A stretch of DNA of 41,188 nt. Source: Nitrospirota bacterium. GTDB taxonomy: Bacteria > Nitrospirota > Thermodesulfovibrionia > Thermodesulfovibrionales > UBA6898. This document shows, piece by piece, positions 1 to 41,188 of this stretch (positions are counted from its first letter, which is position 1; each line of letters begins with the position of its first letter). Location: contig JACRLQ010000060.1 of assembly GCA_016215155.1 (NCBI GenBank), positions 1 to 41,188 of the forward strand, given 5' to 3'. Under the pieces are notes generated by a model. That model ran no database searches. It saw nothing but the letters and a program-made list of their open reading frames with translations, and was not told the DNA's origin. The position numbers and the translations under genes were made by a program.

Positions 1-799
1 AATCGCTATAACCGGCGCTCAGTCCAACGGTCACATCTTTAGATACAGGGATGCTTATCCTTGAATAAACATTGTCATCATTAAAAGTCCTGTTAAACCG
101 TAAACCGTCAGAGTGCTGGTGTCCTGCAAATAAATAATACCCGACCGTCCCTGCCTTGCCTGAAATTCCTGCACTGTAATCCTGTGAATTCTTCTGGCCA
201 TAAGATGCGCTCACGGATCCTGAAGGCGCATCTTTATTACCCGCATTCTTCGTTATGATGTTGACCACCCCGCCAAGTGATGACCCCCAGGCCGATGAGG
301 CAGGTCCCTTGATTATCTCTATACGTTCGATAATACCGGCAGGGATCAAACCTGTCAGGGCGTGGTTGTCAGAAGGCATGCTCCACTGCATGCCGTCCAG
401 AAGGACAAGCACATGCCTGTCGGCAGATCCGTCAATCGATAAAGAACTGTGAAAACTCCCGAAATCCTGGCCCTCAAAAGTCACGAGAAAACCGGTCACC
501 CTGTTTAATACCTCGGCGACCGTATGTGCGTTCATCTCCTCGATATCTTTTGCGGTGATTACCGCCATATTCTCGGCAACCCTGGAAATAGGTTTCGAAT
601 GCCTCGTTGCGGTCTGGACGAAGAGGTCCTTTTCTTCCCAGAACATGAGCAGGTCTGTGACTGCCTCTTTTGATTGGGCAAAGACGACGGTTTTAGCATC
701 ATCGTTGCCGTGTAGCTTATTGTCTTCAGAGGAAGCGCGCACCGCGGGAATTAATAAAAAGACGATCGAAAAATAGAGGCCCCATACCCTAATGTTCAT
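1..799 (-). CDS. TonB-dependent outer-membrane receptor, 3' end cut by window
   Basis: Translating the minus strand from the ATG at 799 gives 266 codons with no stop before the window edge, so only the N-terminal part is present. Residues 1-22 form a Sec signal peptide (MNIRVWGLYFSIVFLL, then a small-residue cleavage region). Residues about 60-180 match a TonB receptor plug domain: VITAKDIEEMNAHTVAEVLN, then VLVLLDGMQW, then IERIEIIKGPASSAWGSSLG followed by GGVVNIITK. After that the start of the beta-barrel is visible. Such receptors sit in the outer membrane and import siderophores, cobalamin, haem or metals using TonB energy; the substrate cannot be told from this portion. The Shine-Dalgarno AGGAG lies 8 bases before the ATG, and a clear sigma70 promoter lies at 856-884. 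It appears to be monocistronic at its 5' end. No Fur box or riboswitch was recognised in the short leader. Confidence 0.9.
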   Translation of the reverse strand, partial: MNIRVWGLYFSIVFLLIPAVRASSEDNKLHGNDDAKTVVFAQSKEAVTDLLMFWEEKDLFVQTATRHSKPISRVAENMAVITAKDIEEMNAHTVAEVLNRVTGFLVTFEGQDFGSFHSSLSIDGSADRHVLVLLDGMQWSMPSDNHALTGLIPAGIIERIEIIKGPASSAWGSSLGGVVNIITKNAGNKDAPSGSVSASYGQKNSQDYSAGISGKAGTVGYYLFAGHQHSDGLRFNRTFNDDNVYSRISIPVSKDVTVGLSAGYSD

Positions 800-855
800 A
801 AACGCTCCTGTATATCAGATATTTCGACTTTACTGAAGAGCCCTTTTTGCTCCTT

Positions 856-884
856 AGACTAGCAACAAAGATTATTATTGTCAA
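856..884 (-). promoter_or_regulatory. sigma70-type promoter of the TonB receptor gene
   Basis: On the minus strand a perfect -35 TTGACA (884-879) is followed by a 17-base spacer and a -10-like TAGTCT (861-856). The predicted start near 849 gives a leader of about 50 bases, which includes a small GAGC/GCTC hairpin and the AGGAG ribosome site. Confidence 0.65.
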
Positions 885-1041
885 CGGAAAAATCGTTTCG
901 GCGCTGACCCCATGGGTAGGCTGGCGCCGCGGGACCTGAGCTATGGTTAAATGGGGTATATAAAAAACGACGGGGTTTATGGTCCGGCAAGAGGCATCGG
1001 GTGTTTGAAAAGCGCGAAGGTGCGCCTAAGAAGCGATCGAG

Positions 1042-2178
1042 TCATTGTTTAAGCCTGAGGGCCGCCTTTAAAAGCGTCCGGAGCTGTGTAAATCCGCTGC
1101 TTTTGTTGGCCATAATCTCATCGTAAAGCGCCTCTTCATTGAGGGGAGGGGCCACCTCAGGGGCTTTCTTTTTCAGCCTTATCGCCTCTGACGGACATGT
1201 TGTAACGCAAAGGCCGCAGCCGATACACCTGTTTAAGTTGACCTCAGCCCCACCTGATGCGCCCGCCAGAGCGACTGCGTTTACCTGGCAGCGGGCGACG
1301 CAGGCGCCGCAACCGGCACAGACCCCGGCATCGACCTCCGCGAAATAATTGTTCGCCCAGAAGCCGACAGGGGCAGGCAGGAACTTCTGATAAGAGAGCA
1401 TGCCGCAGCAGCAGCCGCAGCAGGAACATACGAATTCAGGGTTTTGGGCGTTGGCCGGCTGCAAAACAAGCCCGTCATCCTCATTTTGCTGAAGGACCGA
1501 GAGGACCTCGTCCCTGGTCAACTGACGTCCGTGATTGCGGCGGAGGACCGCAGAAGCCATGTCCCCCATCGCGAGGCATGTCTCCTGTCGCCGTGTTTTT
1601 GAGCATGGCTTGTCTTTGAGCGCCTTGCCCTGCCTGCATATGCATTTGAGGACCACAAACGGGCCCGGGGAGTCGCGGACTATGGCGCGGATCTGATCAT
1701 AGGTCGCCACGTGATGTTCGACTGCCAGGCTCCTGTTGATCGGTATGGTCCTCATCTGGGAAGGCCTGACTGACAGAAATGACATCGCAAAGCCCATCGT
1801 CTTCATGTAAGCTTCCGCGTCACCCAGGAAGTCCAAAGAGGGGTCGCCGTCCTGGGCCTCATACATGCCGATCAAAAGAGGCATGAGATACCAGTGGTCC
1901 GTTCCGTCTTTTTTCTTCCAGCCGACGGCGCCCTTTGAAAACATAGTGTTAAGCAGGCTTCTGATCTGCCCGGGAGAAAACCCTGTATCGGGCAGTTCAT
2001 TGATCCTGGCGTCAGGGGCCGGTTTGTACGAGAGGCAGAGGGCGACCCGGGCCTCATCAGGAGTAAAAAGTCTTTTTAGCAGACGGACATCCGCGCCGGC
2101 TCCAGCAGCCGGGAACCCGACCGCCTGACTGTCCAGATGCCTCTGTAAAAGGCGGTATATCTCATCATCAGTATTCAT
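1042..2178 (-). CDS. Cys-rich 4Fe-4S protein with winged-helix-like N-terminus
   Basis: 378 residues. The C-terminal third holds two classical 4Fe-4S motifs of the CxxCxxCxxxC type (Cys 287, 290, 293, 297 and Cys 318, 321, 324, 328, the last followed by Pro), as in 2[4Fe-4S] ferredoxins. Upstream lies an unusual cluster, CSCCGCCCG (251-259), and a third Cys group at 179, 181, 192 and 201. Residues about 31-110 look like a winged-helix fold (helix pairs, then a basic turn GWKKKDG and a WYLMP strand). The protein has no signal peptide, so it should be cytoplasmic. It probably transfers electrons; related proteins are annotated only as 4Fe-4S ferredoxins. The ATG at 2178 is taken as the start; AGGGAC lies about 8 bases upstream. 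The gene stands alone, downstream of the 6S RNA on the same strand. Specific partners are unknown. Confidence 0.8.
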   Translation of the reverse strand: MNTDDEIYRLLQRHLDSQAVGFPAAGAGADVRLLKRLFTPDEARVALCLSYKPAPDARINELPDTGFSPGQIRSLLNTMFSKGAVGWKKKDGTDHWYLMPLLIGMYEAQDGDPSLDFLGDAEAYMKTMGFAMSFLSVRPSQMRTIPINRSLAVEHHVATYDQIRAIVRDSPGPFVVLKCICRQGKALKDKPCSKTRRQETCLAMGDMASAVLRRNHGRQLTRDEVLSVLQQNEDDGLVLQPANAQNPEFVCSCCGCCCGMLSYQKFLPAPVGFWANNYFAEVDAGVCAGCGACVARCQVNAVALAGASGGAEVNLNRCIGCGLCVTTCPSEAIRLKKKAPEVAPPLNEEALYDEIMANKSSGFTQLRTLLKAALRLKQ

Positions 2179-2270
2179 GCGTAAGTCCCTCCGATAATGG
2201 ACTTATTATATATGGAGGTTATGCATCGAGGCCAAATTATAGAGCCACACCGGGAGGATTTTTATTTAGA

Positions 2271-2305
2271 CCGTTACCTGCGGCCTTGCGCCGCTTTGCT
2301 AACGG
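2271..2305 (-). terminator. stable hairpin downstream of 6S RNA, possible terminator
   Basis: CCGTTA (2271-2276) pairs with TAACGG (2300-2305), and inside it GCGGC (2280-2284) pairs with GCCGC (2290-2294). Read on the minus strand it lies about 35 bases after the expected 3' end of the 6S RNA and before the 4Fe-4S gene. There is no real U-tract after it, so it may be a weak terminator, a processing signal or a leader element of the 4Fe-4S gene. Confidence 0.4.
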
Positions 2306-2337
2306 ACATCCTGGTTTCCTGCGTGGCCCCAGTAAGT

Positions 2338-2515
2338 TTTGCGAACCCCGGATCCGGGATGGCCCGAGCTCTTTTTCTAAGTGGGTGCTTCGACGGATGC
2401 TTTAGGCTTCCCTCTGCTTCGAAGGCCTGCACACCGCATCCGACTCCCGCTCCCTAACACAATGGCTTGATCCTCTGTCTGTCCCGGACCCAAAGCCGCA
2501 TTTCCTTTTCTTCCT
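2338..2515 (-). ncRNA. ssrS: 6S RNA
   Basis: Minus-strand RNA of about 178 nt, the usual 6S length. 6S RNA mimics an open promoter and sequesters the housekeeping RNA polymerase holoenzyme. The sequence shows the hallmark block on the 3' side of the central bubble: GGGAAGCCTAAAG, then CATCCGTCGAAG, then CACCCACTTAGA, collinear with the E. coli 6S block GAAGCCUUAAAA...CGACGACACAUUCACCUUGAA. A long closing stem is present: GGGTCCGGGA (near 2491-2482) pairs with TCCCGGATCC (near 2360-2351), with one G-U pair. An upper stem CGGATGC pairs with GCATCCG and is capped by an AGGC/GCCT apical hairpin; between the two stems is the large A/G-rich bubble. A near-consensus promoter sits exactly where the 5' end predicts. 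The ends are approximate. It is not protein coding: the ORFs overlapping it have no ribosome site. Confidence 0.82.
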
Positions 2516-2521
2516 GATTAT

Positions 2522-2550
2522 ATTATAGCTCGTCATTACCGGTCAGTCAA
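2522..2550 (-). promoter_or_regulatory. strong sigma70 promoter of the 6S RNA
   Basis: On the minus strand TTGACT (2550-2545) is followed by a 17-base spacer and a perfect TATAAT (2527-2522), placing the transcription start near 2515. Confidence 0.8.
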
Positions 2551-2695
2551 ATGAGAGGAGGAGAGTGATAGTGGATAACTACTTGATATTATTTGCTAAT
2601 TTGGATACAAAATGAAATTTTACACTTATGGTGTAATCCTGAAATTTCGAGGTGTCCGGTGTGCGAGAGAAGCGGCCGGAATTTAAGAAATAATG

Positions 2696-3067
2696 TTAAG
2701 TGTATTGGATGGAAACTTCATAGACAATGCTTGAGTGCATGGCGGCTGGCGTCTCTCCCTTACAGCTCAGGGTCCCCTTCGAGGCCTCTTTGCGGGTTTT
2801 GATCATGCCTGTTATCACCTTCGTGAGGTCAAACCCTCCGTCAACGCATTCCTTGTTCAGGCAGGCCACCCTGAACAAAGCGTAACTTCCGGGAAAAAAA
2901 TTGACGACCCTGGGCAGAGATTCCTTCATATTATTCTGATGGTACATCATGCTTATACTGATGGCCGTGACCTCGGGGAATTGGGCGTCCAGGAAACCTG
3001 AGTCAAGCTTCAACTGCTTCTTTTTTAACCTTGCCGCGTTTTTTCTTTTGCTTAAGCTGTTATTCAT
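2696..3067 (-). CDS. small conserved-looking protein of unknown function
   Basis: 123 residues, starting at ATG 3067 with an AGGGGA ribosome site 6 bases upstream (AAAAGGGGACG-ATG). The N-terminus is strongly basic (SKRKNAARLKKKQLK), followed by a mixed alpha/beta body with a central stretch RVVNFFPGSYALFRVACLN and a conserved-looking CVDGGFDLTKVI segment. There is no signal peptide and no membrane helix. I do not recognise the family. It lies directly downstream of the cold-shock gene on the same strand, separated by a hairpin, so it may be partly co-transcribed by read-through. The two cysteines in ACLNKEC could form a metal or redox pair, but this is speculative. Confidence 0.65.
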   Translation of the reverse strand: MNNSLSKRKNAARLKKKQLKLDSGFLDAQFPEVTAISISMMYHQNNMKESLPRVVNFFPGSYALFRVACLNKECVDGGFDLTKVITGMIKTRKEASKGTLSCKGETPAAMHSSIVYEVSIQYT

Positions 3068-3083
3068 CGTCCCCTTTTAATAA

Positions 3084-3114
3084 GAATACCCCTCCCGCTA
3101 TGGAAGGGGTATTC
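3084..3114 (-). terminator. hairpin terminator after the cold-shock gene
   Basis: A perfect 10-bp stem, GAATACCCCT (3084-3093) with AGGGGTATTC (3105-3114), has an 11-base loop. On the minus strand it follows the csp stop codon by about 10 bases and is followed by TTATT; on the plus strand by TTT. It may act in both directions. Confidence 0.65.
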
Positions 3115-3123
3115 TTTCGTCAA

Positions 3124-3324
3124 TTATAATTTAACGACGTTGATTGCCTTGGGGCCCTTAGGGCCTTTTTCGGTATCGTAGCTGATCTTGTCACCCTCAG
3201 CAAGACTCTTAAAGCCATTGCCCTGGATTGAAGTGTGATGCACAAAAGCTTCAATCCCGCTATCACCGGTGACGAATCCAAACCCTTTGCTGTCATTAAA
3301 CCACTTTACTGTTCCTTGTTCCAT
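3124..3324 (-). CDS. csp: cold-shock protein (CspA family)
   Basis: 66 residues, the normal size for a bacterial cold-shock protein. This five-stranded OB-fold RNA chaperone melts mRNA secondary structure. It begins MEQGTVKWFNDSKGFGFV, containing the RNP1 motif KGFGFV, followed by the RNP2-like EAFVHH and the late GPKGPKAINV strand. The start chosen is ATG 3324, because AAAGGAGG lies 8 bases upstream; a longer in-frame start at 3351 would put this ribosome site inside the gene. The 5' leader contains a terminator-like hairpin at 3369-3403, and the gene is followed by another hairpin. Regulation through leader structure is typical for csp genes, but the exact mechanism here is inferred. Confidence 0.95.
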   Translation of the reverse strand: MEQGTVKWFNDSKGFGFVTGDSGIEAFVHHTSIQGNGFKSLAEGDKISYDTEKGPKGPKAINVVKL

Positions 3325-3368
3325 TCCTGTACCTCCTTTTCGTGGACTCAAATCTCAGAAGGTCTCAA

Positions 3369-3403
3369 CAAAAAAGACCACAAAGTCAAAAGTCTTTGTG
3401 GCC
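3369..3403 (-). terminator. intrinsic terminator or attenuator in the csp leader
   Basis: On the minus strand GGCCACAAAG (3403-3394) pairs with CTTTGTGGTC (3385-3376) around an 8-base loop, and is followed directly by a run of six T. This is a textbook rho-independent terminator placed about 45 bases before the csp ATG on the same strand. Upstream, TTGCTA-N17-TATTCT (about 3463-3435) is a plausible promoter, so transcripts could end here unless the hairpin is prevented from forming. Alternatively it ends the dus operon or a short RNA. Confidence 0.7.
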
Positions 3404-3578
3404 TCATAAACGGCAAAAACTTCTAAAATTCTATCTTTAGAATAACATAACAGCGCTCATTTAGCAAGGAGGCGGCAGCCGCGCTTTAAATCGAAGATAG
3501 AAGACGGGTAACATTTATACTATTTGCCAGGATAGCCGGCGATCAAAGAGAAACATCCGAACTGGTAAAACAACTCAT

Positions 3579-4652
3579 TCAAGAATCTCCATTACAGCAG
3601 ACAAGGTTTTCATCATCTCCCGCCTTGTCCTCTGAATCCGCGATCCGCTCCTCAGTGTTGTCCGCAAAGAACGCGCGGGCCCTTTCCCTTGCCTCTTGCA
3701 TACTCCTGCTCGACTGGACGCTGCAGGCCAGGGAGTGTCCGAATTTATAGTTCCTGGCGAAGTCGTGGGTAAACGCCTTCAGCCTGCCCAGGTGGTAAAC
3801 CGCCCGATAATCCGCTTCCAGGGCTTCTATAAAGGCCGCATACATCGCCGGCAGCGACACCGCCGGCGCCGGGATGTCCCTGCCAAACACACCTCTTGCA
3901 ATTTCAGCGAAGAGCCAGGGCCTTATCACCGCCCCCCGTCCGAGCATCAAGCCGTCGGCGCCGGATACGTTGAGGCATCTTTCCGCGTCCTCTGCCGAGA
4001 ATATTCCTCCATTGGCGACAACGGGTATTTTAATGCGCTCCTTTATTTCGGCTATATATGCCCATCGCGGATTTCTGGCAAAGGGCTCCTGCCTGAACCT
4101 CGCATGCACCGAAAGCATATCTATGCCTTCACCTTCGAGCATGGCGCAGAAGTCCTTTAATTTCCCGCTGTCGGCTTCGCTGCCCAAACGGATCTTCGCG
4201 CTCAGGGGCAGGTCCGTGCGCCTTCTGGCCTCGGCCACGATGCGGCGGGCCTCATCCGGACGCTCCATCAGCACGACGCCCGCGCCGAACCTGCCGACCG
4301 CCGTCGAGGGGCAGCCCATATTCAAATCAACCGCGTCGGCCTTAAACGTGTGCAGCTTATCGATCGCCCGTGCCATCTCTTTGTCCGTGGAGGTCAAAAG
4401 CTGATAGGAAAGAGGGTTTTCCCTTTCCGCCCTGATCAGATACGGGGAGATGCGGGGGTTTTCCGTCGGCAGTCTTTTTGCCGAGAGCATCTCGGTCGAC
4501 AACAGACCGACCTCGCCGAAATCGATCATAATCCGGCGGAGGGCGCTGTGGGTAAGGCCCGCCATCGGCGCAAGCAGAAGCGGTGGATCGATCATAAGAT
4601 CGCGGACCCGGATCGCCTGCGGCCGTCCTTGCGCTTTCGTTTCGGTGTTCAT
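3579..4652 (-). CDS. dus: tRNA-dihydrouridine synthase
   Basis: 357 residues, FMN-dependent TIM-barrel enzyme that reduces uridine to dihydrouridine in the tRNA D-loop using NADPH. The family signature is present in order: LLAPMAGLT near residue 26 (FMN site), a QLL strand, DLNMGCP near residue 113 with the catalytic Cys, SAKIRLG, SVHARFRQE (the HxR region), VVANGGIF, and DGLMLGRGA followed by RPWLF (phosphate-binding loop). After the catalytic Cys the usual PxxK is replaced by PSTAV, and the HGRT motif reads HARF, so this is a divergent subgroup. The C-terminal helical domain (about 265-335) is present. It is the last gene of the mla operon, starting 21 bases after the mlaA stop. A small Cys-containing tail (DENLVCCNGDS) ends the protein. 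Confidence 0.92.
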   Translation of the reverse strand: MNTETKAQGRPQAIRVRDLMIDPPLLLAPMAGLTHSALRRIMIDFGEVGLLSTEMLSAKRLPTENPRISPYLIRAERENPLSYQLLTSTDKEMARAIDKLHTFKADAVDLNMGCPSTAVGRFGAGVVLMERPDEARRIVAEARRRTDLPLSAKIRLGSEADSGKLKDFCAMLEGEGIDMLSVHARFRQEPFARNPRWAYIAEIKERIKIPVVANGGIFSAEDAERCLNVSGADGLMLGRGAVIRPWLFAEIARGVFGRDIPAPAVSLPAMYAAFIEALEADYRAVYHLGRLKAFTHDFARNYKFGHSLACSVQSSRSMQEARERARAFFADNTEERIADSEDKAGDDENLVCCNGDS

Positions 4653-4673
4653 CGGCAGTAAGGGGCCTGAAGA

Positions 4674-5606
4674 TTATTGGTGTTTAGATTCATCCACCTT
4701 CTTTTTCCGGTTCTGGACAAAGGCGTCACGCATCGAGACATACGGGTCGATCGCCGCGTCCTTGAAGGATTCGTAATCTCCTATTTTGAATGACGCATCA
4801 TTGACCACTTCGTGCGCGGATATTCCGGCGGCCTGCCAGAAGGTGAGATCGGAGCTTGATACATAGGTCAGGGGATGCATGAACCGGTCTCCCACAAGCC
4901 CCACCCCGTCACGGAGAGAAGATGGCCCGAACAACGGCAGCACCAGATAGAACCCATGGTCCAGGCCGTAACGGCCGAGCGTCTGGCCGAAATCGGCCTC
5001 CTGTTTATGTATACCGAAGACATCTTTTCCGGCGTCCCCGATGCCCCCGACGCCTATAAATGTGTTGGCGGCAAACCTTATAAGCTCATTGCCCGCCGCC
5101 TTTAATCTCAGCTGCATCAGGTTGTTCAGTATCCTTGAGGGCGCCCAGAGGTTGTCATATATATTGCTGAATATGACTCTCAGGTCTTCGGGAAGGCGTG
5201 AATAGCCCTGGGCCACAGGCTTGAGCACCCGGAAATATAGCTTGTCGTTAAAATTGAACATTACCTTGTTTGTTGGGGCGAAAGGGTCCTGGATCTGAGG
5301 TCCCTCATCGTCGTAACTTTCGGAAATGCCGCTGTCTCCGACAATCATCCGCCCTTCGGTTGTCTCCCTTTCGGGCCCGCCCTCCACAGGTGTCGATGCC
5401 GGCGGATTCTGTGCGACCTCATCCGGAGCGGAATGAATCAGCGGGACCACAGGGGTCGCGGGGCTTTCCGACTTTGCCGGGTTATCCGGGACTGCTTCGG
5501 GTGTATCCGCCAGGAGGTAGGCGGGACAAAGCAGCAGTATAAAACCCAATAGTATAATTTTGAGGGACCTGTTGTTTTTTATTGTTTCTATTTTGCTAAT
5601 GTTCAT
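4674..5606 (-). CDS. mlaA: MlaA/VacJ family outer-membrane phospholipid-transport protein
   Basis: 310 residues. MlaA forms a ring in the outer membrane that removes mislocalised phospholipids from the outer leaflet and hands them to MlaC. The MlaA domain spans about 105-300, starting with the signature DPFAPTNKVMFNFNDKLY and continuing through NIYDNLWAPSRILNNLMQ, RFAANTFIGVGGIGD, ADFGQTLGRYG, FYLVLPLFGPSSLRD and the terminal FKDAAIDPYVSMRDAFVQ. A hydrophobic N-terminal segment (15-32) is followed by a Pro/Glu-rich linker of about 70 residues, longer than in E. coli. The only Cys near a cleavage site is in ILLLCP, which lacks the small residue normally required before a lipidated Cys, so lipidation is uncertain. 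It follows mlaC after one base and precedes dus. Confidence 0.93.
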   Translation of the reverse strand: MNISKIETIKNNRSLKIILLGFILLLCPAYLLADTPEAVPDNPAKSESPATPVVPLIHSAPDEVAQNPPASTPVEGGPERETTEGRMIVGDSGISESYDDEGPQIQDPFAPTNKVMFNFNDKLYFRVLKPVAQGYSRLPEDLRVIFSNIYDNLWAPSRILNNLMQLRLKAAGNELIRFAANTFIGVGGIGDAGKDVFGIHKQEADFGQTLGRYGLDHGFYLVLPLFGPSSLRDGVGLVGDRFMHPLTYVSSSDLTFWQAAGISAHEVVNDASFKIGDYESFKDAAIDPYVSMRDAFVQNRKKKVDESKHQ

Positions 5607-5607
5607 C

Positions 5608-6219
5608 TTATTTCCCTGCCTTTTTCCTCAGGGTTTCGATCAATGATTCCGGAGGTTTGTTAGCGAGTATCTCTTTGAACTGGGAGCGGTAGTTGCTGCT
5701 GAGGCTCACGCCTTCAACGACCACGTCATAGACCTTCCAGGAACCATCCTTTAGTATGACCCTGTAGTAAATCGGGACCTCCGAGGTCTTCCTGAGGACG
5801 GAACTTCTCACCTCGACCGTCTTTTCCGTGAGCGGGACCTCCTTGCTGAAGGTTATCTTTTCATCGGTGTAAGCCAGGATCTTATCGTTGTAGGCATCCC
5901 CAAGTATCGTTTTATAAAGCTCGGTAAACTCCTGCTGCTGAGCCGGATTAAGCTTGTTCCAGTTCTGGGCCAGGGTCCTCTTTGAGAGTTCCGTGAAGTC
6001 AAACATCTTCTCCGAGATGGCCCGGAGTTTCTCCTTTTTGGTCTTCTTTGCGGCTTCCCCCTTGAGGGAGGGGTCCCTCAGCACATCCAGCACCTGGTCG
6101 GCGTGACCCTTCACCGTATCAAGCGGCAGGCCTGCAAAGGCGGCTGCAGGCATTACCAGCCAGAGAATAAATATCATCAGCATGAGGTATTTCTTCATCG
6201 CTTTGTTCTCAATAATCAT
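5608..6219 (-). CDS. mlaC: MlaC periplasmic phospholipid-binding protein
   Basis: 203 residues. MlaC shuttles phospholipids across the periplasm between MlaA and the inner-membrane MlaFED complex. The N-terminus carries a Sec signal (KKYLMLMIFILWLVMPAAAFAG) with an AFA-G cleavage site near residue 29. The mature part has the family blocks MFDFTELSKRTLAQNWNKL, then EFTELYKTILGDAY, a strand with VPIYYRVILKDGSWKVYD, VVVEGVSLSSNYRSQFKEIL and a basic C-terminal helix. The ATG at 6219 overlaps the mlaD stop as ATGA and has AAGGAG 5 bases upstream, which supports this start over the internal Met 8. Its place between mlaD and mlaA is the standard gene order. Confidence 0.95.
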   Translation of the reverse strand: MIIENKAMKKYLMLMIFILWLVMPAAAFAGLPLDTVKGHADQVLDVLRDPSLKGEAAKKTKKEKLRAISEKMFDFTELSKRTLAQNWNKLNPAQQQEFTELYKTILGDAYNDKILAYTDEKITFSKEVPLTEKTVEVRSSVLRKTSEVPIYYRVILKDGSWKVYDVVVEGVSLSSNYRSQFKEILANKPPESLIETLRKKAGK

Positions 6220-6701
6220 TTGGTCTCCTTCCTGTCTTCCTTTTTGTCGTCTTTTTTTACATCTCCGAAGGCGTATTTGCTGATCAGGTCCTCTATATCG
6301 ATCGGGGAGGTAGTTTCAGTGATCGTCCCTCCGGGTTTCAGGATTTCGCCTGACCCTCCCGGTTCAATCTTGACATACTTGTCCCCGATGAGACCTGCTG
6401 TCCTGATTGACGCAGCGGCGTCGTCGTAGACCTTGATATCTTTTCTGATCTTCAAGTCAACCACCGCCATCTGTTTTTCCTGGTCTATGCGCATCTGGTC
6501 AACACGACCGACCTCTATCCCTCCGATTTCGACGGGGTTGCCGACCCTCAGTCCCGATACTGAACCAAAGCTTGCACGGATAGAATAGTAATCATCTCCG
6601 AAAAGGGATACCTTACCCAGTTTTACGGTCATATACGCCACGCAGAGCAGGCCGATGACCACAAAGATGCCGACAACCGTTTCGATCTTATATTTATTCA
6701 T
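6216..6701 (-). CDS. mlaD: MlaD, MCE-domain lipid-transport protein
   Basis: 161 residues from the ATG at 6701. MlaD is a single-pass inner-membrane protein whose MCE domains form a hexameric ring that passes phospholipids between the MlaFE transporter and MlaC. The sequence starts MNKYKIETVVGIFVVIGLLC, one membrane helix, followed by a single MCE domain (about 35-115): YYSIRASFGSVSGLRVGNPV, then EIGGIEVGRVDQM, LKIRKDIKVYDDAAASIRT and GLIGDKYVKIEPGG. The C-terminus is charged and probably disordered (KKDDKKEDRKETK). A start 8 codons earlier is possible, but GGAAGGTGG lies before Met 6701, and that ATG overlaps the mlaF stop as ATGA, as expected for translational coupling. Confidence 0.94.
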   Translation of the reverse strand: MNKYKIETVVGIFVVIGLLCVAYMTVKLGKVSLFGDDYYSIRASFGSVSGLRVGNPVEIGGIEVGRVDQMRIDQEKQMAVVDLKIRKDIKVYDDAAASIRTAGLIGDKYVKIEPGGSGEILKPGGTITETTSPIDIEDLISKYAFGDVKKDDKKEDRKETK

Positions 6702-7951
6702 TTGGAACCACCTTCCTTGCCGCACTGATATCGTGCGATGATCTTCTGGTCAGCCTTGGCCTTTTCCATTATCTGTTCAATGTCATCAGAGACGCCGGCG
6801 GTGGCCATGCCTGAGGTCACGAGTATCTCGAAGCATTGGCTTGTCCCGGACCTGCTTTTGGCGATCGCCTGGAGCTCGGGCAGGGCCTTTTGCTGAATCT
6901 CAAGAGCCATTTCCCGAACCAACTGCCCGGCCTCATCAAGGCCTATGTGGGGCAGGATTGTCAGGATTTCGTCTCTGCTATGGCGTGCCGAGAACCCCCC
7001 CATAGGACCGAAATAGTTATTTATATGCTCTCCCAGGGTCTTAAGTACTTCTAAGGCGGCCTGGGCCCCGAGCGCCGCGGTCAGCGCGTCAAACTGGACG
7101 CAAAAGAGCACGGCGCTTATCGTGGTGTCTGCTTGTCCGCCCCCCAGTGTCAGGGCATATCTGGACCTGAACATCTCCTTTGACAAAAGCCCTGTCAACT
7201 CGTCCCTGAGGCCCTCGATGCTCTGGAGAAATTCATCAATCATGGGGTGTCTGACCCTGGTCAACTCCGCGTACGTGCCATGAAAACCGATCTTCCCTTC
7301 CCACAGAAGAAGTATCCGGTCGGAGATGAAGAAGACATCGGGGATGTCATGGCTGATCAGAACGGCGGTAAACCCGAACTGTCTCCGGTAATGGGCGATC
7401 ATGCTGAGTATTATGTTTTTTCTGATCGGGTCCTGGCCGGTTGTCGGTTCGTCAAAGAGTACTATGGCAGGGTCCGTTACAAGGGCGCGGGCCAGGGCCA
7501 CCCTCTTCTGCATTCCGCCCGAAAGCTCCGAAGGATACTTGTCAACGGAGTCCGTCAATTCCATCTGTTCTATCCTGGACATCACCTTACGGTCGACCTC
7601 CCTTTTTTTGAGCCTGGTAGTCTGACGAAGGGGAAGGGCGATGTTTTCATAGACCGACATGGCGTCGAAGAGGGCGTTATTCTGGAACATGTAGCTGATC
7701 TTGCTCCTATAGTCCTCCCATTCGCCTTTTTTCATCTCCTGAACAGGTCTTCCCCTGAATAATATGCTGCCTTCGTCAGGAGAAAGTATCCCGATAATAT
7801 GCTTAAGCAGAACGCTTTTTCCGCTGCCGCTTTTGCCTATTATCGTCGTAATCTGATTTTCACAAATCGAGAGATTCGCCTTATCGAGAATGGTCTTTTC
7901 GCTGAAGCGTTTTGTGACCTCCCTGAATTCTATCAATGGTGTATCCAACAT
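6698..7951 (-). CDS. mlaF: MlaF ABC ATPase fused to a degenerate GGDEF-like domain
   Basis: 417 residues against about 270 for ordinary MlaF. Residues 1-245 are the ABC ATPase that powers MlaFED lipid transport: Walker A GKSGSGKS, Q-loop YMFQNNALFD, signature LSGGMQKRVALARAL, Walker B AIVLFDEPTTGQDP and switch His in LISHD. The remaining 170 residues resemble a diguanylate-cyclase fold: RDELTGLLSKEMF (near 250) matches the GGDEF-domain opening DxLTGLxNRRxF, and ARHSRDEILTILPH (near 322-335) aligns with the RYGGDEFxxLLP block, the catalytic GGDEF reading SRDEI. No RxxD inhibitory site precedes it. Catalysis of c-di-GMP synthesis is therefore unlikely; it may sense a nucleotide or mediate assembly. 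The gene follows mlaE after 6 bases and overlaps mlaD by 4. The GGDEF relationship was judged by eye. Confidence 0.9.
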   Translation of the reverse strand: MLDTPLIEFREVTKRFSEKTILDKANLSICENQITTIIGKSGSGKSVLLKHIIGILSPDEGSILFRGRPVQEMKKGEWEDYRSKISYMFQNNALFDAMSVYENIALPLRQTTRLKKREVDRKVMSRIEQMELTDSVDKYPSELSGGMQKRVALARALVTDPAIVLFDEPTTGQDPIRKNIILSMIAHYRRQFGFTAVLISHDIPDVFFISDRILLLWEGKIGFHGTYAELTRVRHPMIDEFLQSIEGLRDELTGLLSKEMFRSRYALTLGGGQADTTISAVLFCVQFDALTAALGAQAALEVLKTLGEHINNYFGPMGGFSARHSRDEILTILPHIGLDEAGQLVREMALEIQQKALPELQAIAKSRSGTSQCFEILVTSGMATAGVSDDIEQIMEKAKADQKIIARYQCGKEGGSK

Positions 7952-7957
7952 ACTCCT

Positions 7958-8776
7958 TTACATCAGAAATGAGGTGACTACGTAATCCGAGACCAGGATC
8001 GTGACGCACGAAAATACAACTGCCGAAGTTGTCGAGATACTGACGCTCTTTGAGCCATAGCTGTCGGTCCGGAGGTGCGTGAAGTATCCGTGGAAACAGC
8101 ATATAGTCGAAACGAGCACGGCAAACACCAGTGACTTGATAAACCCGCCCCTGATATCGACCAGGTCCACATACTCACGGATGCGGTAAAAGTAGGCGCC
8201 TTTGTCCACCCCCAGGAGGACGACGCCGGTGAGATAGCCGCCCAGGATCCCGATCAGATCAAAAAAGGCGGTCAGCAGGGGAAAACTGATGATAGACGCG
8301 GCCAGACGCGGACTTATAATATACCGCACCGGGTCTATCCGCATGGTATATAATGCATCGATCTGCTCGGAGATACGCAGAATACCTATCTCAGCCGTCA
8401 TCGCCGAGCCTGCCCGCGCGGTTATCATTATGGCGGTAAGAACGGGCCCCAGCTCTCTGATGAGGGTCAGGGCCACGACAGAGCCCAGGACCCCCTGGGA
8501 CCCGAATTTTACCAGGGTGTAATATAGCTGAAGACCGAGGACCATGCCGGTGAACAGGCCGACCAGCATCACGATATTCGATGACCTCGCCCCTATGTAA
8601 AAAATCTGCTGGATTATCTCCCGTAACTGCTTCGGCCGGAAGATTTTAAGTGTCGCAAGCGCAAAAAAGACCGCTATTGCGCCAAGGCTGTTTGTGATGT
8701 CCATCGCCCTTTTGCCAAGAGAATGAAAGAAAGGCACGAAAGGAATATTTTTTGAGATAGGCTCCATTTGAGTCAT
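7958..8776 (-). CDS. mlaE: MlaE inner-membrane permease of the Mla transporter
   Basis: 272 residues from the ATG at 8776 (MTQMEPISK). MlaE is the transmembrane subunit that, with MlaF, drives phospholipid transfer at the inner membrane. The sequence has the family's membrane helices and signature segments: GARSSNIVMLVGLFTGMVLG, then VALTLIRELGPVLTAIMITA, ARAGSAMTAEIGILRISEQI, the EQIDAL coupling helix, and YIISPRLAASIISFPLLT. A longer reading begins at 8848, but its extra residues (GPYTICPYTILWLPAG) do not look like MlaE and there is no ribosome site; AGGA lies about 10 bases before the chosen ATG. It is the first gene of the operon and is divergent from ftsH, with about 110 bases between them. 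Confidence 0.93.
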   Translation of the reverse strand: MTQMEPISKNIPFVPFFHSLGKRAMDITNSLGAIAVFFALATLKIFRPKQLREIIQQIFYIGARSSNIVMLVGLFTGMVLGLQLYYTLVKFGSQGVLGSVVALTLIRELGPVLTAIMITARAGSAMTAEIGILRISEQIDALYTMRIDPVRYIISPRLAASIISFPLLTAFFDLIGILGGYLTGVVLLGVDKGAYFYRIREYVDLVDIRGGFIKSLVFAVLVSTICCFHGYFTHLRTDSYGSKSVSISTTSAVVFSCVTILVSDYVVTSFLM

Positions 8777-8873
8777 TGTATCACGTCCTGCAGGCAACCA
8801 CAATATTGTGTATGGGCATATCGTGTATGGGCCTTTTTCAATTCCCACTATTCAAGGCAAACAAAGAAAAAGG

Positions 8874-8882
8874 TGATACAAT
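8874..8882 (+). promoter_or_regulatory. extended -10 element directly before ftsH
   Basis: TGA-TACAAT (8874-8882) has the TGn extension typical of -35-independent promoters. Transcription would start about 7 bases later, at or next to the ftsH ATG (8889), giving a leaderless mRNA. AAAGGTG, which might act as a ribosome site, lies about 14 bases away and overlaps this element, so both readings remain open. Confidence 0.4.
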
Positions 8883-8888
8883 CTATTT

Positions 8889-10769
8889 ATGGCTGAGAAA
8901 AACAAAGACACCGGGGACGGAGTTCCCGGTTTGTATTGGAGGTACATCGCGGCGTTTTTTATCACCACGGTGGTCATCTTTGCCTGGGACATCTTTTTCA
9001 ACGTCGGCCCCCCGCCTCACTATACGATAAATTACAGCCAGTTTATGGAGCAGCTAAACGCAGGCAATATAAAATCCGTTTCAATAAAGAAGCTGCTTGT
9101 AAGCGGGGAGCTGACTAATGAAGTGGGTCTGCCGCTGCGGGCGGAAAAGAGACCAGTCCAGGTGAAATACTTCCAGACAGTCCTGCCCGCTTTTCAGGGG
9201 GATGGGCTGCTGCCCCAGCTGCAGGCGAAAAATGTGGTCATCACAGTCGAGTCCACTGAACAGGGACAACTCTGGCAGGTCCTGATCGGCATCCTGCCGT
9301 GGGTCCTGATCATCGGGTTCTGGATACTGATGACAAAAAGGGCCCAGCAGCTCCAGGGGGGGCCGGGGGGGCTCTTTACGTTCGGCTCCAGCAAGGCAAA
9401 ATTGTTCGACACGAAAAAACCCGGTATATCGTTTAAGGACGTCGCGGGGATGGAAAACGTAAAGATGGAACTGAGGGAGACGGTCGAGTTTCTGAAAGAC
9501 CCGTCCCGGTTCGCAAAGCTGGGGGCAAAAGTCCCCAAGGGGGTCCTTCTCATCGGACCGCCCGGAACGGGCAAGACCCTGTTTGCGCGCGCGGTAGCAG
9601 GTGAGGCCGGGGTGCCTTTCTACAGCATCAGCGCCTCCGAGTTTATCGAGATGTTTGTCGGGGTCGGCGCCTCCCGCGTCAGGGACATGTTCAAAAAAGC
9701 AAAGGAGACCCAGCCAAGCATCATCTTTATAGATGAAATAGATGCGGTAGGCCGCACTCGCGGCACAGGGTTTGGAGGCGGCCACGATGAACGGGAACAG
9801 ACGCTCAACCAGCTTTTAAGTGAAATGGACGGATTCGACCCCCACGAAGAAGTGATCGTAATGGCGGCCACCAACAGGCCGGATGTGCTGGACCCGGCGC
9901 TCTTGAGGCCGGGAAGGTTCGACAGGCATATTGTGATCGACAGGCCGGGCTGGAAAGAGAGGCGGGCGATCCTTGAAATTCATGTCAGGGGCAAGGCCCT
10001 CTCGGACAATGTGGACCTCGATGTCCTCGCGAGGGGGACTCCCGGCATGACGGGCGCCGACCTCGAAAATCTGGCGAACGAGGCCGCGCTCGTCGCAACC
10101 AGAAATAACAAAGATAAAATAGACATGCACGACTTCGAGGAGGCCCAGGACATAATTCTTATGGGAGCGGCCAGGGAGGACACGATAAGCGATGCTGAAA
10201 AGAGGATAACGGCATATCACGAGGCAGGGCATACCCTTGTAGCGTGGGAGCTGCCGGGGACCGATCCGATATATAAGGTGAGCATAATTCCCCGTGGAAT
10301 GGCCATGGGAGTCACCCAGCTCCTGCCCGAAGAAGACAGGCACTATTATCCCCGGACCTATCTCATGAACAGGCTGAGTGTGGCTCTCGCGGGCCGGGTG
10401 GCGGAAAAAATAGTCTTCAACGACTTCAGCAGCGGCGCGCAGAACGACCTCAAGGAGGCGACATCTCTGGCCGAGAAGATGGTGGCGCAGTGGGGCATGA
10501 GCGACAGGGTAGGCCCGATCAATCTCGGACGCGGGGAAGAACACCCGTTTCTGGGCAGGGAAATGTCACTGCCGAAGCGCTACAGCGAGGAGATGGCCTG
10601 GGTGATGGACCAGGAGATCCGGAAGATGATCGTCGATGCCGAGTCAAAGACGGCTGAAATACTGGCCGGAAAAAGGCATGCGCTCGATATGCTTGCGGAG
10701 GCCCTGGTAAGTGAAGAGATGCTGGTGAGGGCCGATGTGGAGCGGATAATAAAGGAGTCAAATAAGTAG
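8889..10769 (+). CDS. ftsH: FtsH, membrane-anchored ATP-dependent zinc metalloprotease
   Basis: 626 residues, normal FtsH length. This hexameric AAA+ protease degrades misfolded membrane proteins and selected regulators. Two membrane helices (about 19-38 and 131-149) flank a periplasmic domain. The AAA domain carries Walker A GPPGTGKT (from residue 223), the pore motif [12 protein letters not shown], Walker B IIFIDEID and the second region of homology [20 protein letters not shown]. The protease domain has the zinc motif HEAGH (from residue 444) and the third ligand Asp in LKEAT-type context ([14 protein letters not shown]). Everything needed for activity is intact. It is divergent from the mla operon; both act in envelope quality control. 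The N-terminal cytoplasmic tail ([12 protein letters not shown]) is somewhat longer than in E. coli, and the C-terminal tail is short. Confidence 0.97.
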
Positions 10770-10861
10770 AACTATTGTTGCATAAGGACCGGGCAGGAAC
10801 GCCGGAAAAGTCTTGTAATGACACAACGGTAAGATAAACTTATCTGCAAAAGGGAGGCGGT

Positions 10862-11737
10862 ATGGTTGAAGATTGGCTTGAAAATGCGTACGAAGGCATG
10901 TCCCGTCGGCAGTTCCTCGCCCGGCTGACTGCGGCGGGAGCCGGCCTGGCCGGGTTCGCGATCGCGTCAGGTTCGGTCGGCGGTGAGGTGATCGCGACCC
11001 CTTCGACGGGTCTTACCGTGACCGAAACTAAAGTACCGTCCGGGGATTTCGCTGTCCCGATCTACGAAGCACTTCCCGCGGGCGGCGGCAAATTTCCGGT
11101 CCTTTTGGTCATACCCGAAATATTCGGGATGCATGAACATATAAAGGACGTCACCCGCAGGTTTGCCAAAGAGGGATTTCTCAGCATAACGTTTGAACCA
11201 TACGCCCGCGAAGGGGGGGTACTCAATCTTTCCGACATTAAGGCGGTGCGGGCCGTGGCCGACCAGGTCCCCGACGAGAGGGTCATGGGCGATCTGGACG
11301 CCATAGCTGCCTATGCCGGGCAGCACACCTCCGCCCGGGCCGATCGTATCGGAGTAACGGGCTTCTGCCGGGGTGGGATGTATACACTCCTGTACTCCGC
11401 CCATAACAGTAATATTAAAGCGGCCGCGGCGTGGTACGGGCAGCTTCGACCTGAAAAGAAACCGGGGGTCCGTACCGACGGGCCGCTGGATATAGCCGGG
11501 AAGATCACCGCACCCGTTCTCGGTCTCTATGGTGAGGCTGATCTGGGCATCCCTGCCGCCGATGTCAGGGAGATGGAGGCAAAGCTCAGGGCCGCAAAGA
11601 AAACGGCGGAGTTTGTGATATATCCCGGAGCGCCGCACGCTTTTTTCGCCGACTACAGGCCCAGTTACCGTGCGGACGCGGCCAAAGACGCCTGGGACCG
11701 TTGTCTGACGCACTTCAATAAATACCTCAAAGGGTAG
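10862..11737 (+). CDS. Tat-exported dienelactone-hydrolase family protein
   Basis: 291 residues, alpha/beta hydrolase. The N-terminus has a twin-arginine signal, SRRQFLARLTAAGAGLAGFA (about 14-33), so the enzyme should be exported folded to the periplasm. The hydrolase core has the dienelactone-hydrolase features: a Glu in VIPEIFGMHEHI, the nucleophile elbow GFCRGG with Cys near residue 169, Asp in LYGEADLGIP, and His in GAPHAFFADYRPSYR. Family members hydrolyse lactones or esters; the real substrate is unknown. GGGAGG lies 5 bases before the ATG. The gene stands between ftsH and an OsmC-type gene, all on the plus strand with gaps of 92 and 239 bases. A paralogue with the same Tat signal (YghX-like) is the closest match I can recall from general knowledge. 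Confidence 0.88.
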   Translation: MVEDWLENAYEGMSRRQFLARLTAAGAGLAGFAIASGSVGGEVIATPSTGLTVTETKVPSGDFAVPIYEALPAGGGKFPVLLVIPEIFGMHEHIKDVTRRFAKEGFLSITFEPYAREGGVLNLSDIKAVRAVADQVPDERVMGDLDAIAAYAGQHTSARADRIGVTGFCRGGMYTLLYSAHNSNIKAAAAWYGQLRPEKKPGVRTDGPLDIAGKITAPVLGLYGEADLGIPAADVREMEAKLRAAKKTAEFVIYPGAPHAFFADYRPSYRADAAKDAWDRCLTHFNKYLKG

Positions 11738-11976
11738 CGCGGTTGTTGCGGACTGATACCCCGGTAATCGCGTGTCACGGGCGCTCCACCCAAAGGTCAT
11801 TATCCCCGCCCTGACCCTCCGGAAATTTAGACTTGATGTCAGGCAGGCTTTATGGTACAAGGAAAGTAGATACCGGCATTTCCGCGGCCTTTCAAACAGT
11901 CGGATTTTTATTCCCGGCTGGCAGGAGACAGTCCGGTAAGTCATCAGTTCTATAAAACATTATCAGGGGGTGTAAC

Positions 11977-12405
11977 ATGCCGGTGCGTAAGGCGGAAGCG
12001 ATATGGGAAGGAAACCTCAAGGACGGCAGCGGAAAAATGAAGTTCGGAAGCGGCGCCTATGAAGGCGCGTATTCATTTGCGTCGCGTTTCGGCGACGGCA
12101 AAGGCACGAATCCGGAGGAGCTTATCGGCGCGGCGCATGCAGGCTGTTTTTCGATGGCCCTTTCACTGTTTCTGGAGATTGCCGGATTTAAGGCTGAACA
12201 TATCCATACGACCGCGAAGGTCCACATCGACAAGGTAGGCGACGGGTTTAAGATTACCGGCATCGACCTTGAGACAGAGGCCAGGGTACCCGGCATTGAC
12301 GAAAAGACATTCCTTGAGCAGGCGGAGGCCACGAAAAAGGGCTGTCCAGTTTCCCAGGCCCTCGCTGCCGTAGATATCAGGCTCAAGGCGACGCTGTTGA
12401 CCTGA
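11977..12405 (+). CDS. osmC: OsmC-type organic-hydroperoxide reductase
   Basis: 142 residues, full length for OsmC. OsmC/Ohr proteins reduce organic hydroperoxides with two redox cysteines at the dimer interface. Both are present: Cys 57 in HAGCFSM and Cys 123 in GCPVSQAL. Other family landmarks are GTNPEELIGAAHAGC, with the conserved Glu next to the first Cys helix, and the N-terminal strand EAIWEGNLKDGSG. The GKGTNPEEL loop and the GIDLETEARVPGID strand resemble OsmC rather than Ohr. The protein is cytoplasmic. AGGGGG lies 6 bases before the ATG, and TATAAA (near 11952) could be its -10 box. The neighbour downstream is a 56-residue ORF with a strong ribosome site, possibly co-transcribed. 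Confidence 0.93.
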   Translation: MPVRKAEAIWEGNLKDGSGKMKFGSGAYEGAYSFASRFGDGKGTNPEELIGAAHAGCFSMALSLFLEIAGFKAEHIHTTAKVHIDKVGDGFKITGIDLETEARVPGIDEKTFLEQAEATKKGCPVSQALAAVDIRLKATLLT

Positions 12406-12469
12406 GGGCATTACATCTCGGGGCGGTTTTTTTATGAGCGCTCAATACTAAAGCCAAAGGAGAAAGAAA

Positions 12470-12640
12470 ATGGACCTGAAATTGACGAATACGGAGGCGG
12501 TTGCCGTAATGAACGCACTTCAGCATTATCTGAAGGAAGTAGAGAAGATGGGGGATGAAAAGGGCGTCCAGATCGAGAAAAAAACCCTCAGGGGCCTGAT
12601 CGGAAGGATAGAATCCATGCCCGCGGGTGAAGTCCAGTAG
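12470..12640 (+). CDS. 56-residue protein, unknown function
   Basis: Starts at ATG 12470 with CAAAGGAG 7 bases upstream and stops at TAG 12640. The protein (MDLKLTNTEAVAVMNALQHY, then a charged helix-forming stretch KEVEKMGDEKGVQIEKKTL, then RGLIGRIESMPAGEVQ) is acidic/basic alternating and predicted mostly helical. There is no membrane segment and no cysteine. It lies 65 bases after osmC and ends just before a 13-bp hairpin, which fits a real small gene at the end of the osmC transcript. I do not recognise the family; the TNTEAVAVMNALQ opening resembles small adaptor-like proteins, but this is only an impression. Confidence 0.7.
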   Translation: MDLKLTNTEAVAVMNALQHYLKEVEKMGDEKGVQIEKKTLRGLIGRIESMPAGEVQ

Positions 12641-12652
12641 GCAATGAGCGCA

Positions 12653-12690
12653 CCCTCCGATACCGGTCTTCACGTGTCGGTGTCGGAGGG
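12653..12690 (+). terminator. 13-bp hairpin after the osmC/small-gene pair
   Basis: CCCTCCGATACCG (12653-12665) pairs with CGGTGTCGGAGGG (12678-12690) with one G-U pair. No T-tract follows on either strand, so it is a GC-rich terminator or an mRNA 3' stabiliser. Confidence 0.5.
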
Positions 12691-13076
12691 GTCGGAATGA
12701 GACATCCCTTCTTCAGCATCACTGTATTGACACGTTCATTTCAAACGATGGGCGCTGTTGTGTGGTATAGTTAACTATGAGAAAGGCGGCCCTCCTGTTT
12801 TTTTAATGCATTATTCCATCATTTTTCAGTCGGCTGCCGCACTTTCTTTCCCTCACAGGGCTTCCATTATATAGACCACAGGCCCATTTTATACCGGGCC
12901 TCATGCAGCAGCAACCATTTCTATATGCGCGGGAATTTTGTTTTCAGCCATGCCGGATAATTTTAAGGTTTTCAAAAAACAGCATTGCTTCCGCCGGTAT
13001 ATGGGACGACAATATATGAATAAGTAACCTTGGGCCATAACATGCCGCCGGATTTCGGAAAAAGGAGACCTCAACG
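12691..13076. other. intergenic region before the glucan-synthase gene
   Basis: About 385 bases without a convincing gene. It contains TTGACA at 12727 and GTGTGGTATAGT near 12760, but these are 30 bases apart and do not form one promoter. The ribosome site AAAAAGGAG (13059-13067) belongs to the next gene. A minus-strand ORF (12901-13128) overlaps this but has no ribosome site and is not supported. Confidence 0.5.
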
Positions 13077-16000
13077 TTGAAGGAGAGGCAGAAAACAGTG
13101 CACTGGAGCAGGCCTCATTTGAGAGCAAGCTTTCACGTTAAAGAGCTGGAAAAAAAATGCGCGGTCTGCGAGCCGCCGCTCCGGTCGGAATTGTTCAGCA
13201 GGGACCAGATGGAACTGCATGGCAAGACCCTGGCCGGCAGGCACAAACTGAGCCCTGCATATCCGCCTGATAAGCTCCTTTCGCGACTGGCCGAAAATGA
13301 AGACATCCTTACCGGGACCCGTCGTCTGCTGATGGAGGCGGTCATGACGGACCGCCGGATCACGCCGGCAGGTGAATGGCTGCTCGACAACTTTTATCTG
13401 ATCGAAGAACAGGTCCGCATGGCCAGGAGACATCTGCCGAAGGGATACAGCCGGGAGCTTCCCCGCCTGCAGGACGGCCTCTCTTCCGGACTTCCCCGTG
13501 TTTATGATCTGGCTCTGGAGACGATCTCTCACGGAGACGGCATGGTGGACCCGGAAAACCTCAGCAGTTTCGTTGCGGCCTACCAGACGGTCAGTGTACT
13601 GAAACTGGGCGAATTATGGGCAATCCCCATAATGCTGCGTCTGGCCCTGATCGAGAACCTCCGGCGCGTTGCCGTCAGGATTGCCTCAGACAGGACCAAC
13701 CGGAACCTCGCTGATTACTGGGCTGACCGGATTACGGAGACCGCGGAGAAGGACCCCGGCAGCCTGATCCTGGTGATTGCGGACATGGTGCGGTCGGACC
13801 CCCCGATAGTGAGTTCGTTTGTCGCGGAATTTACCCGCCGGCTGCAGGGACAGAGTCCGGCACTGGCCCTGCCGCTGACCTGGCTTGAACAGCGGCTCTC
13901 GGAGAACGGTCTGACGATTGAGCAGTCAGTGCATGCCGAAAACCAGCAGCAGGCCGCCGACCAGGTTTCTATAAGCAACAGCATAGGCAGTCTGCGATTC
14001 CTTGGGGCGATGGATTGGCCAGAGTTCGTCGAGAAGATGAGCCCGGTCGAAGAGGTATTGCGTGAGGACCCTGCCGGGGTCTATGGGAAGATGGATTTCG
14101 CCACCCGCGACCGCTACCGTCACGTCATTGAGAGGATTGCCAGGGGCAGCCGGCTCTCGGAAGTCGAAGTGGCGCTCAAGGCCGTAGGCCTTGCCCGCGA
14201 GGCCATAGACGATCGCGAAGCTCATGTGGGTTATTACCTGGTCGACAAGGGATTGCCGAATCTCGAAACACAGTCGGATTTTCGCACGCCCTTCACCGGG
14301 GCCCTTCGAAAAACAGGCTCCCGTTTCCCTTTGACCCTATATCTTGGCGCGATAACGTTCATGACGGCGGTCCTTACCGGGGGGGCACTGGTTAAGGCGC
14401 ATGGTGATGGCTTGCCTCTTTGGGTGTTTGTAACGACCGGCATATTGTCGGCCCTTTGTGCGAGCCAGCTGTCGGTTTCAGTAATAAACTGGCTTGCGAC
14501 ATTGCTCGTAACTCCTCAGCCCCTGCCGCGAATGGACTTTTCGAAGGGTATTCCGCCTGAATCGCAGACCCTGGTAATCGTGCCTGCAATGCTCGCAAAC
14601 GGCCAGGGTGTCGAGGACCTGATCGAGAAGCTTGAGGTCAGGTTCCTCGCAAACCGCGATGATAATCTGCGTTTCGGTCTGCTGACCGATTTTCAGGATG
14701 CGGCAGTCGAGACGACCCCGGAGGACGGGCCTCTGCTGTCACATGCCAGGCAGAGAATCGGGGAACTCAATGAAAAATACCATAACGAAAAAGGAGATAC
14801 GTTCTTCCTTTTTCACCGCCCCCGCCTATGGAATGACCGGGACCAGGTCTGGATGGGTTACGAGCGGAAGCGCGGTAAGCTGTCGGAACTGAATTCCTTG
14901 TTGAGAGGCGGCAGTCGCGTGAACTTTTCGCTCATAGCCGGCGATACCCGGGTCTTGTCCGGCGTAAAGTATGTGATCACACTTGACACGGATACACAGT
15001 TGCCGCGCGATGCCGCGCGGCATCTGGTGGCGGCCATGGCGCACCCCCTGAACCGCGCGCAATACGACGAGGGCAAACAGCGCGTTGTCGCGGGATACGG
15101 CATACTTCAGCCGCGGGTCGGGGTGAGTCTTCCCGGCTCGAACCGCTCTAGGTACGCCCGCATGAACGGGAGCAACCCCGGCATCGACCCTTACACGCGT
15201 GCTATTTCCGATGTGTACCAGGACCTGTTTGGTGAAGGCTCGTTTATCGGCAAGGGGATCTATGACGTCGACGCATTCGAGCGGGCCCTTGCCGGACGCT
15301 TCCCCGAAAACCGCATCCTGAGCCACGACCTCATAGAAGGATGTTACGCGCGGTCCGGACTGTTGAGTGATGTGATGGTGTACGAGGATTATCCCTCCCG
15401 CTACGGCGCGGACGTGAGCCGCCGGCACCGCTGGGTCCGCGGAGACTGGCAACTTTTGCGCTGGCTTTTGCCGGCAGTACCGGGCCCTGACGGGCAGCGG
15501 CTGAAAAACCCTCTGTCACTGCTGTCCCGATGGAAGCTCTTAGACAACCTCAGGCGGAGCCTCGTGCCTTCTGCATTAACGCTTCTTCTGCTTCTGGGCT
15601 GGACGGTCCTGTCGTCGCCGTTGTTCTGGACCCTATTTGTAAGCGGGACCCTCCTGATTCCTTCTCTGATATCCTCTGTCCAGGACCTGTTTAAGAGGCC
15701 TCAAGACCTGCCTTTTGGGCGTCACCTCGCTGACGTTGGCCGTTTTGGGGTCAGGCGGTTTGTTCAGGACGGGTTTACGCTTGCCTGTCTTCCGTATGAG
15801 GCATATTTCAGTCTGGATGCGGTCCTGCGTACGATCTGGAGACTGCTGGTTACCCGCAGACTCCTCCTCGAATGGAGTCCGTCGGTAGATCCGGACCAAA
15901 ATATAAGCAAAGCCCGCGAAGGGAATTTCCTCGGCGTCTGCCGGATTATGTGGGCCGCTCCCGCTCTCGCTACAGCCACAACTCTTTATCTGGCGTTTTT

Positions 16001-19000
16001 GCGGCCGGACGGGTTGGTCGTGGCCACGCCTCTGCTGGCGCTCTGGTCGGTCTCCCCCTTTGTGGCGTGGTGGACCAGCCGGACCCTGACCCGCCCCGCG
16101 GCTAGGCTTACGAATGACCAGATTATTTTTCTGGGGAGGCTTTCACGAAAGACCTGGGCCTTTTTTGAGACCTTCGTGGGCCCTGAAGACCACTGGCTGC
16201 CGCCTGATAACTATCAGGAGTATCACATTGATTCGGTGGCGCATCGCACTTCGCCGACGAACATGGGGCTCGCGCTGCTTGCGAATCTTTCGGCATATGA
16301 CTTCGGTTATATATCGGCCGGGGGATTTATAGGGCGCACGGAGGATGCCCTTCGCACGATGGGGTCCATGGACCGATACCGCGGCCACTTCTATAACTGG
16401 TACGACACGCTGACGCTGAAACCGTTGCTGCCTGCCTATATCTCTACCGTCGACAGCGGCAACCTGGCTGCCCACCTCCTGACGCTGCGGGCCGGGCTGC
16501 TTTCGATCCCGGACCAAAAGGTCATGGGCGCCCGGCTGATTGAAGGGCTCAACGATACGTTCAGGGTCCTCGAGGACTCCGCTTCGGCAATTTCCCCGGA
16601 AAAAAGCGCTTTTTCAAGGATGGCCCGCCTCCGGAAGACGTTCGGGTCTGTACGCAATTCCCTTCAGGAGACACTTGAGTCTGCGCGGCGCGGTCTTGAG
16701 CTGCTGGCCGCGGACGCTTCCGGATTGACGGAAAGTCTCGGGGCCCGGAATGCCGATGAGACGGGTCCGGACAAGGAATTCGCATGGTGGGCGCACGCCT
16801 TTGCCGTGCAATGCCGGACCCTTCTTGATGACCTTGAGTTTTTCATTTCACCGGCGGTCAGCGGCATGGATATTAACCCAACGTTGCGCGAACTGGCGGA
16901 ACTTGGAGACGCGCGCGCCATCGAAAGGATCGCGGTCATCGAGCGCCTTGCGCTGAAAGCGGGCGAGCTCAGCCGCATGGACTATGATTTTCTGTTCGAC
17001 CCGGCGCGGCATCTTCTTTCGATAGGGTACAACGTAGGCGAGCGCAGGAGGGACCCGGGTTTTTACGATCTTCTCGCCTCTGAAGCGCGCTTGTCCTGCT
17101 TTGTGGCGATAGCGCAGGGGCAGCTGCCCCAGGAGAGCTGGTTTGCCCTTGGGCGCCTGCTCACCTCGGCCGGCGGAGAGCCGGCCCTGCTTTCATGGAG
17201 CGGTTCAATGTTTGAATACCTGATGCCGCTTCTCGTGATGCCGGTGTATGAACATACGCTTTTGGACCAGACCTGCAAGGCGGCCGTGAACAGGCAGATC
17301 GAGTACGGCAGGCTGCGCGGGGTGCCGTGGGGGATATCTGAATCAGGCTACAACACGGTCGATGTGCATCTAAACTACCAGTACCGCGCATTCGGGGTGC
17401 CGGGTCTCGGGCTCAAACGGGGACTCTCTGATGATCTGGTCATTGCGCCCTATGCCTCTGCGCTGGCGTTGATGGTGGCCCCGGAGGAGGCGTGCAGTAA
17501 CCTGCAGCGGCTCAGCGCTGAAGGTCTTGAGGCCCGGTATGGTTTTTATGAGGCTGTTGACTATACCTCCTCGCGCCAGCTGCGCAGCGAATCGAGCACT
17601 GTGGTGCGGTCATTCATGGCACATCACCAGGGTATGACCCTTCTGTCTCTGGCCCATCTTCTCCTGGAGCGGCCGAATCAGAAAAGGTTCGGATCGGACC
17701 CATTGTTTCAGGCCACGATGCTTCTTCTTCAGGAGCGGGTGCCGAGGGCAACCGCTGTTTATCTGGAGACCCCCGAGCTCCCCGACATCCGTGCGACCTT
17801 CAGCGGGACGGAAATGCCGATGCGCGTCTTCAGCAGCCCCAATACGCCGGTGCCGGAGGTGCAGCTGCTGTCCAACGGCAGATACCACGTGGTTGTGACG
17901 AATGCGGGCGGCGGATACAGCCAATGGAAAAACATATCGGTAACGCGCTGGAGGGAAGACACTACCTGCGACAACTGGGGCACGTTCTGTTACCTCCGCG
18001 ATGTGGCGAGCGGGAGGTTCTGGTCGACTGCGTATCAGCCCGCTCTCAAGGCGGCCGACACATACGAAGCGATTTTCTCGGATGCGCGGGCGGAGTTCCG
18101 CCGGCGCGACTTCGACTATGACACGCATACGGAGATCGTTGTCTCGCCGGAAGATGACATTGAGCTGCGCCGGACCCGCATTACGAATTACTCCAGGACC
18201 CGAAGGACCATTGACGTAACGAGTTATGCGGAAGTCGTTTTGTCCATGGCCGCCCCGGACGCCCTGCACCCGGCTTTCAGTAATCTTTTCGTTCAGACCG
18301 AGATCATCGGCCGGCAGCGAGCCATTGTCTGCAACCGCCGGCCCCGCTCCCTTGAGGAGCATACACCATGGATGTTTCACCTCATGACGGCCCACGGCGG
18401 GGAGATCACGGAAGTTTCTTATGAGACCGACCGCATGAAGTTCATCGGTCGCGGGAGGTCTGCCGCCAATCCAAGGGCCATGAGCGGCCGATCGACCCTC
18501 TCGGGGGCACTTTCAGGAAGCGAGGGGTCGGTGCTCGATCCGATTGTCGCAATCAGGTACCGGATAACTCTCGATCCCGACGCCTCGGCGACAATCGATA
18601 TAGTCTCCGGCCTCGCGGAGACCCGGGAGGGCTGTATGGGCCTGGTCGAGAAATATCAGGACCGGCGTTTTGCCGACCGCGTCTTCGATCTGGCGTGGAC
18701 TCACAGCCAGGTGCTGCTCAGGCAGCTCAATGTCACGGAGTCCGACGCGCAACTATACGGGCGTCTTGCGGGCTCTATTATTTATGGTAATGCATCGCTC
18801 CGCGCCGAAACGGACATCCTCAATAAAAACCACCGCGGCCAGTCCGGTCTGTGGGGATACGCCATTTCCGGGGACCTGCCGATAGTGCTTCTGAGGATCG
18901 GAGACCCGGCCAATATCGATCTTGTGCGGCAACTGGTCAAGGCCCACGCATACTGGCGTCTGAAGGGACTGGCGGTGGACCTTGTGATCTGGAACGAAGA

Positions 19001-21734
19001 TCGCGCAGGTTACCGGCAGCTTCTTCAGGACCAGATCATGGGGCTTATCGCCGCCGGCCTTGAGGCAAGCGTGACGGACCGGCCGGGCGGCATTTTCGTA
19101 AGACTTGCCGAACAGATATCGCAAGAAGACCGCACGCTGCTTCAGACAGTGGCCCGCGTCGTACTTAGCGATAATTGGGGAAAACTGGAGGACCAGGTCA
19201 GCCGCCGCCGTCCTGTGAAGACAACAGTGCCGCGCCTCAAACCGACCCAGGCCCTGCGGCCCGAGTCCTCAACGTCCGTGGCCATGCCCCGCCGCGATCT
19301 GCTTTTCTTTAACGGGTTGGGAGGATTCAGTTCGGATGGACGCGAGTACATCATTACCACCACCCACGGACAGGTTACTCCGGCGCCCTGGGTCAATGTG
19401 ATCGCGAACCCGCACTTCGGGACGGTCATTTCAGAGAGCGGTTCTGCCTATACCTGGAGCGAAAATGCGCACGAGTTCCGCCTTACTCCCTGGAATAACG
19501 ACCCGGTAAGCGATTCCGGAGGAGAGGCTTTTTATCTGCGTGACGAAGACAGCGGGCTATTCTGGTCTCCTTCTCCGCTGCCGTGCCGCGGCGCGGCGCA
19601 TTATGTCAGCCGCCACGGATTCGGGTACAGTGTATTTGAACACACGGAAGACGGCATCAGTTCCGAGGTCTGGGTTTACGTGGCGATTGACGCATCCGTC
19701 AAGTTTACGGTCCTGAAAGTAAGGAACGGGTCAGGCCGCCCCCGCCGTCTCTCCGCCACCGGGTACGTCGAATGGGTGCTGGGAGACCTGCAGCCGAAAT
19801 CGCGGATGCATATAATCACAAAAGTTGATCCCAATACCGGAGCGCTCTTTGCGTCAAACCCATACAACACCGAGTTCGCTGAACGGACCGCCTTCTTCGA
19901 TACGGCCGATGCGCCCCGGACTTTAAGCGGCGACAGGACCGAGTTTCTGGGCCGTAACGGCACGCATCGAAACCCCGAGGCGATGTCCAGGTCGCGGCTT
20001 TCCGGCAAGTTGGGGGCAGCCCTGGACCCCTGTGGAGCTATCCAGGTCCCCTTCGATCTGGCCGACGGGCAGGAACGCGAGATCGTCTTCATGCTGGGCG
20101 CGGGACGGGACTCCGATGACGCCATCAGGCTTGTGCGTCGCTTCCGCGGACCGTCCGGCGCGCGCAGAGCACTCGAAGCGGTCTGGCAGTACTGGAACAA
20201 GACCCTCGGCACGATACAGGTGGAAACACCGGACCCCTCGGTCAATGTGCTGGCCAATGGCTGGCTCTTGTACCAGACCCTTGCGTGCCGGCTCTGGGCC
20301 AGGAGCGGATACTACCAGTCAGGGGGCGCCTTCGGCTTCCGCGACCAGCTGCAGGACATTATGGCGCTCATTTATTCCGAGCCCCGGCTTGTGCGTGAAC
20401 ACCTCCTGCTTTGCGCGGGCCGTCAGTTTCCGGAGGGAGATGTCCAGCATTGGTGGCATCCCCCTTCAGGCCGTGGTGTGCGCACGCACTGTTCGGACGA
20501 TCTCCTTTGGTTGCCCCTTGCCGTATGCCGGTACGTTCTGACTACCGGAGACACCGGGGTGCTGGACGAAACCGTCCGCTTCATCGAGGGCCGCGCGGTA
20601 AACGCGGACGAGGACTCGTACTACGATCTTCCCTACGCGTCGGATGAAGCTTCGAGTCTCTACGATCACTGCGTGCGGGCTATTTTAAAGGGCCTCACGC
20701 GCGGCAGTCATGGCCTGCCCCTCATCGGCTCGGGTGACTGGAACGACGGAATGAATATGGTAGGCGGACAGGGCAGAGGCGAAAGCATCTGGCTTGGGTT
20801 CTTCCTTTGTAAAGTACTCGAGGAATTCCGCGGGATTGCTCATATGCACGGGGACCCGTCTTTCGCCGAACGCTGCAGGGACGAATCCGCCCGGCTTCGC
20901 GGGAATATCGAAGAGCATGGCTGGGACGGCAGGTGGTATCTGCGAGCCTACTTTGATGACGGCTCTCTGCTTGGGTCGGCAGGCAATACCGAATGCAGGA
21001 TTGATTCTATCTCGCAAAGCTGGTCCGTCCTGTCGGGGGCCGGCGACGCCGCACGCTCTCTAATGGCAATGGAAGCCGTCGACAGGCATCTTGTCCGGCG
21101 GGACCATGGCCTTGTGCAGCTTCTGGATCCGCCATTCGATAAATCGGACCTGAACCCCGGCTATATCAAGGGATACGTTCCGGGTGTAAGGGAAAATGGC
21201 GGACAGTATACCCATGCGGCGATCTGGGCGGCGATGGCCTTCGCTCAACTGGGCGACGGCGGCCGGGCCTGGGAGCTGCTTTCCATGATCAATCCGGTGC
21301 GTCATGCCGGCTCCCCGGAGAAGATGTCGGTCTATAAGGTAGAACCCTATGTAGTCGCCGCGGACGTATATGCGGTTTCCCCTCACACCGGCCGCGGCGG
21401 GTGGACGTGGTACACCGGATCGTCCGGCTGGATGTACCGGCTTATTGTGGAAGCGCTTCTGGGGCTGGGGCTCGAAACGGACAGGCTCCATATCGCGCCC
21501 TGCCTGCCGGCGGGGTGGGGGTCGTTCAGGATTCATTACCGCTACCGTGAAACCGTGTACCACATCACCGTGGTCCAAACGGGCGACGGCAGCGCGGAGG
21601 GAGTGACGGTCGATGGCGTTGAACAATCCGGAATGGCCGGTATGGCTATATCCCTTGTTGACGACCGGCAGGAACATACGGTAGAGCTGAGGATACCCGC
21701 CAGGGACAAAAAAAATGGAGCGCCGTCGGTGTGA
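13077..21734 (+). CDS. cyclic beta-1,2-glucan synthase-like protein (GT84-GH94)
   Basis: 2,885 codons, matching the roughly 2,800-residue Cgs/NdvB enzymes that initiate, elongate and cyclise beta-1,2-glucan in the inner membrane, with the glucan released to the periplasm for osmoadaptation or surface interactions. The N-terminal domain has LLDNFYLIEEQVRMARRHLP. The glycosyltransferase core includes VIVPAMLAN, DTDTQLPRDA (Asp near 637) and the acceptor motif RRHRWVRGDWQ (near 780). Hydrophobic segments lie about 420-480, 830-870 and 960-1,000. Two carbohydrate-binding/GH94 repeats follow; the last contains SGGAFGFRDQLQD and GSGDWNDGMN with the catalytic Asp near 2,553, the phosphorylase-like domain that controls ring size. 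The start codon is TTG at 13077, chosen because AAAGGAG lies 9 bases upstream and no ATG fits. It appears intact and is transcribed alone. Confidence 0.95.
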   Translation: MKERQKTVHWSRPHLRASFHVKELEKKCAVCEPPLRSELFSRDQMELHGKTLAGRHKLSPAYPPDKLLSRLAENEDILTGTRRLLMEAVMTDRRITPAGEWLLDNFYLIEEQVRMARRHLPKGYSRELPRLQDGLSSGLPRVYDLALETISHGDGMVDPENLSSFVAAYQTVSVLKLGELWAIPIMLRLALIENLRRVAVRIASDRTNRNLADYWADRITETAEKDPGSLILVIADMVRSDPPIVSSFVAEFTRRLQGQSPALALPLTWLEQRLSENGLTIEQSVHAENQQQAADQVSISNSIGSLRFLGAMDWPEFVEKMSPVEEVLREDPAGVYGKMDFATRDRYRHVIERIARGSRLSEVEVALKAVGLAREAIDDREAHVGYYLVDKGLPNLETQSDFRTPFTGALRKTGSRFPLTLYLGAITFMTAVLTGGALVKAHGDGLPLWVFVTTGILSALCASQLSVSVINWLATLLVTPQPLPRMDFSKGIPPESQTLVIVPAMLANGQGVEDLIEKLEVRFLANRDDNLRFGLLTDFQDAAVETTPEDGPLLSHARQRIGELNEKYHNEKGDTFFLFHRPRLWNDRDQVWMGYERKRGKLSELNSLLRGGSRVNFSLIAGDTRVLSGVKYVITLDTDTQLPRDAARHLVAAMAHPLNRAQYDEGKQRVVAGYGILQPRVGVSLPGSNRSRYARMNGSNPGIDPYTRAISDVYQDLFGEGSFIGKGIYDVDAFERALAGRFPENRILSHDLIEGCYARSGLLSDVMVYEDYPSRYGADVSRRHRWVRGDWQLLRWLLPAVPGPDGQRLKNPLSLLSRWKLLDNLRRSLVPSALTLLLLLGWTVLSSPLFWTLFVSGTLLIPSLISSVQDLFKRPQDLPFGRHLADVGRFGVRRFVQDGFTLACLPYEAYFSLDAVLRTIWRLLVTRRLLLEWSPSVDPDQNISKAREGNFLGVCRIMWAAPALATATTLYLAFLRPDGLVVATPLLALWSVSPFVAWWTSRTLTRPAARLTNDQIIFLGRLSRKTWAFFETFVGPEDHWLPPDNYQEYHIDSVAHRTSPTNMGLALLANLSAYDFGYISAGGFIGRTEDALRTMGSMDRYRGHFYNWYDTLTLKPLLPAYISTVDSGNLAAHLLTLRAGLLSIPDQKVMGARLIEGLNDTFRVLEDSASAISPEKSAFSRMARLRKTFGSVRNSLQETLESARRGLELLAADASGLTESLGARNADETGPDKEFAWWAHAFAVQCRTLLDDLEFFISPAVSGMDINPTLRELAELGDARAIERIAVIERLALKAGELSRMDYDFLFDPARHLLSIGYNVGERRRDPGFYDLLASEARLSCFVAIAQGQLPQESWFALGRLLTSAGGEPALLSWSGSMFEYLMPLLVMPVYEHTLLDQTCKAAVNRQIEYGRLRGVPWGISESGYNTVDVHLNYQYRAFGVPGLGLKRGLSDDLVIAPYASALALMVAPEEACSNLQRLSAEGLEARYGFYEAVDYTSSRQLRSESSTVVRSFMAHHQGMTLLSLAHLLLERPNQKRFGSDPLFQATMLLLQERVPRATAVYLETPELPDIRATFSGTEMPMRVFSSPNTPVPEVQLLSNGRYHVVVTNAGGGYSQWKNISVTRWREDTTCDNWGTFCYLRDVASGRFWSTAYQPALKAADTYEAIFSDARAEFRRRDFDYDTHTEIVVSPEDDIELRRTRITNYSRTRRTIDVTSYAEVVLSMAAPDALHPAFSNLFVQTEIIGRQRAIVCNRRPRSLEEHTPWMFHLMTAHGGEITEVSYETDRMKFIGRGRSAANPRAMSGRSTLSGALSGSEGSVLDPIVAIRYRITLDPDASATIDIVSGLAETREGCMGLVEKYQDRRFADRVFDLAWTHSQVLLRQLNVTESDAQLYGRLAGSIIYGNASLRAETDILNKNHRGQSGLWGYAISGDLPIVLLRIGDPANIDLVRQLVKAHAYWRLKGLAVDLVIWNEDRAGYRQLLQDQIMGLIAAGLEASVTDRPGGIFVRLAEQISQEDRTLLQTVARVVLSDNWGKLEDQVSRRRPVKTTVPRLKPTQALRPESSTSVAMPRRDLLFFNGLGGFSSDGREYIITTTHGQVTPAPWVNVIANPHFGTVISESGSAYTWSENAHEFRLTPWNNDPVSDSGGEAFYLRDEDSGLFWSPSPLPCRGAAHYVSRHGFGYSVFEHTEDGISSEVWVYVAIDASVKFTVLKVRNGSGRPRRLSATGYVEWVLGDLQPKSRMHIITKVDPNTGALFASNPYNTEFAERTAFFDTADAPRTLSGDRTEFLGRNGTHRNPEAMSRSRLSGKLGAALDPCGAIQVPFDLADGQEREIVFMLGAGRDSDDAIRLVRRFRGPSGARRALEAVWQYWNKTLGTIQVETPDPSVNVLANGWLLYQTLACRLWARSGYYQSGGAFGFRDQLQDIMALIYSEPRLVREHLLLCAGRQFPEGDVQHWWHPPSGRGVRTHCSDDLLWLPLAVCRYVLTTGDTGVLDETVRFIEGRAVNADEDSYYDLPYASDEASSLYDHCVRAILKGLTRGSHGLPLIGSGDWNDGMNMVGGQGRGESIWLGFFLCKVLEEFRGIAHMHGDPSFAERCRDESARLRGNIEEHGWDGRWYLRAYFDDGSLLGSAGNTECRIDSISQSWSVLSGAGDAARSLMAMEAVDRHLVRRDHGLVQLLDPPFDKSDLNPGYIKGYVPGVRENGGQYTHAAIWAAMAFAQLGDGGRAWELLSMINPVRHAGSPEKMSVYKVEPYVVAADVYAVSPHTGRGGWTWYTGSSGWMYRLIVEALLGLGLETDRLHIAPCLPAGWGSFRIHYRYRETVYHITVVQTGDGSAEGVTVDGVEQSGMAGMAISLVDDRQEHTVELRIPARDKKNGAPSV

Positions 21735-21836
21735 CCTCGCGCGGAAACACAAGGATATATGAGGGCCCCCCGCCTGCATCGGGCCGCCCCCCAAGGCCAT
21801 ATGGCGGGGAAACTGCCGTTTTGTTATGTTCAGTGC

Positions 21837-22046
21837 CTACATCTTCGGCCCCTTTTTCCCTGTCCTGTCTTTTCGGGCCGTGTGTGTAATGATGAAATTT
21901 TCAGGTTCGAGGTCAGGATTTTTCTCAAGCTCCTCAACAAAAATGGCGATCGCCTTTCGCATGAAGGCTGGGAAGTGTACGCGTCCCGGCAATGCCTGGA
22001 TCCTCTGTCTTGTCGCCTCGTCGATTGATGCCGTATACTTTGCCAT
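21837..22046 (-). CDS. 69-residue protein, possible ribbon-helix-helix DNA-binding
   Basis: Starts at ATG 22046 with CGGAG 8 bases upstream. The protein begins MAKYTASIDEATRQRIQALP, a beta-strand then helix resembling the ribbon-helix-helix pattern, followed by a second helix PAFMRKAIAIFVEELEKN and a basic tail (RKDRTGKKGPKM). Short proteins like this often regulate their own promoter or act as antitoxins, but no toxin gene is adjacent. It is convergent with the glucan-synthase gene. Family assignment is by pattern only; it could also be an unrelated small helical protein. Confidence 0.55.
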   Translation of the reverse strand: MAKYTASIDEATRQRIQALPGRVHFPAFMRKAIAIFVEELEKNPDLEPENFIITHTARKDRTGKKGPKM

Positions 22047-22264
22047 TATTGGTTCTCCGTTTCTATAAAAGTTATTATACCTGAATTAGCCTGCCGTCCT
22101 GTTGCAGGCGCAAGAGGGCAGCCGCGGACAGCGGCACAGACGGCATTACGTGCAAGACATAGGGCAAATGCCTTAAGATAGACTGCAGGGGGCCCGGGCA
22201 CATGTAATATAGTAAGAGGAATTTTCAAACGGAAGCAAAATTAATCAAAAAAGGAGGATTACAA

Positions 22265-22447
22265 ATGGCAATGAAAGTCGAGGTCAGGGACAACAAGCTT
22301 TATATCGAGATCGACCTGGAAAAACCGACCCCGTCGGCATCAGGAAAGACCCTTGTCGTAGCGAGCACGAGGGGGAACGCCGTCACAGACGCAAAAGTGA
22401 ACGACAAGCCCGTCATCATCGGTCTTAACGCCTATATCAAGCCTTAA
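22265..22447 (+). CDS. 60-residue beta-rich protein, unknown function
   Basis: Starts at ATG 22265 behind a very strong ribosome site (AAAAAAGGAGGATTACAA). The product opens MAMKVEVRDNKLYIEIDLEK, two predicted strands, then TPSASGKTLVVASTRGN and a final strand KPVIIGLNAYIKP. It is compact, without cysteine, signal or membrane segment. The GKTLVVASTRGN turn is reminiscent of a conserved family of single-domain proteins of unknown function in delta-type bacteria (from memory, not checked). It is followed after 60 bases by a GC-rich hairpin, so it is likely its own short transcript. The strength of the ribosome site suggests high expression. Confidence 0.75.
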   Translation: MAMKVEVRDNKLYIEIDLEKPTPSASGKTLVVASTRGNAVTDAKVNDKPVIIGLNAYIKP

Positions 22448-22508
22448 GAAGGGTAAATTAAGTCTGACGCGTAAATAGTGGGAACATAGTTTCTCCGGAG
22501 ACGGAGTC

Positions 22509-22549
22509 GGGCCGGTCTGTATTTTCTTTTTTGAAATGCAGCCCGGCCC
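22509..22549 (+). terminator. long hairpin after the 60-residue gene
   Basis: GGGCCGG (22509-22515) pairs with CCGGCCC (22543-22549), with further pairing of CTG/CAG and ATTT/AAAT inside around a T-rich loop. It separates the small gene from the next one. A weak T-rich stretch (CTTTGCGTTTTGG) follows. Confidence 0.55.
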
Positions 22550-22554
22550 AACCT

Positions 22555-22583
22555 TTGCGTTTTGGCGCGGACGGTGATATATT
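22555..22583 (+). promoter_or_regulatory. promoter of the RMD1-like gene
   Basis: TTGCGT (22555-22560), 17-base spacer, TATATT (22578-22583) preceded by TGA as an extended -10. The start would fall near 22590, three bases before the ATG at 22593, giving a leaderless or near-leaderless mRNA. Confidence 0.45.
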
Positions 22584-22592
22584 TTATTTAGG

Positions 22593-23690
22593 ATGGAAGA
22601 TGCCGGACTAAAGGTCTCAGGCAGCATATTGTTATACAGACTCTATGATGTGGCCTGGGACATAAACCTCGTCAGGGTAGAGGAGAAAGTAAGGGACCAT
22701 AAACGCCAGGGCATCGACAGGAAACGTTTCAGCAAGGCCTTTGAATTTGTAAACCCTCCGCTTTCGCTCACACTGAAGACCTTCGAAAAGGACCTGAGGG
22801 GACAACAATATACCGTACATGTCTATGCCAAGGCGTATGACTATGGCGTCCTGAGCATAATTTTCGAAATCCCGGTAAAAGAGATCGGGATAACGGAATT
22901 TCAGGTCATAACCGGAAACCTCGAAGAGTTATTTCCGGAAGATTTTTCAAGGGTGCTCACCCGGCTTGTCGAAGACCTGGGGGACGCCCTTTATCAGGTC
23001 AGCCCAAGCAGGTTTGAAGAGGACTACACCATTTATTACCTGAGGCATCTAAATCCTGAAAAATCCGCGAAAGAACTGCCCTCGCTCTTTGATATCGGGG
23101 GCCTCCTGCTGAACGAAGCCGGGGAAAGACCTCCCAGCCGGGAAACAAAGGAAGAACTGCTTTCGTTCAGTTTTTCTTATTCAGACAGCGACCTGGTTGT
23201 TCTGAGCTGGGACAAGGCCCTTGTGCTTGAGCCCAGCGGGAGCATGGACATACCCGACCTGCTGGAGTTTGCCAACGCTCAGCTTCTTGAATTGAGGGTC
23301 TATGACGACATGCTCGACAGGGAACTGGACATCATAAACGCCCGGATCGCCAAGCAGGTGTCTCCGTCGATGTGGAAGATCAAACGCTACGAGGAACTCG
23401 CCTCAAAGGTCATGCTCACGGTAACTGACCTTACGCATATCACGGAAAGGATCGATAATTCCCTTAAAGTGACCGAGGACGTTTATTACGCGAGGGTATA
23501 TGCGTCCGCACTTTCCCTCTTTAAGGTAAAGGAGTGGGAGACGAGCGTTGAAAGAAAGATAAATATAGCCTCAAGGGTCTATGACATGCTCTACAGAATG
23601 ATTGCCAACAAAAGAACGGAACTGCTCGAAGTCGTGATCATCGTCCTGATCGCGCTGGAGATAGTGCTGTTTCTCATCAATAAAAAATAG
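22593..23690 (+). CDS. RMD1/DUF155-like membrane-anchored protein
   Basis: 365 residues. The layout fits the RMD1/DUF155 group: a soluble alpha/beta N-terminal part (to about 150), the block LVVLSWDKALVLEPSGSMDI followed by PDLLEFANAQLLELRVYDDM, a long helical region with coiled-coil character (about 240-335), and a single C-terminal membrane helix, LLEVVIIVLIALEIVLFLI. In characterised eukaryotic relatives such proteins act at mitochondria, but bacterial members have no known role. No ribosome site lies at the right distance from the ATG; a TATATT box ends 10 bases before it, so initiation may be leaderless. The next gene, a zinc-ribbon membrane protein, follows after 47 bases on the same strand. 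The family call is by topology and motif and should be checked by profile search. Confidence 0.7.
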   Translation: MEDAGLKVSGSILLYRLYDVAWDINLVRVEEKVRDHKRQGIDRKRFSKAFEFVNPPLSLTLKTFEKDLRGQQYTVHVYAKAYDYGVLSIIFEIPVKEIGITEFQVITGNLEELFPEDFSRVLTRLVEDLGDALYQVSPSRFEEDYTIYYLRHLNPEKSAKELPSLFDIGGLLLNEAGERPPSRETKEELLSFSFSYSDSDLVVLSWDKALVLEPSGSMDIPDLLEFANAQLLELRVYDDMLDRELDIINARIAKQVSPSMWKIKRYEELASKVMLTVTDLTHITERIDNSLKVTEDVYYARVYASALSLFKVKEWETSVERKINIASRVYDMLYRMIANKRTELLEVVIIVLIALEIVLFLINKK

Positions 23691-23737
23691 TGTATACTAC
23701 GTGATATTTTTTCGGGCTGAAGGGTGATTTATCACGG

Positions 23738-24028
23738 ATGTTTAAAAAAGATGACGTGCAGATCAGGCGGGAATTCAAGGTGCGCAAGGTGCGCCAGGTC
23801 CGCGCCATAGCGGTCGCCCTTTTTCTGGTATTGCTGCTTGCCATGCTTTACAGGCGTCCGGTCTTTGGAGAATTATCGAAAACTGCACTCTTTGGCGCGC
23901 AGGTAATGGTTATTTCGGCTTTTATCGGGTTCAGCGGTTTTAACTGGAGATGTCCCTCGTGCAACAAATTTCTTGACAGCGATATCGCCAGACGAAATTG
24001 CCGGAAGTGCGGGGCCGGATTAGAATAA
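23738..24028 (+). CDS. small two-helix membrane protein with C-terminal zinc ribbon
   Basis: 96 residues. The N-terminal 22 residues are highly basic (FKVRKVRQVRA); two hydrophobic helices follow (about 23-41 and 51-67), and the C-terminus is a zinc ribbon, CPSCNKFL near 73-80 followed by NCRKCGAGLE. The four Cys (CxxC and CxxC) should bind one zinc ion on the cytoplasmic side. Such proteins are common and uncharacterised. It lies 47 bases after the RMD1-like gene, on the same strand, and may be co-transcribed. AGGGTG lies about 14 bases before the ATG, a weak ribosome site. Confidence 0.75.
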   Translation: MFKKDDVQIRREFKVRKVRQVRAIAVALFLVLLLAMLYRRPVFGELSKTALFGAQVMVISAFIGFSGFNWRCPSCNKFLDSDIARRNCRKCGAGLE

Positions 24029-24050
24029 GGGGATTGCGACATTGGTATCA

Positions 24051-24122
24051 CCGTCCCTCCCCTTGGGAGGGGAGTTTACCCGCCTCTGGCGGCGCCGAAG
24101 GCGACCAGGGGTCAGGAGGGGT
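24051..24122. repeat. REP-like GC-rich repeat (CCCCTCC family)
   Basis: CCCTCCCCTTGGGAGGGGAG is a short palindrome, followed at 24100-24122 by the block CCAGGGGTCAGGAGGGGTT. The same vocabulary appears at 35239-35271 and 35329-35362. The copies are degenerate; this looks like a dispersed intergenic repeat. Confidence 0.5.
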
Positions 24123-24212
24123 TACTTTCATAACTGCCTGTTTCGCACTAAAGACCGGAAAACCCTTTCAGCCTCAGTCTGATTATTTCTGAGTTCCATG
24201 AACAAGCGCCTC

Positions 24213-24527
24213 CTAAAGAAACCTGTTGGTTTTGGGCAACGACAGAAAAGAAGCTGAAGTCCTGGTCTGAGCGGCTTTTGCGCCTCTCCGTCCTGAGAAA
24301 CGGGTGACCGGTCGATGTTTTATAATGAGGCGCCCTTTCAGAGCCTCACAATCCGCTTCAGGGTTGTCGTCCCTTGTCGCAAGGACTACCGCGCTGGCAA
24401 TTACACATATCACAAATGCCAATGCTGTAATCAGATATGCGTAAACACCCCAGCCGTTTTCTAAAATGATTTCATTTACATTTTGGAATCGGCTGACCGC
24501 TTCATATATAAAAATTAATGTTTTCAT
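24213..24527 (-). CDS. small single-helix membrane protein, unknown function
   Basis: 104 residues, beginning at ATG 24527 behind an excellent ribosome site (AAAAAAAGGAGGCGGAG). The first 26 residues form an amphipathic segment (FIYEAVSRFQNVNEIILENG), followed by one membrane helix (YLITALAFVICVIASAVVL, about 30-48). The rest is basic and low-complexity (FSGRRGAKAAQTRTS), and may be partly non-native sequence: the last 30 residues do not look protein-like, so an ancestral stop may have been lost. It is convergent with the zinc-ribbon gene and lies just downstream of the signalling operon on the same strand. Confidence 0.5.
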   Translation of the reverse strand: MKTLIFIYEAVSRFQNVNEIILENGWGVYAYLITALAFVICVIASAVVLATRDDNPEADCEALKGRLIIKHRPVTRFSGRRGAKAAQTRTSASFLSLPKTNRFL

Positions 24528-24682
24528 CTCCGCCTCCTTTTTTTCGGCTTCGTTTAGTAGTTACCAATTAAAATGCAAGGGCCTTGCCAGTTTGAGGCGC
24601 TTAAAAAATGCTTTAAAAACAGGAGATTATGAAAAAAGGGACGACAGGCGGGCCGGAATGGACGGGCCATCCGGGGGGGGCG

Positions 24683-26026
24683 TCAGGTCATTTTCAGGCC
24701 ATATTCTTTTATTTTTCTCTTGAAAGTAGTAAGAGGTATGCCGAGGACCGATGCTGTTTTGGTGATATTTCCGGAGAATCTCTGAAGGGCAAATCTGATG
24801 TGCTCCTTTTCTACTTCCTCCATAGTCAAAATATCTTCGCCGCGCTCCCCGGCAGGGCATGCCCCGGCGTCAGCCGTTCTTTCCGGCAAGAACTCCGAAG
24901 GCCGGAGTTCGGGTCCTTTTTGAAAGATGGCGGCCCGTTCCAGAACGTTTCTGACTTCGCGCACATTGCCCGGCCAGTCGTAAGCCATGAGTCTCTTCAT
25001 CTCCTGCTCCGGCATTTTTCCATCGCGGCCGTTCAATATTTTTTTCAGGAGATGCTCGCATAACTCAGGGATGTCGGCCCGTCTCTCTCTCAAAGGAGGG
25101 AGCTGGATCCTTATCACGCTCAAGCGGTAATAGAGGTCTTTCCTGAGGCCCTTCCCGAGCGCGCTCTCAGGGTCGGTCCCGGTTGCCGCCATAATGCGCA
25201 CATTTACAGCTCTGGCCGATTCTCCTCCGAGCCGCCTTATTTGCTTGTCTTCGATTGCCGTGAGGAGCTTGGCCTGAAGATGAAGCGGCATCTCGCCTAT
25301 CTCATCGAGGAAAAGGGTCCCTTCGGCAGCCAACTCGAAGAGCCCCTTTTTCGGGGTTACCGCCCCCGTAAACGCGCCTTTTTCATAACCAAAAAGCTCC
25401 GACTCGACTATATTTTCGGGAAGGGCCGCGCAGTTGATGCTGACGAAAGGGGCGCTGCGCATGGGGCTTTTATAATGGATGGCCTTTGCGACAAGTGTCT
25501 TGCCCGTGCCTGTCTCGCCCGTGATCAGGACCGGAGAATCCGTCGAGGCGGCCCGCTCGACAAGCTCCACGACTCCGGCCAGGCCCGCGCTGCCGATAAG
25601 GACAACCTCCTCTGATTCCCTTTCGCTTATCATTTTGTACCGGTCTTCGGTCTTTTTCATCTTAAGCGCCTTTTCGATAGTGGGCAGCAGAAGTTTCAGA
25701 TAGTTCCGGTCAGGATCTTTGATAAGATAATCAAACGCCCCTGCCTTCATGGCCTTTACGGCCACCTCCTCGCTCCCTCCGCCGGTCGTCATGATGACGG
25801 GGGCGTCCAGGTCGAGATCGAGAATATCGAACCCGGTCCCATCGCCAAGAAGATAATCGGTCACGATCACGTCAAAGGCCTTCTTTTCGATTATCTGCCT
25901 GGCATCAGAAACAGAGTCGGCGAGAGTGTATTCATAAGGCGTATCTTCATCCCAGAAGATGCGCTTGAAGGCAACCTGGTCTGAGATGTCGTCTTCTATC
26001 AGTAAAAGCTGTTTTTTGTTCGCCAA
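24683..26026 (-). CDS. sigma54-dependent response regulator (NtrC type)
   Basis: 447 residues from a TTG start at 26026, chosen because AAAGGAG lies 7 bases upstream; an ATG reading from 26158 would overlap the kinase gene by 119 bases. Domain order: receiver (1-120, acidic pair in LLIEDDISD and phosphoacceptor Asp in VIVTDYLLGDG), sigma54 AAA+ domain (about 150-380) with Walker A GETGTGKT, the sigma54-contact loop GAFTGA, Walker B GTLFLDEIGE and the R-finger region YRLSVIRIQLPPLRERRADI, then a Fis-type helix-turn-helix (FSGNITKTASVLGIPLTTFK) at the C-terminus. It should activate sigma54 promoters when phosphorylated by one of the two kinases encoded just upstream; the gap to the neighbouring kinase gene is 13 bases. 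No -24/-12 promoter was recognised nearby. Confidence 0.93.
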   Translation of the reverse strand: MANKKQLLLIEDDISDQVAFKRIFWDEDTPYEYTLADSVSDARQIIEKKAFDVIVTDYLLGDGTGFDILDLDLDAPVIMTTGGGSEEVAVKAMKAGAFDYLIKDPDRNYLKLLLPTIEKALKMKKTEDRYKMISERESEEVVLIGSAGLAGVVELVERAASTDSPVLITGETGTGKTLVAKAIHYKSPMRSAPFVSINCAALPENIVESELFGYEKGAFTGAVTPKKGLFELAAEGTLFLDEIGEMPLHLQAKLLTAIEDKQIRRLGGESARAVNVRIMAATGTDPESALGKGLRKDLYYRLSVIRIQLPPLRERRADIPELCEHLLKKILNGRDGKMPEQEMKRLMAYDWPGNVREVRNVLERAAIFQKGPELRPSEFLPERTADAGACPAGERGEDILTMEEVEKEHIRFALQRFSGNITKTASVLGIPLTTFKRKIKEYGLKMT

Positions 26027-26039
26027 GCGAAAACTCCTT

Positions 26040-27680
26040 TCAGGGTACTGCTTCCCCGGCCGCGGGAAGCGAGAAAAAGAACCGTGAACCTTTTCCCTCC
26101 TCCGACTCGACCCAGATTCTGCCGCCGTGCAGCTCGACGATCTTTTTGCAGGTTGCAAGCCCCACGCCGCTGCCGGGCGTCCGTTTCACTCCGGGAATCC
26201 TTTTGAATATCTGGAAGACGGCTTCCCTGTGTTCCTCGGGTATGCCGACGCCGTTGTCTCTTACGCAAAAGACCTGTTGATCGCCTCTCAGTTCTACTGA
26301 TATATGAATTTCCGGCAGCCTGTCCGAGCGGTACTTTATCGCATTGCCGATGAGGTTCTGAAAGAGTTGAGACAAAAGAATAGGGTCCACGTAAAGCCGC
26401 GGGAGTGGATCATGGGTGACGACGGCCCCTGTTTTTTCGACGAGAGACGCAAGGTTCCTCAGAGCAAGCTCAAAGACTTTGTCCAGGTCTGCATGTTCGA
26501 AGGACGGCTGCTTGCCGACCCTTGAATACGCGAGCAGGTTCCGCACCATCTTCTGCATGTTTTCAGCGCTGTTCGTAGCGTTGGAGAGGACCTGGAGTGT
26601 CTCTTCGTCCGTCTTTCCCTTCAGCCGCTTAAGGCCGAGTTTAATGGCGCTCGCAAGCGAGACAAGGGGCTCCTGAAGGTCATGGGAGGCCATGGATGCG
26701 AATTGTTCGAGTTCCCTGTTGCTTGACTTGAGCTCGCCTGATTTTTTCTCCAGTTCCGCCGACTTCTTTCTCAGATCGGTTTCGGCGGACCTGCATTCTT
26801 CATAGAGCTGGGCGTTTTCGAGGGCCAGGGAGAGAGAGGCCGCTATTTTGCGCACCGAATCGATCTCGAGGTCGTCGAAAGTCCGGGGCGAAAAATTAAA
26901 GAAGGCCAGGGCGCCGGCGACGGAACCTTCCACAAAAAGAGGAAGGAACATGGCGGCGTGGATCCCGTACCTCTTCGCCACTTCCGGGTTGACGCAGCCA
27001 TCCGTCTGGGCGTCCGCCGAGATGACCGGCCTGCCCGTCTCCTTCAGGGCGGCAAGGGCCTTGAATTCTTCCTCCGGCATAACATAGCCCTTTGACGTAT
27101 CAGGGAGACCATAATAGTTCCTTACGGCAAAGCCGCCTTCGACATAGCTGCCGATCAGCCCCGCCTCGGCGGCGATGGATTTTGCGGCCTCGCCGATAAC
27201 ACGGTTCATGATCTCGTCGAAGTCGAGCGTCGAGGAAATGACATCGTTGATCCTGTTGCGGGCCTCGCTCAGCGCCTCGGCTTTTTGCAGACGCAGCTGG
27301 CCATGCTTGCGGCCGACTGCGTAGCGAAGGACCCGGCGAAGCGCGTCGATTGTGAAATGGCCCTTTACGAGGTACTCCTGCGCCCCCAGTTCTACCGCGC
27401 GTTCCCCGATGTTTTCGTCATCGAGGCCCGTCAATACGATAAGGGCGGAGTGCGAGGCCCTTTCCTGGATCTTGCTGAGGGTGTCCAGTCCCATGCTGTC
27501 GGGGAGGTTCAGGTCGAGGAGCACGGCGTCGAAAGAATCGGCATCGACAAAAGAAAGGGCCGATGACAGCCTGTCGGCGCTGGACAGCTCCGTCCGGGCG
27601 TCGACGGACTTCAGCATAATTTTAATGAGCTCCGCATCCGAAGGGTCGTCTTCAACAATGAGTATCCGCGATATTTTCAC
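26040..27680 (-). CDS. histidine kinase with N-terminal receiver and GAF domains
   Basis: 546 residues, cytoplasmic. A receiver domain (1-125; acidic pair in LIVEDDPSDAE, phosphoacceptor Asp in VLLDLNLPDS, Lys in YLVKGHF) is followed by a GAF sensor domain (about 155-295), a coiled coil rich in KKSAELEKKSGELK repeats, the phospho-accepting helix with His in ASHDLQEPL, and a HATPase domain with N box NLIGNAIKY, G1 box DNGVGI and G2 box GSGVGLATCKKI. It probably takes phosphate from or to the partner kinase and signals to the sigma54 regulator downstream. Its ATG overlaps the end of the upstream kinase gene by 4 bases, so the genes are coupled. The kinase core is clearly related to that of the upstream kinase (shared HGGRIWVES and SLPA), suggesting tandem duplication. 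Confidence 0.93.
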   Translation of the reverse strand: MKISRILIVEDDPSDAELIKIMLKSVDARTELSSADRLSSALSFVDADSFDAVLLDLNLPDSMGLDTLSKIQERASHSALIVLTGLDDENIGERAVELGAQEYLVKGHFTIDALRRVLRYAVGRKHGQLRLQKAEALSEARNRINDVISSTLDFDEIMNRVIGEAAKSIAAEAGLIGSYVEGGFAVRNYYGLPDTSKGYVMPEEEFKALAALKETGRPVISADAQTDGCVNPEVAKRYGIHAAMFLPLFVEGSVAGALAFFNFSPRTFDDLEIDSVRKIAASLSLALENAQLYEECRSAETDLRKKSAELEKKSGELKSSNRELEQFASMASHDLQEPLVSLASAIKLGLKRLKGKTDEETLQVLSNATNSAENMQKMVRNLLAYSRVGKQPSFEHADLDKVFELALRNLASLVEKTGAVVTHDPLPRLYVDPILLSQLFQNLIGNAIKYRSDRLPEIHISVELRGDQQVFCVRDNGVGIPEEHREAVFQIFKRIPGVKRTPGSGVGLATCKKIVELHGGRIWVESEEGKGSRFFFSLPAAGEAVP

Positions 27681-29512
27681 CTCTGTTCAGTCTCCCCTCC
27701 CGCCGGCAGCGAGAAATAAAAGGTTGTGCCCTTTTCCGGCCCTGATTCCACCCATATCCTTCCCCCGTGGCGCTCTACGATTTTTTTGCAGATAGCCAGC
27801 CCGACCCCGGTCCCCTGAAATTCTTCTTGAGTATGAAGGCGCTGAAACAGCATGAATATTCTGTCGAACTGTGCCGGGTCTATGCCTATGCCTATGCCGT
27901 TGTCCCTCACAGAAAAAACCCACTCCCCTGCCTGTTTCACGGCGGATACATGCACCTGAGGCCGTCCGGCGTTAAACTTCAGCGCATTGCCGATGAGGTT
28001 CTGGAGCAATGAAACCAGTTGTGATTGGTCGGCCTTGACCACGGGAAGAGGACCGTGAGTTACGACAGCCCCGTTTTCTTCAATCGCCGCGTGAAGGTTT
28101 GCGATCGCCTGGTTCAGGACGGCTTCGCAATTGAGGACGGTAAGTTCTCCGGCGCGTGTGCCGATCCTTGAATATGCCAGGATGTCCTCTATCATGCGCT
28201 GCATCCGTTTTGCGCCCGCGACGATGAAATCGAGGTGCTTATCGGCGTCGGCGTCGAGCTTGCCCCTGTAATTTTCCGTCAGGAGTTGGGCGAAGCCTGA
28301 CATGGAGCGCAGCGGCGCCTGCAGGTCGTGCGACACGGCATAGGCAAATTGTTCGAGGTCCTTATTGGAACGGGCAAGGTCCGCCATCGTCTTTATCAGG
28401 CGTTCCTCTGCTTGCTTGCGGGCCGTGATATCCTGACAGACGACAAGGACGTTTAAGGCCCCGTTGAGATCGCACACGGACTGAGCTGTTTCCTCCACCC
28501 ACAGCGTGGTCCCGTCTTTGCGGACCTTGCGAAATTTGTTCCTGTAGATTCGACCGGGGTTCTCCAGGCATGTCCCTAACTGTTCCGTCAGGGCGGTCCG
28601 GTCTTCTTCATGGACAACCTCTGAGACCTGCTTGCCCTCAAGTTCGGCCGTCTCGTAGCCCAGTTGAGTCGCGGCGAAGGGATTGACCGACAGTATGGTC
28701 CCCCTGGTGTCGAGGGTGAAGATCATGGTTGGATTGTCACAATACAAGGCCTTGTATCTGGCTTCGCTGACGCGCAGCGCCTCTTCGGCCCGCCTGGCCT
28801 CCGTGATGTCTCTGAAGACGATCACCGCGCCGGAGATTTTGCCTTCCTCCCAAATGGGCGCAACCGTGTAGTTGACCGGAAAGGGGCTGCCGTCTTTTCT
28901 CCAGAAGACTTCGTCGGTGATGTGTTTGACGACCCCGTCGCGCAACGTGGCGTAAATCCGGCATTGCTCCTGAGGGTAAGGCGTGCCGTCCGCCCTTGTG
29001 TGGTGCCAGATGGAATGACTGTGTCTGCCGATAAGCTCGCTGACTTCGTAACCGAGCATCTGCACGGCCGCCCGGTTCACCATCGTGTGATCTCCTTTTA
29101 TATCGATCCCGTAGATCCCTTCCCCCGCCGATTCGAGAAGAGACGAGAGTATGGTCTTACCCTTCGAAACTTCCTGAAGGGCCAGTTTAGTCCCGGAAAT
29201 TATATAGGCGAATACGCCGAAGACGACAATATGGGCCTCGGTGCTCCAGATCTCATCATTTGCATGTTCGAACATCTCGGCGACCCCGAGTACGCCGGCG
29301 CTGATGACCGCCATAATAATGCCGGATTTCCTGCCGATAAACCAGCTCGCCATGGAAACCGGTAAAAGGTAAAAGGCCTCGAACCCCAGGTACTTCCCCA
29401 TCCTGTAGTCGGAGTATCCGATAAGACAGTTCAGTATTATGCCCGCAGCGAAAAGAAGCCCTTTGGGCCGGGTTTCGAGCTTTGAAATATAATCCTTTAT
29501 TTTCACCTCCAC
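27677..29512 (-). CDS. membrane PAS-PAS histidine kinase
   Basis: 611 residues from a GTG at 29512; a second GTG two codons later is possible. Four hydrophobic helices (about 19-37, 45-60, 64-80 and 91-108) form an N-terminal membrane sensor, followed by two PAS domains (about 125-245 with HTMVNRAAVQMLGYE, and 250-365 with ILSVNPFAATQLGYE), a coiled coil, the phospho-accepting His in YAVSHDLQAPLRSM, and the ATPase domain (N box NLIGNALKF, G2 box GTGVGLAICKKI). The G1 box reads DNGIGIGID, two residues longer than normal, caused by three tandem copies of a hexanucleotide at 27881-27898. It is first in the intact operon; the promoter lies at 29755-29783. The dimerisation region resembles phytochrome-type kinases. 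The signal sensed is unknown. Confidence 0.92.
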   Translation of the reverse strand: MEVKIKDYISKLETRPKGLLFAAGIILNCLIGYSDYRMGKYLGFEAFYLLPVSMASWFIGRKSGIIMAVISAGVLGVAEMFEHANDEIWSTEAHIVVFGVFAYIISGTKLALQEVSKGKTILSSLLESAGEGIYGIDIKGDHTMVNRAAVQMLGYEVSELIGRHSHSIWHHTRADGTPYPQEQCRIYATLRDGVVKHITDEVFWRKDGSPFPVNYTVAPIWEEGKISGAVIVFRDITEARRAEEALRVSEARYKALYCDNPTMIFTLDTRGTILSVNPFAATQLGYETAELEGKQVSEVVHEEDRTALTEQLGTCLENPGRIYRNKFRKVRKDGTTLWVEETAQSVCDLNGALNVLVVCQDITARKQAEERLIKTMADLARSNKDLEQFAYAVSHDLQAPLRSMSGFAQLLTENYRGKLDADADKHLDFIVAGAKRMQRMIEDILAYSRIGTRAGELTVLNCEAVLNQAIANLHAAIEENGAVVTHGPLPVVKADQSQLVSLLQNLIGNALKFNAGRPQVHVSAVKQAGEWVFSVRDNGIGIGIDPAQFDRIFMLFQRLHTQEEFQGTGVGLAICKKIVERHGGRIWVESGPEKGTTFYFSLPAGGETEQR

Positions 29513-29741
29513 TGCCCCCTTTGCGGCAACCTTACTATGGTCGCCCAGTAAGCCGCTGCTGCCTTCAGCACATGTCTGAATTCATGGAAGTCGATCGGTT
29601 TTGTCATATAACATTTCGCGCCTGCCCGATAGGACCTCAGTACTTCTTCGAGTTGAAGCCCGTAAAGACCGCTACGGGATGGCCTTCAGTTCCGGGTCTG
29701 CTTCGATCTCTTCTGGGGCTTCCCTGCCATACTCCAGGCTT
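29503..29741 (-). pseudogene. truncated and frameshifted response-regulator receiver gene
   Basis: On the minus strand the remains of a receiver domain can be read in three frames. First GREAPEEIEADPELKAIP runs into a TAG; after restoring one lost base, AVFTGFNS continues; after a second lost base, VLRSYRAGAKCYMTKPIDFH leads to EFRHVLKAAAAYWATIVRLP. This is the second half of a Rcp1-type receiver (conserved Lys in the TKPIDF motif). Both lesions look like single-G deletions, next to CCG(G)TAG and TCG(G)AAG. The N-terminal half with the acidic pair and the phosphoacceptor Asp is absent. The last frame ends at TGA 29505-29503, overlapping the kinase start, the arrangement expected for a formerly intact receiver-kinase pair. 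Confidence 0.75.
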
Positions 29742-29754
29742 TGCCTATGCTTAT

Positions 29755-29783
29755 GCTATAGCACTAACCGCTTTGTGTGTCAA
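29755..29783 (-). promoter_or_regulatory. promoter of the kinase operon
   Basis: On the minus strand perfect TTGACA (29783-29778), 17-base spacer, TATAGC (29760-29755). Transcription would begin near 29747 and run through the receiver remnant into the kinase genes. Confidence 0.65.
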
Positions 29784-29855
29784 GACCGTGAGCTTGTCGT
29801 CTGAGAAAAACCATGATCATGGAAATGCGGGGACCGCCTATCGAGGCGCGTTATT

Positions 29856-30090
29856 TCAATATTGTCCCCTGCCCCAATCCTTACGGAACTCTTCATCAAG
29901 ACACGAGCCAGCGATGTGGTATGCCTTATTACCGAACACGCGTCGCATACAGTGCTCGAACTCTGTCCCATATTCCCAACTTGTTCTTGATTCCTTCCCC
30001 GGAGCAGCGGCGACCTTTTTACCTTTCAGTTTTTGCCATGTGACATTATAGGCGAAAGTCGAGGCTTCGCGGAAGAGTTTCTTCCCGGTG
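29856..30090 (-). other. possible gene remnant, unknown
   Basis: An open stretch without a start codon or ribosome site. It reads KKLFREASTFAYNVTWQKLK, then a basic linker, then FEHCMRRVFGNKAYHIAGSC and LDEEFRKDWGRGQY before TGA at 29858-29856. The composition is protein-like, but no family is recognised. It may be the decayed upstream neighbour of the receiver pseudogene. Another frame (29780-29971) also stays open, so coding status is unproven. Confidence 0.25.
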
Positions 30091-30160
30091 GGTGGGAGGG
30101 GCGGAAAGCAGCGCGCTCCAGCGGGGCGGACGTGGAAGGAACCGGACAGGAGAAATCGCA

Positions 30161-30189
30161 GCAGGGGCGCACTGCAAGCACGCCCCTGC
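30161..30189. terminator. hairpin downstream of the metalloprotease gene
   Basis: GCAGGGGCG (30161-30169) pairs perfectly with CGCCCCTGC (30181-30189) around an 11-base loop. It lies 62 bases after the metalloprotease stop on the minus strand. There is no proper T-tract. Confidence 0.5.
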
Positions 30190-30251
30190 GTCTTACCGTA
30201 ATGAAGGCCTTATCCCTCGGGAATTAGATCTGTGCATTCATCGTCGCCTTT

Positions 30252-32462
30252 TCAGCGGCCCTTATCATCCGCAGTCATCGAAACAGACGCAAAATTAACG
30301 CTCTGCTCGGTCTTGCCGTCACCGCCTGAGACGACCATGGTGCAGCGGTGCTTGCCCGCCTTCGGCGCAACGACATACACGTCAAGGCCTTCGGCAACCT
30401 CCTTGCCGTCTATGAGCCAGCGGCACTGAGCCGATTTGAGCGGCCTTCCATTGCCGCCGTTTGCAACGCCGAGGAGCCTGAGCGTCCTGCCCGCAATCAG
30501 CTTTTGTCCCTCCTGCGGATGCTGTATGGCTATCGTGGTCCTGCGGGGAGGAACCGTCACCGTAAGCCTCTTCGACTCGGCGGTAGAGAAACCGTCATGC
30601 AGAAGCAACTGAACGACTACCTTGCCCTGAGGGAGCGCAGACATGTCCAGTCGCAGCTTCTTGCCCCGCAGATTCACTCCGAGTGGATGCCAGGTTAACC
30701 CCCGGTCTTCGGACCAAAGCAGCCAGTAGTTTGTGGTTTCGGGGCTTGCAGATTCCGTTTCGCATTCGACCAGAAGCTCGCTCTTCTCCCCGATCGCAAC
30801 ATCGAAGCGACGGATCTTCGGCTGTTCCTTAGGCGCCTGTCTGGACCACAGCCGCTCCCTGTTGCGCGAGATCTGAAGCGCCGCGCCCGGCGCTGTATCC
30901 GGGAGAAAGGCCTGAAACGCGTACGAATCGGCCTCTTCATCGCAGCCCTTTCCGCAATCGGATCGCATCGCCCGCTCCGGCAGGCGGAAGACGACGCCAC
31001 GGGAGATGCGCTCGCCCTTGCTGCCGAGGAGTTCGGCCGAGAGCTCCGTGCGTATGCCGCCGGCCACATTCCTTACGGCCTTCACCCTTGCAACATGCAG
31101 CACCTGCACGTCGTCATACTCGCGCACTATGCCGATAACGGAGATAAGCTGTTCAGGTCTCACAAAATAATCCCTCCATGGTCCGGGCTCCGGCGGCTCT
31201 GGGAGCCTGCGACGGATAATGTGGCGCGGATCGATCCGCCTCCATTCGTCCCACCTGATATGGTCTTCCCCGACTATGTCGGGATGGAGCAGTTCATGGT
31301 CGATAAGCCGTCCGTAGTTGTAGAGCGATATCCAGCCGGGACCGCAATACGACATGTAGTCCTTGTAGGTGACCGGCGAGTAGATCGTGCCGTCGTTGAT
31401 GTTCAGGCCGTACTCTCCTATCGACGCGGAAGGGGTGCCGGCCGGATCGTAGGGCTCGTATGCCGGATAGGTGGGATCGCCGCCCACACCGCACGGAGAA
31501 TGAGGAAAGCCCATAACGTGGCCGATCTCATGCGCCATCACAACCTGGTCGCCATTGCTCCCGGAACTCACCCCTCCCGATGCGCATCCGATAACAGGCC
31601 CCATCGGGATGCCTGACGCCATAATCCCATAATAGACGTCACCGGGCTGATTGCCGTCAGCGACCCGGGCCTGCTGCACTGCGGCATTCAGGGCCACCCA
31701 GTTGGGCGAGCAACAGCCGTTGCATGAAGGGGCATCCGTAAGCGGACTGTCCCACGTCACGGTTCCGGCTATTCTATAGGTAGCCTCCGATATCGGATAG
31801 GTCGTCAGCATCCAGGCTGCGGTCGCCTCAAGATCGGCCAGTCCTGGCGCAGGCAGGTTGAGGTCTGCGGTGTCCGCAGCGTTACGGCCCTGGTAAGCCA
31901 CGGCGATTCCTGCGATATTGATCGTCTGATGCAGGGTCGCATCGAGCATGACGCTCATTTCATCGGTATGCGCGGCCGAGGCATCCTGAATGCTTATATC
32001 CAGCCGCAGATGACCCCTCATCATGTCTGCCGGTATGATGAAATTGAGAGTGGCCCCGATATCTGACCGCTCGGCGGCATAATCGGGATGGCGCCATGCG
32101 GTCACGACACCGGGGGGCTCGGCGGTAAGGTCGGCCTCATATTCCCAGATAAAGCCCAGTTTTCGGCGGTTGAGTTTTATTGCGCCCGAGACGTTGTCAA
32201 TCTGGGTCACAAATGAGGTCCGCACGTATACGCGCACCCAGGTCGGCTTGTTCGCCACCAGCCTCATCGAGTTATCCGGCCCCCGGTCGGCCGCATCGGT
32301 GAGATGCCTGTGGGCGTCGTAATACTGTATCGCCTGCGTCATCTCGACCCCGACTATGCGCAGGGCAAGCTTCCCGAACTTGTCCTCGATACCCTCCAAA
32401 ACCGCGTCTTTGAGCTCATCCTGCAGCTCATCCTTGAAAGAATCATACTTACCCAACCCCAT
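30252..32462 (-). CDS. metzincin-type zinc metalloprotease with Ig-like C-terminus
   Basis: 736 residues from ATG 32462, chosen for AAAGGAGG 9 bases upstream; the longer reading (ATG 32513) includes the ribosome site. The zinc motif HEIGHVMGFPH (HExxHxxGxxH, about 311-321) and a Met-turn, YMSYCG (about 368), mark a metzincin. The N-terminal part opens with a charged helix (SFKDELQDELKDAVLEGIED) and contains a beta-rich domain (about 45-200). A Cys-rich segment (CNGCC) lies before the active site. The C-terminus has Ig/PKD-like beta modules (TVPPRRTTIAIQHPQEGQKL, then CRWLIDGKEV). No Sec or Tat signal is visible, although such proteases usually act outside the cell; a type I or other non-classical route, or a cytoplasmic role, would be needed. 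It stands alone, 95 bases after yifB. Confidence 0.85.
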   Translation of the reverse strand: MGLGKYDSFKDELQDELKDAVLEGIEDKFGKLALRIVGVEMTQAIQYYDAHRHLTDAADRGPDNSMRLVANKPTWVRVYVRTSFVTQIDNVSGAIKLNRRKLGFIWEYEADLTAEPPGVVTAWRHPDYAAERSDIGATLNFIIPADMMRGHLRLDISIQDASAAHTDEMSVMLDATLHQTINIAGIAVAYQGRNAADTADLNLPAPGLADLEATAAWMLTTYPISEATYRIAGTVTWDSPLTDAPSCNGCCSPNWVALNAAVQQARVADGNQPGDVYYGIMASGIPMGPVIGCASGGVSSGSNGDQVVMAHEIGHVMGFPHSPCGVGGDPTYPAYEPYDPAGTPSASIGEYGLNINDGTIYSPVTYKDYMSYCGPGWISLYNYGRLIDHELLHPDIVGEDHIRWDEWRRIDPRHIIRRRLPEPPEPGPWRDYFVRPEQLISVIGIVREYDDVQVLHVARVKAVRNVAGGIRTELSAELLGSKGERISRGVVFRLPERAMRSDCGKGCDEEADSYAFQAFLPDTAPGAALQISRNRERLWSRQAPKEQPKIRRFDVAIGEKSELLVECETESASPETTNYWLLWSEDRGLTWHPLGVNLRGKKLRLDMSALPQGKVVVQLLLHDGFSTAESKRLTVTVPPRRTTIAIQHPQEGQKLIAGRTLRLLGVANGGNGRPLKSAQCRWLIDGKEVAEGLDVYVVAPKAGKHRCTMVVSGGDGKTEQSVNFASVSMTADDKGR

Positions 32463-32557
32463 AACCTTGTTTCCTCCTTTGATACGTCTATGATACGTGG
32501 GCGAAACGCCCATCCTGAATTTCTACATATTCAAAATCTCCGGAACACGCCGCGCCG

Positions 32558-34090
32558 CTAATACACCCCCCTGTCTAACGTCCTGTACTGTATGGCCTCC
32601 GAGATATGATGAGAGCCTATGCCCTCCGAGGCGTCCAGGTCTGCAATCGTTCTGGAAAGCTTAAGTATCCTCGCGTACGCCCTTGCGGAGAGTCCGAGCT
32701 TGTTCATGGCGGTCTCTAAAAGACCCTGGGCGTCTTCTTTAAGCCTGCAATATTTCTTTATATGCCGTGTCTTCATCTGTCCGTTACAGTAAATTCTGTC
32801 TCCTCTAAGCCGTGCAAGCTGTCTGTCTCTTGCATTTACGACCCTCGTCCTGATGTCTGAGGATTTTTCACCGGAATATTCAGAGGAAAGTTCTTTGTAC
32901 GGCACAGCCGGGACTTCAAGGTGGATGTCTATCCTGTCGAGCAGCGGCCCTGAGACCTTTCTTCGATAACGCTGGATATGCCCGGGCGCGCATGAGCACT
33001 GATGCCGTGGATCGGACAGGTATCCGCAGGGGCAGGGGTTCATCGCGCTTATAAGCATAAACGAGGCCGGGTAGGTCACTGAAGCGACGGCCCTCGAAAC
33101 GGTCACGTCGCCGTTTTCTATCGGCTGTCTCAGGACCTCCAGGACATTTCTTTTGAACTCCGGGAGCTCGTCCAGAAACAGGAGGCCGTTATGGGCGAGG
33201 CTCACCTCTCCGGGCCTCGGCACCTGCCCCCCGCCGATCAGGGCCACATCGGAGATTGTATGGTGAGGAGACCGAAACGGCCTCGTTGCAAGCAGGGCCT
33301 GGTCGTTTTTGAGGATACCCGCGACGCTGTGAATCCTGGTCGTCTCCAGCGCCTCGTCGAAGGTCATCGGGGGAAGAATTGTGAGCAGTCTTTTTGAAAG
33401 CATTGTCTTTCCTGATCCTGGAGGGCCGACCATGAGTATGTTGTGTCCGCCTGCAGCCGCTACTTCGAGCGCGCGCTTTGCGTGTTCCTGACCTTTTACC
33501 TCGCTGAAGTCATCTTCATAGACCGAGTGGGTTTCGAGCGCCTTTTCGAGGTCAAAACAAAGGGGGGAGATCTCCCTTTCGCCCCTTATGAAGTCGATGA
33601 CCTCCGGCAGGGACTTTATCCCATAGACGTTTACCCCGTTTACTACGGCCGCCTCAGGCGCGTTTTCCGCCGGAAGAATAATGCCCCTAAGCCCAGCCTC
33701 CCTGGCCATTAGCGCCATCGACAGGGCGCCCCTGACAGGCTTAATCCTTCCGTCGAGGGAGAGCTCCCCGGTAAACACATACCCTTTAATAAGGTCCTCC
33801 CCAATCAGGCCCTCTGAAGAGACGATCCCGATCGCGATAGGCAGGTCAAAGGCGGAACCTTCTTTTTTCAGATCAGCCGGCGCAAGATTTACCGTTATCT
33901 GCTTTAAGGGGAAGTTGAACCCGATATTCTTGAGCGCGGCCCTGACCCTGTCCCTGCTTTCCTTGACCGCGGCGTCGGGCAGGCCGACCATCGAAAAATG
34001 CGGAAGGCCGCGTGATGAGATGTCCACCTCCACCTCGACCATAAATGCCTCGATACCGATTACGCTGGCGCTTAGAACCTTTGAAAGCAT
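32558..34090 (-). CDS. comM: YifB/ComM family Mg-chelatase-like AAA+ ATPase
   Basis: 510 residues, the normal size. ComM is a hexameric helicase that promotes branch migration during natural transformation and recombination; the YifB name is used where transformation is not shown. Domain order: N-terminal ChlI/Lon-type domain (about 20-150; [20 protein letters not shown]), then the AAA+ domain with Walker [31 protein letters not shown], Walker [11 protein letters not shown], and the conserved CPCGY...[15 protein letters not shown] zinc-like Cys cluster, then the C-terminal helical domain with [19 protein letters not shown]. All key residues are present. It starts at ATG 34090; AAGGGGGA precedes it. 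The gene is monocistronic here, upstream of the metalloprotease. Its presence hints at competence-linked DNA processing, but no pil/com genes lie in the window. Confidence 0.95.
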
Positions 34091-34360
34091 GGATCCCCCT
34101 TGCTGTCACGATTTATCAGATTGAATGTATTTTATAACCCCACCTCAGGATAGCATTAACTCCCCTGTGATGACAAGGATTATTTAATAACACAATTAAT
34201 AAATTCAGAGTAATCAGCAGAAAATCAGTAGTTATGTAAAGCCTCGGCAGGGTCGATCCGGCCTCAGCGCCTCGATAGCCGCAATACCCAGGGTCTTAAA
34301 ATGACATTAAAGCAATCAATGGCGTCCCCAATAGTATCTAAACTGAGATATAATGTGGGC

Positions 34361-35191
34361 ATGGATATTCCAAAAAGGCTGCTCGGCAGGACCGGACAGG
34401 ACGTTACGATCATTGGCCTTGGGGGCGAGGGGGTGCTCCGGACCTTCGGCCGGGAAACTGAGGCTTACAGGCTTATCAACCGTGCGCTCGATCTCGGAAT
34501 AAACTACTGTGAGTCGGCCCGGGCCTACTCGGGCAGCGAATCATACTATGGCCTTGCGCTAAAGGAGCGGCGGCAGGAAATATTTCTCACCAGCAAGTCC
34601 CACGCGCGTGATAAGAAGGGCGCCCTGGCGCATCTCCATGAGACCCTCAGGAACATGGATACCGGCCACCTCGACCTCTGGCAGGTCCACGACGTCAGGA
34701 CGGAGGATGAGATCGAAGAGATATTCGGCGGAGGAGGGGCGATAGAGGCCTTTGCGGAGGCAAAGGAACGCGGACTGGCACGTTTCATCGGCGTGACCGG
34801 ACACCACGACCCGCGGATCATCCGAAGATGCATCGAGCTGTTTGACTTCGATACGGTGCTTCTGCCGGTAAACCCTGCCGAACCTCATTACAGGAGCTTT
34901 ATCGAAGAGGTCATTCCCCTTGCCGTTGAGCGTGGAATGGGGGTCATCGCGATGAAGGTCTACTTCCGGGGAATGGCCGCTCAGATCGCCCCTGGAAAGC
35001 TTGACCTGTTCTACCGCTACGCCCTTTCGCATCCCGTGACCACAGCTGTTATCGGCTGCGATACGATCGGCCAGCTCGAAGAGAACGTACGCTTCGCCTC
35101 CGCATTCACCGCCCTGACTGAAGATGAAATGGCGCTGCTCAGTGAGCGGCTTTCCCGGGCCGCCCGGAAGCTGATGTATTACAAGCCGTAA
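34361..35191 (+). CDS. aldo/keto reductase family oxidoreductase
   Basis: 276 residues from ATG 34361 (MDIPKRLLGRTGQDV), a typical family start; the longer reading from 34301 adds residues that do not fit the family. The TIM-barrel NADPH enzyme reduces aldehydes or ketones. Visible landmarks are IIGLGGEGV (strand 1), NYCESARAYSGSE with the catalytic Tyr, LTSKSHA with the catalytic Lys, WQVHD with the catalytic His and the coenzyme-binding end AVIGCDTIGQLEENV. The usual catalytic Asp before the Tyr is Glu here (CESARAY against the standard FDTARAY), a conservative change. There is no ribosome site; TATAAT (34349-34354) ends 7 bases before the ATG, so the mRNA may be leaderless. It is divergent from comM. 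Substrate unknown. Confidence 0.88.
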   Translation: MDIPKRLLGRTGQDVTIIGLGGEGVLRTFGRETEAYRLINRALDLGINYCESARAYSGSESYYGLALKERRQEIFLTSKSHARDKKGALAHLHETLRNMDTGHLDLWQVHDVRTEDEIEEIFGGGGAIEAFAEAKERGLARFIGVTGHHDPRIIRRCIELFDFDTVLLPVNPAEPHYRSFIEEVIPLAVERGMGVIAMKVYFRGMAAQIAPGKLDLFYRYALSHPVTTAVIGCDTIGQLEENVRFASAFTALTEDEMALLSERLSRAARKLMYYKP

Positions 35192-35238
35192 CGTATGCGT
35201 GCGAAATATTGGCTTTATGCTATAGCGGTTTTTGCGGG

Positions 35239-35362
35239 CAACCCCTCCCAACCTCCCCTTATCAGGGGAGGCGTAAGATTGTCACTGCCGGCCCAACTCA
35301 TATCACAGTAATCGTGTCCGGTATTTCATCCCCCTTGATAAGGGGGGACCGAGGGGGGTTGG
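35239..35362. repeat. pair of inverted CCCCTCC-type REP-like repeats
   Basis: CAACCCCTCCCAACCTCCCC then TTATCAGGGGAGG (35239-35271), and, inverted, TCCCCCTTGATAAGGGGGGA then CCGAGGGGGGTTGG (35329-35362). The reverse complement of the second copy aligns with the first along its whole length. Together they can fold into one long hairpin. A more degenerate copy lies near 24051-24122. The whole 308-base gap from 35192 to 35499 holds only this and the next promoter. Confidence 0.65.
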
Positions 35363-35464
35363 CTGTTGCCTCTAGCTTCACAGTGCCTCCCGCAGCGTCG
35401 CCTCAAGAAGTTTCCGGCTGATTGTCGTATTGGTCGTAAGACGTGCTTCCGTGTTAATAAGCCG

Positions 35465-35493
35465 TTGAACTATACGTGTGTAAATGATACTAT
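35465..35493 (+). promoter_or_regulatory. promoter of the stand-alone receiver gene
   Basis: TTGAAC (35465-35470), 17-base spacer, TACTAT (35488-35493). The start predicted 7 bases later is exactly the ATG at 35500, which has no Shine-Dalgarno, so the transcript is probably leaderless. Confidence 0.6.
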
Positions 35494-35499
35494 TTGCAT

Positions 35500-35955
35500 A
35501 TGAGGAAGCCCAGAGCTATAGTCTGTGATGATGCCCCGTCGATTCAGGAGGTCTTAAGGCAGATCCTGGAAGATATGGGCTTTGAAGTTTTAACCGCCGA
35601 CACCCCCGTTACGTGTGCTTTTTACAGGGAGGATGCCGCCAGTTGCCCGCGGCATAACCGTTGTACGGATGTCTTCATAACTGATTACAACATGCCTAAT
35701 ATGACGGGGATGGAGCTACTTCGGATGCAGCATGACAGGGGATGCAAACTCACAAGTAAGAACAAAGCCCTGATATCGATGATCGACGACCCCGCGCTTC
35801 GAAATGACGCGGAGGCATTAGGATGCCATTTTTTCCATAAGACTAAAATTGTAGCAGCACTTTTGCCCTGGATCAAAGAGTGTGAAAAACGCTTCGACCT
35901 CTCAGAACCTCTCGCGTCGGATCTTTATCTGCCCGCCCAAAAAAAGTCCCTCTGA
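35500..35955 (+). CDS. single-domain response regulator with a cysteine pair
   Basis: 151 residues from ATG 35500. A stand-alone receiver: acidic pair in VCDDAP (Asp 10 and 11), phosphoacceptor Asp 62 in FITDYNMPNMTG, Ser in SMIDDP and Lys in FHKTK. No output domain follows, only a 25-residue tail. Before the phosphoacceptor strand there is an insertion of about ten residues carrying Cys 49 and Cys 55 (SCPRHNRC), with further Cys at 9, 39 and in RGCKL and LGCHFF. This could make the receiver redox- or metal-responsive, but that is inference. There is no ribosome site, and the promoter predicts a leaderless mRNA. The next gene, a PilZ-like protein, is 129 bases downstream on the same strand. 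It may act by protein contact, as CheY or Spo0F do. Confidence 0.85.
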   Translation: MRKPRAIVCDDAPSIQEVLRQILEDMGFEVLTADTPVTCAFYREDAASCPRHNRCTDVFITDYNMPNMTGMELLRMQHDRGCKLTSKNKALISMIDDPALRNDAEALGCHFFHKTKIVAALLPWIKECEKRFDLSEPLASDLYLPAQKKSL

Positions 35956-36084
35956 TTCACCCTTCATGAAATAAACTTAACTGGATATGCGGGCCGATAT
36001 TTTATAAAATTTATAAGGTGCGGTAACGCACCGGCATATTTCACACAAGCAGAGGACTTCGGTCTTAGGTCCTGCGGAGGCGAA

Positions 36085-36384
36085 ATGGCTATCGAAAAAA
36101 GAAATTACAGAAATCCCTGCCATGAGTTAATTCGTTATACAGCGGTTGTTTTACAGGACGGAAAGGTCAAGTTTCTGGATCTGACCGGCACGGCCATAAA
36201 TAAATCGAAAAACGGGCTCTGTTTCATAACACGGTATCCGCTTAGGACCGGCCTGGTACTCGAATTCAAAAACCAGCTGGTCGACTGCAGCCATGGAGTT
36301 GTCGTCTGGATCAGGAACCTCGGTGGATGCTATATGGCCGGCACAAGACTGTTCCCAAAAGACAGCCTCGAATATCGTATTTGA
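36085..36384 (+). CDS. PilZ-domain-like protein
   Basis: 99 residues. PilZ domains bind cyclic di-GMP and change the activity of motility, secretion or polysaccharide machinery. The fold's landmarks are present: an N-terminal basic stretch (EKRNYRNPCHELIRY) in place of RxxxR, the second motif as NKSKNGLCF (N/DxSxxG), and a beta-barrel continuing with LRTGLVLEF and HGVVVWIRNLGG. The first motif is imperfect (an Arg pair K-R-N-Y-R), so c-di-GMP binding is not assured. GGAG lies 6 bases before the ATG. It follows the stand-alone receiver and ends next to a palindromic repeat that begins one base after its stop codon. Confidence 0.7.
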   Translation: MAIEKRNYRNPCHELIRYTAVVLQDGKVKFLDLTGTAINKSKNGLCFITRYPLRTGLVLEFKNQLVDCSHGVVVWIRNLGGCYMAGTRLFPKDSLEYRI

Positions 36385-36385
36385 T

Positions 36386-36564
36386 TAGACCCTATCTCAA
36401 AACCTCATTATTTGCAACCCCGGGCCCGTTGTCGTCATTCCCGCGAAGGCTGGAATCCATGTTTCTCGGACCTTTAAGTGGACCCCCGCTGCTTAAAGCA
36501 CCTATTGTTGGCTTCGCGGGGGTGACGCTTCTTTGGCGAATTACCGATTTTGAGATAGGCTCTA
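36386..36564. repeat. 179-bp palindromic MITE-like element
   Basis: Terminal inverted repeats TAGACCCTATCTCAAAACC (36386) and GATTTTGAGATAGGCTCTA (to 36564) match with few mismatches. Inside, CGTCATTCCCGCGAAGG near 36434 is inverted as GCTTCGCGGGGGTGACG near 36511. There is no ORF. The inner sequence is a widespread bacterial repeat core, and the same core occurs at 36840-36900. Confidence 0.65.
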
Positions 36565-36797
36565 TTGTTCCTCGGTCCCAAGCCCGGCATGTCCGAGACT
36601 GAAAAAGAGTTGCCTTCTATATATCAAAACATGCCCGGCTCTTTCTGAATATTTATCGGTATCGGGCTTTCATCGCAAAATGACTTCTCACAAGACTCCA
36701 CACCAATATCGCTCCGGATAATCCTGCAAGTTACAAGCGGTAATATAAATGAAGAATGAAGGTTTGACCACGCTTACACAGGCTTGTCAACATATTA

Positions 36798-36939
36798 CAG
36801 GCTGTTGAAAAAGTGTTTATTTTGTCAGTTAGAGACGTCATACTCGCGAAGGCGGGTATCCAAACTTCTTAAAAACAATGGATTCCCGTCTGCACGGGAA
36901 TGACGGAAAAACATCTGAAAACACATTTTCAACAGCCTG
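36798..36939. repeat. 142-bp palindromic MITE-like element
   Basis: Perfect terminal inverted repeats: CAGGCTGTTGAAAA at 36798 and TTTTCAACAGCCTG ending at 36939. Inside lies a second nested pair, CGTCATACTCGCGAAGGCGG and CGGGAATGACG, plus TATCCA/TGGATT. The nested core is shared with the element at 36386-36564, but the ends differ, so these are two families around one core. The 233 bases between the two elements show nothing else. Confidence 0.7.
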
Positions 36940-37012
36940 ATTAGATTTGACCCCGTACCCCGTAAATATAAATACGTAAATACCTTAAGATCAAACAGTT
37001 CGATCAATTGCT

Positions 37013-38716
37013 TTATACCTGCTTACCCTTTCCATAGTCTTCAATAATCTTATTTTTTAGCGCTATGGTTAAGGAAGGTCCTTTAGCTGTTTTGTCATCC
37101 CCGCCGAGATTCTTGAATGTATCTGATAACCAAGTATAACAATCATCCAAAACGGGATCAGTCAGAAACGAGATATCAAGAGACGCGATCCGCGTGCGTG
37201 TGGGCTTAACAGACCTTAGCGCGGAGCAGGTTGCATGCATGGAGAGATAAAATACTAAGTTTAATTTTGTTCCTTGGGCTATATCCTTATTATCCAAGTA
37301 TGAGTCAACACGCTTCATAATCTGCGCACATTTTGGATAAAGCAGAATGGGATAATCATCAGAAAATAAATTTTTATAATTTTTCTGAGCAACCGTCGTC
37401 GGTCGTGCCCTTGCATTATCAGGTTGCTGTAATACAATTGCCGCAATAGCCTGGGCCATATAGCCAATTGTCACGATTTTGGCAGCTGATTTCCCTTTGT
37501 TTCTATAAAAATTCTTTCTTCTGTCATAATATAAGTCAACTGTCTTTAAGGCTGTTTCTATGAATCGATGAATATTTTCTGTAGCATGAAGATTAATAGG
37601 CTCAATTTTCGTTTGGCTGTTTGTTGCATTGATGATGCGGTCAGATGTTTCCTCGTCAATATTTTCGATTACTCTTACCATAAGTGTGCGCTTATCGTCC
37701 TGTGAACCCCCGGCTGAAAAATGATTAAACACTTCATAGGACGTTTGTAACCCGTTAACAATCAACGGATCTGTAACCTGTAGAGCTCCGTCATTATAGG
37801 AAACGCCAGAAGCGAGAATAGTGATACCATTATTTAACCACCAGAAGTCTTCATTTTGCGGCACTGTGAGCGTTGCCCGAATGCCCTTATTAACTTTAAC
37901 ATCGGGCGCATGATCACGCACATTTGATTCAAATATATATTCGAGAAGAACGCCTTCATTAGTGATGAACTGAAAAAAATCATAGAGTTGAACGACACAA
38001 ACATAAGCACTTTTCCCAAACGATTTCCAATCAAAATATTTAGGTGTGCGCAAAGGAAGGGTTCTCTCTGGTTGCTGGTGAAACAATTTAAGCAAATCAT
38101 TTCCATGAATAAATTCATAAGTACATTCGGCAGTTGGGAAAAACTCTTTAACTTTTGTTACTAACAAATTGGCGCGCTCCTGCACTTTTGAATCAACCGT
38201 ATCCGCAAGACTCACATGAAAAAAAATAACGCTCAATTTCGGACGCAACGACAGAGAGGGCGTGTAAATATCGTGAAATTTCTTAACAAGCGTAAGAAGG
38301 CTGTCGCTATAAAGCAGTTGCTGGCTCGCTGCGCCAATCTCAGCATTTAATCGGAGACAGTGTTCCGTGAAGTCCTTTAATTTAGTGGGGACCGATTCTT
38401 CAAATGACGCCTTATTCTTTCCCTGTATAATAATTAACTCAATGGTAAGTTGTTGATCCTTAAATGTGGCGGGATCGGTATCTTCACGGATGAATTTTCT
38501 GTTAACAAAAAGGTAAAATCCATCTACACCTCCGTCACCATCACCGCCGACGATACCTGACTCTATCTCTCTCGGGTCGGGATTAAATCTACGCGATTTC
38601 AAGACTTGCTGAGCACTAAATAGTTCAAAGAACTTATCGGGTTTCAGTGTGGGATAGTCGGATACTCTTGACTGCTCTAACACTTGCCTGAGAAGGAATT
38701 GGGAATCCTCGGTCAT
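37013..38716 (-). CDS. AIPR-family protein with PD-(D/E)xK-like N-terminus, probable phage defence
   Basis: 567 residues from ATG 38716, chosen because AAAGGAGGG precedes it; the ATG at 38779 has none. The AIPR (abortive infection phage resistance) domain is recognised by PQNEDFWWLNNGITILAS, then PLIVNGLQTSYEVFNHF, then IINATNSQTKIEPINLHA. The N-terminal 130 residues contain a nuclease-like pattern: GGVDGFYLFVN (Asp) followed about 35 residues later by IELIIIQGKNK (E...QxK), as in PD-(D/E)xK enzymes of the Mrr class. Proteins of this kind are thought to cut nucleic acid and protect against phage; the biochemical activity is not proven. The gene is more A+T-rich than the core region and lies between repeats and the DUF488 gene, with a divergent 508-base intergenic region. 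Confidence 0.82.
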   Translation of the reverse strand: MTEDSQFLLRQVLEQSRVSDYPTLKPDKFFELFSAQQVLKSRRFNPDPREIESGIVGGDGDGGVDGFYLFVNRKFIREDTDPATFKDQQLTIELIIIQGKNKASFEESVPTKLKDFTEHCLRLNAEIGAASQQLLYSDSLLTLVKKFHDIYTPSLSLRPKLSVIFFHVSLADTVDSKVQERANLLVTKVKEFFPTAECTYEFIHGNDLLKLFHQQPERTLPLRTPKYFDWKSFGKSAYVCVVQLYDFFQFITNEGVLLEYIFESNVRDHAPDVKVNKGIRATLTVPQNEDFWWLNNGITILASGVSYNDGALQVTDPLIVNGLQTSYEVFNHFSAGGSQDDKRTLMVRVIENIDEETSDRIINATNSQTKIEPINLHATENIHRFIETALKTVDLYYDRRKNFYRNKGKSAAKIVTIGYMAQAIAAIVLQQPDNARARPTTVAQKNYKNLFSDDYPILLYPKCAQIMKRVDSYLDNKDIAQGTKLNLVFYLSMHATCSALRSVKPTRTRIASLDISFLTDPVLDDCYTWLSDTFKNLGGDDKTAKGPSLTIALKNKIIEDYGKGKQV

Positions 38717-39224
38717 GAATGCACCCTCCTTTAGCCCACCACTTACAAATATGAGGCAGGACGTCATTAAATTATTCAAAACGTGCCTCCATTTTACTTG
38801 TCAAATTGCGGACGAGTCAAGTGACTTATTGCCAAAGGGAGACTTTAAGTGACATAAGGAGAATGTATTTAGATCAAGCCGTCTGGCCTAAGGGGCACCC
38901 TTTTAACCAGAGGTACTCGCTCCTTGGCTGGAAATAAACCCCACTGAAAAATGATAGAGGCGATTTTATAACCGTTCGGCGGGGATGTCGAATAGGTGGA
39001 TCAATCATCATTGGCAATAGCACCAGCTTAAATCACCTCATTTAGAGGCAGGGAAAGCTCCCTCGCTAACTACTAAATGTCAGGACAAAGAAATGTTATC
39101 AGGAAGGGGCGTAGGCACGAGGTTATGATGGACTGGAAAGTATTTGCTTCAATATCTGTGCTATTCTAACGCGGCTCTTTATTCTTAAAGAAATGCAATG
39201 TATAATTAATCTAGAGGTGCGACC
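38717..39224. other. divergent intergenic region between AIPR and DUF488 genes
   Basis: 508 bases without a convincing gene. On the plus side TATAAT at 39201-39206 precedes the DUF488 gene, with GAGGTG 8 bases before its ATG; its -35 is poor (TTTATT). The AIPR promoter must lie near 38720-38850 but was not resolved. No tandem repeat, tRNA or long hairpin was seen. Confidence 0.5.
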
Positions 39225-39671
39225 ATGGCTGACGTATCTGTTTTCACTATAGGTTATGAAGAAAGAACTCTAGAGGAGTTCATTGGCCGGCTCAAGAGAC
39301 ATGATATCAGAGTGCTTATTGATGTTCGAGAAATCCCGGCGAGCAGGAAGCCAGGGTTCTCGAAGAACAGGTTATCGGAAATTCTTCTTGATAATAATAT
39401 TAAGTACGTCCATATAAAGGATCTTGGCAGCCCCAAAACTATCAGGGAAAGGCTTCATCGGGACAATGACTACAAAACCTTTTTTATCGAGTATCGCGCA
39501 TATATAGAATCCAAGACAGAAATCTTAAAAGAGCTTTACAATGATGTTGTTAGTCAGAAGACAAGCTGTATCATGTGTATGGAAAGATTTCCAGAATATT
39601 GCCACAGGAAGATCGTTGCTGAAAAAATGAAGGAAATAAACGGGAACGGGTTGGTAATCACACATATTTAG
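39225..39671 (+). CDS. DUF488 family protein
   Basis: 148 residues, the normal length. The family signature is complete: FTIGYEERTLEEFIGRLKRH at the N-terminus, LIDVREIPASRKPGFSK, the strand YVHIKDLGSPK, and the C-terminal Cys block CIMCMERFPEYCHRKIVAE (CxxCxE...CHR). The function of DUF488 is not established; the conserved Arg/Ser/Cys residues suggest an enzyme, and such genes recur in defence-gene neighbourhoods. A ribosome site (GAGGTG) and TATAAT box precede the ATG. It lies 44 bases before the next gene on the same strand, so the two form a likely operon. Confidence 0.88.
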   Translation: MADVSVFTIGYEERTLEEFIGRLKRHDIRVLIDVREIPASRKPGFSKNRLSEILLDNNIKYVHIKDLGSPKTIRERLHRDNDYKTFFIEYRAYIESKTEILKELYNDVVSQKTSCIMCMERFPEYCHRKIVAEKMKEINGNGLVITHI

Positions 39672-39715
39672 CATTAACCAGGGGATCAAAATGCTTTTGG
39701 GATCGAACAAAGGAT

Positions 39716-40558
39716 ATGCAATGTTTACGAGGGGACGTGCCGAAGGAACGCATTCTCGTTACTGTTAAAACCTATCCGACTCTCTCCAGAAAATACGGGG
39801 AAACGGTATGCACAGCGGGCATACGAGAGAACGGGTCTTGGTTACGCATCTATCCCGTGCCGTTCCGCAGATTGGGTGAGACGGAACAGTATAAAAAATA
39901 CGATTGGTTGGACTGCGACTTAGTAAGGAATACCAGTGACCCCCGACCAGAGACGTTTCGTCCGGCAGACGTTACTCAATTATTCCCAGTCGATCACTTG
40001 GATACTCGTGACAATTGGCTACAGCGGCGGAGAATAATTTTACAAACTTCCACTGTATATACACGCATGCAAGAGTTGATTCAGGGCGCCAAGGCAAATG
40101 CATTTTCGCTTGCGGTTTTTAAGCCAGCTCGGATCCTCGATTTTATATGGGAGGCAGAGGACCGCGAATGGGACCAGGCCAAGGTGGAGGAAATGAGAAA
40201 TCGCACTAAACAAGGGGTCTTATTTGAAGAAGATGCCTGGAGGCAAACTTTCAAATTAATTAATAAATTGCCGTACAGCTTTTCTTATCGATTCGAAGAT
40301 GCTGAGGGGACGCGTAGCGAACTGCAAATACTGGACTGGGAAACAGGACAACTATATTGGAACTGCCTGAGGCTGGGAGGCAATGATGAAACGGCAGCTC
40401 TGGCGAAAGTTCGAGAGAAGTACTATGGCGATTTTTTGACAAAAGATTTGCATTTCTTTCTTGGTACAACACAGCAATTTCACGGGTGGGCACCTAACCC
40501 ATGGGTTATTATTGGCGTATTCCCAATTCCACACGAGCATCAAGCACAATTATTTTGA
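39716..40558 (+). CDS. 280-residue protein of unknown function paired with DUF488
   Basis: The reading starts at ATG 39716, but AGGA is only one base away; a GTG at 39737, with GAGGGG just before it, is an alternative start. I do not recognise the family by name. The N-terminal 60 residues are strand-rich and well formed (ILVTVKTYPTLSRKYGETVC, then TAGIRENGSWLRIYPVPFRR), followed by an acidic helical middle (about 90-165), and a C-terminal half with NCLRLGGNDETAALAKVREK, then DLHFFLGTTQQFHGWAPNPW and VIIGVFPIPH. There is no signal, membrane helix or nucleotide-binding loop. The close link to DUF488 (44 bases) argues for a functional pair. It is more A+T-rich than the left part of the window, like the rest of this island. 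Confidence 0.8.
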   Translation: MQCLRGDVPKERILVTVKTYPTLSRKYGETVCTAGIRENGSWLRIYPVPFRRLGETEQYKKYDWLDCDLVRNTSDPRPETFRPADVTQLFPVDHLDTRDNWLQRRRIILQTSTVYTRMQELIQGAKANAFSLAVFKPARILDFIWEAEDREWDQAKVEEMRNRTKQGVLFEEDAWRQTFKLINKLPYSFSYRFEDAEGTRSELQILDWETGQLYWNCLRLGGNDETAALAKVREKYYGDFLTKDLHFFLGTTQQFHGWAPNPWVIIGVFPIPHEHQAQLF

Positions 40559-40606
40559 CATCATCTCTCGCATCGATGTTATTGTCTCGCGTCAATTCCT
40601 ATGGGA

Positions 40607-40730
40607 TTGCGCATAAACTGCAATTTTACGAACGACAAATCAATGGGTTACAAGATTATTTTGCGCATAATTTGCAAACAGTTTGCACATATACTGCAAT
40701 AAACCAAAAGATTTTGCGCATATACTGCAA
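40607..40730. repeat. four copies of a 17-bp palindrome, TTGC-N9-GCAA
   Basis: Sites at 40607-40623 (TTGCGCATAAACTGCAA), 40661-40677 (TTGCGCATAATTTGCAA), 40683-40699 (TTGCACATATACTGCAA) and 40714-40730 (TTGCGCATATACTGCAA). All have the half-sites TTGC and GCAA exactly nine bases apart; the consensus is TTGCGCATAWACTGCAA. Starts are 54, 22 and 31 bases apart. This is the layout of operators for a dimeric regulator, or of iteron-like binding sites. Confidence 0.7.
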
Positions 40731-41144
40731 TTTTCTTAATTGGGCTGAAACAACGATAAAATGCATAGCCTCTCTTCAGGCCGGAACTGACTGCACAGAA
40801 AACGTGAAGGCCCGTAGAGACCTGACCTATCAAGAAAGACCGGCACAGGATCGGGGCGTCCGGCCTCTTGTGGGAACTGTTAGACCTCCCAAGGACACCA
40901 GACGATCCAAAAAAACTCAAGGCTGCATAAAATGAATTCTAACCTGTCTGCATTTCCTAACAGGGGTTGAGTTTCTAAAAGGAATACGATATTCTTACTA
41001 TATATTATGAAATGGATAAGGACAGTTCACCCGGGGTTAATGATTTGTCTCCCAAAAGCAATCGTAACAAAACCCTCTGTGTCAATATAGTTGAGACACC
41101 CACCCTATGATAAATTAGAGTAGAGGGCGGGAAGGAGAAACACA
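40731..41144. other. region after the palindromes, no supported gene
   Basis: About 410 bases. A plus-strand ORF (40501-40935) runs through the palindromes but overlaps the upstream gene, has no ribosome site and does not look like protein. Near 41088 TGTCAATATAGTTGAGACAC resembles the end of an insertion sequence or an operator; no complete element can be confirmed. Confidence 0.4.
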
Positions 41145-41188
41145 GTGATAGCTGAAAGCCTCAGAGAGAAACAGGGCCATGAAGGGCC
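41145..41188 (+). CDS. 5' end of a gene cut by the window edge
   Basis: GTG at 41145 with GGAAGGAG 7 bases upstream opens a frame (MIAESLREKQGHEG) that continues to the edge. Only 14 codons are visible, so the product is unknown. The upstream TGTCAATATAGTTGAGACAC could be the terminal repeat of an insertion sequence, which would make this a transposase-related ORF, but that is a guess. Confidence 0.4.
   Translation, partial: MIAESLREKQGHEG

Follow-up and report, generated by a model that had tools for sequence, protein, structure and literature searches.

A catalytically degenerate GGDEF-fold domain fused to the lipid-transport ATPase MlaF in Nitrospirota, a candidate dimerising or regulatory module

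The phospholipid-transport ATPase MlaF of a Nitrospirota bacterium carries, directly behind its nucleotide-binding domain, a further domain that by sequence and predicted structure belongs to the GGDEF fold family and is not a diguanylate cyclase. We propose, with moderate confidence, that this GGDEF domain has lost its cyclase function and has been kept as a permanent module of MlaF that dimerises or regulates the ATPases. The gene lies in a window of 41,188 nucleotides, the whole stretch of DNA that was analysed (contig JACRLQ010000060.1 of assembly GCA_016215155.1, positions 1 to 41,188).

A GGDEF-fold extension on MlaF

The initial annotation described an MlaF ATPase fused to an inactive GGDEF-like domain, and its coordinates for the open reading frame are exact: the frame runs from 7951 to 6698 on the minus strand, which had not been specified, and encodes 417 amino acids plus the stop. 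Residues 1–245 (7217..7951, minus strand) form the ABC ATPase nucleotide-binding domain (Pfam ABC_tran, E = 4.5e-36) and contain the signature motif LSGGMQKR, in which the Met of LSGGM is typical of Mla-type ATPases (PMC7367683). The top NCBIfam model for residues 5–245 is MlaF NF008809, at 198 bits and below the 441-bit equivalog cut-off. Assignment as MlaF rests on this closest ATPase model together with the operon partners, all encoded on the minus strand: the permease gene mlaE (7958..8848; Pfam MlaE, E = 1.1e-73), mlaD for the MCE protein (6216..6701; Pfam MlaD, E = 5.4e-21), mlaC for the periplasmic lipid carrier (5608..6219; Pfam MlaC, E = 3.9e-46) and mlaA for the outer-membrane lipoprotein (4674..5606; Pfam MlaA, E = 1.8e-60). 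The genes stand in the order mlaE-F-D-C-A, with a dihydrouridine synthase gene next, and the window MlaD is of the short type, a feature of true Mla systems (PMC7790496). The TGA of mlaF (6700–6698) overlaps the ATG of mlaD (6701–6699); the extension is therefore translated within an intact operon.

Structure prediction and profile searches of residues 246–417 (6698..7216, minus strand, including the stop codon), which had been put forward as a check on the fusion, agree on a GGDEF fold. The segment matches Pfam GGDEF (PF00990) at 34.8 bits (E = 1.8e-8) against a gathering score of 23.8, and the same family was matched by 15/15 extensions, each tested alone. When a profile of 59 extensions was compared with the PDB, DgcR ranked first (E = 1.1e-19), followed by PleD, DgcB and others. 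The AlphaFold2 model of the extension (me4648a6be78b), on which our structural conclusions are based, was computed from an alignment of 13 rows consisting of the window and related-locus rows only, and reached a pLDDT of 82.7 and a pTM of 0.80. All Foldseek matches listed for this model are GGDEF domains (best E = 3e-6), as are all those listed by VIA, with a top Z of 14.4 (4urq, 6tts and 2wb4) and an rmsd of 2.8–3.8 over 141–153 residues. A full-length model (14 rows) was poor, with a pLDDT of 58 and most of the ATPase part below 50, so only the extension model was used; the Foldseek matches of the full-length model were mainly ABC ATPases, headed by MlaF.

The hallmarks of the fold persist across the family. 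The Arg of RxGGDEF is present in 59/59 extensions, and the L, T and G of the LTG(L) turn are kept in about 97%. When the window protein is aligned with canonical GGDEF domains encoded in its own genome, the DxLT wide-turn motif is seen to be retained as DELT (residues 250–253; 7193..7204, minus strand), and the conserved Arg is R323 within GGFSARHSRDEI (residues 318–329; 6965..7000, minus strand), where SRDEI stands for GG[DE]EF. Both motifs originally quoted for the domain are present, DELTGLLSKEMF at residues 250–261 and ARHSRDEILTILPH at 322–335.

Residues were counted over the 59 extensions, aligned with canonical GGDEF domains of the source genome and omitting two canonical reference rows (L003 and L007) that had been taken from the wrong strand; alignment positions are given in PleD numbering. 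SRDEI does occupy the place of GGDEF, as had been read from the sequence alone. GG[DE]EF is kept in none of the 59 extensions, and SRDEI is common to only four of them; that the D and E of this motif (D327 and E328 in the window protein's own numbering) are kept is thus not a family rule. The first metal aspartate (PleD D327) is Asp in 0/59 extensions and Cys in the window. The guanine-contact positions N335 and D344 (DgcR N182 and D191) are kept in 4/59 and 0/59, respectively, and are Thr and Leu in the window, with K332 kept in one extension and K442 in two. According to the DgcR study, guanine is contacted by the equivalents of N335 and D344, the alpha-phosphate by that of K332, and a metal by residue four of the signature motif (PMC8041772). 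Judged from these residues, the cyclase function of the extension is lost and the domain is catalytically dead. The region of the former hairpin takes two forms, GGFS[AT]R-x-x in the main branch, to which the window protein belongs, and SR-x-G-x-N-K-I or similar in a divergent branch of 16 members.

Distribution and phylogeny

We surveyed MlaF homologues in 61 genomes, comprising the source genome and its near relatives. Matches were bimodal: those with at least 77% identity are always extended, and those with about 45% identity, of about 250 residues, never are. Fused relatives share 64–78% identity with the full-length window protein. The extension is therefore conserved among relatives, which together with the fold bears out the original proposal that MlaF carries a degenerate GGDEF domain. 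The fusion is found in 20 of 395 Nitrospirota genomes, spread over 13 genera and six families. Of 345 genomes from the phylum of the Desulfobacterales, 53 give a match at 1e-80, which in most cases also covers the extension, and about 45 have the fusion. A search of 398 Pseudomonadota genomes at the strict cut-off of 1e-75, in which only a small number of candidates per genome was scored and no positive control was included, gave no match and argues against the fusion there. Across the surveyed fused operons of both phyla the order mlaE-F-D-C is constant, mostly with mlaA and without mlaB; no STAS (mlaB) gene was found in the operon of the window, nor in the 5 kb around these fused operons.

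In the ATPase tree, all 61 fused proteins and seven plain ones form one clade with support of 100/100. Seven fused loci from the phylum of the Desulfobacterales (L115–L121) nest among Nitrospirota sequences, and this nesting suggests that the operon moved as a unit from one phylum to the other. Among the seven plain clade members, two (L143 and L176) carry the remains of a decayed, truncated or frame-broken extension, so that certain lineages can do without the domain, unless faulty assembly accounts for these cases. A single fusion followed by some losses is the simplest account of the sequences, on a tree whose deepest forks are unresolved. One locus (L122, G537:C15, 477–6032) holds two fused MlaF genes close by, encoding 434 and 451 amino acids, one from each sub-branch.

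Candidate roles of the domain

The C-terminal tail of E. coli MlaF (residues 247–269) wraps around the twin MlaF. Its deletion abolishes function and MlaF is lost from the complex, a GCN4 dimeriser in its place partly rescues function, and MlaF remains bound to MlaED only if the STAS protein MlaB is present (PMC7367683). In the window protein, the GGDEF-like domain begins at residue 246, directly after the last ATPase helix, and the short handshake tail is absent. No STAS_2 gene was detected genome-wide in three genomes with the fusion (G042, G672 and G431). In cyclases, GGDEF domains function as dimers (for example, DgcR, PMC8041772). Because the domain starts at residue 246, in a system without the tail or mlaB, and because GGDEF domains of cyclases work in pairs, it probably holds the two ATPases together or tunes them. 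The initial annotation had offered two roles, a link to nucleotide signalling and an assembly domain. Our evidence leans towards an assembly or regulatory role, as the substrate residues and the I-site are lost in this lineage and the domain sits at the position of the E. coli tail.

In the mechanism that we envisage, two domain copies, one per MlaF, would meet or dock beside the ATPases, so that the MlaE-bound MlaF dimer is stabilised or tuned. The domain would take over the jobs of both the E. coli ‘handshake’ tail of about 25 residues and MlaB. Its fold would thus come from c-di-GMP signalling, and its action would resemble that of the C-terminal regulatory domains of other ABC ATPases (MetN, ModC and MalK). 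Plain MlaF homologues of about 250 amino acids in the same phyla have neither the extension nor a neighbouring STAS gene, so a substitute for the tail or MlaB is not strictly required for all Mla-like systems. We rejected the absence of MlaB as proof of substitution, because in these phyla the unfused Mla operons, too, have no STAS gene beside them.

A tentative alternative is that the old cyclase hairpin has become a new site for a ligand or partner, through GGFS[AT]R in the main branch and RxxD in the divergent one, so that a nucleotide messenger or another cytoplasmic signal would gate phospholipid flux through Mla. Somewhat less probable, and on balance unlikely, is a ligand sensor in the strict sense, in which the dead domain would link phospholipid transport to second-messenger signalling by binding either c-di-GMP at the I-site or, in the former catalytic site, GTP or a different nucleotide. 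The genome is rich in GGDEF and PilZ proteins, with 25 and 13 matches, which bears out the earlier surmise that c-di-GMP signalling exists in this organism. The PilZ-like protein reported in the window itself did not hold up: the best candidate, a 100-aa open reading frame at 36082–36381, has no Pfam or NCBIfam match, and a genome-wide PilZ search gave no match on the window's contig. Dead GGDEF domains do serve as c-di-GMP receptors through RxxD, as in BcsE and PelD, two receptors of polysaccharide secretion (PMC7439463).

The state of the I-site bears on such sensing. In the window protein RxxD is gone, residues 316–319 reading PMGG, and the I-site Asp occurs in 0/42 members of the main branch, a count made with L120 (SIGA) placed outside that branch (the corrected split is 43 main and 16 divergent members). 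RxxD is found at the I-site in five of the 59 extensions, all among the 16 divergent members (RITD, RPND, RLTD, RVFD and RFTD), and the ancestor was therefore probably a GGDEF domain whose I-site was of the usual kind. The divergent sub-branch may still bind a ligand, and direct c-di-GMP sensing is possible there; in the window's lineage, such sensing is unlikely because the I-site has been lost. In the main branch, conservation is densest in the patch GGFS[AT]R, at the former active-site hairpin and the preceding strand, as would suit a binding site, but the guanine- and phosphate-binding residues are gone in nearly all members.

Lower still we place a reading in which the fold has been retained to bind another cytoplasmic protein, such as a localisation factor or an enzymatically active GGDEF protein, and not for MlaF dimerisation. 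The conserved patches GGFSARH and SLEGLxDELTGLLS could serve such docking, and the dead GGDEF domain of BcsE binds the protein BcsQ as well as c-di-GMP (PMC7439463), but no partner candidate is constant in the neighbourhood apart from the mla genes.

Substitution rates were compared between the two parts of the protein. In pairs with usable dS, the extension gave dN and dS of 0.08/0.72 and 0.25/1.47, and the ATPase gave 0.02/0.92 and 0.08/1.22 in the same pairs. The dN/dS of the extension in these pairs is about 0.1–0.3, and its dN is roughly three times that of the ATPase; by this measure, the extension is under purifying selection, weaker than that on the ATPase. A functionless evolutionary relic that drifts would agree with the raised dN and with the two members whose domain has decayed, but is very improbable given the low dN/dS, the residues conserved in two phyla and a frame intact in about 60 proteins. 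An active cyclase with an unusual motif has a negligible chance. The window protein does retain D327 and E328 of SRDEI in a hairpin modelled as GGDEF-like, but Cys replaces the first metal aspartate in this protein and no extension has Asp there, both glycines and the guanine and phosphate contacts are lost, and SRDEI is confined to four members.

Known systems and a second MCE operon

E. coli MlaFEDB (PDB 6XGY and 6XBD) has the homologous ATPase, permease and MCE protein, along with MlaC and MlaA, and the C-terminal extension (CTE) of its MlaF starts at the same residue (246/247). It differs in that the CTE has only some 25 residues, most of them in extended form, and in that MlaB is a separate STAS protein, whereas the window MlaF has a folded GGDEF-like domain of 170 residues covalently attached, in an operon without a STAS gene. 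MetN, ModC and MalK also place a folded domain right behind the ATPase domain, two per transporter, and these C-terminal domains control ATPase association; their domain families differ from that of the window protein.

With PleD, DgcR and DgcB the extension shares the fold (Z about 14), the DxLT wide turn and the Arg of RxGGDEF, but it lacks GG[DE]EF and the metal- and GTP-binding residues, and it is carried on an ABC ATPase where theirs are carried on sensor domains. BcsE, PelD, LapD and FimX likewise use a non-catalytic GGDEF fold as a module, in BcsE and PelD within an envelope-related secretion system. None of the four is fused to an ABC ATPase, and BcsE and PelD keep the RxxD I-site that the window's branch lacks. 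An ammonium transporter (PDB 8QJ3 and 8QPF) also has a GGDEF-family region on a transporter chain (profile match, E = 5.3e-11), but the transporter is unrelated to Mla. A search of the open-access literature, and hence a weak one, found no published MlaF–GGDEF fusion; the architecture may be listed in domain databases.

A whole branch of MlaF has a built-in folded domain instead of the E. coli tail and regulator, and the reuse of dead GGDEF domains is thereby extended to ABC ATPases. Fused MlaF proteins offer a testable natural experiment on transporter assembly and outer-membrane integrity. Post-translational regulation of Mla transporters is an open question (PMC7367683).

The source genome has a second MCE transporter operon (L198, G000:C11, 892–6023, minus strand); in the comparison with plain Mla operons above, only this operon, on contig C11, has an adjacent STAS gene. 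At its head stands a full partner-switching module, consisting of a GAF-SpoIIE phosphatase, an RsbW-type HATPase_c_2 kinase and a STAS protein with a DSSG motif, and the genes for MlaE, MlaF, an MlaD-like protein and an ABC_trans_aux lipoprotein follow. The arrangement phosphatase-STAS-MlaE occurs in 10 of 11 loci examined, namely L198 and nine loci of relatives (L199–L206 and L208), with the kinase checked in L198 and L208 only. The gene content of these operons suggests a lipid transporter controlled through phosphorylation of the STAS protein. Phosphorylation control of MlaB-like proteins is a question raised previously (PMC7367683), on which the L198 operon bears.

Elsewhere in the window, a very large open reading frame of 2885 aa (13077–21731) resembles cyclic beta-glucan synthases in its glucoamylase and GH94 domains, and another (37016–38779) encodes an AIPR (abortive infection phage resistance) domain.
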